A DNA stretch of 64,000 nt from an uncultured Alphaproteobacteria bacterium (GTDB taxonomy: Bacteria; Pseudomonadota; Alphaproteobacteria; HIMB59): the NCBI GenBank assembly GCA_902575065.1, contig CACGPU010000003.1:1-64000 (forward strand). The letters run 5' to 3'. Both the position numbers and the translations under genes were made by a program. Shown here one piece after another: positions 1-64,000 of the stretch. Positions within the stretch are counted from its first letter, which is position 1, and each line of letters opens with the position of its first letter. A model generated the notes under the pieces. The model saw nothing but the letters and a program-made list of their open reading frames with translations, did not search any database and was not told the DNA's origin.

Positions 1-2576
1 GGCACCTTATAGCTGATCTTGACCCCTTAGGTTTAATGGCAAAGAACAATCCATCAGGTTTAGATCCCGAGTATTACGGTTTTCAAAAAAAAGATTATGA
101 TCGAAAAATTTTTCTATTTGGATATTTAGGATTTCAGAAAGCTACTGTACGTGAAGTTTTTGAAAAACTTCAAAGCATCTATTCTGGCACCTTGGCAATT
201 GAGTACAAACATATTCAGTCTGCCGAGGAGTACAAATGGCTGAAGGATAGAATAGAAGAAAAAAAAGACATGCAATTAACCCCTAAGGGAAAAAGAACAA
301 TCTTGGAGAGATTAATTACAGCAGAATATTTTGAAAAGTTTCTAGATACAAAGTATAGAGGCACCAAAAGATTTGGTCTTGAAGGAGCTGAGTCTACAAT
401 ACCAGCACTTGAACAGATTTTAAAAAGATCCTCAGAATATGGCGTAGAAGATTTTTCCTTTGCATGCGCCCACAGAGGAAGACTAAATATATTAGCTAAC
501 ATAGTAAAAAAACCTCATGTTCAAATTTTTGGAGAATTTATCCATGGGGGCGAGAATGCCCTCAGTGATCAGGGCTCTGGTGATGTTAAATATCATTTAG
601 GTGCAAGCTCTGATAGAAGTTTTGGAGGTAAGATTATTCATGTGAGTATGGCAGCTAATCCCTCTCACTTAGAAGCGGTAAACCCAGTTGTAGCCGGCAA
701 AATAAGAGCTAAACAAACAATCATTCAAGACAAAAATAATACGAAAGTTTCTGGTCTACTAATTCATGGAGACGCAGCAATTGCTGGACAAGGTATTGTT
801 GCTGAAACCTTTACTATGTCACAATTAAATGGATACAGAATTGGTGGACTAATTCACTTTATTATTAATAATCAAATTGGATTTACAACTAGTCCTCAAT
901 ATAGCCGATCTGCACCTTACTCTTCAGAGATAGGAAAAATTGTTCAATCCCCAATATTTCATGTAAATGGAGATGACCCAGAGGCTGTTGTTTTAGCCTC
1001 AAGAGCTGCAACAGAATTTAGAAACACATTCAAAAAAGATACGCTTGTCGATATGTTTTGTTACAGAAAACATGGACATAACGAGGGTGACGAGCCCTCT
1101 TTCACTCAACCATTGATGTATCAAACTATAAAAAAGAAAAAAACAGTTGCCAGTATTTATGCAGATAAACTTATAAGCCAAGAAGTAGTAAATACAAAAC
1201 AGTTAGACTTCATCAAAGACAGAATATGGTCTGATCTCGAGAAGAAATTTGAAAAAGCAAAAAACTATAAATTAAAAACAAAATCTTGGATGGGTGGACA
1301 ATGGAGTGGATTAAGTCTTGCACCAAAAGACCCACTTAGAAGAGGTAGAACAGCTGAGTCAGAAAAATCCTTAAAGGAAATTGGCACAAAAATTTCACAA
1401 ATACCTAAAGGATTTAATCTTCATCCGAAATTAGAAAAATTTAATAAATCTCGGTTAACTTCAATAAAATCAGGAAAGAATATTGACTGGTCTTTTGCTG
1501 AGGCTTTAGCATTTGGAACATTGTTAAAGGAAGGATATAGAGTGAGACTTGCAGGTCAAGATTCTGGAAGGGGAACTTTCAGTCAGAGACACTCAGTTTT
1601 TTATGATCAAAAATCAGAAGAGAGATATATTCCACTCAATCACATTGCTAAAAATCAAAAACAGTTTGAAGTAATTGATAGTTTTCTCTCTGAATTAGGT
1701 GTCTTAGGTTTTGAATATGGGTACTCATTAGCAGACCCAAATACTTTGGTTTTATGGGAGGCCCAATTTGGAGATTTTGCCAACGGTGCCCAAATTATTA
1801 TTGACCAGTTTATTGCATCAAGTGAGAGAAAATGGATGCAAATGAGTGGATTAGTCATGTTATTACCTCATGGTCATGAAGGTATGGGTCCTGAGCACTC
1901 CAGTGCAAGAATAGAAAGATTTCTTCAAATGGCAGCAGAAGATAATGTTCAGATAGTTAATTGCACCACTCCTGCGAGCTATTTTCATGCTTTGAGAAGA
2001 CAAATACATAGAAATTTTAGAAAACCACTAATAGTATTTACCCCTAAATCCACACTGCGCCACCCAAATAATGTATCCTCTATTAGTGAATTTACTGGAC
2101 GCTCATCTTTTCACCGCCTTATTGAAGATGAAATCAAAAATCCAAAAAGGATAATTTTCTGCTCTGGAAAAATATTTTATGAATTAGATGATTTTAGAAC
2201 AAAGAATAATATTAAAGATGTAAAAATAGTTCGTATTGAGCAAATTTATCCGTTTCCATTTGATGCCATAGGAGCGGTTATATTAAAACATAAAGAAAGT
2301 GAGATTTTATGGGTTCAAGAGGAGCCAAAAAATATGGGAGCATGGAGTTTTGTTAAAAGTCGTATTAGACATGTTTTAGTAAAAAATAATTTAACCAAAA
2401 AAGTTCATTATGTTGGAAGGCGCCCTGCAGCAGCTCCTGCTACAGGAATATCAAAAAGACATATTACTAATCAGCAACTAATCAAAGAATTAGCACTTAA
2501 ATCATCACTAAAACGTGTTATAAAAGAAAGAAGTGGTGTCAGTTTTATGAAATTTAAAAACTTACCTAAAGAGTAA
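1..2576 (+). CDS. sucA: 2-oxoglutarate dehydrogenase E1 component, 5'-truncated by window edge
   Basis: Thiamine-diphosphate-dependent E1 subunit that decarboxylates 2-oxoglutarate and passes the succinyl group to the lipoyl arm of SucB in the TCA cycle. The reading frame is open from base 3 and already encodes [11 protein letters not shown], a conserved family motif, so the ATG at 36 is internal and the gene begins upstream; 857 residues are visible of a family length of roughly 930-980. Visible motifs include [24 protein letters not shown] and EAQFGDF, and the C-terminal transketolase-like domain is complete. It overlaps sucB by one base (TAATG), which indicates translational coupling. Confidence 0.97.
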
Positions 2577-3661
2577 TGAAAAACATAACAGTACCTGAGC
2601 TTGGAGAGTCGATCATTGAAGGCACGCTTACATCTTGGTTGATCAAAGAGGGAGATAGCTTTGAGTCTGGCGATAATTTAGCTGAAATTGAAACAGAGAA
2701 AATCACAATTGAAATTCCTGCTCAAACCTCTGGAAAATTAACAAAGATAATAACCCCAGAGGGGTCTACTGTGAATGTTGGTCAATCTATTGCTGAAATA
2801 TCAGAAAATACGACTACAGAACAAAAGCCCAAACCAGAGACAAGTCAAATCAAAGAAATAAATGAAGAAAAACAAACAATAGACTCACCTAATGTTTCTA
2901 AAGTTAGCGAAAATCAAACAAAAATTTCAGCTAAGGTAGTTGATCTTCCAAACTTCGACAAAGATGACTCTATGTTAGACGAAAAAACTATACCAATGTC
3001 TAAATTAAGGCAAACAATTGCCAGAAGGTTAAAAGAAGCTCAAAATACAGCTGCCATTCTCACAACATTCAACGAAGTTGATATGTCTGCAATTATGTCT
3101 CTTAGAAAAAAAGAACAAACGAGTTTTCAAAAAAAACATAGTGTGAAACTTGGCATTATGTCTTTTTTTGTTAAAGCCTGCACAGAAGTTTTAAAAGAAA
3201 TACCAGAGATTAATTCAGAAATTCACGAAGATAAAATAATTTATAAGAACTACTTTGATATAGGTATTGCAATTGGATCTGAAAAGGGGCTTGTTGTTCC
3301 AATAATTAGAAATGCTGGAGATTTGTCAAATGCAGAAATTGAAAAGTATATTATTGAATTATCTGAGAAAGCAAATTCAAATAAACTTGCCATGGGTGAT
3401 TTATCAGGAGGAACATTCTCAATTACAAATGGAGGAATATATGGCTCTATGATGAGCACCCCAATTATCAACCCACCTCAAAGCGCTATACTAGGTATGC
3501 ATTCAATAATTGATAGACCTATCGCTGTAAAAAAGAAGATTGTTATAAAACCAATGATGTATATTGCATTAAGTTATGACCACAGATTAATAGATGGTAA
3601 GCAAGCGGTAACTTTTTTAGCTAGACTGAAAGAACTGTTAGAAAATCCAAAAATTATTTAA
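2576..3661 (+). CDS. sucB: dihydrolipoyl succinyltransferase (E2 of 2-oxoglutarate dehydrogenase)
   Basis: Transfers succinyl from the lipoyl arm to CoA. Residues 1-75 form a lipoyl domain with the modified lysine at K42 ([11 protein letters not shown]). Residues 140-361 are the acyltransferase domain ending in the catalytic SYDHRLIDG. At 361 aa it is about 45 residues shorter than usual SucB, and the linker (about 76-138) is polar and low-complexity with no recognisable E3-binding domain (no SP..R.L....ID...I.GTG pattern). Its start overlaps the sucA stop and its 3' end overlaps the convergent acnA by a few bases. No lpdA is seen in the window. Confidence 0.96.
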
Positions 3662-6291
3662 TTTTCTAGAATATTTTTTAAAACAAAATTTAATATGCCA
3701 TCCGCTTTATAATATTGTAGCTCATTGATAGTATCAATTCTTAAAATACAATCTATTTTTATATTTTTGTCATTGCTTTGAATAATGACTTCTAATTCTT
3801 GTAAAGGCTTCAGGTCTTCAGTAAGTTTTATATTTATTAAATCAGACGATTGAATATTTAAATCATTTATTGTGTGACTTTTAAGTTGTATAGGCAGAAC
3901 TCCCATTCCAACCAAATTTGATCGGTGTATTCTTTCAAAACTTTCAGCAATAACCGCCTTAATTCCTAATAACTTCGTACCTTTTGCAGCCCAATCACGC
4001 GATGATCCAGTTCCGTATTCTTCTCCTGCAAAAACTACAACATTTTCAGTCCTTTTTGCATACTCCATAGCAACATCATAAACACTCATTTTTTTCTTAT
4101 CAGGTTCTAAAATTGAGTATCCGCCTTCAACGTTTGATAGTAGTTGGTTTTTAATTCTTATATTGGCAAAAGTACCTCTGACCATTACTTCATGATTGCC
4201 CCTTCTAGCACCATATGAATTAAAATCATTTTGACGTATTTGCCGCTCCATGAAGTAGTTGCCAGCTGGACTATCAACTTTAATAGCCCCTGCAGGTGAA
4301 ATGTGATCTGTAGTAACACTATTGCCTAGAAGTAATAAAGGTCTTGCATTCTCAATTGGCTTAATCTCTTTATCATCATTTGATTGATTATCAAAAAACG
4401 GAGGTTTCTGAACGTAAGTTGATGAAGAATTCCAATTATACAGGTCTCCCGAAGAAGTATTAATTTTTTGCCATTCTTTTGGCCCAACTAAAGCATTAGA
4501 GTATTGTTTTTTAAACATTTCAGGCGATACATTTTTTTCAACAGCATTTCGGATTTCGCTATTGCTAGGCCAAATGTCTTTTAAAAATACTTCATTACCA
4601 TCTGTGTCAATACCAATTGGATCACTTATTAAATTTATACGAACAGATCCTGCTAAAGCATATGCTACAACTAAAGGTGGTGAGGCAAGATAATTAGCTT
4701 TTACGTGTGGATTAACCCTGCCTTCAAAATTTCTATTTCCTGAAAGCACAGAAGCAACAGTTAAATCATTTTTCGAGATACACTCGGCAATATCTTTATC
4801 AAGTGGCCCTGAGTTTCCTATACACGTTGTGCACCCATAACCAACTAGATGAAAACCAAGTTGGTCTAAATATTTATTCAAACCCGATTTAGCTAAATAA
4901 TCAGTAACAACTTTTGAACCAGGTGCTAAAGAAGTCTTAACCCAAGGTTTTACTTGTAGACCTAATTCACAAGCCTTTTTTGCGACTAAGCCCGCTGCAA
5001 CTAAAACATCTGGATTAGAGGTATTAGTACATGAAGTAATAGCAGCAATTACAACGTTACCGTCTTGCATTTTGTAATTGTGATTTTTAATTTCTTTTTC
5101 AACAGGTTTGTTTTTTGAAAATTCTTTAAAATTTAAATTCACGCCTTCAAGATCAATTCTATCTTGAGGTCTTTTAGGCCCTGCCAATGATGCTTGAACA
5201 TTTTCTAGTCTTAAATGAACGGTATCATTATAATTACATGTGTCATCAGCCCACAAACCTTGAATTCTGTTATATTTTTCAGCAGTATTTATCAAATCGG
5301 AGTCTCTAGAGGTCAACTTCAAGTACTTGATAGTTTCTTCATCAACTGCAAAAAAACCACAAGTTGCTCCATATTCTGGAGCCATGTTGGCAATAGTTGC
5401 TCTGTCAGAAAGTGATAAATTTCTTAAACCATCACCGTAGAATTCAACAAATTTTCCAACTACTCCTTTTTCTCGGAGCATTTGTACAATTGTTAAAACT
5501 AGATCTGTTGCTGTAACACCTTCTTTCATTTTCCCCGATACTTCAAAACCAACAACTTCTGGTAAAAGCATCGATACAGATTGGCCAAGCATAGCAGCCT
5601 CAGCTTCAATTCCTCCTACTCCCCAACCTAGAACACCAAGTGCATTTACCATTGTAGTATGACTATCTGTTCCAACTAATGTGTCAGGGTATAATAAAAC
5701 TTTTTTGTCAAGTTCCTTGCTCCAGACTACTTGAGCTAAATACTCTAAATTTACTTGATGGCATATTCCTGTGCCAGGAGGAATTACCCTAAAATTTTTA
5801 AAAGCTTGTTGTCCCCATTTTAAAAACTCATATCTCTCTGCATTTCTTCCAAATTCCATATCAACATTTTTTTGAAATGCATTTGGGCTAGCAAAATAAT
5901 CAACCATTACAGAATGATCTATTACTAAATCAACTTGAGACATAGGATTAACTTTTGATGGATTACCACCTCTTTTTGAAACAGCATCACGCATTGCTGC
6001 TAAATCTGCAACAGCAGGCACGCCAGTAAAGTCTTGCATTAACACTCTTGAAGGAAGAAAAAATATTTCATGTTTTTTCTCAGGATTTTCTAACACATTT
6101 TTAATAAGATCTTTGTTGACATCATTTCCATCTTCTAATCTTAGTAAATTTTCGATAAGTATTTTTTTTGATTTAGGTAGATTTTTTATTTTAGGAAAAT
6201 TATCCTCCAATTTAGATAAATTATAGAAAATGAATTCTTTTCCATTATGGGAAATTTGATCTAGGGTATTAAAACTATCTACTGATAACAT
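3658..6291 (-). CDS. acnA: aconitate hydratase A
   Basis: Cytoplasmic [4Fe-4S] aconitase interconverting citrate and isocitrate. At 877 aa it has the length of the AcnA/IRP family. Cluster-ligating cysteines are seen in [10 protein letters not shown] and [12 protein letters not shown], roughly residues 420-490. The C-terminal swivel domain carries [10 protein letters not shown] and [15 protein letters not shown]. It is the last gene of a minus-strand run glpD-glpK-LysR-acnA, 53 bp after the regulator, and converges on sucB with a 4-base overlap, so two TCA-cycle units meet tail to tail. Confidence 0.97.
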
Positions 6292-6344
6292 AGTTTTATT
6301 ATTAGCATTAATTAGTAAATTTATTTATGCATTATACTAATTAA

Positions 6345-7235
6345 TTACTTTTTAAATTTTTCCTTTAAGAGGTCATATAATTTTTGTGAGTCATAACTGA
6401 GATCTCTTCCCGATCTTTTTATTAAGCCAATTGTTCTGGTAACAGAAGGATCTATTAAAGGCCTATAAGATAAAGAAGAATAATCTTTAGAAATAGCCAA
6501 TTTTGGAGCGAGGGTTATTCCGAGGCCTTGTTCAACCATATTTAATGCAGTTGGTATATGCCTTACCTCATAGGCCCAATCAATATCTTCCTCTTGGAGC
6601 GCGAGAGCATTCTCAATATAAATCCTACTTCCTGAACCTTTCCATATTGAAATAAAATTCCTACCTTTAATTTCAGATATTTTTATTTTCCTTTTTTTCT
6701 CTAATTTATCTCCTTTTGGAAATACAACGACATAATCTTCCACAAATAAATTCTCAAAGCTAATTCCAGGTTCTTGTTTACCAGTAAAATTAATACCAAA
6801 ATCACACTCACCTCCCAAAACACTATCAACTACATTATTAGATGACCTTTCAATGATTTGAACTTTACACCTTGGTTCAATTTCTTTGAATTGTTTAAGT
6901 GATGAAAATAAAATATTTCTTAATGCCGAATGAACCACTCCAATTTTAATTATTGAGGGAAAACTATATTTCTCATTAAGAGTTTTTGTTGCTGTTTTGA
7001 CTGCCTCTATTATTCCTCTCGCTCTATCATAAAAATTTCTCCCAGAATAAGAAAGTTGAACTTTTCTAGTGGTTCTATCAAATAGAGTAGTTCCTAATTC
7101 GTGCTCTAACTTTTGAATTCTTCTTGAGAGAGCGGGCTGAGATAAATTTAAATTATTTGCAGCTTTAGCAAAAGAGTTAGTCTCAGTTAATTCAATAAAT
7201 GCTTCAATATCACCAATTTCAATATTAATGCGCAT
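6345..7235 (-). CDS. LysR-family transcriptional regulator
   Basis: A 296-aa LysR-type regulator. The N-terminal winged helix-turn-helix is clear (SFAKAANNLNLSQPALSRRI followed by QKLEHELGTTLFDR), and residues from about 90 on form the periplasmic-binding-protein-like effector domain (IKIGVVHSALRNILF, GGECDFGINF, VEQGLGITLAP). It lies 24 bp downstream of glpK and upstream of acnA on the same strand. Position suggests a link to glycerol or central carbon metabolism, but the effector cannot be read from sequence; the usual divergent target arrangement of LysR genes is absent. Confidence 0.93.
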   Translation of the reverse strand: MRINIEIGDIEAFIELTETNSFAKAANNLNLSQPALSRRIQKLEHELGTTLFDRTTRKVQLSYSGRNFYDRARGIIEAVKTATKTLNEKYSFPSIIKIGVVHSALRNILFSSLKQFKEIEPRCKVQIIERSSNNVVDSVLGGECDFGINFTGKQEPGISFENLFVEDYVVVFPKGDKLEKKRKIKISEIKGRNFISIWKGSGSRIYIENALALQEEDIDWAYEVRHIPTALNMVEQGLGITLAPKLAISKDYSSLSYRPLIDPSVTRTIGLIKRSGRDLSYDSQKLYDLLKEKFKK

Positions 7236-7259
7236 ACAACATAAATATCAAAAATTTTT

Positions 7260-8750
7260 CTATTTGCTATTCTTTTTTGTTGTCGTTTTCTTTACAGCTT
7301 TTAACCAACCTTCGTAAAGATATTTGACCTCTTTCTTGTGAAGTTTCGGTTTAAATATTTTATCACTTTGCCATTTTTTAGAGATTTCCTCAGTATTTTT
7401 AATAAAACCAGAAGAAAGTCCAGCTAAATAGGCCGCTCCCAAAGCAGTTGTTTCTGTTACTTTTGGTCTATCACAATTTAAAATTAAAATATTTGATAAA
7501 AATTGCAGGAAATCTTCATTTGCTACCATTCCACCATCGACTTTAAGTTGTTTAATGGGAACACCACTATCCTTCTGCATTGCAATGACTAGGTCTTTAG
7601 TTTGGTATGCAACACTATCTATAGCGGCTTTGACAAACTCTGCTATTCCAGTATTTCTCGTCATTCCAAAAATCGCACCCCTCGCTTCCCCATCCCAATA
7701 AGGTGCCCCTAAACCAACAAAAGCTGGAACAAAGTAAATTTTTTGACTTTGATCACTCTTTGAATAAAAAATTTCTGTCTCTTGTGCTGTTTTGATAACT
7801 TTAAGTGAGTCTCTTAACCATTGAACAGCAGCCCCAGCAATGAAGATAGACCCTTCTAAGGCATAAGTGGTTTTATTGTTAATTTTATATGCAATCGTTG
7901 TAAGCAAATTATTTTTTGATATTTTAAGTTTTTGTCCAATATTCATGATCATAAAACAACCGGTTCCATATGTAGACTTAATAGATCCTGGTTTAAAACA
8001 GGCCTGCCCAATTGTTGCTGCTTGTTGATCACCAGCCATACCTCCTATTTTGATCTTACCTCCAAGAAGAGTCGTGTACCCAAAATCATCTGCACTATCT
8101 TTCACATCAGGGAGAATTTTATAAGGAATATTAAAAATTTTTAGTAATTCCTTTGACCAACAGTTTTTTTTGATATCATATAACATGGTTCTTGAAGCAT
8201 TCGTAGCCTCAGTAAAAAAAGATCTCCCTTCTGTTAATTTCCAAAGAAGCCAAGTATCAATTGTCCCAAATAAAAGCCTATCCTCTTTTAAAAGTTTTTT
8301 TGATGACTCTATATTGTCAAGTATCCATTTAATTTTTGTTGCTGAAAAATACGCATCTATTACAAGTCCAGTAATTTTTTGTATTTTTTTGGCAAATCCT
8401 TTTCTCATTAAATCTTTGCAATAATTTACTGTTCTTCTATCTTGCCAAACAATAGCTTTGTAAATAGGCTTACCTGTTTGTTTGTCCCAAATGACTACAG
8501 TTTCTCTTTGATTAGTTATTCCTATACCTAATATTTGGCTTGATTCAACTTTTGCTTTTTTAATTGCATTTTGTGTCGTTTGTAAAACAGTATTAAATAT
8601 CTCTTGAGGATCGTGTTCTACACAACCATCTTTTGGAAAGTATTGTTTAAATTCCAATTGATCACTTGAAATAATTTCAAAATTATTATTAAAAATTATC
8701 GAACGTGTAGAAGTTGTTCCTTGATCAATTGATAAAATAAATTTTTGCAC
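7260..8750 (-). CDS. glpK: glycerol kinase
   Basis: ATP-dependent phosphorylation of glycerol to sn-glycerol 3-phosphate in the cytoplasm. The 496-aa protein is full length for the FGGY kinase family: phosphate-binding SIDQGTTSTRSIIF at the N-terminus, EHDPQEIF, GITNQRETVVIWD, and GGMAGDQQAATIGQ near the middle. It follows glpD by 21 bp on the same strand, so kinase and dehydrogenase are probably co-transcribed and together feed glycerol to dihydroxyacetone phosphate. No glycerol facilitator is seen nearby. Confidence 0.97.
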   Translation of the reverse strand: MQKFILSIDQGTTSTRSIIFNNNFEIISSDQLEFKQYFPKDGCVEHDPQEIFNTVLQTTQNAIKKAKVESSQILGIGITNQRETVVIWDKQTGKPIYKAIVWQDRRTVNYCKDLMRKGFAKKIQKITGLVIDAYFSATKIKWILDNIESSKKLLKEDRLLFGTIDTWLLWKLTEGRSFFTEATNASRTMLYDIKKNCWSKELLKIFNIPYKILPDVKDSADDFGYTTLLGGKIKIGGMAGDQQAATIGQACFKPGSIKSTYGTGCFMIMNIGQKLKISKNNLLTTIAYKINNKTTYALEGSIFIAGAAVQWLRDSLKVIKTAQETEIFYSKSDQSQKIYFVPAFVGLGAPYWDGEARGAIFGMTRNTGIAEFVKAAIDSVAYQTKDLVIAMQKDSGVPIKQLKVDGGMVANEDFLQFLSNILILNCDRPKVTETTALGAAYLAGLSSGFIKNTEEISKKWQSDKIFKPKLHKKEVKYLYEGWLKAVKKTTTKKNSK

Positions 8751-8771
8751 AAATTTATAATATCATAAGAA

Positions 8772-10205
8772 CTAAAGGTGTCTTTTTAAAATAATTTCTA
8801 ATTTGTCCTTCGCCTCTTTAGGAAAATTAATACCAAGTTTTGTTCTCCTAAATAAAATATCCTCAGAAGTTCGAGCCATCTCTTCTTTTATGAGATATTT
8901 TACTTCAAATTCGTAAAAATCTTCATAAATCAAATCTCCACCTGCATTAAATTCATTATAATATTCATTTAGTTTTGATACTTTAGCTCCATATGTTTCG
9001 ATAAGTCGTTTAAATATTTTTTTAGGGATATTTTCACTATTAACATTTATATCAGACGCACCTGGTAAAACTTCATCGGATGTCCATGTTTTATTTGAAA
9101 CTACTATGTACTTGCTCAACTTTTTCAAAACTTGTTCTGAGAGTTTTCTATAGGTTGTAAGCTTTCCTCCAAAAACAGTTAAAATTGGAGCTCCATCTTT
9201 ATCATCAATTTCAAAGGCATAGTTTCTTGATACCTTAGATGCTTTCTGATTATTGTCTTCGATCAACGGCCTTACACCTGAATAAGTCCATACAATATCA
9301 TTATCGACAATCTCTTTTTTTATAAAAGAATTAACGGAATTAATTAAATAGTTTTTTTCTTCAAATGTAATTTTAGGATTTTCAAAATCTTCAACTTCAT
9401 GATCAGTAGTACCTATTAAAGTATATTTTTTTTTAAATGGTATCATAAAAATTATACGCTTATCATTTAATTGGAGTATGTATGCTTGATCACCATCATA
9501 TATTTTTTTGACTACTAAATGACTTCCTTGAACGAGTCTTAATTTTTTTTTGGATTTTATTCTAAAAATATTATCTAAAACTGATACAGCAAAAGGCCCA
9601 GTTGCATTAACAACAGCTTTTGATTTTAAAACTTCACCATTATCCAAAAAAATTGTCCAATTATCTTCACCTCTAACCGTTTTGGTAATATTTGTGTTAG
9701 TGTAGACTTTCGCACCTCTATTTATAGCATCTTCTGCGTTAAGTAGAGCTAGTCGGGAGTCATCAACAAATAAATCAGAATAAACATAACCACTTTTAAA
9801 ATTTTCTTTGATCGGGTTTTCTTTGAAAGTTTCATTCAAAGAAATATACTTTGACTTTTCAAAGGTTGATTTGCCACTCAATCTATCATACAAAAACAAA
9901 CCAATTCTTATAATCCAGCTTGGCCTTAAACTTGGAACATGAGGTAATACAAATTTTATAGGTTTTGTAATATGAGGAGCAATTCTTTTTATCACATCTC
10001 TTTCTATGAGAGACTCTCTTACTAGTCTAAAATCGTAATTTTCTAAATATCTTATTCCCCCGTGAATTAATTTTGTTGACCATGAAGATGTTTCGGAGGC
10101 AATATCACCCTTTTCGATCAGACAAGTACTTAAACCTCTTCCTGCAGCATCCCTTGCTATGCCAACACCGTTAATACCACCACCAATTATTAAAACATCA
10201 TACAT
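8772..10205 (-). CDS. glpD: glycerol-3-phosphate dehydrogenase, FAD-dependent
   Basis: Membrane-associated flavoenzyme oxidising glycerol 3-phosphate to dihydroxyacetone phosphate and reducing quinone. The N-terminal FAD-binding Rossmann motif is DVLIIGGGINGVGIARDAAG, followed by family motifs SSWSTKLIHGGIRYLENYD and LVQGSHLVV, and VFGGKLTTYRKLSEQ further on. At 477 aa it is slightly shorter than E. coli GlpD (501). First gene of the glpD-glpK-LysR-acnA run. It is divergent from gpsA, which makes the same metabolite from the opposite direction; the 174-bp gap should hold both promoters. Confidence 0.96.
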   Translation of the reverse strand: MYDVLIIGGGINGVGIARDAAGRGLSTCLIEKGDIASETSSWSTKLIHGGIRYLENYDFRLVRESLIERDVIKRIAPHITKPIKFVLPHVPSLRPSWIIRIGLFLYDRLSGKSTFEKSKYISLNETFKENPIKENFKSGYVYSDLFVDDSRLALLNAEDAINRGAKVYTNTNITKTVRGEDNWTIFLDNGEVLKSKAVVNATGPFAVSVLDNIFRIKSKKKLRLVQGSHLVVKKIYDGDQAYILQLNDKRIIFMIPFKKKYTLIGTTDHEVEDFENPKITFEEKNYLINSVNSFIKKEIVDNDIVWTYSGVRPLIEDNNQKASKVSRNYAFEIDDKDGAPILTVFGGKLTTYRKLSEQVLKKLSKYIVVSNKTWTSDEVLPGASDINVNSENIPKKIFKRLIETYGAKVSKLNEYYNEFNAGGDLIYEDFYEFEVKYLIKEEMARTSEDILFRRTKLGINFPKEAKDKLEIILKRHL

Positions 10206-10379
10206 TTCAAATGAAGTTCATACAAAAAATCAAAAATGTAAAGTATGAGTAAATTTTTTTTCCGTTTTTTTGAATAGTTTTTATAATTTTAATATTGACT
10301 TAATTAAAAATATTGTTCTTTCTAAATCAAAACATACTATTAGAATGTCTATCTCTAATGATATTAAATTTTAATTAAA

Positions 10380-11345
10380 GTGCATAAAAAAATCTTAGTA
10401 GTCGGCGCAGGTGCTTGGGGTACAGCAATTGCTAATGTACTCTCAAAGAAAAATAATAATGTTTATCTTTGGGCAAGAGATCTGAAATTATCCAATCAAA
10501 TAAATAAAGATAAAATTAATAAAAAATATTATCAAAATTTCAAATTATCTAGAAAACTAAAATCAATGTCGGGGAATTTTAATGCTAATGAATATCATTA
10601 TATATTCTACGTCTTACCTGCTAATGCATTTGATAATTTTTGCGATGATTATTTAAAAAATCAAAAAATTAATGAATTAATAATATGCTCAAAAGGTATC
10701 AGTAAGAACGGTGATTTCATCTCAAATCTGATAACAAAAAAACTAAATATAAAAAATTATCATTTTTTATCTGGGCCTAGCTTTGCAGATGAGGTTTTAT
10801 TTGGAAAACCGACAGCCTTAAGTTTGTCAAGTAAAAAAGTTAATAAAAATATTGGTAATATCTTTAAAGATACAAATATAAGAATTTATTATTCAGAGGG
10901 TTACAAGACACTTGAATTTTTAGGTATCCTCAAAAATATTTATGCGATTGGTGCAGGAGTTATTGATGCAACATCATTAGGTCAAAACGCAAGAGCTGCA
11001 TACATAACAAGATGCATTGTTGAGATTAAAAGTATGTTAAAGAGCTTAAATCTAAATACTAATATGATTTACAGTCTTGGGGGTATAGGAGATTTAATAC
11101 TTTCATGCAGCTCAAACAAATCAAGAAACTACAATTTTGGGTTATGTTTTGAAAAAAAAAGTAAATATAAAACAGTAAATTGCAAGACTATTGAAGGAAT
11201 TAATAGCTGTCTTAATATTAATAATAATAAAAAAATTAATACCAGTAAGTTTCCAATTATAAATTCTATTATTAAAATCATTAATGGAAGTCCATCGAAA
11301 AAAGAAATCAAAATATTGCTAAATAGAAAGTTTAAAAACGAGTAG
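10380..11345 (+). CDS. gpsA: glycerol-3-phosphate dehydrogenase [NAD(P)+], biosynthetic
   Basis: Reduces dihydroxyacetone phosphate to sn-glycerol 3-phosphate for phospholipid synthesis. N-terminal Rossmann motif VVGAGAWGTAIANVLSKK, then SKGIS, LSGPSFADEV, the catalytic-lysine region LKNIYAIGAG, and LGGIGDLILSC. At 321 aa it has normal length. The start is GTG at 10380, immediately ahead of the Rossmann strand; no ATG lies near. The protein is very Lys/Asn/Ile rich, more so than glpD, in line with strong AT bias. The 3' end abuts the convergent SprT-like gene. Confidence 0.95.
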   Translation: MHKKILVVGAGAWGTAIANVLSKKNNNVYLWARDLKLSNQINKDKINKKYYQNFKLSRKLKSMSGNFNANEYHYIFYVLPANAFDNFCDDYLKNQKINELIICSKGISKNGDFISNLITKKLNIKNYHFLSGPSFADEVLFGKPTALSLSSKKVNKNIGNIFKDTNIRIYYSEGYKTLEFLGILKNIYAIGAGVIDATSLGQNARAAYITRCIVEIKSMLKSLNLNTNMIYSLGGIGDLILSCSSNKSRNYNFGLCFEKKSKYKTVNCKTIEGINSCLNINNNKKINTSKFPIINSIIKIINGSPSKKEIKILLNRKFKNE

Positions 11346-11759
11346 TTAACGATAAACCCTTTTTAAATCCAGTCCAATTTTTTTAAACTTTTTTTTAAAA
11401 CTATAAAATTCTTTATTATGTTTTGCCGAATTTTGTTTTAGGACTAATTTTTGATAATAATGAACCATTTCATGTCCAAGAATTTCAACAAATTCTTGAA
11501 AATTTTTAAATTTATTATGAAGGGTTATTCTATAACAATGTTTTGTTGCATATGGGTTGAATTCAAATAAACCTAATGCTCCATTCATTCTTCTTATAAG
11601 AATATAGGGCTTTTTTAAACGATTATTAAAAATTTCTCTATTTAATATTTTATATATTTCAGTGATTTTATTTGCTTTGAGTTTAAATTCTCTTTCATTA
11701 CCATAATGGTTAATGAGCGTTGCTAAACTTTTTGTTCTAGGCATATTTTTAAAATACAA
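11346..11759 (-). CDS. SprT-like/WLM-type zinc metalloprotease domain protein
   Basis: A 137-aa protein with a zinc-protease signature HEMVHYYQ at about residues 94-101 (HExxH), preceded by the SprT-like pattern NREIFNNRLKKP and RRMNGALGLFEFNP. This matches the SprT-like domain layout (substrate strand, then the HExxH helix, then a basic C-terminal tail). Role is not known; the E. coli SprT and eukaryotic SPRTN families are linked to DNA-protein work, but that cannot be assumed here. It is convergent with gpsA and ahead of a small conserved gene on the same strand. Confidence 0.75.
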   Translation of the reverse strand: MYFKNMPRTKSLATLINHYGNEREFKLKANKITEIYKILNREIFNNRLKKPYILIRRMNGALGLFEFNPYATKHCYRITLHNKFKNFQEFVEILGHEMVHYYQKLVLKQNSAKHNKEFYSFKKKFKKIGLDLKRVYR

Positions 11760-11790
11760 ATATTATTTATAAAAAAAAAATCAAGAAAAT

Positions 11791-12018
11791 TTAGCTAGGA
11801 TTTTTTAATAAATTTTCAATATATGAAGTTATTTCATCAAACTTGTCATCAGTAACATCTTTGTAACTCTTACCAAATTTTTCTTTGATACTAAGAGCTA
11901 TATGTGCATATGCATTTCTCCCATTTGGATGGAGCCGAGATGGTTTTAAAAGAGGTTGAAGCTTGTCACCCGTTGATTGAATCTTTTCCCACAATTTTTT
12001 TCTATTTAACTCATTCAT
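11791..12018 (-). CDS. small conserved hypothetical protein (75 aa)
   Basis: A soluble, charged 75-aa protein beginning MNELNRKKLWEKIQ and containing HPNGRNAYAHIALSIKEKFG. I do not recognise a named family. The start was set at the ATG at 12018 rather than the upstream in-frame start (12084), because an AGGTGG ribosome-binding site sits 9 bases before it and because the upstream stretch is better explained by another tiny gene in a different frame that overlaps by ATGA. Probably helical, with no membrane segment. Confidence 0.7.
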   Translation of the reverse strand: MNELNRKKLWEKIQSTGDKLQPLLKPSRLHPNGRNAYAHIALSIKEKFGKSYKDVTDDKFDEITSYIENLLKNPS

Positions 12019-12119
12019 AAAGAAATTCCACCTGGAAAAAAAGAGTCTAACAAAAGTCTTATTATTGCAAAACCGATACCACAAAAGATAATAATTGTTA
12101 TTAACTGTTTATTTATCAT
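12015..12119 (-). CDS. predicted 34-aa single-pass membrane protein
   Basis: A short frame starting ATG at 12119 that encodes MINKQLITIIIFCGIGFAII followed by RLLLDSFFPGGISL, then TGA at 12015-12017. It has one clear hydrophobic helix (about residues 6-24) and a short tail. Its stop overlaps the start of the next gene as ATGA, a coupling arrangement common in this genome. The AGGTGG Shine-Dalgarno of that gene lies inside it. No family assigned; support is the hydrophobic pattern plus the overlap. Confidence 0.5.
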   Translation of the reverse strand: MINKQLITIIIFCGIGFAIIRLLLDSFFPGGISL

Positions 12120-12139
12120 GATGTATACAATTAAATGAA

Positions 12140-12529
12140 ATGAAAAACCTTATCATCTTTTTTTCTCTAATAATTCCTAATTTAACATTCGCTGAAATTT
12201 TAGAAAAATTCCCTCTCGCCTGTATTTGTGACAAAAATATAAATGCATTAAAATATTTTGATTGTAAGCAAAAAGTTTCTGGAACGCAATTAGATATAAT
12301 TGAAAATAAAAAAAATCAAAAGGTTGTAATTTTTAGTAGCTTTGATGAAAAAAATTATCAATTATTTGATGAGGATAATTTAAGTTTAATATTTAATTAT
12401 GATACAGATGACTATATTTCATCAATATCAATAAAAAAAGATTTAGATCTAATTTTTTCGATATCTTATAAAGAGTATAATAAAAAATGGGCTTATGATT
12501 TAAAGTGTGTTTCGTTAAAAAAAGATTAA
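12140..12529 (+). CDS. hypothetical secreted protein (129 aa)
   Basis: Begins with a typical signal peptide (MKNLIIFFSLIIPNLTFAEI, cleavage likely after TFA). The mature part of about 110 residues has three cysteines (ACICD, YFDCK) and one near the C-terminus (LKCVSL), so disulfides are possible in the periplasm. I recognise no domain. It is divergent from the small-gene pair at 11.8-12.1 kb and lies 17 bp upstream of an EamA transporter on the same strand. Confidence 0.65.
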   Translation: MKNLIIFFSLIIPNLTFAEILEKFPLACICDKNINALKYFDCKQKVSGTQLDIIENKKNQKVVIFSSFDEKNYQLFDEDNLSLIFNYDTDDYISSISIKKDLDLIFSISYKEYNKKWAYDLKCVSLKKD

Positions 12530-12546
12530 GGTTCTAATTTATTAAA

Positions 12547-13419
12547 ATGTTAGATAAAAAATTTTTCATTCCTTCAACTGTTTCTTTTATAGGTTTTTTA
12601 TTTTTAGTATCGATGGACTCAGTTATTAAAATTCTAGGAGAAACCTATTCTGTTTTACAATTATTATTTTTAAACTCATTATTTTCCCTAATACCTTTGT
12701 GTTTTTTTATATGTAAAAATCATGGACTTCATTTTTATAAAAATCAAAATTATTCTTTCCAAATTATCAGAGGAATTGTTCATACAATTGGATTTCTTTT
12801 TGTATTAAAGGGCGTCTTGTTACTTCCTCTATCATTAGTCTATCCAGTGCTATTTACGTCTCCTTTGATGCTACTTGTTTTGTCTCATTTTTTTTTAAGT
12901 GATAATATTAATATTATTAGGGTTTTAGCTATTTTAATAGGCTTTTTGGGCGTAGTGATTTCAGCAGAACCATTTGCTGCTAACGTGGTTTCACTCTCCG
13001 GAGTTTTTTTTGTTTTTTTGGGTGCTTTTTGTATAGCTATCACCCATTTAATTACAAGAAAATATAATCACTTAACATCATCATACTCAGCAGCATTCTT
13101 CAGCATGGTGGTTAGTGTAATAATATTTATTTTTTCTACAAAATTTCAAATTGAGTTTATGACTTTTAGGGATTTATCGCTCTCTTTACTTGGTGGAATG
13201 TTTGCAGGTCTTGGTATAAGTGCAGTAATTTATGGATCTCAAACTCTTCCATCTTCTGTATTTGGTTTAACGAGTTATGTTCAAATAATTTTTGGTGTTC
13301 TTTTAGGTTGGTTTGTTTTTAAACAGCTACCAACATTGTATAATTATATAGGGATACTGATAGTCATATCGGCTGGAATAATACTTTTTTGTTTTGATAA
13401 AAGTCCAAAAAATAATTAA
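12547..13419 (+). CDS. EamA/DMT-family transporter
   Basis: A 290-aa inner-membrane protein with about ten hydrophobic segments in two homologous halves, as in the drug/metabolite transporter superfamily. Motifs include a charged first-repeat loop ending FQIIRGIVHTIGFLFVLKG and LLPLSLVYPVLFTSPLMLL, and in the second half SSVFGLTSYVQIIFGVLLGW. Substrate unknown; many close relatives are only annotated as permeases or S-adenosylmethionine-type carriers. The 3' end overlaps the following phosphoesterase by 26 bases. Confidence 0.88.
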   Translation: MLDKKFFIPSTVSFIGFLFLVSMDSVIKILGETYSVLQLLFLNSLFSLIPLCFFICKNHGLHFYKNQNYSFQIIRGIVHTIGFLFVLKGVLLLPLSLVYPVLFTSPLMLLVLSHFFLSDNINIIRVLAILIGFLGVVISAEPFAANVVSLSGVFFVFLGAFCIAITHLITRKYNHLTSSYSAAFFSMVVSVIIFIFSTKFQIEFMTFRDLSLSLLGGMFAGLGISAVIYGSQTLPSSVFGLTSYVQIIFGVLLGWFVFKQLPTLYNYIGILIVISAGIILFCFDKSPKNN

Positions 13420-14449
13420 CGCATTGATTTCTCTCATAATTTTATTTGTATTTTCGTATGTGATTTTTATTTTTCCATTTGATATTTTGTCATCTTGGTT
13501 AGGTAAACCAACCTCATTATTTGAAGCCTTATTAGGAACCACTATAGTTTTTGGAATTTGTTTATATTATTTTAGATCTAAAAGTACTAATAAAATTATT
13601 AAGTTTTTTGTTTATGAGGGAATAGGAGTTGGAACAATATCTTTTTTTATTATTTTACCTCTTATAATAATTAGCTATTTTAAAATACTTATTGATTTTC
13701 ATTTAGTAGTTCTATTTTTTACTTTTCAAATACCTCTAATTATTTATGGATATGTAAATTCAAAAAAACTTAAAATTAAAAAACTATCTATAGAGTCGAA
13801 ATTAATTAGTAAAAATATTAAATTCATTTTTATCAGTGATATACACATTGGTTCAAATGATCCATCATCTTTAAAAAAATTAGTTTCTAAAATTAATGAA
13901 TTAGATTTTAGTTTCTTAATAATTGGCGGTGACTTAATTGATAGTAGTGCATTTAAAATTTTCGACCTTTACGAATTTAAAAAAATAAATAAACCTATTT
14001 TTTTCGTAACTGGAAATCATGAATATTATATTCAAAATTATAAAAAACATCTTGATGATTTATATACAGTTGGAATAAAAACCATAAATAATGAGTCAAT
14101 AGAATTTGATGAAATTAATTTAATAGGTCTTTCTGATAACATTTCTAATAAATCAAAAATAGAATATTTAGAGAAACTTACTAAAAAAAGTTTATTTAAT
14201 CTTTTGATAGTTCACAAACCTTCTATTTGGAAAAAAGCTTCATATAAAGCCAATTTAATGCTTTCGGGTCATACACATAATGGTCAAATTTTTCCATTTA
14301 ATTTTCTTGTAAAACTTCAATTCCCTCAAAATTATGGACTTTACAAAAATAATGATAACCATTTGTATGTTAGCTCAGGATCAGCCACTTGGGGTCCAAA
14401 GATTAGAATAGGATCAAATAACGAAATTATTTATATCGAATTAAAATAG
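13394..14449 (+). CDS. membrane-anchored calcineurin-like metallophosphoesterase
   Basis: The C-terminal two thirds (about residues 145-351) carry the metallophosphoesterase metal-binding motifs: FISDIHIG, GGDLIDSS, VTGNHEYY and LSGHTHNGQIFP. The N-terminal part has about four transmembrane helices, giving the layout of YkuE/YaeI-like lipid phosphoesterases that act at the membrane. Start is TTG at 13394, inside the end of the transporter gene; a later internal start would delete the first helix. The substrate is not evident from the sequence. Confidence 0.87.
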   Translation: MIKVQKIINALISLIILFVFSYVIFIFPFDILSSWLGKPTSLFEALLGTTIVFGICLYYFRSKSTNKIIKFFVYEGIGVGTISFFIILPLIIISYFKILIDFHLVVLFFTFQIPLIIYGYVNSKKLKIKKLSIESKLISKNIKFIFISDIHIGSNDPSSLKKLVSKINELDFSFLIIGGDLIDSSAFKIFDLYEFKKINKPIFFVTGNHEYYIQNYKKHLDDLYTVGIKTINNESIEFDEINLIGLSDNISNKSKIEYLEKLTKKSLFNLLIVHKPSIWKKASYKANLMLSGHTHNGQIFPFNFLVKLQFPQNYGLYKNNDNHLYVSSGSATWGPKIRIGSNNEIIYIELK

Positions 14450-14498
14450 TACAAATTTCCTTATTGGATAATATTTAACATTATGTATTCTTTTATTC

Positions 14499-14987
14499 AT
14501 GAGAATTTTATTTATTTATTTTTTATTATTAAAAACTTTATTTGCTGACAATCATATATTAGAACAAGAAAATTTTGAAGCATGGCAATTTACATGTATA
14601 GAAGAACAATCACAAAAAATTTGTGAATTAAGGGAATTAGTGTTTGACCCTAATTCAGAAGAAGTAGTAAGCTATCTTTCTATAACTTTAAACCAGGACA
14701 ATTTAACTCAAATGCAAATAGCTTTTCCCCATGCAGTAAATTTAAAAAGCCCAATTTCTTTACAGATTGACGAAAAAGATCCCATAGAGTTGAATTATGC
14801 TTATTGTAATAAAAGTGCGTGTTTTGTTGCGGAAATAATTGGAGAAAATTTCGTTAACTTATTTAAAGCAGGAAATAATATAATTATAAAAGCATTACTT
14901 CTTGATAATAGAGAGGCAACGATTACATATTCATTATCTGGATTCACAGCCGGCTATAATAAATTATCCTCTTCTTTAATTAAGTAG
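14499..14987 (+). CDS. invasion-associated locus B (IalB) family protein
   Basis: A 162-aa secreted protein. A signal peptide (residues 1-16, ending LFADN) is followed by the IalB pattern: W..tC followed by ICELREL, then SLQIDEKDP, the paired-cysteine stretch YCNKSACFVAEI, and a C-terminal SLSGFTAGYNK. IalB-like proteins are widespread in free-living alphaproteobacteria, where they are periplasmic proteins of unclear role despite the name given in Bartonella. It converges on the split ampG-like gene with an 8-base overlap. Confidence 0.8.
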   Translation: MRILFIYFLLLKTLFADNHILEQENFEAWQFTCIEEQSQKICELRELVFDPNSEEVVSYLSITLNQDNLTQMQIAFPHAVNLKSPISLQIDEKDPIELNYAYCNKSACFVAEIIGENFVNLFKAGNNIIIKALLLDNREATITYSLSGFTAGYNKLSSSLIK

Positions 14988-15750
14988 TCTTATGAAAATT
15001 AATCTTATTCTTTATTAATATTAGACAAATTAAAGATGGAATTACCATCATAGCAGTAATTATAAAAAATAATCCCCAGTTACCACCTAAACCATCAACA
15101 AGAGCCCCAGATGAGGATGCAAGTAGAGTTCTTCCTGCTGTTCCAACAGAGGCTAATAAAGCATACTGAGTGGCAGTAAAACTACGATCAACTAAAAGAG
15201 ATATAAAAGCAACAAATGCCACTGTTGCAAATGCTGCTGCTAGGTCATCTAATATTACCGCAAAAGCAAAGAGAGCTTTCGATGGCCCTACCCAAGCAAG
15301 CACTGAAAATAAAATATTTGTACCAGCCATTGCAATACCTGCCACAATTAATGTTTTAAAAATACCAGACCTCATAGCGATAGCACCTCCAACGAGTGTA
15401 AATACAATGGTTGTAACCCATCCTAATGCTTTTGAGAATATTGCTATATCACCCTTAGAAAAACCAATTTCCTTATAAAATACCAAACTCATTCTTCCAA
15501 GAAAGGCCTCACCTATTTTGAATAAAAATACAAAAGCAAGAATTGCAATACCTATTTTAACTCCATTAATACTGAAAAAACTATTTAATGGGTTTGCTAC
15601 AACATTGTTTAAATAATAGAGAGTTTGAGATACAGGATTATCCTCACCAAATTTTTGTATGTAAAATGAAAAAAAATAAAAGGCTCCTCCAATAACAACA
15701 AAAGTTATTCCACCATTTGTAAACCAAATTTTTTTCGAAGAATTTTCCAA
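14980..15750 (-). CDS. AmpG-like MFS permease, C-terminal part (frameshifted)
   Basis: Encodes about six transmembrane helices, with AmpG-like sequence such as FLFKIGEAFLGRMSLVFYKE and the region LDDLAAAFATVAFVAFIS. The product lacks an N-terminal half; that half lies just upstream in another frame (15644-16519). The frame has only a TTG start at 15750, with no ribosome-binding site evident, so separate translation is doubtful. Removing one A from the A7 run at about 15728-15734 (minus strand) would fuse both parts into a protein of about 520 aa, the size of AmpG. AmpG imports muropeptides; substrate here is inferred from family. Confidence 0.75.
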   Translation of the reverse strand: MENSSKKIWFTNGGITFVVIGGAFYFFSFYIQKFGEDNPVSQTLYYLNNVVANPLNSFFSINGVKIGIAILAFVFLFKIGEAFLGRMSLVFYKEIGFSKGDIAIFSKALGWVTTIVFTLVGGAIAMRSGIFKTLIVAGIAMAGTNILFSVLAWVGPSKALFAFAVILDDLAAAFATVAFVAFISLLVDRSFTATQYALLASVGTAGRTLLASSSGALVDGLGGNWGLFFIITAMMVIPSLICLILIKNKINFHKTT

Positions 15751-16519
15751 CTAAAAAGCATAAAACTCCTATTGAGGCAAACAAGTATCCAGCATTCCTG
15801 ACACTATTTACATTTGAATTTGAGGAGTCAGTATTTGTTATCTCTTGGAATCTTTCTTTATTAGATTCAGGTATAAATATTAAACCTATATTACATAGAA
15901 CTATAATTGCCATTAGAAAAATGAATGTCACTTGCCAATATTGATCAACACCTGATAATTCCAGCTTCTCAGCTATTTCTAGACAAATAAAACCTCCAAG
16001 TTTAAAACCAGTCCACCATCCAACAACAGCTATTGCTGCTCCTGCAGCCATACTTGAGGTTTCATCTCTTTTTATTTGCTCAATTCTCAGAGCATCGATT
16101 GTTATGTCTTGAGTAGCAGATGAAATAGCTATGGCTAAGCCAACTCCAATTATTAAGGCCAAGTTTTGTGTTGGCTCTAAAACGCTCCATATAACAAGAC
16201 ATATTAAGATGGCTGTTTGCATCAATATAATTATTGATTTTCTATGACCCATCTTATTAGTCAAAAAAGGTATTCTTAATCTATCAATTATTGGTGCCCA
16301 TAAAAAATTGAATGCATAAACTCCAAAAATTAGTCCAGCCCAACCTATTGTACTTCTACTTAAGCCCTCCTCCTTTAACCACAAAGATAGTGCACTTGCA
16401 ATTAATACCCAAGGAAAACCACTAATTATTCCTAAAAGAAGAATACGTATCATTCTTCTGTCATAGTAGGCCCCAAATAAAGATTTTAATTTATTAGAAT
16501 CTATGGATACAGAACTCAT
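15644..16519 (-). CDS. AmpG-like MFS permease, N-terminal part (frameshifted)
   Basis: The first 260 residues are an intact N-terminal half of an AmpG-family major facilitator: about six helices, GFPWVLIASALSLWLKEEG, the helix 2-3 region FLWAPIIDRLRIPF, and ATQDITIDALRIEQ. After about residue 262 the frame leaves the family (KFFEKNLVYKWWNNFCC) and stops at 15644, while the family sequence continues in the +1 frame. The two frames cross at an A7 run. This may be a real frameshift, a slippage-dependent gene or a base-call error. Confidence 0.8.
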   Translation of the reverse strand: MSSVSIDSNKLKSLFGAYYDRRMIRILLLGIISGFPWVLIASALSLWLKEEGLSRSTIGWAGLIFGVYAFNFLWAPIIDRLRIPFLTNKMGHRKSIIILMQTAILICLVIWSVLEPTQNLALIIGVGLAIAISSATQDITIDALRIEQIKRDETSSMAAGAAIAVVGWWTGFKLGGFICLEIAEKLELSGVDQYWQVTFIFLMAIIVLCNIGLIFIPESNKERFQEITNTDSSNSNVNSVRNAGYLFASIGVLCFLVGKFFEKNLVYKWWNNFCCYWRSLLFFFILHTKIW

Positions 16520-16556
16520 TAATTATATGATATTGAAAAATTAATGAATGAAAACT

Positions 16557-17075
16557 TTAATCGCTTAGAGAACTTAGCCATTTTATTAAATCGGCTCTAT
16601 CTTGGTCTTTTTTTATACCATTATAATTCATTTTTGTTCCAACTATATACTTTTTAGGTTTTAACAAAAATTTGTTTAGCTCTTCAACATTCCAATCACC
16701 ACCAAATTCTACCAAAGCACCAGAATATGCAAAACCTTCCATAGACCCCTTTGATCTATTTACTATTCCCCACATTGCAGGACCTACTTTGTTTTCTCCA
16801 CCTTTAACTTGTGTGTGACAAGAGGCACATTTTTTAAAAATTTTTTCCCCGTTTTCCATGCTTGCTGAAGCTAGCATAGGGGTTATTTCAGGAAGAACCT
16901 CAAATATATTAACATCTTCCTTTATTTCTGAAGAAACACCACCCTCTGGGACCTCTATTTTATATGCAAGTTCATCTGGAAATTCTGGATGAATAGCCAT
17001 GTCCGCAACCTTAGAGAAAACAGCTGCTAACAAAAGAGCAAGGATTATTGCCCCTAAAATTTTATTAGTTTCCAT
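16557..17075 (-). CDS. cycM: membrane-anchored class I cytochrome c (CycM type)
   Basis: A 172-aa protein with one N-terminal helix (residues about 6-22) kept as a membrane anchor, an acidic linker, and a mitochondrial-like cytochrome c domain from about residue 72. The heme c attachment motif is CASCH at 83-87, followed by GPAMWGIVNR, and the axial methionine is in GTKMNYNG. Such cytochromes carry electrons from the bc1 complex to the terminal oxidase in alphaproteobacteria. It stands between ampG-like and kdsB with its own upstream gap. Confidence 0.92.
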   Translation of the reverse strand: METNKILGAIILALLLAAVFSKVADMAIHPEFPDELAYKIEVPEGGVSSEIKEDVNIFEVLPEITPMLASASMENGEKIFKKCASCHTQVKGGENKVGPAMWGIVNRSKGSMEGFAYSGALVEFGGDWNVEELNKFLLKPKKYIVGTKMNYNGIKKDQDRADLIKWLSSLSD

Positions 17076-17135
17076 ATATGATAGAGAAGTCTATGTTTAA
17101 AAATATAGCACTTAAAACGGATTTTTGTCGCATTA

Positions 17136-17855
17136 ATGAAAGATACTTTAATTATTATACCAATCAGATTAAAAGCTTCTAGGTTTCCAAATAAACCTTT
17201 TGCAAAGATTGGAAACTTACCCATGCTTCATTATATTTACAAACGTGTATCTGATATTACGGACAATTTATACTTAGCCATATGTGATCAAGAAGTAAGA
17301 GAATATTGCGAAGGAATGAAATTAAAATTTATTATGACAAATCCTAATCATATTTCTGGTACTGATAGAATTGGTGAGGCAACTAAAAAATTAGAGGAAA
17401 TTAAAAAATTTAATTTTGTTATTAATGTTCAAGGAGATATGCCATTTATCAGTGCCAATCACTTAAAATTACTTAAAGAGAAATTATTACAATTCCAAAT
17501 TAGCACTTTAGCTTGCCCCTTTATTGACATTGATGAAGCTAAAAATAGCTCAAAAGTAAAAGTCACAATAGATCAACTAAATTATGCTTCTAATTTTTCG
17601 AGAATACTTGATAGCAATTTAAGAATTAATAAAGATGTATTTCATCATATTGGAGTCTATGCTTATCATAAGAAATTCTTATTAGATTTTATTTCTATGC
17701 CTCCAACCCAAAGAGAACTTGATGAAAGATTGGAACAACTTCGTATAATCGACACCGATAAAATTGGAATTTCTATCATAAAAGAAGAGATTTTGGGTGT
17801 TGATACAAAAGAGGATTTAGATAGAGTAAATCGATTAATTTTAAAAAATGAGTAA
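17136..17855 (+). CDS. kdsB: 3-deoxy-manno-octulosonate cytidylyltransferase
   Basis: Activates KDO to CMP-KDO for lipopolysaccharide inner-core assembly. The 239-aa protein begins with the nucleotide-binding signature IPIRLKASRFPNKPFAKIG and has NVQGDMPFI and HHIGVYAYHKKFL, all diagnostic. Its presence argues that the cell makes LPS. It overlaps pheA by 8 bases on the same strand. Confidence 0.96.
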   Translation: MKDTLIIIPIRLKASRFPNKPFAKIGNLPMLHYIYKRVSDITDNLYLAICDQEVREYCEGMKLKFIMTNPNHISGTDRIGEATKKLEEIKKFNFVINVQGDMPFISANHLKLLKEKLLQFQISTLACPFIDIDEAKNSSKVKVTIDQLNYASNFSRILDSNLRINKDVFHHIGVYAYHKKFLLDFISMPPTQRELDERLEQLRIIDTDKIGISIIKEEILGVDTKEDLDRVNRLILKNE

Positions 17856-18687
17856 GAGAATATCTTTCCAAGGAGTTGATGGAGCATACAGTCAATTGGC
17901 TGTAAATGATTTTTTTTCAGGTGCAGAAACACTCCCATGTAAAACTTTTGAGATTGCTCTTAATGAAGCTGAGTTGGGTAACGTAGATTATGCTATGATT
18001 CCAATTGAAAATTCCGCTGCAGGAAGAGTTGCTGATATTCATCGTTTAATACCAAAGTCTAATTTGCATATAAACTTCGAACATTTTCAAAAAGTTGAAC
18101 ACAAGCTTTTAATCCATCCAGATAGTAAAATCGAAAATATTAAAAATATTTTAAGTCACGAACAAGCTTTAGCACAATGTAGTGATAAAATTCAAAAATT
18201 AGATTTAAATATTCTGATTGGAGCTGATACTGCTGGCTCTGCAAAAACAATCTCTGATGAAAAAATACTTGATACTGCCGCAATTGCTTCAAGTTTGGCA
18301 GGTAAGACATACGGCTTAAAAGTAATTGATGAGAATTTTGCAAATTCTTTAAATAACATTACGAGATTTTATGTCATGTCTAAAAACGAAAACTTAGAAT
18401 TTGACAAAAAAAAGACCTATATATCATCATTTCTATTTTCTGTAAAAAATACTCCAGGTTCTTTATTTAAAGTAATGGGTGGTTTTGCGACTAATAACGT
18501 AAATATGATAAAACTTGAGAGTTATAATTATGGAGCAGACTTTGTAATAACACAATTTTATTGTGAAATCGAAGGACACCCTGAACAAGATAATACCAAA
18601 TTTGCTTTAGACGATATGTATCATTATTGCTCAAAGGTCAGAAAATTAGGAGTTTTTGAAAAATCTCCATATCGGGTAAGACAATAA
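17848..18687 (+). CDS. pheA: prephenate dehydratase
   Basis: Converts prephenate to phenylpyruvate in phenylalanine synthesis. The first 180 residues are the dehydratase domain (SFQGVDGAYSQLAV, IPIENSAAGRVADIHRL, NITRFYVMS) and residues about 190-270 are an ACT regulatory domain (TPGSLFKVMGGFATNNVNM and KLESYN), so feedback control by phenylalanine is likely. There is no chorismate mutase domain. Its ATG lies inside the kdsB 3' end. Confidence 0.95.
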   Translation: MSKRISFQGVDGAYSQLAVNDFFSGAETLPCKTFEIALNEAELGNVDYAMIPIENSAAGRVADIHRLIPKSNLHINFEHFQKVEHKLLIHPDSKIENIKNILSHEQALAQCSDKIQKLDLNILIGADTAGSAKTISDEKILDTAAIASSLAGKTYGLKVIDENFANSLNNITRFYVMSKNENLEFDKKKTYISSFLFSVKNTPGSLFKVMGGFATNNVNMIKLESYNYGADFVITQFYCEIEGHPEQDNTKFALDDMYHYCSKVRKLGVFEKSPYRVRQ

Positions 18688-18724
18688 CTTCATATTTCCT
18701 TTTAATACTGCTATAAGATAATTT

Positions 18725-18813
18725 GAGAATTACATGGGCAGTTTTTTATGCCAATCCGGTCAGGTTCGAAAGAAAGCAGCCGTAACATAAATAATTGGGT
18801 CGTGTAATTCTCC
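18725..18813 (+). ncRNA. ffs: signal recognition particle RNA (4.5S, small bacterial type)
   Basis: The hallmark apical domain is present: GGTCAGGTTCGAAAGAAAGC then AGCCG at 18758-18782, with a GAAA tetraloop closed by C-G in place of the usual GGAA. The outer ends are complementary (AGAATTACATG at 18726-18736 with CGTGTAATTCT at 18801-18811), making one long hairpin of about 89 nt. A TATAAG -10 element lies at 18712-18717. The position just before dnaX matches the common alphaproteobacterial order. Confidence 0.95.
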
Positions 18814-18825
18814 TGTAAGCCTATA

Positions 18826-20430
18826 ATGAATTATCAATCAAAAATCCTAGCATTAAAATATAGACCTTTAAATTTTAAAGATTTGATTGGACAAGAGTAT
18901 TTGGTTGATACCATCCAAAAATCAATTGAGCTTAATAAAATTCCTAATGCATATATTTTCACTGGCATTCGCGGTGTAGGTAAAACAACAACTGCAAGAA
19001 TTGTAGCTAAAATGTTAAATTGTACAGTCTTTGATAAAAACAAAAATCCTGATTTGGACAATTGTGAACAAGCTAAAGCTATCACTGAGGATAGACATCC
19101 AGATGTTATAGAAATAGATGCTGCCTCTAACACAAGCGTTGAAAACGCAAGGGATATAATTGAGAACGTAAAATATAATCCAGTGCTTGGAAAATATAAA
19201 GTTTATATAATTGACGAAGTTCATATGTTATCTAAAAGTGCTTTTAATGCACTACTAAAAACTCTTGAGGAACCACCGCCTCACTCAAAATTCATATTCG
19301 CAACTACAGAAATATCCAAAGTTCCAATAACAATTCTTTCAAGATGTCAAAGATTTGATCTTAGAAGAGTTGATAAGAGGACTCTATTAAATTTTTTAAA
19401 AGGTATTGCTGAAAAAGAGGCTATATCTATATCTAAGGATGCATTAAATTTAATAGTAAAGGCTAGTGAAGGTTCAGTCAGGGACTCACTTAGTATATTA
19501 GATCAAGCCAATGTATTTAAATCTCAAAAAGAAATTTCTGTAGAAGAAATAATCAACATGCTTGGTTTTGCAAAGCAAAATGATTTATATGAATTATCTA
19601 GATATATTTTAGATGACAATCTTTCAAAATTAATAGCTATGCTTGACGAAATGTATCAAAGAGGATCAGAGACCTCTAAAATTATAGAAGATATGATGAA
19701 TATAATAAATTGGTCATGTAAATTAAAAATAAACAAAGAACTTCTTAATGATGAGTTCTTAACTGAAGAAGATAAAAATTTTGCCTCGTACATAATTCAA
19801 TTTGACCAAGGTAAACTTAATATTTTTTGGCAAAGCTTAATGAAAGGGTATGATGAAATTAAAATTTCACCTCAACCACATATAACTCTTGAAATGGTAC
19901 TTCTAAGGTGTGCATTCCTATTGAATGATAATCAATCAACAGGCTCAGAAGAAAAAAAAAAGTCTGAAATTAATCAAAATATAAGTCAAGCTTCTCCTAA
20001 CCTTGATCAAGTAATTCAAAATAAAGTAAATCAATTACCAGAGATATCTCTAAAAGATAAAATTGATATGCATAATCTATTTTTTCAATATTACGGAAAA
20101 AATTTTTCACCTTTAATGGCAGGAATTATTATGGAAAATATTCAAGTAGTTGAATTCTCAGAAAAAAATAAAATACTCCGTATAAATGTTATTAATAAAA
20201 ATTTTAATGGAAGTGAAGAGCTATATAAAAATATTATGACTGACTATGAGCTGGAGGTTAATGAGCAAAAAGAAATAACAACTATAGAGAAAATTAAGTC
20301 TCTATACAAACAAGAGTTAATTGAGCAAGAAATGAAAACTGATGAATTTAAAAAAGTTCTTGCTAAATTTCCTAATGCAAAGATTATAGATATTGAAGAG
20401 TTAGAAAGAGGTGAAGAAAATGATGGGTAA
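18826..20430 (+). CDS. dnaX: DNA polymerase III subunit gamma/tau
   Basis: Clamp-loader ATPase. AAA+ domain with Walker A GIRGVGKTT at about 47-55, Walker B IIDEVHML, sensor 1 TTEISKVPITILSRC (SRC arginine finger). The zinc-binding segment is degenerate: only the LNC and DNC cysteines remain of the usual four. At 534 aa it is a short tau. An A10 tract at 19952-19961, in frame A-AAA-AAG, would give the codons GTC-TGA after a -1 slip, so a gamma-like product of about 380 aa is predicted, as in E. coli. Next: ybaB, overlapping. Confidence 0.96.
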   Translation: MNYQSKILALKYRPLNFKDLIGQEYLVDTIQKSIELNKIPNAYIFTGIRGVGKTTTARIVAKMLNCTVFDKNKNPDLDNCEQAKAITEDRHPDVIEIDAASNTSVENARDIIENVKYNPVLGKYKVYIIDEVHMLSKSAFNALLKTLEEPPPHSKFIFATTEISKVPITILSRCQRFDLRRVDKRTLLNFLKGIAEKEAISISKDALNLIVKASEGSVRDSLSILDQANVFKSQKEISVEEIINMLGFAKQNDLYELSRYILDDNLSKLIAMLDEMYQRGSETSKIIEDMMNIINWSCKLKINKELLNDEFLTEEDKNFASYIIQFDQGKLNIFWQSLMKGYDEIKISPQPHITLEMVLLRCAFLLNDNQSTGSEEKKKSEINQNISQASPNLDQVIQNKVNQLPEISLKDKIDMHNLFFQYYGKNFSPLMAGIIMENIQVVEFSEKNKILRINVINKNFNGSEELYKNIMTDYELEVNEQKEITTIEKIKSLYKQELIEQEMKTDEFKKVLAKFPNAKIIDIEELERGEENDG

Positions 20431-20746
20431 TATGGGCGGTATGATGAAAAAAGTCCAAGAAATGCAAACAAAAATGCAAGAAATGCAGAAAGAATTAGAA
20501 AATAAAACTGTTGAAGCTGAGTCTGGAGGAGGAATGGTCAAAGTGATAATGAATGGTAAACAAATTGTTCAATCAATTGATATTGATCCATCACTGTTGT
20601 CTTCAGATGAAAAAGAGGTATTAGAGGACTTAATTAAAGCTGCACTGAATCAAGCAAAGGAAAAAGTTGAGGAAATGTCGGCTGAAGAAATGAAAAAAAT
20701 AACTGGAGGATTACCATTACCCCCAGGAATGAAGATGCCCTTTTAA
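20420..20746 (+). CDS. ybaB: YbaB/EbfC family nucleoid-associated protein
   Basis: A small dimeric DNA-binding protein of about 108 aa. The N-terminal helix is Met/Lys/Glu rich (MMKKVQEMQTKMQEMQKEL), followed by VEAESGGGMVKVIMNGKQIV and a C-terminal ITGGLPLPPGMKMPF, the standard family ending. Start was placed at ATG 20420, six bases after a GAGGTG ribosome-binding site; a GTG at 20411 is in frame but would overlap that site. It overlaps the end of dnaX and precedes recR, the widely conserved dnaX-ybaB-recR order. Confidence 0.93.
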   Translation: MMGNMGGMMKKVQEMQTKMQEMQKELENKTVEAESGGGMVKVIMNGKQIVQSIDIDPSLLSSDEKEVLEDLIKAALNQAKEKVEEMSAEEMKKITGGLPLPPGMKMPF

Positions 20747-20748
20747 AA

Positions 20749-21345
20749 TTGTCACAAGACGAACTTCAAAAATTTATTAATTTAATTTCTAGGTTACCTG
20801 GAATAGGTCAGCGCTCTGCACAAAGAATAGCTTTATATTTAATAAAAAATAAACAAGAATTAATGTTACCTTTAGGGGAAAGTATAGCAGAAACTGCATC
20901 TGTTGTTAAAAAGTGCACTAATTGCGGAATACTAGATGTTGTAATACCTTGCAAAATTTGTTCCTCAGAAAATAGATTAAAAACCACTATATGTATTGTC
21001 GAAGACATGGCTGATGTGTGGGCATTTGAAAGATCTGGATATCATAAAGGCCTTTATCATGTTATTGGCGGACTTCTATCAGCTTCAAAGAATTTTACAG
21101 AGCGGGATTTAAATTTAGATATTCTCAAAGAAAGAATCATAAACAATCAAGTAGAAGAAATTATTCTGGCACTAAGCGCAACAATCGAGGGACAAACAAC
21201 TGCACTGGTGATAAAGGACAAACTAGAAAATTACAAAATTAAAATTACTCAACTTGCATATGGCGTCCCTGTAGGAAGTGAAATTCATTATCTTGATGAC
21301 AATACTTTAGGAGCGGCGCTGGAATCGCGCAAAAACCTTAGCTAA
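20749..21345 (+). CDS. recR: recombination protein RecR
   Basis: Partner of RecO/RecF in loading RecA at gaps. The 198-aa protein has the N-terminal helix-hairpin-helix (ISRLPGIGQRSAQRIALYL), a C4 zinc finger (CTNCGILDVVIPCKIC), and a Toprim domain (ICIVEDMADVWAFERSG). Start is TTG at 20749, two bases after the ybaB stop, and gives the full family N-terminus. Confidence 0.95.
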   Translation: MSQDELQKFINLISRLPGIGQRSAQRIALYLIKNKQELMLPLGESIAETASVVKKCTNCGILDVVIPCKICSSENRLKTTICIVEDMADVWAFERSGYHKGLYHVIGGLLSASKNFTERDLNLDILKERIINNQVEEIILALSATIEGQTTALVIKDKLENYKIKITQLAYGVPVGSEIHYLDDNTLGAALESRKNLS

Positions 21346-21417
21346 TTTATCTAATGTTATCGCTGTAAATGTTTGATTTATTGTTTCTATCTGTATAAAT
21401 AAACTATATTTAATTTT

Positions 21418-21930
21418 ATGTTGAAGCTTATTTATGCACCCGACCCCATATTAAAAAAAGAGAGTGTATCTTTACCTCAAGTAGACGAACATCACAGAGA
21501 ATTAATAAAAAAAATGTATGAAATCATGTATTCTGCAAATGGTGTAGGTTTAGCTGCACCTCAAATAGGCTTAAATATCCGAATTTTTGTTCTTGATTCA
21601 GGATCTAGAGATGAGGAAAAAAAACCTCTAACAATGATAAATCCTAAAATCATATCCATAGAAGAAAATAAAGTGCCATATGAAGAGGGATGTTTATCTT
21701 TCCCAGAGCACTTTGCAGAAATAGACCGTCCTGAAAAAATTAAAATGGAATATCTTGATGAAGACAACTCAAAAAAAATATCAACATTTACAGGTTTTGA
21801 GTCGAGGATCATACAACATGAATTAGACCATCTAAACGGAATTTTATTCGTTGATCATTTAAGTCGTTTAAAAAGAGATGTAATTATTAGAAAGATGAAA
21901 AAGTATAAAAAAGAAATAGAAAAAATTTAA
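21418..21930 (+). CDS. def: peptide deformylase
   Basis: Removes the N-formyl group from nascent proteins. All three metal/catalytic motifs are intact: GVGLAAPQIG, EGCLSFP and HELDHLNG; length 170 aa is normal. It directly abuts fmt (stop and next start adjacent), pairing the enzymes that remove and add the formyl group. Confidence 0.97.
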   Translation: MLKLIYAPDPILKKESVSLPQVDEHHRELIKKMYEIMYSANGVGLAAPQIGLNIRIFVLDSGSRDEEKKPLTMINPKIISIEENKVPYEEGCLSFPEHFAEIDRPEKIKMEYLDEDNSKKISTFTGFESRIIQHELDHLNGILFVDHLSRLKRDVIIRKMKKYKKEIEKI

Positions 21931-22860
21931 ATGAAAAAACAAAGAGTAGTTTATTTTGGTTCACCAGAATTTTCTCTTCCTCCCCTAAAGACACTTTACC
22001 TTGGTGGATATGATATAGTAGGGATTTACACACAAGAGCCAAAAAAAAAATTTAGAGGGCAAAAAAAATATAATACACCAGTTCAACAATGGGCCGAAAG
22101 TCAACTTCTTCCTTTTTTTACTCCCAAAATACTTGATGATAAATCTTTGATAGAATTTAAATCATTAAAGCCTGACGTCGCAATCCTTTTTGCTTATGGG
22201 AAAATAGTTCCACTAAATTGGTTAAATACCCCTTTACATGGATTTATTAATATACACGCCTCCCTTTTGCCAAGATGGAGAGGAGCAGCACCTGTTCAAA
22301 GAGCTATCGAAAACAATGATAAAGAAACAGGCATTAGTATAATGAAAATGAATGATCAAATTGATGAAGGCCCAATTTTAGCCCAACAAAATATTGAAAT
22401 TAATGAATTAACTGATGGAAAGCAATTAATCGAACAAATTAGCCATGACTCTTGCTCTTTATTATTCAACACGCTAAAAAAATATTTCCTTGGCCAAGTC
22501 CAATTAAAAGAACAAGACCATTCACAATCCACATACGCAAAAAAAATAGATAAAGTTGAAACACGAGTGGATTGGGGACTATCCGCAGATATAATTGAAA
22601 AAAAAGTAAGAGCCTTTTACCCATCACCAGCAATGTGGTTTAAATACAAGGGTCAAAGATTTAAAATTTTGAAAGCTAAAATTTCTAACAAACAAGATGA
22701 TGAGGGTAAGATAATTAATTTACCTCTTACTGTAGCATGTAAAAATGACAGCCTAGATATTTTAAAAATTCAAGCTGAAGGAAAGAAACCATTAGATATT
22801 AAAGAATTTGTTTTAGGAAATAATCAATTTCAATTAAATGCAATGATCGATAATGACTAA
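21931..22860 (+). CDS. fmt: methionyl-tRNA formyltransferase
   Basis: Formylates initiator Met-tRNA. N-terminal catalytic domain with VYFGSPEFSLPPL, the folate-binding HASLLPRWRGAAPVQRAI and the SIMKMNDQIDEGPIL segment; the C-terminal OB-like domain begins near residue 205. Length 309 aa is normal. It follows def without a gap and overlaps truA by 8 bases. Confidence 0.97.
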   Translation: MKKQRVVYFGSPEFSLPPLKTLYLGGYDIVGIYTQEPKKKFRGQKKYNTPVQQWAESQLLPFFTPKILDDKSLIEFKSLKPDVAILFAYGKIVPLNWLNTPLHGFINIHASLLPRWRGAAPVQRAIENNDKETGISIMKMNDQIDEGPILAQQNIEINELTDGKQLIEQISHDSCSLLFNTLKKYFLGQVQLKEQDHSQSTYAKKIDKVETRVDWGLSADIIEKKVRAFYPSPAMWFKYKGQRFKILKAKISNKQDDEGKIINLPLTVACKNDSLDILKIQAEGKKPLDIKEFVLGNNQFQLNAMIDND

Positions 22861-23590
22861 TATAAAACTTACAATCGAATATCATGGTTTACCTTATTGT
22901 GGTTGGCAATATCAGAAAAATGAGAAAACCGTGCAAGGCGAAATAGAGAAAGCAATATTTAAATTTTCTGGAGAAAAAAAAACTATTCAGGGTGCTGGGA
23001 GAACTGATGCTGGAGTACATGCCCTAGCACAATGTGCTAATTTTGAGTTAGAAAAAAAATTTGATGAATATCAAATTTTAAATGGAATTAATTTTCATCT
23101 AGGAACGGAAAAAATTAGAATTACTAAAGTAGAAAATGTAGATCAAGAATTTAATGCACGTTTTACAGCCAAGAGCAAAATTTATAATTATCAAGTTTTT
23201 AATAGTCAAGCACCATCAGTCATTGAGGATGATTTTAGTATACATATTCGTCAACTTTTGGATATAGACTCAATGCAAAAAGCTGTTAAGTTGTTTCTTG
23301 GTAAGCACGATTTTTCTTCATTTAGAGCACAAGGATGTCAAGCTAACATACCACTCAGAACTATAGACGATGCATCAATTGAAGTGAAAGGTAAAAAAAT
23401 TATCTTTATATTTAAAGCACAGTCTTTCCTTTATCAACAAATTAGAATAATGGTTGGTTCTTTATTAGAAGTTGGATTAAAAAACAAAAATATTAATTGG
23501 ATAAAAGAATTAATCGAAGCTAAAGATAGAAGCCTAGCTGGACCAACAGTTCCATCAAAAGGATTGATTTTAAAGGAGATTTCTTATTAA
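22853..23590 (+). CDS. truA: tRNA pseudouridine(38-40) synthase
   Basis: Isomerises uridines 38-40 in the tRNA anticodon arm. Motifs: IEYHGLPYCGWQYQ, the catalytic-aspartate segment GAGRTDAGVHALAQ, FSSFRAQGCQANIPLRTI, and SFLYQQIRIMVGSLLEVG. Length 245 aa is normal. The 3' end holds an AAGGAG sequence that is well placed as the ribosome-binding site for the next gene. Confidence 0.96.
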   Translation: MTNIKLTIEYHGLPYCGWQYQKNEKTVQGEIEKAIFKFSGEKKTIQGAGRTDAGVHALAQCANFELEKKFDEYQILNGINFHLGTEKIRITKVENVDQEFNARFTAKSKIYNYQVFNSQAPSVIEDDFSIHIRQLLDIDSMQKAVKLFLGKHDFSSFRAQGCQANIPLRTIDDASIEVKGKKIIFIFKAQSFLYQQIRIMVGSLLEVGLKNKNINWIKELIEAKDRSLAGPTVPSKGLILKEISY

Positions 23591-24632
23591 TATTCTTATA
23601 TACACACAATGTTTTGCTCCAAAAGTAGGAGGCATAGAGTCTGTAATGACAAATATAGCTCAGTATGCATTTGCCACACGAAATAAAGTAATAGTTTTAT
23701 CTGATGGTTCTAAATTTGCCTCTTCAGATTTTGATAGTAAATGTAAATTTGATATTTTCAGATTTGATCAAATCAAATTTCTAAGAAAAAAAATTAAATT
23801 AAGTTTTGCTCAGAATTTTTTAAAAAATAATAAAATTGATATTATTTTTTTTGATAGTTGGAAATCACTAGAACCATTTAACCATACCATTGGTGCGAAA
23901 AAAATTTGTTTAGTTCACGGTAATGAAATACTAAAATTAAGTAGTAAAGATAGAATTTTGAATTCTTTAAATAAAGCAGACTTAGTAATCTATAATTCTA
24001 AGTTTACAAAAAACAAAGCTATAAAAAATTTTAAAAGTTTAAAAAAAATTAACCATACAATAATCCACCCTGCTTTTACAAAAAAGATTTCAAAAAATAA
24101 AATAAAAAAAAAATACGATTTATGTACAGTAGCTAGACTAGAGTACAGAAAGGGACATCACTTAGTTTTTGAAGCGATGTCTGTACTAAGAAATAAATAT
24201 AATATGATACTTAAATATGCCATTCTAGGAGATGGACCAGAATTATCGAGATTAAAGGATTTAGTTATTAAACACTCACTACTCGAACAAGTAGATTTTA
24301 TATATTATGATTACCCTAGTGAAAAAATTTTTAAAAATTCCTCTGTTCATATTATGCCAACTTTAACTACACCTGACAGCATTGAAGGCTTTGGAATATC
24401 CAATGTTGAAGCTGCATCTTTTGGATTACCTTGTATAGTAAGTAATAGTGGGGGAACTCCAGAGTCGATAGGGCGCAATGGTATAATTGTTAAAGAAAAT
24501 GCCACCAAACAACTTGTTAAATCAATTATCGATATTTTCAAAAGGTATAAAAGCTATAGTAGACAAAGTTACTTATTTGCTAATAAATTTGAGTCAAATA
24601 AAAAAATTAAAGAGTATTTAAACGCTATCTAA
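23586..24632 (+). CDS. glycosyltransferase, GT4-like, with probable AUU start
   Basis: A GT-B fold transferase of about 348 aa. The canonical-start frame opens at ATG 23646, but the family N-terminal signature, ILIYTQCFAPKVGGIESV, lies in frame upstream of it. The only way to include it is a start at ATT 23586: an in-frame TAA sits at 23571 and no ATG, GTG or TTG lies between. ATT is 7 bases after AGGAG (23574-23578). Donor-domain motifs: VARLEYRKGHHLVFEAM, ILGDGPELSRL, EGFGISNVEAASFGLPCIVS. Acceptor is unknown. It ends inside the convergent peroxiredoxin gene by 15 bases. Confidence 0.85.
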   Translation: MNILIYTQCFAPKVGGIESVMTNIAQYAFATRNKVIVLSDGSKFASSDFDSKCKFDIFRFDQIKFLRKKIKLSFAQNFLKNNKIDIIFFDSWKSLEPFNHTIGAKKICLVHGNEILKLSSKDRILNSLNKADLVIYNSKFTKNKAIKNFKSLKKINHTIIHPAFTKKISKNKIKKKYDLCTVARLEYRKGHHLVFEAMSVLRNKYNMILKYAILGDGPELSRLKDLVIKHSLLEQVDFIYYDYPSEKIFKNSSVHIMPTLTTPDSIEGFGISNVEAASFGLPCIVSNSGGTPESIGRNGIIVKENATKQLVKSIIDIFKRYKSYSRQSYLFANKFESNKKIKEYLNAI

Positions 24633-25094
24633 TACTGCCTCATAACTCGTTTTTTTTAACTCACCTGGCTCATCACAAATTAATTTTTCAACTTTAAGAT
24701 TATTTATTAGGATAATTGAACGAATAAGTCTTTGTCCCATAAAGCTTTTTTCATGATTTCTTATTAATTGAGAGGATTTTAAAAATTCATTATTTCCATC
24801 TGATAAAAATAAAATTTCTGATTTACCAAAGTCTTTTCTCCACAAATCTAGTACATAAGGATCGTTAGTTGTCATACAACAAATCTGATCAATTTGCTTT
24901 TCAGACATTAATTTTTTGGCCCCTTTAATAAATGGAGGAAGATGTTGAATGTGACATGTCGAAGTAAATGCTCCTGGTACACAGATTATCATTGTCCTTT
25001 TTAATTTGAAGTTATCATGTAATCCAAAATTCTTAGTACCGTCTGCTGAAACAGATCTTAAAGTAATATCAGGAATTAAATCTCCTTCTTTCAA
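24618..25094 (-). CDS. peroxiredoxin, Prx5/AhpE-like redoxin
   Basis: A thiol peroxidase of 158 aa. It shows the Prx5-subfamily start (MKEGDLIPDITLRSVS) and the peroxidatic cysteine in VPGAFTSTCHIQHLPPF. A possible resolving cysteine pair is ICCMTTND near residue 90, and another Cys is close to the C-terminus (KLICDEPG). It is the last gene after dapE, with a 4-base overlap. Confidence 0.92.
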   Translation of the reverse strand: MKEGDLIPDITLRSVSADGTKNFGLHDNFKLKRTMIICVPGAFTSTCHIQHLPPFIKGAKKLMSEKQIDQICCMTTNDPYVLDLWRKDFGKSEILFLSDGNNEFLKSSQLIRNHEKSFMGQRLIRSIILINNLKVEKLICDEPGELKKTSYEAVLDSV

Positions 25095-26254
25095 TTATCA
25101 AAAAAGTTTTCTAAAGTTTTATAGTAAATTTGTTCAGTAGTTTTGAGGTCTTCTATAGAAACACACTCATTAACTTTGTGCAGGGTTTTGTTAATAGTTC
25201 CAAATTCGAAGACAGGGCAGACCTCTTGCATAAATCTAGCATCTGATGTTCCACCTCCAGTATCTTGGCTAGCCTCTAATCCTGTAACATCTTTTATTGC
25301 TTTAATACAATGTTTTGTAAATGGATTATCGAAAGACTGGAAAGGCATACCTCTAAAAGTCAAATTCAATTTAAAATCACAATTATTTTCTGAGCAAATC
25401 TTAGATAAATGTTCATTGAAATAGCTCTTTATTCTTTCTTGATCCCAGTTGTCATTAAAGCGCATATCGCCAACAGTTATCAATTTTTCAGGTATTACAT
25501 TCTTTGCTTTATTATTTAAATTGATCTGAGTAAATTGAAGAGTAGATGGTTCAAAATATTCTGCACCATCATCAAGTTTTTGATCATCAAAAAAAGAGAT
25601 AACCTTAGACAAACAATGGAGAGGGTTTTGAGCTAGTTGAGGATACGCAGCATGCCCTTGCTTACCAATAATTTCAACTTGAACATCTACAGCTCCTTTT
25701 CTTCCAACTTTGATCTGATCACCTATTATTTTCTCAGAGGATGACTCAGTGGCTATTGACCCGTCTATTCTTATACTATTTTCTTTCAACCATTTTACGA
25801 CTTTTTTCACACCATTTACGGAGTCTGCTTCTTCATCTCCAGTTATGATAAAACTTATTGTGCCATTAAAATCTTTATTTTCCTTAATGAATTTAAAGAC
25901 ACTTACCATGCTAGCTGCCGTACACCCTTTCATATCCTCTGATCCACGACCATAAAGATACCCATCTTTAATCGTTGGCTCAAAAGGTGGTGTGTCCCAA
26001 TCCTCTAAGTTACCAGGGGGCACTACATCAACATGACATAAAAAATTAAAATGTTTTCCATTTGTATTAATTGGACCATACGTAGCCATTATATTAATTA
26101 CTTCGTAACTCCCATCTCCATCAAAGTTTAGTTGTTTTGTTGTAAAACCATTTTCTTCAAATGTTTCAATTAAGAAATCAAAAATATCTTGTTTTGCTGG
26201 TGTAACAGAGTCAAAAGATATTAATTTTTTTGATAGCTCTATTGTGTCTAACAT
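25091..26254 (-). CDS. dapE: succinyl-diaminopimelate desuccinylase
   Basis: Zinc M20-family amidohydrolase of the lysine/diaminopimelate pathway, 387 aa. Metal-ligand motifs: LCHVDVVPPG, YGRGSEDMKGC, ITGDEEADS; the dimerisation (lid) domain is in the middle, with QDTGGGTSDARF in the C-terminal catalytic part. It lies directly after dapD (one base apart), so the two consecutive succinylase-branch steps are co-transcribed. Confidence 0.95.
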   Translation of the reverse strand: MLDTIELSKKLISFDSVTPAKQDIFDFLIETFEENGFTTKQLNFDGDGSYEVINIMATYGPINTNGKHFNFLCHVDVVPPGNLEDWDTPPFEPTIKDGYLYGRGSEDMKGCTAASMVSVFKFIKENKDFNGTISFIITGDEEADSVNGVKKVVKWLKENSIRIDGSIATESSSEKIIGDQIKVGRKGAVDVQVEIIGKQGHAAYPQLAQNPLHCLSKVISFFDDQKLDDGAEYFEPSTLQFTQINLNNKAKNVIPEKLITVGDMRFNDNWDQERIKSYFNEHLSKICSENNCDFKLNLTFRGMPFQSFDNPFTKHCIKAIKDVTGLEASQDTGGGTSDARFMQEVCPVFEFGTINKTLHKVNECVSIEDLKTTEQIYYKTLENFFDN

Positions 26255-26255
26255 T

Positions 26256-27086
26256 TTAATCTCTTAATAATTCATTAACGGAGGTTTTTGAACGAGTTTT
26301 TTCATCAACCGTTTTTACAATCACAACACAGTACAATGATGCATCTCCTTTAGAACTTGGAAGACTACCCGGAACGACTACAGAATATGGAGGAACTTTC
26401 CCCATATAAATTTCTTTAGTTTCACGATTATAAATTTTTGTTGAAGCACCAATAAATACCCCCATGGATAATACTGATCCCTCTCCAACAATTACACCCT
26501 CGGCGACTTCTGATCTCGCACCAATAAAACAATTATCCTCTATTATAACTGGATTTGCCTGCAAAGGCTCTAAGACTCCTCCTATACCTGCACCACCTGA
26601 GATATGACAGTTTTTTCCAACTTGAGCACAAGATCCAACAGTAGCCCAAGTATCAACCATAGTTCCTTCATCTACATATGCACCCAAATTAACAAAGCAA
26701 GGCATAAGCACTGCACTTTTTGCAATAAATGCTGATCTCCTTACAACACAGTTTGGGACAGCTCTAAAACCAGCTGATTGAAAATTTTCTGATTTCCAAT
26801 CTTGGAATTTTGAGGGAACTTTATCCCACCATGAAGTAGACCCGTCTTTTACACTCGGACCGCCGGTTATAATTTCCATATCTTGAATTCTAAAACTTAA
26901 AAGAATTGCTTTTTTAAGCCATTGATTTACATGCCAATCATTTTCTTTTTTTTCGCATACTCGAAGCTTTCCTTCATCTAATAAGTTAAGAACACTCTTA
27001 ACATTTTTTTTTGCTTCACTATCCTCAATAAAGTTAATCTGATCTCTTTGATCCCATAATTTCTCAATTATATCTTGATTGCTCAT
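26256..27086 (-). CDS. dapD: tetrahydrodipicolinate N-succinyltransferase
   Basis: Adds succinyl from succinyl-CoA to tetrahydrodipicolinate, the entry to the succinylase branch of meso-DAP and lysine synthesis. 276 aa, with an N-terminal helical domain and a left-handed beta helix rich in hexapeptides ([43 protein letters not shown]). Placed between a HAD phosphatase and dapE on the same strand. Confidence 0.96.
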
Positions 27087-27093
27087 AATACTC

Positions 27094-27777
27094 TTATATT
27101 ACGTTTTTTAAGAATTTTTCCAAATCATCAGTAACGTGTGATATGTAGCCTTTTTCATCAATTATTTTTTGAATATCTCCTTGCTGATTGACATCCTTAT
27201 TTAGGTTGTATTCAAGGTTATTCGTTACCCAAACTGTCTGCCAACCCATTTTATGTGGCTCTTTCAAATTAATATGAAGATCCTCAAACATAGCTGTTGA
27301 ACTATTGTCTAAATTGAATTTATTTTGGAATGAGTCGTAAACTTCTTTGTGAGGTTTTGGCATATAGTCACTTTCAGAAATGTCAAAACATCCATCAAAA
27401 ATATTAGTCATATGAAGTTTTTCTAAAACTTTTTCCACATGTTCAAAATTAGCATTTGTAAAAATATACTTTTTTCCATTTAAGCTTTTTAATATTTCCG
27501 CAAGAGTTGTATTTGGTTGAACTACTTCATAATTAATTTGATGAACGTAGTCCAAATATTCATTAGGATTTACTTGATGTTCAATCATAAGACCTCTGAG
27601 TGTTGTTCCGTATTGATGATAATATTTAGATCTTAAAGCTTGTGCATCTCCAGAATTTAAGTTTAATTTTTCCTCAATAAACTTACCCATTAGTATGTGT
27701 ACTTTATCAAATAAACCACACTCCGCTTTATAAAGTGTATTGTCTAAGTCAAAAACCCAATTTGTTATATTATTCAT
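27094..27777 (-). CDS. HAD-superfamily pyrimidine 5'-nucleotidase-like protein
   Basis: A 227-aa HAD hydrolase. The catalytic motif I is [15 protein letters not shown], typical of the SDT1/pyrimidine 5'-nucleotidase subgroup, followed by motif II FTNAN, and motif III/IV around [10 protein letters not shown] and [16 protein letters not shown]. It probably dephosphorylates small phosphometabolites or nucleotides; the substrate is not certain. 8 bp upstream of dapD in the same direction. Confidence 0.87.
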
Positions 27778-27820
27778 AAGCGTGTTAAACTAATGTTTAT
27801 TATGTAAAATCCAAGAAGAT

Positions 27821-28396
27821 TTATAAAAATTCAAAAATTTTTTTTTGAATTTCAAATATATTTTCATTTGTTTTTGAACTTACAATGTAGTTTTCAAATT
27901 CAGTATTTAAATTGTCTAAAAAAGCCGACTTTTCTTTTATTTTTTTGTCACTTTTTGTATAACAAATAATAATTTTTTGTTTTATTTGTTTCATCGAGTC
28001 TATCATTTCTATGTCTATTTTTTTTGGCCCCAATGAATTATCAATTAATACAAATATTTTCTTTAAATTTTCACGAGATGTTAAATATTGAGAGACAAGA
28101 TCTGATATCTGAAATGCCTCCTTTTGAGATATTTTTGCATATCCATACCCAGGAAGATCAACAACCATCATTGAGTCCCCGTGATTAAAAAAATTAATTT
28201 GTCTTGTTTTACCAGGAGTATTAGAAATATGCGCTAGTTTTTTCATAAAAACTGCATTGATTAAACTAGATTTTCCAACATTTGACCTACCTATGAAAGC
28301 TATTTCAGGAAAACTTACATTAGGATATTGACGAGGTTGTGTAGCGCTTAGTAAAAACTTAGTTTGTTTTTTGAAATAATTTGAGACAAGGCTCAT
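27821..28396 (-). CDS. engB: ribosome biogenesis GTPase EngB/YsxC
   Basis: GTPase needed for large-subunit assembly. G1 is GRSNVGKSSL, G3 is DLPGYGYAK, G4 is TKSDK; 191 aa is the family length. It overlaps yidC by one base, following the common alphaproteobacterial order yidC-engB. Confidence 0.95.
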   Translation of the reverse strand: MSLVSNYFKKQTKFLLSATQPRQYPNVSFPEIAFIGRSNVGKSSLINAVFMKKLAHISNTPGKTRQINFFNHGDSMMVVDLPGYGYAKISQKEAFQISDLVSQYLTSRENLKKIFVLIDNSLGPKKIDIEMIDSMKQIKQKIIICYTKSDKKIKEKSAFLDNLNTEFENYIVSSKTNENIFEIQKKIFEFL

Positions 28397-30084
28397 TAAC
28401 TCTTCATAATTTTTCTTTGTATGATGTATTGTTGAGCCATTGATAAAACATTGTTAGTTGTCCAATAAATAACCAGCCCTGCTGCGAAGCCACCTAAAAT
28501 GAAAGTAAATACTATTGGCAATAAACCAAAAATTTTTGCCTGCATTTTATCCACGGGAGCTGGATTCAGTTTAAATTGAATATACATCGAAATACCCATT
28601 AAAATTGGCCAAATACCAACATTTAGAATTTGCAAAATACCTGGAACATTCCATTCCACAAATCCAAAAAGAGTAAGAGCACCTAAGGGATCAGGTGCAG
28701 AGAGATCGTGCACCCATCCTATAAAAGGTGCATGTCTCATTTCAATAGTTACAAATAAAACTTTATACAAGGCAAAGAATACTGGTATTTGCAAAAGTAT
28801 TGGTAAACAGCCAGCTATAGGATTTGCCTTTTCTCTTTTATATAAAGCCATCATTTCTTTTTGCATTCCAGCTCTATCATCTCCGTATTGTTCCTTAAGT
28901 CTTTGCATCTCAGGAGCAAGTTTTTTCATTTTTGCCATTGATTTAAACGATTGTTGAGCAAGTGGAAAAAAACAAATTCTCATCAAAACTGTAAACAGAA
29001 TTATTGACCAACCAAAGTTTCCTACATACCCGTATATAAATTCTAAAACATTAAAAATGGGTTTTGTTAAAAAATAAAACCAACCAAAATCTACAGAGCG
29101 ATCAAAACCGTCAAACCCATATTCTTCCATATATTTGTCGATAATATTTACAATTTTTGGTCCCGCAAAAATTTTAAAATTATGGGAGATACTCGTATTA
29201 TTTGAAACAGCTATTCTTTCCCCAACAATATCAGTTTGAAAATTATCTATATTATCAACAAAGCTGTAACTGTATGTCTGCTGAACAGGTTCGTTTTGGT
29301 TAGGAATTATTGCAGTTTGCCAATACTTATCTGTCATCCCAATCCATCCTCCAACAGAAGAATGTTTAATTTTTTTATCGTCTTTTAAATCGTCATAATC
29401 ATATTCTTCCAATACTCCATCAGTGATTGACAGGGGACCCTCATGAAGGATGAAGAAATTTTGCATCTCTGGAATTCCTTGTCTTTTGGATAATCCGTAG
29501 GGATATAGGTCAAAGGAAAGACCTGAATTATTTATAACTCTTTGATCAACACTAAATAAATAGTTTTCATCTAGAGTTATGATCTTTTCAAAAGTGATGT
29601 TCTGATCACTAGTCCAAGTCAGTTTTACAGGTTCATTAACACCAATAGTGTTTTTATCAGCAATCCAAATACTAGAACTATTAGGTAACTCAATTGTACT
29701 GTCAGAGCTTACCCAACCTGTATCTAAATAATAGGCATTATCAGATCCTAAAGGATTCAAAAATTCAATTAAGTCAGATGTTGGATCTAGTGTCTCCCTG
29801 AATTCTTCTAAGGTTAGATCATCAATTACTGCTCCATTTAAATTAATAGAGCCTTTAATTTTAGAGTTATCAAAGTTCACTCTTCCTGTCTGATTTATTA
29901 CTTCCACTCTATCAGCTAAAACAGTAGTTGAAGATTTTTGAATACTGAGATCAACAAGACTTTCATCATTTGTTTGTTCTTCAGTCATTGGTGTTCTCTC
30001 TGGTTGAGGCACTAGTAACTGAAAACCAAAAATAATTGCCATTGAAATAATAATAGCTAGGAATAAGTTCTTTTGATTTTCCAT
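28396..30084 (-). CDS. yidC: membrane protein insertase YidC
   Basis: Inserts and folds inner-membrane proteins. N-terminal helix (about 6-24), a large periplasmic beta domain (about 50-330), and the conserved insertase core with helices from about 345, including FFPLAQQSFKSMAKMKKLAP and QIPVFFALYKVLF with the cytoplasmic hairpin between. Length 562 aa is normal for Gram-negatives. It sits in the conserved rpmH-rnpA-yidD-yidC cluster. Confidence 0.97.
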   Translation of the reverse strand: MENQKNLFLAIIISMAIIFGFQLLVPQPERTPMTEEQTNDESLVDLSIQKSSTTVLADRVEVINQTGRVNFDNSKIKGSINLNGAVIDDLTLEEFRETLDPTSDLIEFLNPLGSDNAYYLDTGWVSSDSTIELPNSSSIWIADKNTIGVNEPVKLTWTSDQNITFEKIITLDENYLFSVDQRVINNSGLSFDLYPYGLSKRQGIPEMQNFFILHEGPLSITDGVLEEYDYDDLKDDKKIKHSSVGGWIGMTDKYWQTAIIPNQNEPVQQTYSYSFVDNIDNFQTDIVGERIAVSNNTSISHNFKIFAGPKIVNIIDKYMEEYGFDGFDRSVDFGWFYFLTKPIFNVLEFIYGYVGNFGWSIILFTVLMRICFFPLAQQSFKSMAKMKKLAPEMQRLKEQYGDDRAGMQKEMMALYKREKANPIAGCLPILLQIPVFFALYKVLFVTIEMRHAPFIGWVHDLSAPDPLGALTLFGFVEWNVPGILQILNVGIWPILMGISMYIQFKLNPAPVDKMQAKIFGLLPIVFTFILGGFAAGLVIYWTTNNVLSMAQQYIIQRKIMKS

Positions 30085-30085
30085 A

Positions 30086-30322
30086 TTATTTTTTTATTGG
30101 GTCGTAACCAGACGAACCCAACGGATTACATTTTAGAATTCTAACTATTCCCATTGTTATTCCTTTTAAAACACCAAATTCTTGAATAGCCTCAATTGTA
30201 TATTCAGAGCATGTTGGAAGATGTCTACAAGTTTTTGGTAACATAGGTGATATGAATGATTGGTAGAATTTAATCGGTGCAATAAAAGTTATTTTCCAAA
30301 ACTTTATGATATTATTTTTCAT
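30086..30322 (-). CDS. yidD: membrane protein insertion efficiency factor YidD
   Basis: A 78-aa protein with the cysteine-rich family core [19 protein letters not shown] and [13 protein letters not shown]. Start set at ATG 30322, overlapping the rnpA end by 11 bases; a TTG at 30340 would add six residues. Located between rnpA and yidC as in most bacteria. Confidence 0.93.
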
Positions 30323-30641
30323 GAGATAAGAATTTTTCAATATCTTGTTTTAAATCAATAAAAGGTACTTTCAAAACTGTTTTTTTGAGTATTATTACAA
30401 ATTTGACATGATTTAATGTATTTATAAGACTGCATGTGCGTATTGCCTCTCTAGCCCTTCTTTTAGCCCTATTTCTTTCAACTGCATTACCAAGTTTTTT
30501 ACTAGCTATAATACCAACTAGAAAAGTTTCTAAATCTGCGTCATGAAGAATATAGCCATTAAAACTTGAACTTTTAAAGTAGTTCCCTTTGTTTCTGATT
30601 TGAGAAAATTGGGAGGATTTTTTTAGTGTAGGAAGTCTCAA
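30312..30641 (-). CDS. rnpA: ribonuclease P protein component
   Basis: Protein subunit of RNase P, which matures tRNA 5' ends. 109 aa; the RNR-type signature is [18 protein letters not shown]. It is 3 bases after rpmH and overlaps yidD. Confidence 0.95.
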
Positions 30642-30644
30642 AAA

Positions 30645-30779
30645 TTAAGCAGATAGTCTAGATCGACCTTTAGCTCTTCTTGCATTAATGACTTTACGAC
30701 CGCCAACTGTTGACATTCTAGAACGAAATCCATGCCTTCTTTTTCTAACTAATTGACTTGGTTGATATGTTCTTTTCAT
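30645..30779 (-). CDS. rpmH: 50S ribosomal protein L34
   Basis: A 44-aa basic protein read directly from the minus strand: starts [18 protein letters not shown] and ends [11 protein letters not shown]. The composition and motif [13 protein letters not shown] are diagnostic. First gene of the rpmH-rnpA-yidD-yidC-engB cluster. Confidence 0.97.
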
Positions 30780-30809
30780 TGCTAATACACCTAAAAAAAT
30801 TGGTTCCTA

Positions 30810-30837
30810 CATTTAACAATTATTGATATGAAGTCAA
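30810..30837 (-). promoter_or_regulatory. candidate sigma-70 promoter for rpmH
   Basis: On the minus strand TTGACT (30832-30837) and TAAATG (30810-30815) are separated by 16 bases, ending about 30 bases before the rpmH ATG. The -35 is good and the -10 weak; in AT-rich DNA chance matches are common. Confidence 0.35.
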
Positions 30838-30853
30838 TAAATAAAAACAAATT

Positions 30854-31684
30854 ATGTTGATAATTAAAGACATTTCTAATTTACAGTCATATTTGACTGC
30901 TTATCAAAATCGAAAATACTCAATTGGTTTTATTCCTACTATGGGCGCCCTTCATAAGGGACATGGAGAACTGATAAAAAAATCAAAAAACGATAATCAC
31001 AAAACTATTGTCAGTATTTTTGTAAATGAAAAACAATTTAACAGCAAAGAAGATTTTAACTCCTATCCTAGTAATAAAGGCCTTGACTACGATTTTTGCT
31101 CTGACAATAACGTAGATCTTTTATTTGAACCATCAGCAGAAGAAATTTACAACAAAGATGAAACTATTTTAAAAAATACTTACTTTAATAATATACTTTG
31201 CGATAAATATAGAAAAGGACACTTTGATGGTGTAATCACTGTACTAAATAAATTTTTTTCAATTGTAAAAAGTAACAAGGTTTATTTTGGTGAAAAAGAT
31301 TTTCAGCAACTTAAGATAATTGAAAAATTTATTCAAGAAAATTTTAAATTTTTAAAGATAGTATCTGTACCTACAAAAAGAAATGAAGAAGGTATTGCCT
31401 ATTCATCGAGAAATGAAAAATTAAGTAAAAAACAAATACAAGATTTTGTAAGATTTCATCAAAAAGTAGAAAATTTTCTAAAAACTTTAGAAAAATCATT
31501 TGATATTAATACTGCAAACCAAAAAGCTAAAGATTTTATTGTTGAACAAGATATTGAAGAATTTGATTACTTCGAATTTAGAAATAATGAGGACCTAAGT
31601 TTCAATGGTAAAGTTTCTGAGTCGAGACTTTTTTATGCAATTTATAAAGGCAAAATTAGACTCATTGATAATTTAAAAATTTAA
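30854..31684 (+). CDS. panC: pantothenate synthetase
   Basis: Condenses pantoate with beta-alanine for pantothenate/CoA synthesis. 276 aa with GFIPTMGALHKGHGELIKKS (HIGH-type nucleotide-binding motif), SIFVNEKQFN, VYFGEKDFQQL and GIAYSSRNEKLS. It is divergent from rpmH. The tRNA-Arg gene starts two bases after its stop, on the opposite strand. Confidence 0.95.
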   Translation: MLIIKDISNLQSYLTAYQNRKYSIGFIPTMGALHKGHGELIKKSKNDNHKTIVSIFVNEKQFNSKEDFNSYPSNKGLDYDFCSDNNVDLLFEPSAEEIYNKDETILKNTYFNNILCDKYRKGHFDGVITVLNKFFSIVKSNKVYFGEKDFQQLKIIEKFIQENFKFLKIVSVPTKRNEEGIAYSSRNEKLSKKQIQDFVRFHQKVENFLKTLEKSFDINTANQKAKDFIVEQDIEEFDYFEFRNNEDLSFNGKVSESRLFYAIYKGKIRLIDNLKI

Positions 31685-31686
31685 AA

Positions 31687-31761
31687 TGGCGGTTCTGCAA
31701 GGATTCGAACCCTGAATTCTTGATCCGTAGTCAAGTGTGATATCCGTTTCACCACAGAACC
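31687..31761 (-). tRNA. tRNA-Arg(ACG)
   Basis: A 75-nt cloverleaf on the minus strand with encoded CCA. Acceptor stem GGTTCTG/CAGAACC, anticodon arm CTTGA-CTACGGA-TCAAG with anticodon ACG, T arm CAGGG-TTCGAAT-CCTTG. A -10 element TATACT lies at 31770-31775 upstream of the 5' end. The 5' half (31723-31761) is repeated exactly at 33184-33222 and 34495-34533, so this gene is the attachment site of the adjoining cassettes. Confidence 0.95.
31723..31761 (-). repeat. attachment core, copy 1 (within tRNA-Arg)
   Basis: 39-bp sequence from the tRNA 5' end through the anticodon loop, identical to copies 2 and 3. It marks the junction between the chromosomal tRNA 3' half and the inserted cassette that supplies the 5' half. 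Confidence 0.85.
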
Positions 31762-31814
31762 TTAATCAAAGTATATCACCATAAATCAATCATTGTACTT
31801 AATCCTACGAAACT

Positions 31815-31838
31815 CATTACGGAGCCATTACGGGCAAC
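31815..31838 (+). repeat. paired 11-bp repeats, cassette 1 left end
   Basis: Two units with 11-bp period, CATTACGGAGC and CATTACGGGCA, starting 54 bp from the attachment core. Agrees at 20 of 24 positions with the pair at 33093-33116 in the same orientation. Arrangement fits integrase arm-type sites (inference). Confidence 0.6.
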
Positions 31839-31856
31839 GAATGAAGAAGGGATATT

Positions 31857-32015
31857 ATGGGAACAATAACTAGACGAAAGATGAAAGATGTAAAGGGCAA
31901 TCGCTATGTCTTATTTCAAGCATAGGTGAACATGAAGGGACAAAGATATTCCCGAGCTTTTCAATATATGCGGGAAGCAAGGGCTTACATTAGCGAACAA
32001 AAGGGATTAATCAGT
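31857..32015 (+). pseudogene. decayed tyrosine-integrase N-terminus
   Basis: The frame from ATG 31857 reads MGTITRRKMKDVKGNRYVLF-QA, then a TAG stop (31926-31928), then VNMKGQRYSRAFQYMREARA and YISEQKGL. This matches the N-terminal arm-binding domain of tyrosine integrases (pattern MGTI.RRK...G.RY..Q..V..KG...SR.F....A..W). The catalytic domain is absent; the frame soon enters the G11 tract. The stop may be a true inactivating change or a point error, but the missing C-terminus makes it a relic. It lies next to the tRNA, as expected for an integrase gene. Confidence 0.65.
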
Positions 32016-32029
32016 AGAGGTTGTTTGTC

Positions 32030-32064
32030 GGGGGGGGGGGAACAACGTTGTGTTTCCTCCCCCC
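32030..32064. repeat. G11 tract and C6 tract forming a GC-rich hairpin
   Basis: An uninterrupted run of 11 G at 32030-32040 is followed by AACAACGTTGTG and TTTCC and then C6 at 32059-32064. The two tracts can pair, with GGAA/TTCC and the palindrome CAACGTTG inside. It stands out sharply from the AT-rich surroundings and lies in cassette 1 between the integrase relic and the next gene. Confidence 0.7.
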
Positions 32065-32097
32065 TTGGTAGTGCAGAGGTGTGAAATCTTCAAACCT

Positions 32098-32502
32098 CTA
32101 GTTAAAGGGGTAAAGTTCCCAAACTGCTTTGCCATCTGCATCGGCTTCGTAAGTAAATGCGTAAAATTTACCATTCAGTTCAGATAACGCTTCAGATGTG
32201 GTTTCGAATATAGCGCCGCCTCTAAAAGAAGTGCCTCCATCTTTCCTCTGGTTTCCGACACCCGTAGCTTTATATGTGGCGACACCTTCTGCACACATTA
32301 CAACCCCAGCATAGGCATTTCCTGCCCATGAACCATCTGGTCTCATTTCGGCTGTAAATGCGCCCATAGACTGAACATCATGACCTAGCATCGTTCCGCT
32401 CCCTTCAGCAGTAATGTCCATAGCAGGTAAACCATATTTACCAGAGTCCATTGGCTTATTAGTTTCCTGTAATGTCATTGTTCCAATTTTATCACCAAGC
32501 AT
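32098..32502 (-). CDS. hypothetical glycine-rich protein (134 aa), cassette 1 cargo
   Basis: A soluble 134-aa protein with alternating polar/hydrophobic stretches and many Gly/Ala (GTMLGHDVQSMGAFTAEM, GSWAGNAYAGVVMCAEG, FRGGAIFETTSEALSEL, FYAFTYEADADGKAVWEL). The pattern suggests a small beta-barrel, but I recognise no family. No signal peptide. Base composition is clearly richer in G+C than in neighbouring genes, a sign of transfer. An AGAGGT...ACCTCT hairpin at 32075-32099 overlaps the stop codon. Confidence 0.75.
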   Translation of the reverse strand: MLGDKIGTMTLQETNKPMDSGKYGLPAMDITAEGSGTMLGHDVQSMGAFTAEMRPDGSWAGNAYAGVVMCAEGVATYKATGVGNQRKDGGTSFRGGAIFETTSEALSELNGKFYAFTYEADADGKAVWELYPFN

Positions 32503-32637
32503 TGTTAATCTCCTTTTCTAAATTTTTAAAATAAATGATTATAATAATTACTTGTTAAGAGTATTATTTCTTTTTTTAAATATATATATTACTCATTTGC
32601 AATAAATAATATTTTTTTAGATGTTATAAGAGTTTAT

Positions 32638-33069
32638 ATGTATATTTATACTAAAAAATTTAGGTTTATATTTCTTTTTTCAATTTTTCTATTTAGTTTT
32701 GGATTTTTACATTCTGAGGAACATCTCAAAACTAAAATTTCCCCTGTTCTAAAATCTGCAACTACAATATTAGGAAATGAAATATATTATCCTGATGGAA
32801 AAGCTGAAATAGTGTCATTTATAGTTGAGGTGCCTCCTGGTGGTGTAACTCCAAACCATGTTCATTCTTACCCTGTTTATATTTACATTATGGAGGGAGA
32901 GATGACATATACTTGGGAAGACGGAACAGTTACTATTTACAAACCTGGTAAAGCATATATAGAGGATAGTAAAAGTGCTCATTACGGAAAAAATTTAGGT
33001 GACATAACACTCAAAGCGCTGATAGTGGGCATTGGTGCAGAGGGTATAAAATTTACAACCTCTCCTTAA
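32638..33069 (+). CDS. secreted cupin-domain protein, cassette 1 cargo
   Basis: 143 aa: signal peptide (residues 1-26, ending FGFLHSEE), then one cupin barrel. The first cupin motif is PPGGVTPNHVHSYPVYIYIM with EGEMTY, the second is IYKPGKAYIEDSKSAHYG; metal-ligand histidines are NHVHS and AHYG. Periplasmic small-molecule or sugar-related cupins are common, but the ligand is unknown here. The 135-bp gap to the divergent glycine-rich gene is very AT-rich. Confidence 0.82.
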   Translation: MYIYTKKFRFIFLFSIFLFSFGFLHSEEHLKTKISPVLKSATTILGNEIYYPDGKAEIVSFIVEVPPGGVTPNHVHSYPVYIYIMEGEMTYTWEDGTVTIYKPGKAYIEDSKSAHYGKNLGDITLKALIVGIGAEGIKFTTSP

Positions 33070-33092
33070 AACTAAATTTTTAGCTATATTTT

Positions 33093-33116
33093 CATTACGG
33101 GCTTATTACGGGCAAC
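33093..33116 (+). repeat. paired 11-bp repeats, cassette 1 right end
   Basis: Units CATTACGGGCT and TATTACGGGCA in 11-bp period, 67 bp before attachment core copy 2. Same sequence type and orientation as the cassette 1 left-end pair. Confidence 0.6.
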
Positions 33117-33136
33117 ATAGATAAAATGTTGTTAAA

Positions 33137-33247
33137 GCTCAAAGAATAGTATTGATAATAAATGAATTAAAGAGACGTAGGATATCCGTAGTCAAGTGTG
33201 ATATCCGTTTCACCACAGAACCATTAGCTTGATTTATATACTCTTTT
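33137..33247. repeat. 111-bp direct repeat A, containing tRNA-Arg 5' half (core copy 2)
   Basis: Nearly identical to 34448-34558 (two mismatches seen, TT versus GC at 33233-33234). It holds 47 bp of cassette right-end sequence, the 39-bp tRNA core (33184-33222), and 25 bp of outer flank with a TATATA -10 on the minus strand in the position of a tRNA promoter. The tRNA half has no 3' partner, so it is a remnant and not a tRNA gene. Confidence 0.9.
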
Positions 33248-33276
33248 TTTAAATAATAAACTTCTATGGATGTGCT

Positions 33277-33298
33277 ATAACACACTCATAACACACTG
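33277..33298 (+). repeat. paired 11-bp repeats, cassette 2 left end
   Basis: Two exact ATAACACACT units separated by one base (period 11), 55 bp from core copy 2. Confidence 0.6.
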
Positions 33299-33309
33299 AA
33301 TAATTATTT

Positions 33310-34368
33310 ATGAAAATCTTCTTAGCCTTATTTTTATTACTACCTAGTTTGTTATGGGGATTGACATTTAAAGATGGCAAACAGGTCAATGATGGCTTAA
33401 CTGACTCCTTCTCAGAAAAATACACTATTAGTAAAAAAAACTTTACCCTTCCATTTGACGTCTCCTCTGGAGTGCGTGAATGGAGACTTAGCTCTAGAGC
33501 CTTAGGTTTAAAACATCAAATACAAGTAGTTTCTAAAGATGAAGGACATCCTGTAAGAGATGGAAATCTTAGTATTAGATTTGAAGTAAGACCAGGCGAA
33601 TGTGGAGGTAAGGGCAAAATTAATGACTGTAATAGAAATAATGGAAAATCTGAAAGAGCCGAAATAGCATCTATTGACGAATGGGGTAAAGGAGAAATGT
33701 GGTATGCATGGTCAATTTATTTACAACCTGAATTTACAGAATTACATCCAAGGTCTAGTCTTAAACTTCTGCAATTTCATAGCAGGCCTGATGATGTTTA
33801 CCCTGACCAACACTTTAGCTTTGAGGCGAAAGATGGTTCATACACACCTTCTAATAATATTAATAAAGAAAAAGGCCTGTCTTTATCTAAGACAGATATG
33901 ATTGGTAGATGGAATGACATATTAATGCACGTAAATTGGTCATACGAAAATGATGGTTACTATAAAATATGGGCAAATGGTGATTTGATTTATGATTATA
34001 GTGGCAAAACATTATGGGATAAAAATATTAGAGCAAACTTTAAGTTTGGAATTTATAGAAACTGGTTGGAACATACATGGGAAACGGGCTCTGATGGTGG
34101 CACTACGATTGTTTATTTTGATGAGATTAGAATAGGCAAAACTAAAGATGAGGTTAACTCAAACCTTAGTCAGTTAGGTGAGCAAGAATATTTCTACAAA
34201 AAAAGTAAGATGGAACTTCTTGATGAAGAAATTAAACTTATTGAAGAACAGATTTCAAAACTAAAAAAAGAAGTTGTTGAAAATTATGATATAGAAAAGT
34301 CAAAAAAAATTAATGATTTCAAGAAGAAATTAAGAAAACTAGAATATGAGAAGGCAAAAGAAAAATGA
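33310..34368 (+). CDS. secreted polysaccharide lyase-like protein (heparin-lyase-I-like fold), cassette 2 cargo
   Basis: 352 aa. Signal peptide MKIFLALFLLLPSLLWG, then a concanavalin-like jelly roll typical of the PF14099 polysaccharide lyase family: RFEVRPGECGG, KSERAEI, GEMWYAWSIYLQPEF, LLQFHSRPDD, RWNDILMHVNWSYEN, KIWANGDLIYDY, FKFGIYRNW, and VYFDEIRIG. A charged coiled coil (about 300-352) follows. Likely acts on an acidic polysaccharide in the periplasm or outside; actual substrate unknown. The paralogue at 34614 shares the GECG...DC...RSEI pattern but is otherwise diverged. Confidence 0.8.
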   Translation: MKIFLALFLLLPSLLWGLTFKDGKQVNDGLTDSFSEKYTISKKNFTLPFDVSSGVREWRLSSRALGLKHQIQVVSKDEGHPVRDGNLSIRFEVRPGECGGKGKINDCNRNNGKSERAEIASIDEWGKGEMWYAWSIYLQPEFTELHPRSSLKLLQFHSRPDDVYPDQHFSFEAKDGSYTPSNNINKEKGLSLSKTDMIGRWNDILMHVNWSYENDGYYKIWANGDLIYDYSGKTLWDKNIRANFKFGIYRNWLEHTWETGSDGGTTIVYFDEIRIGKTKDEVNSNLSQLGEQEYFYKKSKMELLDEEIKLIEEQISKLKKEVVENYDIEKSKKINDFKKKLRKLEYEKAKEK

Positions 34369-34404
34369 GAATTTTATTAGCCCTATTGTAAAGTGGAACA
34401 GTTC

Positions 34405-34426
34405 ATAAAACACTTACAACACACTA
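34405..34426 (+). repeat. paired 11-bp repeats, cassette 2 right end
   Basis: Units ATAAAACACT and ACAACACACT with period 11, about 69 bp before core copy 3; same type as the pair at 33277-33298. Confidence 0.5.
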
Positions 34427-34447
34427 CAATGATGAAACAGTGTATAT

Positions 34448-34558
34448 GCTCAAAGAATAGTATTGATAATAAATGAATTAAAGAGACGTAGGATATCCGT
34501 AGTCAAGTGTGATATCCGTTTCACCACAGAACCATTAGCTTGAGCTATATACTCTTTT
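34448..34558. repeat. 111-bp direct repeat B, containing tRNA-Arg 5' half (core copy 3)
   Basis: Second copy of the 33137-33247 repeat at a constant offset of 1311 bp. The tRNA core is 34495-34533. Outer flank carries the same TATATA -10 on the minus strand. Rightmost tRNA remnant seen in the window. Confidence 0.9.
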
Positions 34559-34586
34559 TATTAATAATAAAATTTAATACAATGTT

Positions 34587-34610
34587 CGTTAGGGACTCAA
34601 TACGGGCAAA
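34587..34610 (+). repeat. paired 11-bp repeats right of core copy 3
   Basis: CGTTAGGGACT and CAATACGGGCA, period 11, starting 54 bp from core copy 3, related to the cassette 1 type. This would be the left end of a third cassette whose right end I cannot find in the window. Confidence 0.45.
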
Positions 34611-34613
34611 ACT

Positions 34614-35516
34614 ATGAAGACATTCTTAACTTTATTTATATTTTTGCCAAGTTTAGTGCTTGCCTCAAGTTTTAGTGAAATTAAAAAAGCTTTAAAACAA
34701 GATGGTTTTGGAGAAATAATCCCTGAGGAACTTCATCCATTAATCTCCCCAAATGCAAAAAATCCTATATCAGTTAGCGGCAATTCAATTATTGGAGATA
34801 AATCTATAAAGTTTGAAGTTAATAATGGAGAGTGCGGAGAAGAACCTAAATCAAGTGACTGTGATACAGATAGAGAGAGGTCTGAAATATATTACAGCCA
34901 CGAAAAGTGGAAAAAAGAGAAGTGGTATAAGTTTAATATTTTTCTTCCAAAAGATTACAATTCTATTGCCCCTGCAAAAATGTCTTTAATCCAATGGAAA
35001 AGACATAACCCATCTAAAGTTTTAGTCATGTTTCAACACACTCATGCAGGATTAACTTTTAACAGGAATAAAGACTCTTTTGAGGACTCCCACATAATTT
35101 TAAAAAGCAATGATGTACTTTTAGGCCAATGGACAGAAATAATTTTTAACACAAATTGGCATCCAGATGAGGACAAAGGTTTCATGAAGGTATGGATTGA
35201 TGGGATTTTAAAAATAGATTTTAAAGGAACTAGCAATACATCTAAGGGTGAGGAACTAAATCTTAGATATGGACTGTACGCCTCTGCCATATCACGTTAT
35301 AAAAAAGCATTTAATACTGAGATAATTCCACAGCGTATCGTTTATTTTGATGGTGTAAATGCAGAGTCAAAATGTGAAAAGTTACTAGATAAAGCTAAAT
35401 GTAATAATTTAACTTCTCAAACAATCGAAAAATACGAATTATTTATGTATGATAAAAATGATATAAAATTTCACAATCATTCTGTTGTTAAATTACCTAT
35501 AAACTTTTTGAAATAA
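34614..35516 (+). CDS. secreted polysaccharide lyase-like protein, second paralogue
   Basis: 300 aa. Signal peptide MKTFLTLFIFLPSLVLAS resembles that of the upstream paralogue. Jelly-roll lyase family pattern: FEVNNGECGEEP, DRERSEIYYSHEKW, KWYKFNIFLPKDYNS, LIQWKR, GQWTEIIFNTNWHPDEDKG, KVWIDGILKIDF, LRYGLYASAIS, IVYFDGVN. A C-terminal Cys pair (KCEKLLDKAKCN) may form a disulfide. Lies just beyond core copy 3, so it is probably cargo of a third cassette. It abuts the ion-channel gene (stop and ATG adjacent). Confidence 0.78.
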   Translation: MKTFLTLFIFLPSLVLASSFSEIKKALKQDGFGEIIPEELHPLISPNAKNPISVSGNSIIGDKSIKFEVNNGECGEEPKSSDCDTDRERSEIYYSHEKWKKEKWYKFNIFLPKDYNSIAPAKMSLIQWKRHNPSKVLVMFQHTHAGLTFNRNKDSFEDSHIILKSNDVLLGQWTEIIFNTNWHPDEDKGFMKVWIDGILKIDFKGTSNTSKGEELNLRYGLYASAISRYKKAFNTEIIPQRIVYFDGVNAESKCEKLLDKAKCNNLTSQTIEKYELFMYDKNDIKFHNHSVVKLPINFLK

Positions 35517-36299
35517 ATGAAACAAACCTTTTTTAAAATACGAGAAAGCAAGTTATTTCAATACTCAGTTTTATTTATCATTATATTTAATGCATTTACT
35601 ATCGGTTTAAATACTTACAATTTAGGAGAGTTCTCAAGAGAGCTCATTAAATATCTCGATTATTTGATAACTATTTTTTTTGTAATAGAAATTTCAATTC
35701 GTTTTATTGGTGAACCTAGAAAATCAAATTTTTTTAAAAGTGGTTGGAATATTTTTGACACTTTTATTGTTTTGGTATCATTGATACCAATACCTAACAA
35801 CTCCAGTTTTCTTCTGTTAAGATTATTGAGAGTGTTTAGAGTTTTAAGAGTTATATCTATTATTCCTGAGTTAAAATTAATCATTGAGTCATTGATTGGA
35901 TCGTTAAAAAGAGTGTTTTATGTAAGTTTGCTGCTTTTCATAATTCTCTATATTTATGCAACTATTGGAGCAATAGTCTTTTCAAATAGCATACCCGAGA
36001 GATGGTCTGATGTGGGCGTTTCAATGATTACTTTATTTCAAGTTTTAACATTATCATCTTGGGAGCAGGTAATGTTGCCACTTCAAGATATTTATTGGTG
36101 GGCATGGATTTATTTTTTTAGTTTTATAATTGTCTGTGCCATTACAATGTTAAATCTTCTAATAGCAATTTTGGTTGATGTAGTTGTAAATCAGAGCGAA
36201 AAAAAAGATGATTTGATAAAAACCAGAAATAATGCTGAAAAACTAAATGAACAATTTTCTGAGGAGATTAGTTTAGATAAACTAAAAAAAGATCAATAA
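35517..36299 (+). CDS. NaChBac-type voltage-gated ion channel with altered selectivity filter
   Basis: 260 aa, one six-helix domain plus cytoplasmic tail, as in homotetrameric BacNav channels. S4 has four regularly spaced arginines (R102, R105, R108, R111 in LRLLRVFRVLRVI). The pore loop reads LFQVLTLSSWEQVMLPL at about 174-190; NaChBac-family filters read TLESW, so the ring-forming Glu is Ser180 here and a Glu appears three residues later (E183). S6 is ITMLNLLIAILVDVV, and the tail is a charged coiled coil. Ion selectivity is therefore uncertain. The stop overlaps a small membrane-protein start. Confidence 0.9.
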   Translation: MKQTFFKIRESKLFQYSVLFIIIFNAFTIGLNTYNLGEFSRELIKYLDYLITIFFVIEISIRFIGEPRKSNFFKSGWNIFDTFIVLVSLIPIPNNSSFLLLRLLRVFRVLRVISIIPELKLIIESLIGSLKRVFYVSLLLFIILYIYATIGAIVFSNSIPERWSDVGVSMITLFQVLTLSSWEQVMLPLQDIYWWAWIYFFSFIIVCAITMLNLLIAILVDVVVNQSEKKDDLIKTRNNAEKLNEQFSEEISLDKLKKDQ

Positions 36300-36475
36300 T
36301 GTCAGCAGAAATAATAATGCCTATTATTTATTTTGTATGTCTACTGATTTTAGTAGGACCTCGTTTTTTGGATACAAACTCTACCTTTAAACAATTTTTG
36401 AGTAATTTAAGTATATGGGCATTAATAGTAATTGTAATTACTCTGTCATATCAGGCCTATAATTATTTTACTTAA
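36299..36475 (+). CDS. small two-helix membrane protein (58 aa)
   Basis: Starts MSAEIIMPIIYFVCLLILVG and ends QAYNYFT. Two hydrophobic helices (about 5-20 and 38-51) flank a short polar loop. ATG overlaps the channel stop (TAATG), suggesting co-translation with it. The helix-loop-helix resembles the membrane anchor of alphaproteobacterial aspartyl-protease-like (TIGR02281) proteins, but no protease domain follows; this resemblance is weak. Its 3' end overlaps the convergent MBL gene by 4 bases. Confidence 0.65.
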   Translation: MSAEIIMPIIYFVCLLILVGPRFLDTNSTFKQFLSNLSIWALIVIVITLSYQAYNYFT

Positions 36476-37509
36476 ATTTTTCTTGTTTGGCCGTGAGCCA
36501 TATAAGAAAACTCATCTTTGCTTATCTTGAACTGCTTAGTTAGTTCTTGGAGTAATTTTATAGGCTCATCCATCGGTTCATCTGTTAATTGAAATGTTCC
36601 CCAATGCATTGCTATAGATTTTTTAGATTTAACATCTTTGTGAATTTGAATTGCTTCTTCAACATTACAATGTGAGTCTTTCATAAACCACCTTGGGGCA
36701 TATGCTCCTATGGGTATTGTTGATAGGTCAAACGATCCAAACTTTTTTTGAATATCCTTAAAATCTTTTGAATATCCAGTATCGCCTACAAAAAAATACT
36801 TAAAATTATTTGCTTTTACAACCCAACCACACCAAAGTGTTTTATTAGTATCGTTAAATGTTCTTTTACTCCAATGTTGTACTGGGACAGAATAAATTTC
36901 CAAATTTTTGAATTGAGTCATTTGCCACCATTCATGCTCCAAAACATTTCTTGCACCTAATTTTGATAAAATATTTCTTAATTTTAGTGGTACAAAAAAT
37001 GTAGGTTGATTTATATTTTGTTTTTTTAATAAAAGCTGGATAGTCTTTGAGTCTAGATGGTCATAGTGGTTATGAGAAATTAAAACAAAATCAATAAAAG
37101 GCAATTCATCTATTTTTAATCCAGGAGGTGTTGTTCTTGAAGGCCCCATGAAACTTAGAGGAGAAGCTCTTTTAGTGAAATGGGGGTCAGTTAATATATT
37201 TATACCATCAATCTGTAGTAAGAAAGTTGAATGACCAATCCAAGTAATTGTATTTTCAGATTTATTAGATTTTAAGTATTCAGGGTCATTTTCAACCATA
37301 GAAAATGTAATTGGTTCCGGCTTACTTGACTCCCTCCTCCATTTCCAAAAATCTTTGAAACTACTTTTATGTGAAACGTAGTTATTGACAAAGACTCCAT
37401 CCACTAGATTGAAAGGTTTAAAGAGAGTGTTTGCCATAATTTTTGTCTTTAGAATTACAAAGGATAATGAGAAAAGTATAACCTTTTTTATAAAATCTCT
37501 TCTGTGCAT
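36472..37509 (-). CDS. metallo-beta-lactamase-fold hydrolase (NAPE-PLD/RomA-like)
   Basis: 345 aa. N-terminal hydrophobic segment (about 10-25) may be a signal or anchor. The MBL core has TWIGHSTFLLQIDGINILTD, the metal motif SHNHYDHLD, GDTGYSKDF and IPIGAYAPRW, and a late His in AMHWGTFQLTDEP. This set matches the NAPE-hydrolysing phospholipase D-like/RomA group, which acts on lipid or phosphodiester substrates; the real substrate is not known. Confidence 0.87.
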   Translation of the reverse strand: MHRRDFIKKVILFSLSFVILKTKIMANTLFKPFNLVDGVFVNNYVSHKSSFKDFWKWRRESSKPEPITFSMVENDPEYLKSNKSENTITWIGHSTFLLQIDGINILTDPHFTKRASPLSFMGPSRTTPPGLKIDELPFIDFVLISHNHYDHLDSKTIQLLLKKQNINQPTFFVPLKLRNILSKLGARNVLEHEWWQMTQFKNLEIYSVPVQHWSKRTFNDTNKTLWCGWVVKANNFKYFFVGDTGYSKDFKDIQKKFGSFDLSTIPIGAYAPRWFMKDSHCNVEEAIQIHKDVKSKKSIAMHWGTFQLTDEPMDEPIKLLQELTKQFKISKDEFSYMAHGQTRKI

Positions 37510-37529
37510 CTAAATTAAGTTAATAAAAA

Positions 37530-38255
37530 CTAATTATTAATTATTTTAACGAAGTTTTTATACATTTGGTTGCACTGCATCACCATAGTATCAATTTCTT
37601 TAGCTACCATATCTTTCATTTGAGGTAAGGCATCAGCTCCGAGTGATTTTTCGAGAGCATTTTTATATTCAGGAACTTGAGCCCAATCATCAACAGTAGT
37701 TTTTCGAATTTCTAAATGAAATTGAATTCCATAGGCGTACTTATCATAACCAAATATTTGATATTTTGTTGAGGGTGAGGTGCCTATAACACTAACTTTA
37801 GTGTTAGTCTCCAAACCAACTACTTCATAAGAATGCCATTGCAAAGCTTTTATTTTATTTGGAAGAAAATCAAAAATATGATCTTCTTTGGCACTTGCTT
37901 CAATGTTAATATCCAATACACCAATCTCAGGCGGTTTAGACTCAACTACCTTTCCCCCCAATACCTCACCTAACAGTTGACATCCCAAGCAAAAACCTAA
38001 AAAAGGTTTTTTAAGGTTTAAAACATATTCACCTATTGCTTTTTTTTCAGCTACTAACCATGGATATTGATCTTCCATAAATGTATCCATTGGGCCACCC
38101 ATACAAAGCATAGCATCAAATTCATTTAAATTATTTGGAATACTATCGCCCTCATCCAATTGGATAGTTGTAATACTATGACCATCTTCTATAAGAAAAT
38201 CTTTAAACGTCCCCGGATCCTCAATTGAAATATGTTGCAGAGATATAAATTTCAT
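37530..38255 (-). CDS. class I glutamine amidotransferase-like protein
   Basis: 241 aa with the class I GATase triad: nucleophile Cys in GFCLGCQLLGEVLGG, and His/Glu in YGIQFHLEI; also MCMGGPMDTF and LQWHSYEV. It is a stand-alone domain, as in GMP-synthase-like or gamma-glutamyl hydrolase (PuuD-like) enzymes; the partner or substrate is unknown. Located 20 bp upstream of the MBL gene on the same strand. Confidence 0.85.
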   Translation of the reverse strand: MKFISLQHISIEDPGTFKDFLIEDGHSITTIQLDEGDSIPNNLNEFDAMLCMGGPMDTFMEDQYPWLVAEKKAIGEYVLNLKKPFLGFCLGCQLLGEVLGGKVVESKPPEIGVLDINIEASAKEDHIFDFLPNKIKALQWHSYEVVGLETNTKVSVIGTSPSTKYQIFGYDKYAYGIQFHLEIRKTTVDDWAQVPEYKNALEKSLGADALPQMKDMVAKEIDTMVMQCNQMYKNFVKIINN

Positions 38256-38308
38256 TAAGTTAAATTAATTTGAACTAACTAAAGGGTACGCCTTGTAAAG
38301 CGCTAAAT

Positions 38309-38473
38309 TTAATCGTCGTCGTCGCCGGTTACTGTATCTTTAACTTTGTTGTAACCTTTAGATACGGCACCCGCTACAGTATCGTAAGCGTCATTAGCTT
38401 TTTCGCTCACAGTTGCGCAACTAGTGATTAAAAAAAATGAGGAAAGTATAATTAATATTAGTTTTTTTGACAT
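38309..38473 (-). CDS. small lipoprotein (54 aa)
   Basis: Begins MSKKLILIILSSFFLITSCA: a lipoprotein signal peptide with lipobox LITSC, so the mature protein is only about 36 residues. It continues TVSEKANDAYDTVAGAVSKG and ends TVTGDDDD. The A/K/D-rich amphipathic stretch recalls entericidin-like or other stress lipoproteins, without a firm match. Confidence 0.7.
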   Translation of the reverse strand: MSKKLILIILSSFFLITSCATVSEKANDAYDTVAGAVSKGYNKVKDTVTGDDDD

Positions 38474-38562
38474 TATTGGATTATCAGATATCTAACAAAA
38501 ATGTCAATTTATTTAAATTATAATCTAAAATATATTTCATAAATGATAATAAAATTTTTATA

Positions 38563-39402
38563 ATGATAGAAATTTCTTTAAATGAAGGTCAAAAAAAAGA
38601 TTTTAAAAAAAATGGTTTTTTGATTATTGAGAGTTTTCTCGATACCACTCATTTTGAACGATTGCATGAGACTTTTCAGAGTTTATTTAATGGAAACTTT
38701 GAAACAGGTATTGAGCCTGACGAGTGGAATTGGAAGTTTGAAAGTGGACCGAAAGATGTTACTAGACAGATTTGTAACGCTTGGAAATCAGATAATTCTA
38801 TAAAGGAAATAGTTTGCAATGAATTTTTAGGAAAAGCTTGTGCTGAACTAATGAGTTGGAGTGGATCAAGACTTTTACAAGACAATATTTTATGGAAACC
38901 ACCTGGAGGTAAAACTCTAGCTTACCACCAAGATGCTGCATATGATGATTGGATTGTACCACAAACTATGATGACATGTTGGATGCCCATCGATAATGTC
39001 GATAAAGAAAAAGGGACACTAGAATATGTAAAAGGATCACACCTTTGGGGATTAAGTCCTCCTAAAGGACAGTTTCATTCTCCTAGAGATTATAAAAAAG
39101 AGTTAAATGAATATGCTTCAAAATTAAATAAAGAAATTCAAATTCAATATGTTGAAGTTCCAGCAGGTGGAGTAGCATTTCATCATGGATACACTTGGCA
39201 TGGGTCAGGTATTAATAATACAAACAGTAATAGAAGGGCAATAGTTGCTCATTGCGTTCCCTCTGACTCAAAATTTCATCCCACAAACACAGGAGGTACT
39301 GCGAGAATTTATAAAAAATATAAAAAATTAGAAACAGATGAGTTAGATGAAAGTTTTTTTCCAATTATTTGGACAAAGGAAGGATATAGAACAAATGTTT
39401 GA
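38563..39402 (+). CDS. phytanoyl-CoA dioxygenase (PhyH) family protein
   Basis: Fe(II)/2-oxoglutarate dioxygenase, 279 aa. N-terminal FKKNGFLIIESFLDTTHF, iron ligands in YHQDAAYDDW (HxD) and the distal His in HHGYTWHGSGINNT, and an Arg in SNRRAIVAH for 2-oxoglutarate. Bacterial PhyH proteins hydroxylate diverse small molecules; the substrate cannot be told. It overlaps the DUF1192 gene by 8 bases. Confidence 0.9.
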   Translation: MIEISLNEGQKKDFKKNGFLIIESFLDTTHFERLHETFQSLFNGNFETGIEPDEWNWKFESGPKDVTRQICNAWKSDNSIKEIVCNEFLGKACAELMSWSGSRLLQDNILWKPPGGKTLAYHQDAAYDDWIVPQTMMTCWMPIDNVDKEKGTLEYVKGSHLWGLSPPKGQFHSPRDYKKELNEYASKLNKEIQIQYVEVPAGGVAFHHGYTWHGSGINNTNSNRRAIVAHCVPSDSKFHPTNTGGTARIYKKYKKLETDELDESFFPIIWTKEGYRTNV

Positions 39403-39571
39403 TGAAGAAGAGCCAAAAAAAACAAAAACAATTGATTTAGATGATTTGAGTGTTGAAGAAATTGAGGAGATGATTGGCAATCATAAATTAGAAATCAAAA
39501 ACTTAGAAATTTTATTGAAAAAGAAAAAAGACAAACTTAAATTAGCCGATCAATTTTTTAAAAAGAATTAA
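39395..39571 (+). CDS. DUF1192 family protein
   Basis: 58 aa: MFDEEEPKKTKTIDLDDLSV, then EEIEEMIGNHKLEIKNLEIL and a lysine-rich end. The short acidic start plus LSVEEIEE...I..LK.EI..LE coiled coil is the DUF1192 pattern of alphaproteobacteria. Start chosen at ATG 39395, overlapping the PhyH stop; an upstream in-frame ATG at 39347 would only add residues from inside PhyH. Confidence 0.82.
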   Translation: MFDEEEPKKTKTIDLDDLSVEEIEEMIGNHKLEIKNLEILLKKKKDKLKLADQFFKKN

Positions 39572-39858
39572 TATCCCTCTATTAATATGAGGTCACTTTT
39601 TGTGCTATTTTGCCTAATTTTCATAGCCTCTGAGTATTCAACAGACTCATAACATTTTTTAGCACTTTCAAAACTTTCAAACTCTACTACAGTAGTTCTG
39701 TCTACAGGCCATTCCCCTTCAAAAACTTCAGTTTTTCCACCTCTAATTATGTATTTACCCCCATATTTTTTCATCACTTCAGTTGATAAAGGAGGATATT
39801 TTTGAAATAGTTCATTATTGTGAATTGAAACTCTCACAATGATGTATCCTTTTTTCAT
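39568..39858 (-). CDS. DUF1330 family protein
   Basis: 96 aa, dimeric alpha/beta-barrel type: KGYIIVRVSIHNNELFQKYP, GGKYIIRGGKTEVFEGEW, VVEFESFESAKKCYES. Start taken at ATG 39858; a TTG at 39864 is also in frame. No catalytic function is established for this family. It is convergent with the DUF1192 gene (4-base overlap). Confidence 0.87.
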   Translation of the reverse strand: MKKGYIIVRVSIHNNELFQKYPPLSTEVMKKYGGKYIIRGGKTEVFEGEWPVDRTTVVEFESFESAKKCYESVEYSEAMKIRQNSTKSDLILIEGY

Positions 39859-39890
39859 AACCAAGGATAAATTAATACTTTTAAACAGAG

Positions 39891-40076
39891 TTATCCACAG
39901 TTATTCATTATGCATGTAGTTTATTGGTTGAATGATGATAATACATTTCAAATTAATTAAAAAAAAAACCATGTTTTTCAAGTTTTTTTTTGTAGTTTGT
40001 TCTTTTGTTTTAAATCCAATCAAATTGTTTGTACAACTTTTTTGAAAATACATTAATCTTTCAAAAGTTATGCACA
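39891..40076. other. candidate replication-origin-like region with two DnaA boxes
   Basis: A perfect DnaA box TTATCCACA at 39891-39899 and a second, TTATGCACA, at 40068-40076 border about 170 bp of very AT-rich DNA with A10 and T-rich tracts. It lies between the rpmH-rnpA-yidD-yidC cluster (minus, to the left) and the atp operon (plus, to the right), two clusters often near oriC. Two boxes are few for an origin, and no skew was computed. Confidence 0.3.
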
Positions 40077-40510
40077 GCTATCTGGCTAGTATTAAATTGA
40101 TCATTTATTTCCTGATTTTTCAGGCTTTTTTTGTAATAAAAACATCATATTCAGATCATCTCACAGCAAAAATCACAGGTTTTGTTGATGCTTCAAGTCC
40201 AATTCACATTCTGGGGTATGATAGGAAATATTATTTCGAGGAAAATTCTGCACCTCTTTTTATTGTTGTAGAGCAGGATATAAACAAATTTAATAATGTT
40301 AATTTAAAAGCTTTCCCACATATTAATATAGGCCTGTTTGCCTTTCAAGATACTGATGGAAATGGAGAATTTTCAACAGATTTTAAAGGTCAACCTTTAG
40401 AACCATTCGGGTTTTCATTAAACCCTGATTTAAATTTTGAAGATGTTGTTTTTGAAAACATAGTTTTTGATATGACTAAATTTCAACAATTGGAAATTCG
40501 ACTTAAGTAA
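40070..40510 (+). CDS. DUF2141 family secreted protein
   Basis: 146 aa. Hydrophobic N-terminus (about 8-28) acts as signal peptide; the mature domain has the DUF2141 pattern [20 protein letters not shown] followed by [13 protein letters not shown] and VFENIVFDM. The DTDGNGEF loop looks calcium-binding. The family is periplasmic and of unknown role. The ATG overlaps a DnaA-box-like TTATGCACA. The 3' end overlaps cysNC by 8 bases. Confidence 0.72.
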
Positions 40511-42368
40511 TAATATTCAATATTTTTTTTACAGCCTTACTTAAAGAAACTTTAGAGGTATCAATTTCTAGTTCAGGATTTGTAGGTTTTTCATAAATAC
40601 TGTCTATACCTGTGAAATTTGGTATCTTACCCTGTCTTGCTTTTTTATACAAACCTTTTGGATCTCTTTTTTCAGCTACTTTTAAAGGAGTTGAAATATA
40701 AATTTCTTTAAAATCATTCTTTTCAAAAAGTGATCGAGCCATTTCTCTCTCTAATCTAAACGGTGATATAAAAGCAGTGATCACAATTAGTCCAGCGTCA
40801 CACATAAGTTTTGCCACCTCTGCAACTCGCCTTATATTTTCAACTCTATCTTTATCTGTAAAGCCTAAATCTTTATTTAATCCGTGTCGGATATTGTCTC
40901 CATCAAGAATGTATGTTTTTTTACCTTGAGAATATAATATTTTTTCTACTTCATTTGCTATAGTGGATTTTCCTGATCCTGAGAGGCCAGTCATCCACAG
41001 CACTTGACCTTTGTGACCATAAATCTTCTCTCTTAAATTCTTATTGATGGTTAAGTTTTGAAGTTGAATATTTTGTGATCTTCGAAGAGAAAAGTTTATC
41101 ATTCCCATTCCCATAGTTTGATTATTAATTGGATCAATAATTATAAAAGATCCCAAAATTTTATTTTCTTTAAAAGTCGAAAAGGGAACAGTTTTATTAA
41201 ATGATATAGAAATTTCTGCAACATCATTGAGTTTAAGTTCATTTCCAGCAGTGAATTCTAGTGTATTTACATCATATATTTTTTTTATGTTCATAATTTT
41301 AATACTGGTTGAGATATTATGAATTTTCGCTAAATAAGTTCTTCCAGTAAAACCCTTATCCTCTGACATCCAAATAACATTAACGTTAAATTGGTCAGCC
41401 ATATCAACTGTAGAGTTTTTTGAGCATAGTATATCGCCCCTAGATGTATCTATCTCTTTGTCTATGGTAAGTGTGATACTTTGTTTTAAATTAGCTGTTT
41501 TAAGCGATCTTTCGCCTACAAAAATATCTTTCACTTTTACTTTTTGATTTGACGGAAGAGAAATTAACTCATCACCCTTTCTAATTTTTCCCTCAGCGAT
41601 GGTTCCTGAATATCCTCTGAAATTTAAATTAGGTCTATTGACACTTTGAACAGGAAGTACAAATCTGTCTGAGCTTTGTATTTTAGTTTTAGTAGTTTCT
41701 AAATAGTCAAATAGGGTTTTATCATTGTACCATTTCATGTATTTAGATTTTTTGTGAATATTATCCCCCTTAAGTGCTGATATAGGAATACTTTGAATAT
41801 TTTTAAAATTTAATTTTTTTGAGAATAATTTGTATTCGGAGCTTATTTTTTCGTAAATATTTTTATCATAGTTAACTAAATCCATCTTATTAACTGCCAA
41901 GATAATATTTTTAATTCCAAGAAGAGATACAATGAAAGAATGTCTCTTAGTTTGTGTAAGTATGCCATTACGGGCATCAACAAGTAAGATAGCTAACTCA
42001 GCTGTTGAGGCCCCAGTCGCCATGTTTCTAGTATATTGCTCGTGACCTGGTGTATCTGCTACAATAAACTTTCTTTTGCTACTTGAAAAAAATCGATATG
42101 CAACATCTATAGTAATACCTTGTTCTCTCTCAGCTGATAAACCATCGACCAGTAATGCAAAATCTATATTCTCACCTTGTGTTCCATATTTTTTTGAATC
42201 ATTTTTTAAGGAAGCAACTTGATCATCAAATATCATTTGAGATTCATAAAGCATCCTCCCAATTAAAGTACTTTTACCATCATCAACAGATCCACAAGTG
42301 ATAAACCTTAATAGATTAAGGGAGGCTTGACTTTTTAAGTATTTGCTAATTGTACCGGCTTTATACAT
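40503..42368 (-). CDS. cysNC: bifunctional sulfate adenylyltransferase subunit 1 / adenylylsulfate kinase
   Basis: 621 aa fusion. N-terminal CysN GTPase: [15 protein letters not shown] (G1), [17 protein letters not shown] (G3), NKMDLV (G4). From about residue 445 a CysC APS kinase: [34 protein letters not shown]. With CysD it makes APS and then PAPS. It directly follows cysD with no gap. No APS/PAPS reductase is in the window, so PAPS may serve sulfation, assimilation or both. Confidence 0.96.
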
Positions 42369-43841
42369 TTAAAAATAACCATCAATTTTTTTGATTTCCA
42401 TAGAGCTACTTGAGTCTGTATCGATAGCTCTTCCTTGTCTTTCGGATGTTTTGGATTGAAGAAGTTCAAGAACAATGTCTTCAAGTGAATTTGCATTTGA
42501 TTCAATAGCACCAGTTAAGGGATAACAACCTAGTGTTCTGAACCTAATTCTTTTTAATTCAATTTTTTCGTTAGATTGAATATTAAATCGATCATCATCG
42601 ACCATAATAATCATTCCATCTCTCACGACTACAGGTCTAACTTTTGCAAAATATAAGGGAACAATTGGTATTTGTTCTTGGTAGATATATTGCCAAATAT
42701 CTAATTCTGTCCAATTAGATAAGGGAAAAACCCTTGTGCTTTCACCCTTATTGACTTTAGAGTTATATAAAGACCAAAGCTCTGGACGCTGATTTTTTGG
42801 ATCCCATTGATGAGAGGGGTTTCGGAATGAAATAACCCTTTCTTTAGCTCTTGATTTCTCTTCATCTCTTCTTGCTCCACCAAAAGCAGCATCGTATTTA
42901 TACTTGTCCAAGGCTTGTTTTAGACTCTGAGTTTTCATTATATCAGTGTGGAGAGCAGAGCCATGATCAAAGGGATTAATATTTGATTTAATACCATCAG
43001 GATTAATATGTGTTATTAGCTTCACACCACTATTTTTTTCTACCCAATTTCTAAATAAATACATTTCTCGGAACTTCCATCGAGTATCAACATGTAGTAG
43101 TGGGAATGGGGGAAGACTAGGGTAAAAAGCTTTTTGAGCAAGCCTCAACATCACTGAACTATCTTTTCCTATTGAGTAAAGCATGACAGGATTTTTTGTT
43201 TCACTAACTACTTCTCTGATAATATGAATACTTTCCGCTTCTAGATCTGACAGATAACTGTTTGGAGGTAAATTAAATTTATTATGTAGTTTTGTATCAT
43301 AAATTTTGAGATCATTTATATAAAATAAATACTCAGGAAAATGAATTGAAAGTTTGAATTTATTGTTAATTTGATTTTCATCAATTTTTTGATCAAGAAA
43401 AATTTCAAGAAGATAAGAGTCTGGAAAAATAATAATATTTTTTTTTCTTAATTTTGAGAAATATTTTAAACTCTCAGATATATCTTTTATTTTATTTGAC
43501 TTAACTTTGACCCATAGTCTTCCTTTACGTCTATCATTTGCAAATAAAAATTTATTATTATTTATCTCAACGTATTGGATAAACAAAATAAGTGATCTTT
43601 GTTTTTCAAATTTTTTTATGGAATCTTCATAAATTAATTTGTTTATATGGCCTGCATGTATGTTTAAAAAGCTTTCTATATTTAAATTCTCTGGAAAAAT
43701 TGATATTTTTTCCAACCACCTTTCATAAGATCTTTTTGTTTTAAATAAATTTTTACTAAAAAGGAATTTATAATGACTATCGCTATCCCAAGCTGGAAAT
43801 TTTATTGATGGGTTAATTTTAAAAAATAAAGTATGATTCAT
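42369..43841 (-). CDS. cysD: sulfate adenylyltransferase subunit 2 with N-terminal extension
   Basis: 490 aa, whereas CysD is usually about 300. The CysD domain starts near residue 195 ([18 protein letters not shown]) and carries the ATP pyrophosphatase loop [36 protein letters not shown] and the C-terminal [12 protein letters not shown]...S.RQGR. Residues 1-190 form an extra domain rich in Ile/Lys/Phe ([40 protein letters not shown]) that I do not recognise. No canonical start lies at the CysD boundary, so the extension seems genuine. Operon with cysNC; divergent cysQ. Confidence 0.93.
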
Positions 43842-43923
43842 TACAATTGACCATTTGTCGTATTATTGGAAAAATACAAAAAATAATCTAAATGTATATG
43901 AAAAAAAGTAAAATTTTAAAAAA

Positions 43924-44688
43924 ATGACAAATAATAACATAATACGACAATTTGAGTTTTTCAATGAAATCAGTGAAAATCTTGAGCTATGTTCAAAAAA
44001 AATTCTTAATATTTATGATAATTATGATCAAAGTATTGAATTAAAAGACGATAAAAGTCCATTAACAGAAGCAGATTTAGCATCACATGAACACATTTCT
44101 GATTTATTATCATCTATTTCAGCTTACCCCATAATTTCAGAGGAGGGTGAGCAAAAATATACTGATGAGCTAAAATACTGGTTAGTTGATCCTTTGGATG
44201 GTACTAAAGAATTTATCAATAAGAATGGTGAATTTACAATTAATATTGCTTTGATTAACAACAATTATCCCACCCAAGGGTTTGTTTACATTCCAAAAGA
44301 TAAGACATTATTTTTTGGGGGTCTTAACAAAGGCTCATACAAGTTATTGAATGATAATATCAAATCTATTTCTGTGCAATCACCCTCCGATAAACTGAAG
44401 ATTGTTACGAGCAGAAGTCATCTCAATAATGAGACTAAAACTTATTTATCTCAATTTAATGACTTTGATACTCTACAAGCCGGAAGTTCTTTAAAGTTTT
44501 GTATGATAGCAGAGGGTTTAGCAGATTTATATCCTAGGCTAGGACCTACTTCTGAATGGGATACTGCAGCAGCGCAAGCGGTTGTAGAGGGAGCAGGTGG
44601 TACTGTAAAAGACCTAAAAGGTAATAGGTTAAAATATTCAAAGAAAGATATAATCAATCCTCATTTTATAGTTAGAGGTAAAATCTAA
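43924..44688 (+). CDS. cysQ: 3'(2'),5'-bisphosphate nucleotidase
   Basis: Removes the 3' phosphate from PAP and PAPS, recycling the by-product of PAPS use. 254 aa, inositol-monophosphatase fold: ISEEGEQKYT, WLVDPLDGTKEFINKNGEF, SSLKFCMIAEGLADLYPR, EWDTAAAQAVVEGAGG. It is divergent from cysD-cysNC across an 82-bp gap, in keeping with a shared sulfate-activation locus. Confidence 0.94.
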   Translation: MTNNNIIRQFEFFNEISENLELCSKKILNIYDNYDQSIELKDDKSPLTEADLASHEHISDLLSSISAYPIISEEGEQKYTDELKYWLVDPLDGTKEFINKNGEFTINIALINNNYPTQGFVYIPKDKTLFFGGLNKGSYKLLNDNIKSISVQSPSDKLKIVTSRSHLNNETKTYLSQFNDFDTLQAGSSLKFCMIAEGLADLYPRLGPTSEWDTAAAQAVVEGAGGTVKDLKGNRLKYSKKDIINPHFIVRGKI

Positions 44689-44690
44689 AT

Positions 44691-45671
44691 TTACTTACTA
44701 GGGTTTTTTTCTATATAAGTTTTTTCTAAACTTATGTCATCAACTTCAGTGTATATTTGAGTTGTAGATAAAGAACTATGTCCTAATAATTCTTGAATTA
44801 TTCTTAAATCCCCACCATTTTTTAATAGGTGAGTTGCAAAACTATGTCTTAATGAGTGAGGTGTTGCTGTTTTTGGTAGCCCCAAATTAACTCTGGCATT
44901 CTTCAAATCTCTTTGGAAAGCCGAGGCTTTAAGCGGATTACCTCTATCTCCCACAAATATCGAAACATCGCTTGGCAAATCATATGGTATTTCTTTTAGA
45001 TAATTTTCTAATGAGTTAGCTACAATATCGAGAACTGGCACTAATCTCTCTTTATTACCTTTGCCCAAGATAGTAAGAGAATTTTTATCAATTAAATGGC
45101 TTTTAGTAATAGATAGGGCCTCATTTATTCGTAGCCCACATCCGTACAAAAGATAAAGTAAAGCTATATTTCTTTTTTGAACCCAGCTTTTTTTTGATAT
45201 TTTTTTTAACTCTTCAATTAAAAGCTCAATATCTCCTTCTGCTATGGGTTTAGGAAGAGATCTTGGAATTTTTGGATTTTTTAATAATTGAACCTCGCTA
45301 TAAGCAACTTTATATAAGTCATTATTTAGAGATGAATACTTAAAAAAATTTTTAATAGAACTAATCGCTCTTCTCCTTGATCTTGCTGACAATGGTTTTT
45401 TATAAATATTTTTATATTTTCTATTCTCACTGAGATCTGCCAACCAAGCCCTAAATGTTTGCAAATTTAAATCTTTTAAATTTGATAAAGATACGGAATT
45501 TCCATTATAGAATTTAAAGAAAATTAAAAAATCACATACATCAAAGCAGTACGATCTATATGTATTTTCCGAGTGACCTTTTATGTCTTTTAAATAACTA
45601 GCCCATTTATCAAAGTCTTGTATTAAGGATTTATCTATTTTTAACTGTTCTAACAGTTCAATAAAATTCAT
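44691..45671 (-). CDS. xerC: tyrosine recombinase XerC/XerD
   Basis: 326 aa chromosome-dimer resolution recombinase. N-terminal SAM-like core-binding domain (NTYRSYCFDVCDFLIFFKF), catalytic Arg in LLYGCGLRINEAL, HSLRHSFATHLLKNGGDLR, ELLGHSSLSTTQIYT with the nucleophilic Tyr. Adjacent to priA in opposite orientation, as usual for alphaproteobacterial XerC, so a housekeeping role is far likelier than a mobile-element integrase, but XerD cannot be excluded. Confidence 0.88.
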   Translation of the reverse strand: MNFIELLEQLKIDKSLIQDFDKWASYLKDIKGHSENTYRSYCFDVCDFLIFFKFYNGNSVSLSNLKDLNLQTFRAWLADLSENRKYKNIYKKPLSARSRRRAISSIKNFFKYSSLNNDLYKVAYSEVQLLKNPKIPRSLPKPIAEGDIELLIEELKKISKKSWVQKRNIALLYLLYGCGLRINEALSITKSHLIDKNSLTILGKGNKERLVPVLDIVANSLENYLKEIPYDLPSDVSIFVGDRGNPLKASAFQRDLKNARVNLGLPKTATPHSLRHSFATHLLKNGGDLRIIQELLGHSSLSTTQIYTEVDDISLEKTYIEKNPSK

Positions 45672-45705
45672 TACATTATATTATAAATTAGAATCAAAAT
45701 TTAAA

Positions 45706-47778
45706 ATGGATTATTACTACCAAGTTATGCCTATAGGGCAAATAAATGAGAGCCTGACTTATAAATACTCACATTCTATTGAGGTAGGCTCGATTGTTGA
45801 AATTCCTTTAAGAAAAAGAAAATCATCAGGAGTCATTATATCTCAAACAAACATTAAAGATTTAAAATTCGATCTCAAAAAAGTACTTTCAATAAGTAAT
45901 TATTATCGATTTGCTGTTTGCACAGAAAATATTGATTTTTACAAGTATGTGTCAATACATTGCTTCATAGATTTAGGTATGGTTTTGAAAATGGCAATAC
46001 AACAATTTCCTAATACACAATTAAAAAATTATTATCTTTTTAAAAATAAAATATATGAAACTCAAAAAAATCTCATTGATAAATACAACCTAACAAAAAA
46101 AGATTGGAAGAAATTATTAGAAGAAAAAAAAATATCCCAAACTACAGATAGTTTTATTTTTGATGGTATGGCGCAAAATATTTCTTTAAACCCTGATCAA
46201 GAAAATATTTTTAAATCACTTCAAACAAATAAAAATAATGATTTTCAAGTTCACCTTATAGATGGTGTTACAGGTTCGGGTAAAACAGAATTGTATTTAA
46301 AAGCTGTTGAGTCAAATTTAGTCAGGGGAAATCAATCTTTAATACTTTTACCAGAGATAGCTTTAACTGAAGAATGGTCTAGAAGATTTTTTAAATACTT
46401 TGGTTGTAAACCCTTTATTTGGCACTCCAAACAATCAAAAATTCAAAAAGCTAGAATAGTCAGATCTCTTTTATCGGGTGAACCATGCGTTTTAGTTGGA
46501 GCAAGGTCATCAGTTTTACTTCCTTTCAAGAATTTAAAATTAATTATATGCGATGAAGAGCACGACTCATCTTATAAACAAGAAGACGGCCCAAAATATC
46601 AAGCAAGAGATATGGCCATATATAAAGCAAAATGTTCAAAGGCTTTATGTCTTTTAATAAGTGCATCTCCATCATTAGAGAGCCTTCATAATTCTAATCA
46701 GCGAAAATTTCATATTCATCATCTTTCCAATCAATTTCATAAAACTCAATTACCTAGAGTTGAAATTGTTGATATGAACCAATCAAAACCCAGCTCTAGG
46801 GCCTGGATATCAAAACAAGTATTTGATGAAACAAATAGGGTCCTAAAACAAAAAGGACAAGTTTTATTTTTTCTTAATAGACGTGGTTATGCTCCATCCA
46901 AAATATGTGTAAGTTGTCATACACCGATACAATGTCAAAATTGTGCAGCAAATTTAGTCTACCACAAAAAAATTGATAGACTTGTTTGTCATCATTGTTC
47001 AAATTTTTTTGAGCCTAATCAAATTTGTAAGATGTGTTCATCTGAAAAATTCATTTCGATTGGTATAGGTTTAGAAAGACTTCAAGAAGAAGTAACACGC
47101 CTTTTTCCTGGATATTCAAATCAATTATTTTCAAGTGACACCCTAAAATCAAAAAAAAATAAAAACGAGATCATTGAAAATATATTTAATTTAAAGACTA
47201 GTCTATTAATTGGCTCTCAAATAATTGGAAAGTCTTTTCATTTTCCAAATTTAAAATTAGTAAATATTATTGATGCAGACTCAAGTTTGTATAGTCCTGA
47301 TTTCAGAGCTATGGAAAAAACATACCAGCTTTTGCAACAAGTAGCAGGGAGATCAGGTAGAGAGGGTAACAGGGGTAAGGTCTTAATTCAAACTTACAAT
47401 CCTAAGCATTCGATTTACAATTCACTTAAGAATCAAAGTAGAGATCAATTTATAAAATTAGAACTTCAAAGAAGAGAAGAGAGCAATTTACCTCCGTTTT
47501 ACAAAATTGTTCAAATTCAATTAATCCATCCTAATGTCTCAGCTATAAGAGAGGCTTGCCAAGAAATTCTTGATATATCGAAAAAGAGTAGACTTGATAT
47601 TTTAGGGCCTGTCCCATCATTGATTCCATATAAAATGAAGCACTTTCATGAGAATTTTTATTTTAAAGAGAGGACATATAAGGCTTTGAGAAAAAAATTA
47701 GATATCTTAATGTCAAAAATAGCCCCAAAATACAGGCGTTTTCTAAATATTGACATTGATCCACTATCAATCGCTTGA
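45706..47778 (+). CDS. priA: primosomal protein N' (replication restart helicase)
   Basis: 690 aa superfamily 2 helicase that reloads the replisome at stalled forks. Walker A DGVTGSGKTELYLKAVE, DEEH box (CDEEHDSSYKQ), GARSSVLLPFKNL, zinc-binding CxxC motifs (ICVSCHTPIQCQNC, VCHHC, ICKMCSS), helicase VI QVAGRSGREGNRG. Divergent from xerC and upstream of the ATP synthase genes. Confidence 0.96.
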   Translation: MDYYYQVMPIGQINESLTYKYSHSIEVGSIVEIPLRKRKSSGVIISQTNIKDLKFDLKKVLSISNYYRFAVCTENIDFYKYVSIHCFIDLGMVLKMAIQQFPNTQLKNYYLFKNKIYETQKNLIDKYNLTKKDWKKLLEEKKISQTTDSFIFDGMAQNISLNPDQENIFKSLQTNKNNDFQVHLIDGVTGSGKTELYLKAVESNLVRGNQSLILLPEIALTEEWSRRFFKYFGCKPFIWHSKQSKIQKARIVRSLLSGEPCVLVGARSSVLLPFKNLKLIICDEEHDSSYKQEDGPKYQARDMAIYKAKCSKALCLLISASPSLESLHNSNQRKFHIHHLSNQFHKTQLPRVEIVDMNQSKPSSRAWISKQVFDETNRVLKQKGQVLFFLNRRGYAPSKICVSCHTPIQCQNCAANLVYHKKIDRLVCHHCSNFFEPNQICKMCSSEKFISIGIGLERLQEEVTRLFPGYSNQLFSSDTLKSKKNKNEIIENIFNLKTSLLIGSQIIGKSFHFPNLKLVNIIDADSSLYSPDFRAMEKTYQLLQQVAGRSGREGNRGKVLIQTYNPKHSIYNSLKNQSRDQFIKLELQRREESNLPPFYKIVQIQLIHPNVSAIREACQEILDISKKSRLDILGPVPSLIPYKMKHFHENFYFKERTYKALRKKLDILMSKIAPKYRRFLNIDIDPLSIA

Positions 47779-47843
47779 TGCGTCATTTGTATGATGCCGG
47801 TTGGCCTAGTGATGTGATAAAAAATTGAGGTTAACTATACAAA

Positions 47844-52238
<4,395 letters not shown>

Positions 52239-52240
52239 TT

Positions 52241-52606
52241 ATGATTAATTTGAAGGTCGTATCCCCTCAAAAAGTGATTTTTGAAAAAGAAGTTGAAATG
52301 GCAGTTTTGCCAGGAGCAGAGGGTGATTTTGCTGCAATGCCTAATCATTCTCCGTTCATCAGTTCTTTGCGACCTGGTCAAATGGCAATTATGTCTTCAA
52401 ACAAAGTCGATGAGAGTTTCTTTGTGTCAGGTGGTTTGGTTATGCTAAAAGAAAAGGTTTGTGAGGTCTTAGTTGATCAAATAGAGCCATTGTCTGATGT
52501 TAATAGCTCTAACTACCAACAATCTAAAACCTATCAAGAACTAGAGGGTAATGAAACTGCTCTGGGTACGTTTGAACAAGTGGTAAATAATCCGCCTTAT
52601 AAATAG
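52241..52606 (+). CDS. atpC: ATP synthase F1 subunit epsilon
   Basis: 121 aa. N-terminal beta-sandwich with KVVSPQKVIFEKEVEMAVLP, GAEGDFAAMPNHSPFISSLR and FFVSGGLVMLKEKVCEVLVD. The C-terminal helical arm is shorter than in E. coli. Last gene of the F1 operon, overlapping convergent rppH by 10 bases. Confidence 0.94.
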   Translation: MINLKVVSPQKVIFEKEVEMAVLPGAEGDFAAMPNHSPFISSLRPGQMAIMSSNKVDESFFVSGGLVMLKEKVCEVLVDQIEPLSDVNSSNYQQSKTYQELEGNETALGTFEQVVNNPPYK

Positions 52607-53070
52607 TCTTTAAATTCTTTTAATAATTTTTCGTAAATTGCTTTTTTAAAAGGCACTATGTTGGGAACCAAAAAATCTGGTTTAACCCATTTATAATCAG
52701 AAAATTCAGGGTGAGATGTTTCAATATTTATATCTTTCTCACTACCTTTAAATTCATACAAGAACCATTTTTGACGCTGACCTTTGTATTTACCTTTCCA
52801 AAGAGTTTTTGATAAGTCTTTAGGTAAAGAATAGTAATACCAGTCTTTGCTCTGTGAGATTAATTTAACTTTATTTTTTTTTATACCAACCTCTTCCTCC
52901 ATTTCTCTTAGAGCTGCCACTTCAGATTTTTCTTTTGGATCAATACCACCTTGTGGCATTTGCCAAAATTCTGAAGGGTGGTCTATTCTTTTTCCAACAA
53001 ATATTTCTTTATTTTGATTAATAATCATCATACCGACATTTGGTCGATAATCTTTGGGGTTTATTTTCAT
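52597..53070 (-). CDS. rppH: RNA pyrophosphohydrolase (Nudix)
   Basis: 157 aa. Opens YRPNVGMMIINQNKEIFVGKR and has WQMPQGGIDPKEK with the Nudix helix (REMEEEVG), all typical of RppH/Ap4A hydrolases, which remove pyrophosphate from mRNA 5' ends or cleave dinucleoside polyphosphates. Shares one base with ctpA (stop/start overlap) in a long minus-strand run. Confidence 0.92.
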   Translation of the reverse strand: MKINPKDYRPNVGMMIINQNKEIFVGKRIDHPSEFWQMPQGGIDPKEKSEVAALREMEEEVGIKKNKVKLISQSKDWYYYSLPKDLSKTLWKGKYKGQRQKWFLYEFKGSEKDINIETSHPEFSDYKWVKPDFLVPNIVPFKKAIYEKLLKEFKDYL

Positions 53071-54296
53071 TAATTTAATACAGCTATGGTTTTGACTGCA
53101 TCAATGGCACGAGATAGCTGATAATCTCTCTCAAGAATATCATCAGTTGACTCTTCCTCCTCACTTTCTTCATTTGTCTCATTATCTAAAGCTTCTCGAT
53201 AATCTGACTCTCTAAACGTAAAGTTATTATCAATCACATTTAGTTCGGCTCTTGGCACAACAACATCCGGCTCAATACCAACTGCTTGTATTGAATCCCC
53301 ACTTGGTGTGTAATACTTTGCGATGGTGAGTCTGATTGCACCGCTGTCAATAGGTATAATGGTTTGCACAGAACCTTTTCCAAATGACTTTATACCCATA
53401 ATTACTGCTCTATCATGATCTTGTAATGCACCAGCAACAATTTCAGATGCCGAAGCAGAACCCTCATTGATTAATATAATCAATGGTTTTCCATTGATTA
53501 GATCTCCTTTTTTAGCAGAGTAAACTTGAACATCTTTCTTTTCTCTTCCTCTGATTGAAACTATTTCTCCTTTATCAAGGAACATATCTGTAACTGATAC
53601 AGACTCATTTAATAACCCCCCTGGATTATTTCTTAAATCCAGAACATAACCAATTGGAGCATCATTACTGTCTTCAAGCTCTTTTATACTTTTTTTTAAT
53701 CCTGTTGTTGTTTGCTCATTAAATTGAATTATTCTTATGTATCCTACATCGTTAATTAGACGATGTTTAACAGATGCAACTTTAATTATATCTCTTTTAA
53801 TATCGACATCGAATGGATCTTCGGCAGATCTAAAAATTGTTAAAGTTATAGTGGTTCCTGGTTCACCTTTCATAATATCAATTGCTTCTTTTAAAGTCAT
53901 ATCAACTACTGATGTGCCATCTAAATGCGTTATGTAATCTCCAGCTAAAATTCCAGCTTTATAGGCAGGGGTATCGTCAATTGGAGAAACCACTTTTATG
54001 AACCCTTTATCTGTTGTGATTTCGATCCCCAATCCACCAAAAGAACCTGACGTGTCCATCTGCATTTCTTTATAAATTTCTTCACTCATAAAACTTGAAT
54101 GAGGATCAAGTGCCTGTAGCATTCCATTCAAAGCTTTTTCTATTAACTCTTTATCAGTTACCTCTTCAACATATTGATTTTTTACTCGGTTATAAACTTC
54201 GTTGAAAATACTTAATTGTTTATAGGTTTCTTTAGTGTCAGAAAAACTGACATTCGCATTAAAGATTAAAATTAAAATAAAAAATATTTTTAGCAT
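53070..54296 (-). CDS. ctpA: carboxy-terminal processing protease (S41)
   Basis: About 408 aa, periplasmic. Signal peptide MLKIFFILILIFNANVSFS; PDZ domain at roughly 80-165 (GLGIEITTDKGFIKVVSPID); S41 catalytic part with the serine in INEGSASASEIVAGALQD and lysine in SFGKGSVQTIIP. Start put at ATG 54296, just after the rsfS stop; an earlier ATG (54380) lies inside rsfS and would bury the signal peptide. C-terminus is acidic (NEESEEEESTDD). Confidence 0.94.
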   Translation of the reverse strand: MLKIFFILILIFNANVSFSDTKETYKQLSIFNEVYNRVKNQYVEEVTDKELIEKALNGMLQALDPHSSFMSEEIYKEMQMDTSGSFGGLGIEITTDKGFIKVVSPIDDTPAYKAGILAGDYITHLDGTSVVDMTLKEAIDIMKGEPGTTITLTIFRSAEDPFDVDIKRDIIKVASVKHRLINDVGYIRIIQFNEQTTTGLKKSIKELEDSNDAPIGYVLDLRNNPGGLLNESVSVTDMFLDKGEIVSIRGREKKDVQVYSAKKGDLINGKPLIILINEGSASASEIVAGALQDHDRAVIMGIKSFGKGSVQTIIPIDSGAIRLTIAKYYTPSGDSIQAVGIEPDVVVPRAELNVIDNNFTFRESDYREALDNETNEESEEEESTDDILERDYQLSRAIDAVKTIAVLN

Positions 54297-54306
54297 ATGT
54301 AATTTT

Positions 54307-54675
54307 TTAAGAGGCAGTATTGATAGTGTTAAAGTCTTCAGACCATAGTTTTTCCAAATCGTATATTTCTCTGACTTCATTTCTAAAAATATGCACTAAA
54401 ACATGTCCAGCATCAATGACCGTCCAGTCGCAAAGGGGCTTTCCCTCTGGTTTATTGCAATAAAGTTTATTTTTCTTAAGATATCGGTAAACCTTATCTG
54501 AAACTGAGTCTACATGCTTATTTGATCGCCCGGATGCAACGATCATGAACTCAGCAAATTCTGCCTTTCCTTTGAGAGAAATAACTGAGATATTTTCAGC
54601 CTTATTGTCTTCAAGACTATCGACAATAGCCTTAACAGAGGGGTCTTTGTCGTGATTAAGAATTACGTAACTCAC
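54307..54675 (-). CDS. rsfS: ribosome silencing factor RsfS
   Basis: 122 aa. Family pattern: KAENISVISLKGKAEFAEFM, VASGRSNKHVDSVSDKVY, DWTVIDAGHVLVHIFRNEVR. Blocks subunit joining by binding L14 during starvation. Overlaps nadD by 20 bases, the usual nadD-rsfS pairing. Confidence 0.94.
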   Translation of the reverse strand: MSYVILNHDKDPSVKAIVDSLEDNKAENISVISLKGKAEFAEFMIVASGRSNKHVDSVSDKVYRYLKKNKLYCNKPEGKPLCDWTVIDAGHVLVHIFRNEVREIYDLEKLWSEDFNTINTAS

Positions 54676-55216
54676 TTGATGACATCTCTACACCTATATT
54701 ATCAAGAATATGGAAACAAGGAGTAGAGCAGTTAATAAAACTATTTAAATTAGGCATAAATAAATGGGAGAATTGTTTTTGGACTGTTGAATTTTCAATG
54801 AATTCATCATATCTCGGTCTATAAATAACGCAAATACTAATATTTTTTAAAATCCACTCATATTCTTTCCATTTGTGAAAATGACCAAGCTGATCAAGAC
54901 CTATAATTAAATAAAAAGAGCTAAGGTCACATTTAGTCTTAATTTTTTGCAACACATCATAGGTACATTTCATTTTATAACGATGTTCAAAGTCGGAAAC
55001 TTTTACTAACGGCTCTTTAATTTTTGATCGGATATTTGATAATTGAGAATTTATTGAGTTTAAATTTTGATTAGCCTTAAGAGGATTTTGATAAGTGGGA
55101 AGGACAAATAATTTTTTCAGATTTAAACTTTTTATTGAACTTTCTATTACATGAACGTGTCCCTCGTGTAAGGGATTAAAAAATCCACCATACAGTCCAA
55201 TCTTTCTATTCATCAA
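54656..55216 (-). CDS. nadD: nicotinate-nucleotide adenylyltransferase
   Basis: 186 aa. Nucleotidyltransferase start IGLYGGFFNPLHEGHVHVIE (HxGH), LPTYQNPLKANQN, and SSSELRNS near the C-terminus. Forms deamido-NAD from nicotinate mononucleotide. Overlaps both the unknown gene upstream and rsfS downstream. Confidence 0.94.
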   Translation of the reverse strand: MMNRKIGLYGGFFNPLHEGHVHVIESSIKSLNLKKLFVLPTYQNPLKANQNLNSINSQLSNIRSKIKEPLVKVSDFEHRYKMKCTYDVLQKIKTKCDLSSFYLIIGLDQLGHFHKWKEYEWILKNISICVIYRPRYDEFIENSTVQKQFSHLFMPNLNSFINCSTPCFHILDNIGVEMSSSELRNS

Positions 55217-55619
55217 TTTTCCTCAAAAATTTTTTAGAGACACCATTTTCCTCGAGGAATTTGTTTAGAATATCCATAAATTGTAATTGTAATTTTGAAC
55301 TTGTATAAAATAAAATCGGTACTCTTTGTTTAAAAAAATAAAATAAAGATATAATAAATTGCAAATCATTTTCTTCCTCTATGTAAACTACACCTTTGTT
55401 TATCAAATGCTCTTTGTTATATTTAAAGAAAAGGTTATTAAAGGGCTCACTTATAAGAGTCACTTTATTAATTTCATTTAATTCTTCTTCATTGAAAACT
55501 TTTAAACTTTCTAACTCATAAATTGAAGATTTGATTATATGAATAACATCCTCTTTATTCAAAGAGCTAAGATATTCGGTCTGAGATTTTAATTCTTGAA
55601 AATTATTACGGAATTCCAT
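55206..55619 (-). CDS. hypothetical protein between proA and nadD (137 aa)
   Basis: A soluble, Glu/Lys/Phe-rich protein, predicted mixed alpha/beta, with no motif that I recognise (SLNKEDVIHIIKSSIYELES, YIEEENDLQFIISLFYFFKQ, FMDILNKFLEENGVS). It shares one base with the proA stop and overlaps nadD by 11 bases, so it belongs to the operon and is translated with them. The composition is as AT-driven as its neighbours, giving no sign of transfer. Confidence 0.75.
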   Translation of the reverse strand: MEFRNNFQELKSQTEYLSSLNKEDVIHIIKSSIYELESLKVFNEEELNEINKVTLISEPFNNLFFKYNKEHLINKGVVYIEEENDLQFIISLFYFFKQRVPILFYTSSKLQLQFMDILNKFLEENGVSKKFLRKIDE

Positions 55620-56872
55620 TAAGGCCTAGTGGTGTGATTGCCTATTACTTGATATTTAAATGTTGTAAGGTGTTTTGCTCCTACTGGCCCTCTCACATGA
55701 AGCTTGTCAGTAGAAATACCTATTTCTGCTCCAAATCCGAATTCTCCACCATCAGCAAATTGAGTGGAAGCATTATTCATTAAAATGGCACTTTTACAGT
55801 TTTGAAAGAAATACTCTATAGATTGTTGATTGTTACTTAAACAACTCTCGGTATGTCCACTAGAATATTTGTTTATATGTTCTACACATTCTTCAACATT
55901 ATCAACTAGTTTTACTGTAATTTTCTTATCTAGATATTCAGTTGACCAATCTTCTTCTGCTGCATCTCGATCGATTGAATAAATATCTTTGAGGCGTTTA
56001 CATCCAATAATTTCACATCCTTGTGATTTTAAATTATCTAAAACAGATGAAATATCTTCTGCTGAGTTATTAGAGTGTATAAGTAAAGTCTCTGTTGCAC
56101 CACAAATCTCTGGTCTTCTCAGCTTGGCATTTGCGATGACCTCAGTGGCTTTATCTTTATCATATCCTTCATCCCAAAAAGTATGACACAAACCTTCCAA
56201 ATGTTTAATTGTAGGAACTCTTGAATTTTTAGAAATTGTTTCAATTAACGATTTTCCCCCACGAGGAATAATCACATCTACATCTCCTTCAGCTTTTAAC
56301 AACTCTTCAACAAAACTACGATCAGTATTTTGAATAAAACAGACAAGATGAGTATCAAAATTTAAATCTTTTAAAGCATCTTGAATGCACTCATAAAGTT
56401 TTTTATTAGTTTCGATACACTCAGAGCCTCCTCTAAGAATAGAAATATTTCCAGATCTAAGGCAAAGACATGCAGCATCTATTGTGACGTTAGGTCGAGA
56501 CTCATAAATAATACCAATCACACCAATAGGCACTGAGACTTTTGTAAATTTCAACCCATTAGTGGCATTGGTCCAACTTTCTAAAGTTTGATCAAGGGGA
56601 TCTTGCATTTGGGCTATTTTCTCAACATCACGAGAAAGTTGATCTATTTTCTCTGAAGTCAAAACTAATCTATTAATCATAGGTGCAGAAATATTATTTG
56701 ATTTAGCTCTTTCTACATCTGCTTGATTAGCTTTTAGAATTTCATTTTTATTAGACAATAGAAAACCACTAATATTCATTAAGATTCTACTTCTATCCTC
56801 TGCAGATAGTTTGGACATGGCACTCGATGCCCTCTTCGAATGGTTTAAAATTTCTTGAAAATAGTCACTCAT
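55619..56872 (-). CDS. proA: gamma-glutamyl phosphate reductase
   Basis: 417 aa aldehyde-dehydrogenase-fold enzyme reducing glutamyl-5-phosphate to the semialdehyde for proline. Motifs: VPIGVIGIIYESRPNVTIDA, LRSGNISILRGGSE, the catalytic Cys in RRPEICGATETLL, and EFGFGAEIGISTDKLHVRGP. Overlaps proB by 4 bases. Confidence 0.97.
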   Translation of the reverse strand: MSDYFQEILNHSKRASSAMSKLSAEDRSRILMNISGFLLSNKNEILKANQADVERAKSNNISAPMINRLVLTSEKIDQLSRDVEKIAQMQDPLDQTLESWTNATNGLKFTKVSVPIGVIGIIYESRPNVTIDAACLCLRSGNISILRGGSECIETNKKLYECIQDALKDLNFDTHLVCFIQNTDRSFVEELLKAEGDVDVIIPRGGKSLIETISKNSRVPTIKHLEGLCHTFWDEGYDKDKATEVIANAKLRRPEICGATETLLIHSNNSAEDISSVLDNLKSQGCEIIGCKRLKDIYSIDRDAAEEDWSTEYLDKKITVKLVDNVEECVEHINKYSSGHTESCLSNNQQSIEYFFQNCKSAILMNNASTQFADGGEFGFGAEIGISTDKLHVRGPVGAKHLTTFKYQVIGNHTTRP

Positions 56873-57987
56873 CTCGATCTCACCAAGTTATCTTTATGAA
56901 CTATCTCATCCTCTCGGACAAAACCAAGAATTTCACTGAATTCTGATGATTTTTTACCTTTTATTTTATCCATTTCCTGAAAATCATAATTAATCATACC
57001 CCTAGCTAATTCTTTTCTATTGTAATGAATCGAAACAGTATCACCACGATAAAACTTTCCATCGATTGACTTTACACCGATTGCCAACAGACTTGAATTT
57101 TTCTTGAGTGCTTTTGAGGCCCCTTCATCAATATGAACAATTGCTTTTTGTATTGGTCTATTCCAAATCCATTGCTGGCGACTTGTCAGAATATTTTTGG
57201 AAGGATGAAACCATGTTGAAGATTGAGGATCAATCTTACTCAAAGGTTTATTCACCAAACCATTTGATATGATCATGGTGGATCCGGATTGAATACAGAG
57301 TTTTGCAGCATTGATTTTTGCCAACATCCCACCTGAGCCAAACTCACTTAAATCTTTATCAATATATTTTTCTATTTGTTGATCAACCTCTTCAACAGAT
57401 GTAATCAGTTTAGCTTCTAATGATTTTTTAGGATTTGCAGTATACAGACCATTGACATCAGATAATAAAATTAATAACTCAGCTGAAAGGGCATTTGCAA
57501 TCATAGCTGAAAGTTTATCATTATCTCCAAAACGAATTTCTTCTGTCGAGGTAGTATCATTTTCATTAATTATTGGAATAACATTTAAATCCATGAGGGA
57601 GTAAATTGTATTTCTGATGTTCAAATATTTTCTTCTTTCGTTTAAATCTTCAGCTGTTATTAAAATTTGAGAACTTTGAATATTTAATTTTGCAAAAGCT
57701 TTTTGCCATTGTTGCGAGAGTTGTATTTGACCTATTGATGCAGCAGCCTGTTTTTCATGCAAATTAGTCAACTTTTTTTTTGAGAGTATATTCCTACCTA
57801 AAGCGATTGCACCAGATGAGACAATTACTATCCTAGAACCTCTCTTTTGGAGTTCTTTAACATCTTCAATGAGGGAGTTTAGCCATTTTCTCCTCAGCAC
57901 ATGCTTTTCGTTAACCAGAATATTTGAGCCAACTTTAATGACAATAACTTTTGATTTTTTAGCTAATTCTAAAAATTTTTTATTCAT
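56869..57987 (-). CDS. proB: glutamate 5-kinase
   Basis: 372 aa: amino-acid-kinase domain (VIKVGSNILV, IVSSGAIALGRNIL, INENDTTSTEEIRFGDND, GSGGMLAKINAAKLCIQSG) plus a C-terminal PUA domain (GDTVSIHYNRKELARGMINY). First step of proline synthesis and usual feedback target. Overlaps obgE by 8 bases. Confidence 0.96.
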   Translation of the reverse strand: MNKKFLELAKKSKVIVIKVGSNILVNEKHVLRRKWLNSLIEDVKELQKRGSRIVIVSSGAIALGRNILSKKKLTNLHEKQAAASIGQIQLSQQWQKAFAKLNIQSSQILITAEDLNERRKYLNIRNTIYSLMDLNVIPIINENDTTSTEEIRFGDNDKLSAMIANALSAELLILLSDVNGLYTANPKKSLEAKLITSVEEVDQQIEKYIDKDLSEFGSGGMLAKINAAKLCIQSGSTMIISNGLVNKPLSKIDPQSSTWFHPSKNILTSRQQWIWNRPIQKAIVHIDEGASKALKKNSSLLAIGVKSIDGKFYRGDTVSIHYNRKELARGMINYDFQEMDKIKGKKSSEFSEILGFVREDEIVHKDNLVRSR

Positions 57988-58966
57988 CTTGTAAATATTC
58001 TAAACATAAATTTGTTAATTGATCTAATTGATGGCCTGTTGCAGCTGAAATCAATTTAACCTCTTGATTTAAAGTCTCAAATTCTTTTTTAATTTCCTCA
58101 ACCCTTTTCTGATCAGCAATTTCAATCTTATTTAGTGCAATAATTTCTTTTTTTTGTTCTATTTTACCCCCATAATTTAAAAGTTCTTGTCGAATAACTT
58201 TATAATTTTCAAAAGGTTTTTCTTCAGTGATATCTACGACGTGAATTAAAATTTTACACCTTTCAACATGGGATAAGAAATCATGACCTAGTCCTTTCCC
58301 ATCACTAGCATGTTCTATGAGTCCAGGTATATCTGCTAATACAAATTCAAGATCTTCTTTTTGAACCATTCCGATGTGTGGATGAAGTGTTGTAAAGGCA
58401 TAATCAGCAACTTTTGACTTAGCATTCGTTACAAAATTTAAAATTGAAGATTTACCTGCATTTGGCATTCCCACCAAACCAACATCAGCTAATATTTTCA
58501 GCTTTAATCTGACAGTTGACTCTTGTCCTTTTTCTCCTTGTTGGAACTTACGAGGTGCTCTATTAGTAGAACTTTTAAAGTGAGCATTGCCTTTGCCTCC
58601 CTGACCTCCTCTTAAAAAATGATAAGTTTCATCATCTTTTAAAATCTCATGAATTTTAATACTCATGTCTTCGGTGTATATCTCAGTTCCACAAGGGACG
58701 TCTAAAATAAGATCTTTACCGCTTGCGCCAGTTTTTAATTGACCAGCACCACCCATACCATTTTGTGCATTATGATGTTGGTTAAAACGATATCTTTGAA
58801 GAGTGTTGATTCCTTTATTTCCTCGAAAAATAACATCACCACCTTTTCCACCATTTCCACCATTGGGGCCTCCGTACTCTACAAATTTTTCTCTTCGAAA
58901 ACTAAGAGCGCCGTGTCCACCATTTCCTGATTTAATATATATTTTTGCTTTATCTATAAATGCCAT
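57980..58966 (-). CDS. obgE: GTPase ObgE/CgtA
   Basis: 328 aa. Glycine-rich Obg fold (KSGNGGHGALSFRREKFVEY, GGKGGDVIF), then the G domain with G1 VGMPNAGKSSIL, G3 DIPGLIEHASDGKGLG and G4 NKIEIAD. It lacks a long C-terminal extension. Large-subunit assembly and stress role; follows rplU-rpmA as in most bacteria. Confidence 0.96.
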   Translation of the reverse strand: MAFIDKAKIYIKSGNGGHGALSFRREKFVEYGGPNGGNGGKGGDVIFRGNKGINTLQRYRFNQHHNAQNGMGGAGQLKTGASGKDLILDVPCGTEIYTEDMSIKIHEILKDDETYHFLRGGQGGKGNAHFKSSTNRAPRKFQQGEKGQESTVRLKLKILADVGLVGMPNAGKSSILNFVTNAKSKVADYAFTTLHPHIGMVQKEDLEFVLADIPGLIEHASDGKGLGHDFLSHVERCKILIHVVDITEEKPFENYKVIRQELLNYGGKIEQKKEIIALNKIEIADQKRVEEIKKEFETLNQEVKLISAATGHQLDQLTNLCLEYLQDE

Positions 58967-58998
58967 AACAGTTTAATTTGAAGTTTTTTTAAGTGGGT

Positions 58999-59244
58999 TT
59001 AGTTAACGCAAACAAACTGTCTGTTTCTAGATTTTTTAAACAGAACTTTGCCTTCAACTAAGGAGAAAAGAGTATGATCTTTTCCAATCCCAACATTTTC
59101 GCCCGGGTAAAATTTTGTACCACGCTGACGAACAATAATATTTCCAGGAATTACGTGTTCGCCACCAAACTTTTTAACTCCAAGCCTTCTACCAGCCGAG
59201 TCTCTTCCGTTTTTAGAACTTCCACCTGCTTTTTTTGTTGCCAT
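58999..59244 (-). CDS. rpmA: 50S ribosomal protein L27
   Basis: 81 aa. Starts [20 protein letters not shown], then [24 protein letters not shown], the standard L27 core. Four bases after rplU. Confidence 0.97.
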
Positions 59245-59248
59245 ATTT

Positions 59249-59773
59249 CTACTTTTTTACCTCAGTTGTTTCTTTTTTCACAGTCTTTTTTTCTTTAGCC
59301 TCGACCTTTTTAGGTTTTTCAGCTTTAGCTTCAACTTTTTTTGTTTCTGTAGCTTTTACTTCAGTTTTTTTTGGAGATTCAGCCTTGTTTTCAACTTTTT
59401 TTGGAGTTTCTGCTTTTGGCGCAGCTTTCTTAGCTGGCTCTTTAAAGCTTTCTTCTCCAATGGCGGACTTGATTGCCATGACCTTTAATATAGAGATATA
59501 TTGGCGATGACCTTTAGTTCTTTGAAAATGTTTTCTTCTGTTTTTTCTAAAAACTCTAATCTTATCGTCCCTTGTCTGGTACAGTAATTTTGCAGATACT
59601 TCAGCACCTTTTACAGCTGGAGAACCAAGTTCAAACTTATCTCCATTTCCAACTGCAACGATATCTTTAAAAGATATTGTATCACCAACGTTACCCTCTA
59701 TTTTATCAATCTTTAAAACATCTCCTGGAGACACTTTAAATTGTTTACCAACTGATTTAAGAACTGCGTACAT
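59249..59773 (-). CDS. rplU: 50S ribosomal protein L21 with long basic tail
   Basis: Residues 1-103 are a normal L21 ([40 protein letters not shown]). The remaining 70 residues are an added Lys/Ala/Glu/Pro tail made of imperfect KK.E.KAE.PKK repeats. Extended L21 tails occur in alphaproteobacteria; the function is unknown. A good promoter lies upstream. First gene of the rplU-rpmA-obgE-proB-proA run. Confidence 0.95.
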
Positions 59774-59785
59774 AATAAGTCGGTC

Positions 59786-59813
59786 AATATATATAGGTCT
59801 TTATTTATGTCAA
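59786..59813 (-). promoter_or_regulatory. candidate sigma-70 promoter for rplU
   Basis: Minus-strand TTGACA (59808-59813) and TATATT (59786-59791) with 16 bases between, ending about 13 bases before the rplU ATG. The -35 is a consensus match. Confidence 0.5.
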
Positions 59814-59862
59814 TAGTCAAAAATGCAATAAAATAGGGATTTATTTGAGGATTAGTTTTTGA

Positions 59863-60276
59863 TTAATTTATTTTGCAAGACTTACACAAAACATAAAATT
59901 CAAGGTTATACCTTGTGATTTCTAATTGATTATCCTTAACCAGATCACTGACACTATCCTTTAAATATTTATTTTTAATCTCTTTTACCTTTCCACATCT
60001 CTCGCAAATGGTAAAAGCGGTATTGCTCGCACAGTTTGAGTTATTACAAATTATAAACGAGTTAATACTCTCAATTTTGTGAATTTTTCCTAATTCAACC
60101 AATTTATCTAAAGCTCTGTAAACTTGAAGAGGTGAGTTTAAACCCTCTTTCTTCAGACTGTCTAATATAAAGTATGCCTTTAAAGGCTCACCACTGTTTT
60201 GTAAGAGATCAAGAACAATTCTTTGATTTTTGGTCAAACTTTGATTTTTTTTAGAATGTGTATGTGTTGAACTCAT
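59863..60276 (-). CDS. zur: zinc uptake regulator, Fur family
   Basis: 137 aa. Winged-helix N-terminal half (LTKNQRIVLDLLQNSGEPLK, SPLQVYRALDKLVELGKIHK) and two CxxC pairs for structural zinc (CERCGKVKEI and CKSCKIN), with FIICNNSNCAS between. His-rich start (STHTHSKK). It is one base after znuB, so it is made with the transporter it should repress; the likely operator is the palindrome at 61875-61906. Confidence 0.9.
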   Translation of the reverse strand: MSSTHTHSKKNQSLTKNQRIVLDLLQNSGEPLKAYFILDSLKKEGLNSPLQVYRALDKLVELGKIHKIESINSFIICNNSNCASNTAFTICERCGKVKEIKNKYLKDSVSDLVKDNQLEITRYNLEFYVLCKSCKIN

Positions 60277-60277
60277 C

Positions 60278-61099
60278 TTAATTTGACAATTCTATTTTTT
60301 TTTTTGAAATTAGCAATTTTTTCAGAGGTATTAGACTTAAGATAAAGACACCTAAGGTTATTGCTAGTATAGTTGGACCTGTCGGAGAATTCCAAATCAT
60401 TGAAGTTTGTAATCCGAGTACAACTGAAACAAGTCCTATAACTGAAGAAATTATTGCCATTTGTATAGGGGTAGATGATAAATTTCTAGAGGCAGCAGCA
60501 GGTATTATTAGAAGACCTGTAATTAATAATATACCAACAATTTTAATTGAAATTGCTATTACGCTGGCAATTAGAATTGTAAAAATAGCATTAGCTAGAT
60601 CAGCATTTAAACCTTCTGCTTTAGCTAATTCTAAATTTACAGTTGCAGCAAATAGAGGCCTCCAAATTAGTATTAACACTATCAAAACAATGCTTCCACC
60701 AACCCAAACAAACAAAACATCAGTGATGTTTACTGATAAAATATCACCAAAAAGAAGACCCATAAGATCAATTCTTATAAACGAAAGTATACCTAATAAA
60801 ACTAAACCAATTGCTAAAACTGAATGTGCTAAAAGACCTAGTAATGCATCATCAGGTAGATTGGTTCGTTTTTGTAAGAAAAGTAGTGACAAAGCAATAA
60901 AGCAAGAAACAGCAAAAACTGCAATGATCAGATTAAAATTCATTGCATAAGCGATAACTACACCCAACAATGCAGAGTGGGCGATTGTGTCACCAAAATA
61001 AGATAATCTCCTCCAAATAATAAAACATCCAAGTGGGCCTGTAATTAATGCTAAACCAATACCTGCTACAAACGCTCTGATAATAAAATCATCAAACAT
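60278..61099 (-). CDS. znuB: zinc ABC transporter permease
   Basis: 273 aa, eight to nine hydrophobic helices. Family motifs: ITGPLGCFIIWRRLSYFGDT followed by IAHSALLGV, LELAKAEGLNADLANAIFT, and LLITGLLIIPAAASRNLS. Member of the metal-type ABC-3 permeases. One-base overlap with znuC. Confidence 0.94.
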   Translation of the reverse strand: MFDDFIIRAFVAGIGLALITGPLGCFIIWRRLSYFGDTIAHSALLGVVIAYAMNFNLIIAVFAVSCFIALSLLFLQKRTNLPDDALLGLLAHSVLAIGLVLLGILSFIRIDLMGLLFGDILSVNITDVLFVWVGGSIVLIVLILIWRPLFAATVNLELAKAEGLNADLANAIFTILIASVIAISIKIVGILLITGLLIIPAAASRNLSSTPIQMAIISSVIGLVSVVLGLQTSMIWNSPTGPTILAITLGVFILSLIPLKKLLISKKKIELSN

Positions 61100-61851
61100 T
61101 ATTTATTTTTATCCGCCCCTTTTATGCTTCCATCAGGTAAATGATGATGATCATGATTATGCTTATACAGCGATAAAGTAGGATCAATATTACTACCAAA
61201 TAGCTTAATGTATTCTTGATCTTTTATAACTGAACTGGGAATACCAGAACAGCAAACATGCCCATTAAGACAAATAACATAATCAGTTTGAGACATAACT
61301 ACATGTAAGTTATGCGATATCAAAAGAATGCCACAATTAATTTTTTTTACAATTTCTTGGATTGTTTTGTATAAAGCAATCTCTCCAGAATAGTCTACCC
61401 CTTGAACAGGTTCATCTAATACAAGAAAATGGGGTTCTTTAGCTATGGCACGGGCCATAAGTAATCGTTGAAATTCACCTCCTGATAAATTTCTTACATC
61501 TTCATTAATTAGATGTTGGATACCAGTAATTCCAAGTGCATCATTGATTTCACTAGTTTTATGTTTTGTTACTAAATTAACAAAATCTATTGACCTCAAG
61601 GGTAAAGACCAATCAATTGAAATTTTTTGTGGTACATATGAAATTCTAATATCTTTTTTAATTGTGTTTGTACCTTCATCAGGTTTTAAAATATCTAAAG
61701 ACATTTTAGCAGTAGTTGATTTACCTGACCCATTGGGTCCGATTAGCGTTACAATTTCTCCTTGTGAGACTTTTAAGGAAACACCCCTCACTAACCATTT
61801 TTGATTTCTAAAGACCCCACAATTATTTAATTCAACCAGACTGTTATTCAT
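61099..61851 (-). CDS. znuC: zinc ABC transporter ATP-binding protein
   Basis: 250 aa. Walker A IGPNGSGKSTTAKM, signature LSGGEFQRLLMARAIA, Walker B HFLVLDEPVQG, and switch His in LLISHNLHVV. The C-terminus is His-rich (KHNHDHHHLPDG), a likely zinc-binding tail. First gene of znuC-znuB-zur, divergent from znuA. Confidence 0.94.
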   Translation of the reverse strand: MNNSLVELNNCGVFRNQKWLVRGVSLKVSQGEIVTLIGPNGSGKSTTAKMSLDILKPDEGTNTIKKDIRISYVPQKISIDWSLPLRSIDFVNLVTKHKTSEINDALGITGIQHLINEDVRNLSGGEFQRLLMARAIAKEPHFLVLDEPVQGVDYSGEIALYKTIQEIVKKINCGILLISHNLHVVMSQTDYVICLNGHVCCSGIPSSVIKDQEYIKLFGSNIDPTLSLYKHNHDHHHLPDGSIKGADKNK

Positions 61852-61874
61852 TTTTTAATTTGACTTATTAATAG

Positions 61875-61906
61875 TGTTATATTATTACATATGTAATAGT
61901 ATAACA
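61875..61906. promoter_or_regulatory. Zur-type operator palindrome between znuC and znuA
   Basis: A 32-bp near-perfect inverted repeat centred on CATATG at 61890/61891. The left arm is TGTTATATTATTACAT and the right arm ATGTAATAGTATAACA, with a single mismatched pair. Zur sites of the TGTTATA..TATAACA kind are known in proteobacteria. It lies midway between the divergent starts at 61851 and 61925, so it could control both sides. Confidence 0.75.
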
Positions 61907-61924
61907 TTAGAGGTGGTAATTAAT

Positions 61925-62962
61925 ATGAATTTGTTCAAAAGATCAATATTTTTCGGACTTTCTTTTTTATTTTTAAGTTTTAATTCTCATGCAGATGTGA
62001 AAACGGACATTAAAGTAGTCACTACAATAAAGCCTTTGCATTCTTTGATATCAAGAATTATGGAAACAAGAGGAGAACCTCAATTAATTATTGAAGGTAC
62101 AAATAATCCTCACACATTTGTTTTTAAACCATCTCATGCAAAAATGATTGAAGAAGCTGATATTATTTTTTGGATTGGCGAGGATTTAGAGGCTTTTATG
62201 GAAAAACCTTTAGACTCACTTGCTGAGAAAGCACAAGTTATTTCATTTATGGAGCTATCATCTATAGAAAAATTAAAATTTAGAGAAAAAAATATTTTTG
62301 ATGATCATGATGGCCATGAAGATGAACATGAAGGCCATGAGGATGAAGATGATCATGGTCACAAGGACGACGATCACGATGATGAACATGATGGCCATGA
62401 AGATGAACATGAAGGTCACGATGACGATCACAAGGACGCACATGCGCATGCACACGGTGAGTTTGATCCACACATTTGGCTAGACCCAGAAAATGCTAAA
62501 GAAATGGTTAAAATTATCCGAGACGAATTAATTAAAATAGATCCAGATGGTCAAAGACAATATTCAGTTAATACTGCAGGGGCAACATTGGAACTAGATA
62601 ATTTAATCAATAGTGTAGAAAAAGAATTATCAAAAGATATTAGCTATATTGTATTTCACGATGCTTACCAATATTTTGAGAATAGATTTGGAGTAATTCC
62701 TGCTGGAGCATTGACTTTAAATCCAGATGTTTTACCAGGAGCTAAACAAATAGCAGATATACAAGATGTTATAAATGACAAAGGTATTAAATGTATTTTT
62801 TCTGAACCTCAATATAATCCAAAAATAATTGAAACTATCGGGAATGATATGAAAATTTCTACTGGTGTAATGGATCCTTTGGGAGCTTATATAGATGCTG
62901 GACCTTCAATGTATAGTGATCTAATTAATGGAATTGCAAATTCAATTAAAGATTGTCACTAA
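61925..62962 (+). CDS. znuA: zinc ABC transporter substrate-binding protein
   Basis: 345 aa, periplasmic. Start put at ATG 61925, preceded by AGAGGTGG; the signal peptide is MNLFKRSIFFGLSFLFLSFN then SHA. Metal-ligand sites: IKPLHSLISRIM, NNPHTFVFKPSHA, GEFDPHIWLDPENA, FHDAYQYFENRFG. Between them, at about 126-177, is a charged loop of repeated DGHEDEHEGH-like units, very rich in His, Asp and Glu, as in ZnuA proteins but unusually acidic and repetitive. Divergent from znuCB-zur. Confidence 0.95.
   Translation: MNLFKRSIFFGLSFLFLSFNSHADVKTDIKVVTTIKPLHSLISRIMETRGEPQLIIEGTNNPHTFVFKPSHAKMIEEADIIFWIGEDLEAFMEKPLDSLAEKAQVISFMELSSIEKLKFREKNIFDDHDGHEDEHEGHEDEDDHGHKDDDHDDEHDGHEDEHEGHDDDHKDAHAHAHGEFDPHIWLDPENAKEMVKIIRDELIKIDPDGQRQYSVNTAGATLELDNLINSVEKELSKDISYIVFHDAYQYFENRFGVIPAGALTLNPDVLPGAKQIADIQDVINDKGIKCIFSEPQYNPKIIETIGNDMKISTGVMDPLGAYIDAGPSMYSDLINGIANSIKDCH
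62302..62456 (+). repeat. His/Asp/Glu-rich coding repeat in znuA
   Basis: DNA-level imperfect repeats of GATGGCCATGAAGATGAACA type, encoding DGHEDEHEGH units. Several GCCATGAAGATGAACATGAA copies suggest expansion by slippage or unequal exchange. Confidence 0.8.
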
Positions 62963-63045
62963 TAAAATTTGAAATAAGTTTCAGAAAATTGAAATATTCA
63001 TAGAAACTTAAAGGCTAAAAAAAAACTAATTTACATGTCTTTCAT

Positions 63046-63066
63046 ATAGGCATTTTATGTGCCTAT
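63046..63066 (+). other. hairpin over the start of a short open frame
   Basis: ATAGGCA (63046-63052) pairs with TGCCTAT (63060-63066) across a 7-nt loop. The second arm runs into the ATG of the short frame at 63065. Not followed by a T run, so a terminator is unlikely. Confidence 0.4.
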
Positions 63067-63223
63067 GAGAAAAATTAAAAATAAAGTTTGTAATCTTAGA
63101 ATAAAAAGACTTGTCGAGGAAAAATATTATCCAATATCATTTATTGATAGAGTAAATGTTATTTATCAATTGAACTCTCAAAAAAAAAATAAAGTGAATG
63201 TCACTAACATGAGTAAGCCTTGA
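63065..63223 (+). CDS. possible 52-aa basic peptide
   Basis: Reads MRKIKNKVCNLRIKRLVEEK and ends VTNMSKP. Lys/Asn/Arg-rich with one amphipathic helix. No family, no clear ribosome-binding site, and its start codon is in a hairpin stem. In this AT-rich genome a 53-codon frame can occur by chance; kept at low confidence. Confidence 0.3.
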   Translation: MRKIKNKVCNLRIKRLVEEKYYPISFIDRVNVIYQLNSQKKNKVNVTNMSKP

Positions 63224-63340
63224 TACAGCTAACTAAACAAAGTTATTTAAAACTCATTTCAATCTAATAGTGCTATTTTGTCTTTAATTTTTATCCTGAA
63301 AGTATTGATAAATAATGAAATTTAACATAGTTTAACTCTG

Positions 63341-63757
63341 ATGAACTTATCAAACGCTTGTAAAAAAGACATTGATGTGGTCTTAGAAAATTGTGGCTGG
63401 AGACAGACCAAACAGAGAGTGGTGCTTTTAAAGTCAATTTTTGATGGAAATCATAAACATTTTTCTATTAATCAAATTAATGAAATTTTAAAAGACAATA
63501 GAAGTTATTTTTCTCTGACTACTCTTTATGAAAATCTAAATACCCTTGTTGATAAAGGATATTTAAAACAAATCGTTGTTGATAAACAATCATTTTACGA
63601 CACTAATACTACCGATCACATACATGTTTATAATCAAGAAGAAAACCGAATCTATGATTATGACGATTGCAAAGAGCTTCACAAAGATCTTCCTATACCA
63701 GCTTGCTTATCACTTCTTGAAGAATATTCACTAGTTATAAATTTAAAAAAAAAGTAA
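63341..63757 (+). CDS. Fur-family regulator, Irr-like
   Basis: 138 aa. Starts with the Irr/Fur winged helix (LENCGWRQTKQRVVLLKSIF, SLTTLYENLNTLVDKGYLK) and continues FYDTNTTDHIHVYNQEENRI. Irr proteins have an NTS.HHHF motif there and lack the CxxC zinc site, as is the case here (no CxxC pair). The His cluster is reduced to HIH, so heme or metal sensing may differ. It is just upstream of an iron-binding protein gene, which supports an iron role. Confidence 0.82.
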   Translation: MNLSNACKKDIDVVLENCGWRQTKQRVVLLKSIFDGNHKHFSINQINEILKDNRSYFSLTTLYENLNTLVDKGYLKQIVVDKQSFYDTNTTDHIHVYNQEENRIYDYDDCKELHKDLPIPACLSLLEEYSLVINLKKK

Positions 63758-63861
63758 ATTTTTAATCTGTAGTTCATTTCAGAAATAGTTTTTTTTTATT
63801 CATTTGTAACATTCATTTTTTTTGTATTTAGATTTTTTCAATTTGAGATTAGTAATATGAT

Positions 63862-64000
63862 ATGAAAAATTTAATTTCTTTTTTAATAAAGATTTTAGTA
63901 ATTAATTTCTTTATTGGTTTTAGTGGTGCACATGCGGATGATTTATTAAAAATTTACTCAGAAAGACAACCAATGTTAATTGAACCTCTTTTAAATGAAT
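63862..64000 (+). CDS. Fe(III) ABC transporter substrate-binding protein, 3'-truncated by window edge
   Basis: 46 visible residues: signal peptide MKNLISFLIKILVINFFIGF then SGAHADD, followed by LLKIYSERQPMLIEPLLNE. The form YS.RQP.LIEP(I/L)L is the start of FbpA/FutA-type ferric-iron-binding proteins. It follows the Irr-like regulator by about 100 bp. The frame stays open to the end of the window. Confidence 0.75.
   Translation, partial: MKNLISFLIKILVINFFIGFSGAHADDLLKIYSERQPMLIEPLLNE

What the first reader, a model, noticed from the sequence alone, without database searches (positions are those of the whole stretch)
31687..34610. Tandem array of small cassettes at a tRNA-Arg gene, marked by three copies of the tRNA 5' half
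The 39-bp 5' half of tRNA-Arg(ACG) occurs intact in the gene (31723-31761) and twice more without a 3' half (33184-33222, 34495-34533). This cuts the region into 1.46-kb and 1.31-kb units plus a third unit of unknown right end. Each unit carries one or two cargo genes and no working recombinase. Serial insertion at one tRNA, each time supplying a new 5' half, explains the layout. Such minimal tRNA cassettes recall the tycheposons of marine cyanobacteria but are smaller and restore the 5' rather than the 3' half. Repeats are seen directly; the mechanism is inferred.
Basis: partly seen in the sequence, partly recalled or inferred. Interest (0 to 1): 0.85.

Follow-up and report, generated by a model that had tools for sequence, protein, structure and literature searches.

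The report
tRNA-anchored array of tiny gene cassettes
In an ocean bacterium, small DNA cassettes of one to a few genes, with no moving enzyme of their own, line up beside a tRNA gene, each marked by a spare copy of the tRNA's front half; close relatives carry none, one or two complete cassettes of changing content, so this looks like a swappable gene rack that relies on borrowed enzymes.

Summary
Three exact copies of the 39-bp tRNA-Arg(ACG) 5' half lie at 31723, 33184 and 34495, nowhere else in the genome. Of 42 loci read in the genus, 19, 15 and 8 have one, two and three half copies. Empty sites match filled sites over the flank (93-98%) for two flank types. At this tRNA 31 complete cassettes (610-2487 bp, 23 genomes) show changing cargo and no recombinase was found. 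Cassette genes are up to 99.8% identical where host genes are about 81%. Unrelated cargo shares one right end and paired direct repeats. Intact integrase elements of this genus at tRNA-Ala, -Met and -Gly have the same layout; unit 1 keeps a truncated integrase-like N-terminus. Unit 3 is a cassette with its right end deleted. A second tRNA-Arg (TCG) hosts a parallel array. Best reading: integrase-less cassettes inserted by a 5'-half tyrosine integrase acting in trans, plus homologous shuffling. No helper was found. New variant of a known kind.

The parts
31687..31761 (-). tRNA-Arg(ACG) gene; target of the insertions
   Evidence: ARAGORN
31723..31761 (+). copy 1 of the 39-bp 5' half (inside the gene)
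31762..33183 (+). unit 1: complete cassette, 1422 bp (134-aa gene + cupin)
   Evidence: the 134-aa gene is in 13 genomes, with the cupin in 11 of them
31762..31800 (-). left end of unit 1, upstream region of the tRNA supplied by the cassette (promoter role inferred)
   Evidence: sequence; promoter scan not informative
31810..31837 (+). paired direct repeat (arm-type site, inferred) ATTACGG..ATTACGGGCAA, left end of unit 1
   Evidence: (family D4)
31857..32009 (+). truncated, stop-containing integrase-like N-terminus
   Evidence: found in 13 of 52 genus genomes, always truncated; no Pfam match; assignment by layout and by likeness by eye to intact integrases
32098..32502 (-). 134-aa protein, no Pfam or PHROG match; in a G+C-rich stretch (0.42-0.46)
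32638..33069 (+). cupin protein, 143 aa, signal-peptide-like start (by eye)
   Evidence: PF07883 E 6.7e-15
33088..33115 (+). paired direct repeat, right end of unit 1
33129..33183 (+). conserved right end of cassettes
   Evidence: 89% mean identity over 55 nt among 11 cargo types; its 34-nt core in 25 of 52 genomes, 32 places, 31 abutting a half copy and one a decayed half
33184..33222 (+). copy 2 of the tRNA 5' half
33223..34494 (+). unit 2: complete cassette, 1272 bp (PL352 type)
   Evidence: also in G035
33276..33298 (+). paired direct repeat AACACACT..AACACACT, left end of unit 2
33310..34368 (+). polysaccharide lyase family protein PL352; the one solved structure matched is glucuronan lyase A (2zzj)
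   Evidence: PF14099 E 3.7e-27
34404..34425 (+). direct repeat of the same kind, right end of unit 2
34440..34494 (+). conserved right end of cassettes, second copy
34495..34533 (+). copy 3 of the tRNA 5' half
34534..35516 (+). unit 3: PL300 cassette whose right end is deleted; ends at the lyase stop codon
   Evidence: alignment with complete PL300 cassettes of G024 and G068
34582..34609 (+). paired direct repeat, left end of unit 3
34614..35516 (+). polysaccharide lyase family protein PL300
   Evidence: PF14099 E 6.6e-26
35517..36299 (+). ion-channel gene, first chromosomal gene of the right flank in this group
   Evidence: PF00520 E 1.4e-46; directly follows the tRNA at empty sites G021, G067, G071

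Best explanation
The region is an array of non-autonomous insertion cassettes. A complete cassette has two ends: a left end that supplies the tRNA upstream region and 5' half plus a pair of short direct repeats, and a right end with a like pair of repeats, a conserved 55-60 nt stretch and the 5'-half core. Insertion at the tRNA by a tyrosine integrase of the 5'-half kind joins the new cassette's half to the old 3' half, so the tRNA stays whole but gets a new upstream region; the old half is pushed outward. Repeated insertion builds the row. The cassettes carry cargo where intact elements carry the integrase gene. The integrase therefore acts in trans, from an element not sampled here. Homologous recombination between the shared ends then shuffles cargo and ends. 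Shown: repeats, empty and filled sites, transfer between hosts, end architecture, intact 5'-half integrase elements at other tRNAs of the genus. Inferred: trans action, arm-site role of the repeats, promoter role, current activity.
For: Exact half copies. One, two or three half copies in 19, 15 and 8 of 42 loci. Empty and filled sites with flanks 93.8-96.5% alike (window's flank type) and 92.7-98.1% alike (second type); in a third type the flank is only homologous, 56.5-62.3%. Cargo modules recur as units in different arrays and orders. Cassette DNA more alike than host genes: 134-aa gene mean 99.6% against 90.1%, 78 of 78 pairs, 23 at least 10 points apart; cupin 103 of 105 pairs, 45 at least 10 points apart, up to 95.8 against 70.8. 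Right end shared by unrelated cargo, 89% against 32% further in; its 34-nt core in 32 places, 31 abutting a half copy, one a decayed half. Repeat types go together at left and right ends (0 of 10000 shuffles on 12 types). Same layout, with the integrase gene right after the left repeats, in intact elements at tRNA-Ala (41 nt of the 5' half copied), tRNA-Met (40 nt) and, by repeats, tRNA-Gly. Integrase-like N-terminus at the same position in unit 1.
Against: No integrase for this site was found: no PF00589 place listed for 52 genus genomes lies inside either array; the remnant finds 3 of 385 class genomes, all this genus's own remnants, no phage record and no viral relative; exact half or right-end patterns find no viral contig, and 80 viral relatives of the genus's 5'-half integrases hold no such half within 10 mismatches. 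Circular forms could not be sought. Repeat types do not always agree: cassettes with the 134-aa gene have at least three left versions; G004-1 and G024-2 share no 7-mer between ends; four cupin cassettes (G020, G024-2, G025, G033-2) lack the usual left end. PL300 is weaker: 76 of 105 pairs above host, 3 at least 10 points, and some pairs 10-11 points less alike than their hosts. The cupin tree does not reject grouping by clade.
Confidence: 0.68

Rival explanations
1. Cassettes were once inserted by an integrase but now spread and reshuffle mainly by RecA-type homologous recombination between the shared ends (right end, half and left end together roughly 140 nt) and the chromosomal flanks.
For: G004 and G032 have the same distal right-end letters, half variant and flank start but different cargo; left ends of one cassette type differ. 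Host genes and flank type disagree in G004 and G005. No integrase at the locus.
Against: Separate filling of empty sites beside different flanks and a like array at a second tRNA need a site-specific start.
Confidence: 0.2
2. The units are dead relics: larger integrase elements that decayed in place at the tRNA.
For: Truncated integrase-like N-terminus with a stop in 10 of 13 genomes; unit 3 has lost its right end; 17 of 31 internal half copies carry mismatches.
Against: Near-identical cassette genes in hosts about 81% alike; 14 of 31 internal halves still exact; variable content and order.
Confidence: 0.08
3. Simple local tandem duplication of the tRNA start.
For: Half copies lie in direct order beside the gene.
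Against: Units differ in cargo; empty sites and cargo swaps.
Confidence: 0.01
4. The host Xer recombinases, not a mobile integrase, move the cassettes.
For: Xer-sized tyrosine recombinases (about 329 and 286 aa) are listed for most of the 52 genomes; that they are XerC and XerD is inferred from size and frequency.
Against: Paired outer repeats and a tRNA core are the layout of integrase elements of this genus; the tRNA core does not resemble dif (recall, not tested).
Confidence: 0.03

Closest known systems
Additive flexible genomic islands with tRNA-targeted gene cassettes (Ca. Actinomarinales PMC7771536; Alteromonas PMC4119200; Ca. Methylopumilus PMC10872708; passages seen)
   Same: tRNA as target; cassettes added or lost between close strains; direct repeats of part of the tRNA mark cassettes; island sizes down to 330 bp in Methylopumilus
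   Different: In the Methylopumilus and Alteromonas passages the repeat is the tRNA 3' end; here the 5' half and upstream region are replaced. Outer repeats, a shared right end and dependence on an integrase in trans are not in the passages seen
Tycheposons (seen through passages of PMC10872708 and PMC11389934; original paper recalled, not read)
   Same: tRNA-anchored cargo elements of marine bacteria
   Different: Described there as 4-200 kb, with a tyrosine recombinase; here 0.6-2.5 kb and none found
5'-half tRNA integration: archaeal pTN3-like integrases (PMC8371274, passages) and the 159 of 3919 Islander islands with a 5' fragment (PMC4383910, passages)
   Same: attB is the 5' half; the tRNA gets its upstream region from the element
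   Different: Islander rejects candidates without an integrase frame or under 2 kb, so these cassettes would be passed over; pTN3-like elements encode their integrase
Intact elements at tRNA-Ala (L120), tRNA-Met (L122) and tRNA-Gly (L123) in the same genus
   Same: 40-41 nt of the 5' half copied (Ala, Met), paired direct repeats at both ends
   Different: Carry a 314-327 aa integrase; other core and repeat letters
Integron cassettes and CALINs (PMC11389934, passages)
   Same: rows of small cassettes without integrase, mobilised in trans
   Different: Site is a tRNA half with outer repeats, not an attC hairpin (attC not formally searched)

Membership tests
tRNA-targeted additive cassette island | tRNA gene as insertion target with cassettes gained or lost between relatives | tested here: met
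[quoted passage not shown]
Tycheposon | tyrosine recombinase on board | tested here: not met
   no PF00589 place lies inside an array; only a truncated N-terminus
Tycheposon | length 4-200 kb | tested here: not met
   610-2487 bp
Tycheposon | tRNA at the border | tested here: met
5'-half tRNA integrative element | 5' half of the tRNA copied and displaced upstream in the same orientation | tested here: met
5'-half tRNA integrative element | encodes its integrase | tested here: not met
   Pfam scans of chosen cargo
5'-half tRNA integrative element | excised circular form | not testable with these tools
   no reads available
Integron cassette array (CALIN) | attC sites | not tested
   no attC model was run
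Tandem duplication | units alike along their length | tested here: not met

The most novel reading that the evidence does not exclude
A tRNA-based counterpart of the integron: a genus-wide pool of integrase-less gene cassettes, often with secreted-type cargo, that dock at the 5' half of two tRNA-Arg genes, re-supply the upstream region of an essential tRNA at each docking, and are moved in trans by several 5'-half integrases that read a shared core but different outer repeats, so that the array is a standing adaptive gene rack of a streamlined ocean bacterium.
Probability: 0.35. Interest if true: 0.85.

Novelty: new variant of a known kind. Interest (0 to 1): 0.63.

Why it matters
Streamlined ocean bacteria swap genes although recognisable vehicles are scarce (general knowledge). 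Cassettes of 0.6-2.5 kb at tRNA 5' halves that depend on a borrowed integrase are a plausible route, and an island finder that demands an integrase and over 2 kb passes them over (PMC4383910, passages). Each docking also changes the upstream region of a tRNA gene. The conserved ends give probes to find such cassettes and their helper, which makes the route testable.

Tried and rejected
Search for an autonomous helper at tRNA-Arg: exact half or right-end patterns in viral contigs, none; the integrase remnant in viral contigs and phages, none, and in 385 class genomes only 3 of this genus; 80 viral relatives of the genus's 5'-half integrases were checked for either tRNA-Arg half within 10 mismatches, none, and not examined further.

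Tandem duplication, dead relic and Xer movement were weighed and set low (see rivals). The idea that all tRNA genes of the genome carry such copies was tested: stretches cover the other 27 of 28 tRNA places of G000 and no end-fragment copy was found within a stretch, for the tRNAs that ARAGORN called there; in G068 tRNA-Thr and tRNA-Met have 3' fragments about 3 kb away.

The crossover point is unsettled. The copied block runs from the 5' end to about position 39-41, past the anticodon loop, at Arg, Ala and Met (39, 41, 40 nt), which suggests the anticodon loop. But one chimeric cassette at tRNA-Arg(TCG) in G010 switches between ACG-type and TCG-type letters inside TATCCGTT (D-loop).

The promoter scan found no more sites than shuffles. 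The cupin tree decides nothing. Literature searches without a useful paper. Of the 80 named loci only the record titles, contig lengths and L128 were used.
Full report
What was checked. tRNA-Arg(ACG) lies at 31687-31761, minus strand. Its 39-nt 5' half is repeated exactly at 33184-33222 and 34495-34533; the own genome holds no other copy within 3 mismatches. TACGGGCAA occurs three times in the window, all in these units, against a mean of 0.05 in shuffles. AACACACT occurs six times in the window (mean 1.74 in shuffles, 1 of 100 shuffles as high), three of them at the ends of unit 2.

Relatives. In the first set 30 of 37 genus genomes (the own one included) hold the half within 3 mismatches, and none of 23 other genomes of the order; of 15 further genus genomes 11 do. 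G023 was reached through panC and has the half at 4 mismatches. So 42 loci were oriented and read: 19 with one half copy, 15 with two, 8 with three, at up to 8 mismatches. The other 10 of the 52 genus genomes gave no usable locus: five showed no panC, one has panC at a contig end, four had no half in the pattern search. That these AG records are single-cell genomes, and that the genus is the HIMB59 group, rests on recall of the naming and of that isolate's genome size (G029 is one contig of 1,410,127 bases) and on HIMB59 records of the same series in PMC12416821 (passages).

Empty and filled sites. With the window's flank type, G021, G067 and G071 have the tRNA followed at once by the ion-channel flank; G073 (one cassette) and G024 (two) have the same flank after their last half, 93.8-96.5% identical over 260 nt. 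With a second flank type G069 is empty and G004, G005, G009, G011, G020, G028, G032, G033 and G072 are filled, 92.7-98.1% identical. With a third, G008, G018, G029 and G062 are empty and G025 is filled, but there the flank is only homologous, 56.5-62.3%. G061, cut at its contig start, also looks empty. Eight further single-copy loci (G002, G006, G010, G015, G016, G019, G026, G030) carry other genes after the tRNA without a recognisable distal half; G016 has a decayed one.

Cassettes. Between successive halves lie 31 complete cassettes in 23 genomes at this tRNA, 610-2487 bp; one search also lists one at tRNA-Arg(TCG). Cargo includes PF14099 polysaccharide lyase family proteins, a cupin, a chalcone-isomerase-like protein, HNH and PLD-type proteins, a HIT/HNH protein, and many without a Pfam match. 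PF00589 matches in 52 of 52 genomes, but no listed place lies inside an array (set against the places). Other recombinase families were looked for only through Pfam scans of chosen cargo, not of every ORF. In the 32 cassettes, ORFs of at least 85 aa point away from the tRNA in 41 cases and towards it in 22.

Ends. Among 11 cargo types the last 55 nt agree at 89% mean pairwise identity, and the stretch 100-155 nt in at 32%; the first 40 nt agree at 57%, and 27% at 120-160. The 34-nt core of the right end occurs in 25 of 52 genomes at 32 places; 31 abut a half copy, one of these at tRNA-Arg(TCG), and the last, in G016, abuts a decayed half. At both ends sit paired direct repeats about 11 nt apart. 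Their letters tend to go together within a cassette: ACGGG-type, ACACAC-type, ACCGG-type. On 12 types the own-pair score was reached in 0 of 10000 shuffles; the types are not independent, and the chimeric TCG cassette was left out of that count. Exceptions are listed under evidence against. The first nucleotides after the half, TTGATTTATATACTC or near it, also stand before the tRNA at empty sites, which suggests, without proof, a carried tRNA promoter; some left ends (unit 1, the cupin cassettes of G020, G024, G025, G033) have other letters.

Transfer. For the 134-aa gene 78 of 78 pairs of genomes are more alike in the cassette than in host genes, 23 by at least 10 points; for the cupin 103 of 105 and 45; for PL300 76 of 105 and 3. 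The best cases are 99.8% against 80.8-81.3%, and 95.8% against 70.8%. PL300 also has pairs 10-11 points less alike than their hosts. The host tree of 37 rows puts G004 and G005, which have the second flank type, among the window's group, so the flanks seem to recombine too.

Unit 3. Aligned with complete PL300 cassettes, unit 3 agrees up to the lyase stop codon and then runs into the ion-channel gene. The same gene order without a half between is seen in G007, G015, G017, G019, G026, G027, G034 and G035.

Source of the machinery. Unit 1 keeps an integrase-like N-terminus right behind its left repeats, present in 13 of 52 genus genomes, always truncated; 3 of 13 lack a stop within the 51 residues. 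The assignment rests on likeness by eye and position: Pfam gave no match and phmmer found no likeness to the genus's other integrases. Intact 314-327 aa integrases lie behind the 5' end of tRNA-Ala (G069), tRNA-Met (G031) and tRNA-Gly (G060, G035). At Ala and Met 41 and 40 nt of the 5' half are copied at the far end, and paired repeats stand at both ends, at Gly (G060) too. So the genus has 5'-half integrases, and the cassettes look like their ends with cargo in place of the integrase gene. Other integrases of the genus copy the 3' half, for example at tRNA-Thr in G001.

Second array. Six of 52 genomes show more than one copy of the tRNA-Arg(TCG) 5' part by pattern; a looser look at 22 loci found extra copies in seven. 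Several single-copy loci there also carry cassette-like cargo. PL352 and PL310 relatives occur at both tRNA-Arg loci, 93% identical in protein for each pair compared. In G010 a cassette there has an ACG-type right end and a hybrid core.

Known and new. tRNA-targeted cassettes with tRNA repeats are described (PMC7771536, PMC4119200, PMC10872708; passages). 5'-half integration is described as seldom met in bacteria, with the tRNA read from the integrase promoter in archaeal cases (PMC8371274, passages), and 159 of 3919 Islander islands have a 5' fragment (PMC4383910, passages). I found no paper on integrase-less 5'-half cassette arrays or on this locus in searches (listings, and passages of seven papers); the library holds openly licensed papers only. 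Hence: new variant of a known kind.

Noticed in passing
G000:C1 (L112 2229-5859), L113, L114, L115, L045, L303 and others; diverged copies in window 33310 and 34614: A near-identical 41-nt stretch coding a signal-peptide-like start (MKTLLALLLLIPSLSWG) fronts different proteins on many mobile elements: 37 places in 23 of 52 genus genomes, reversed control none. It may serve as a homology handle for swapping cargo.
   Followed up: partly
tRNA-Arg(TCG) loci: L311, L312, L313, L314, L315, L322, L045: A second, parallel 5'-half cassette array with its own left and right ends and repeat types.
   Followed up: partly
L120 3002-7743, L122 3256-10224, L123 5368-11563: Intact integrase elements behind the 5' end of tRNA-Ala, tRNA-Met and tRNA-Gly with paired repeats at both ends.
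   Followed up: partly
window 31857-32502: The integrase-like remnant meets a reversed gene in a G+C-rich stretch (up to 0.46) through a run of G; the surroundings are near 0.3. Likely a foreign piece.
   Followed up: no
L113 2441-4471 and L053 1702-3726: The same three-gene set (145, 276, 238-240 aa) lies in a 5'-half cassette of G027 and beside an integrase at tRNA-Arg(TCT) of G010.
   Followed up: no
window 34365-34390: Just before the right repeats of unit 2 a short piece resembles the start of the signal-peptide stretch, as if a second cargo gene had been lost.
   Followed up: no
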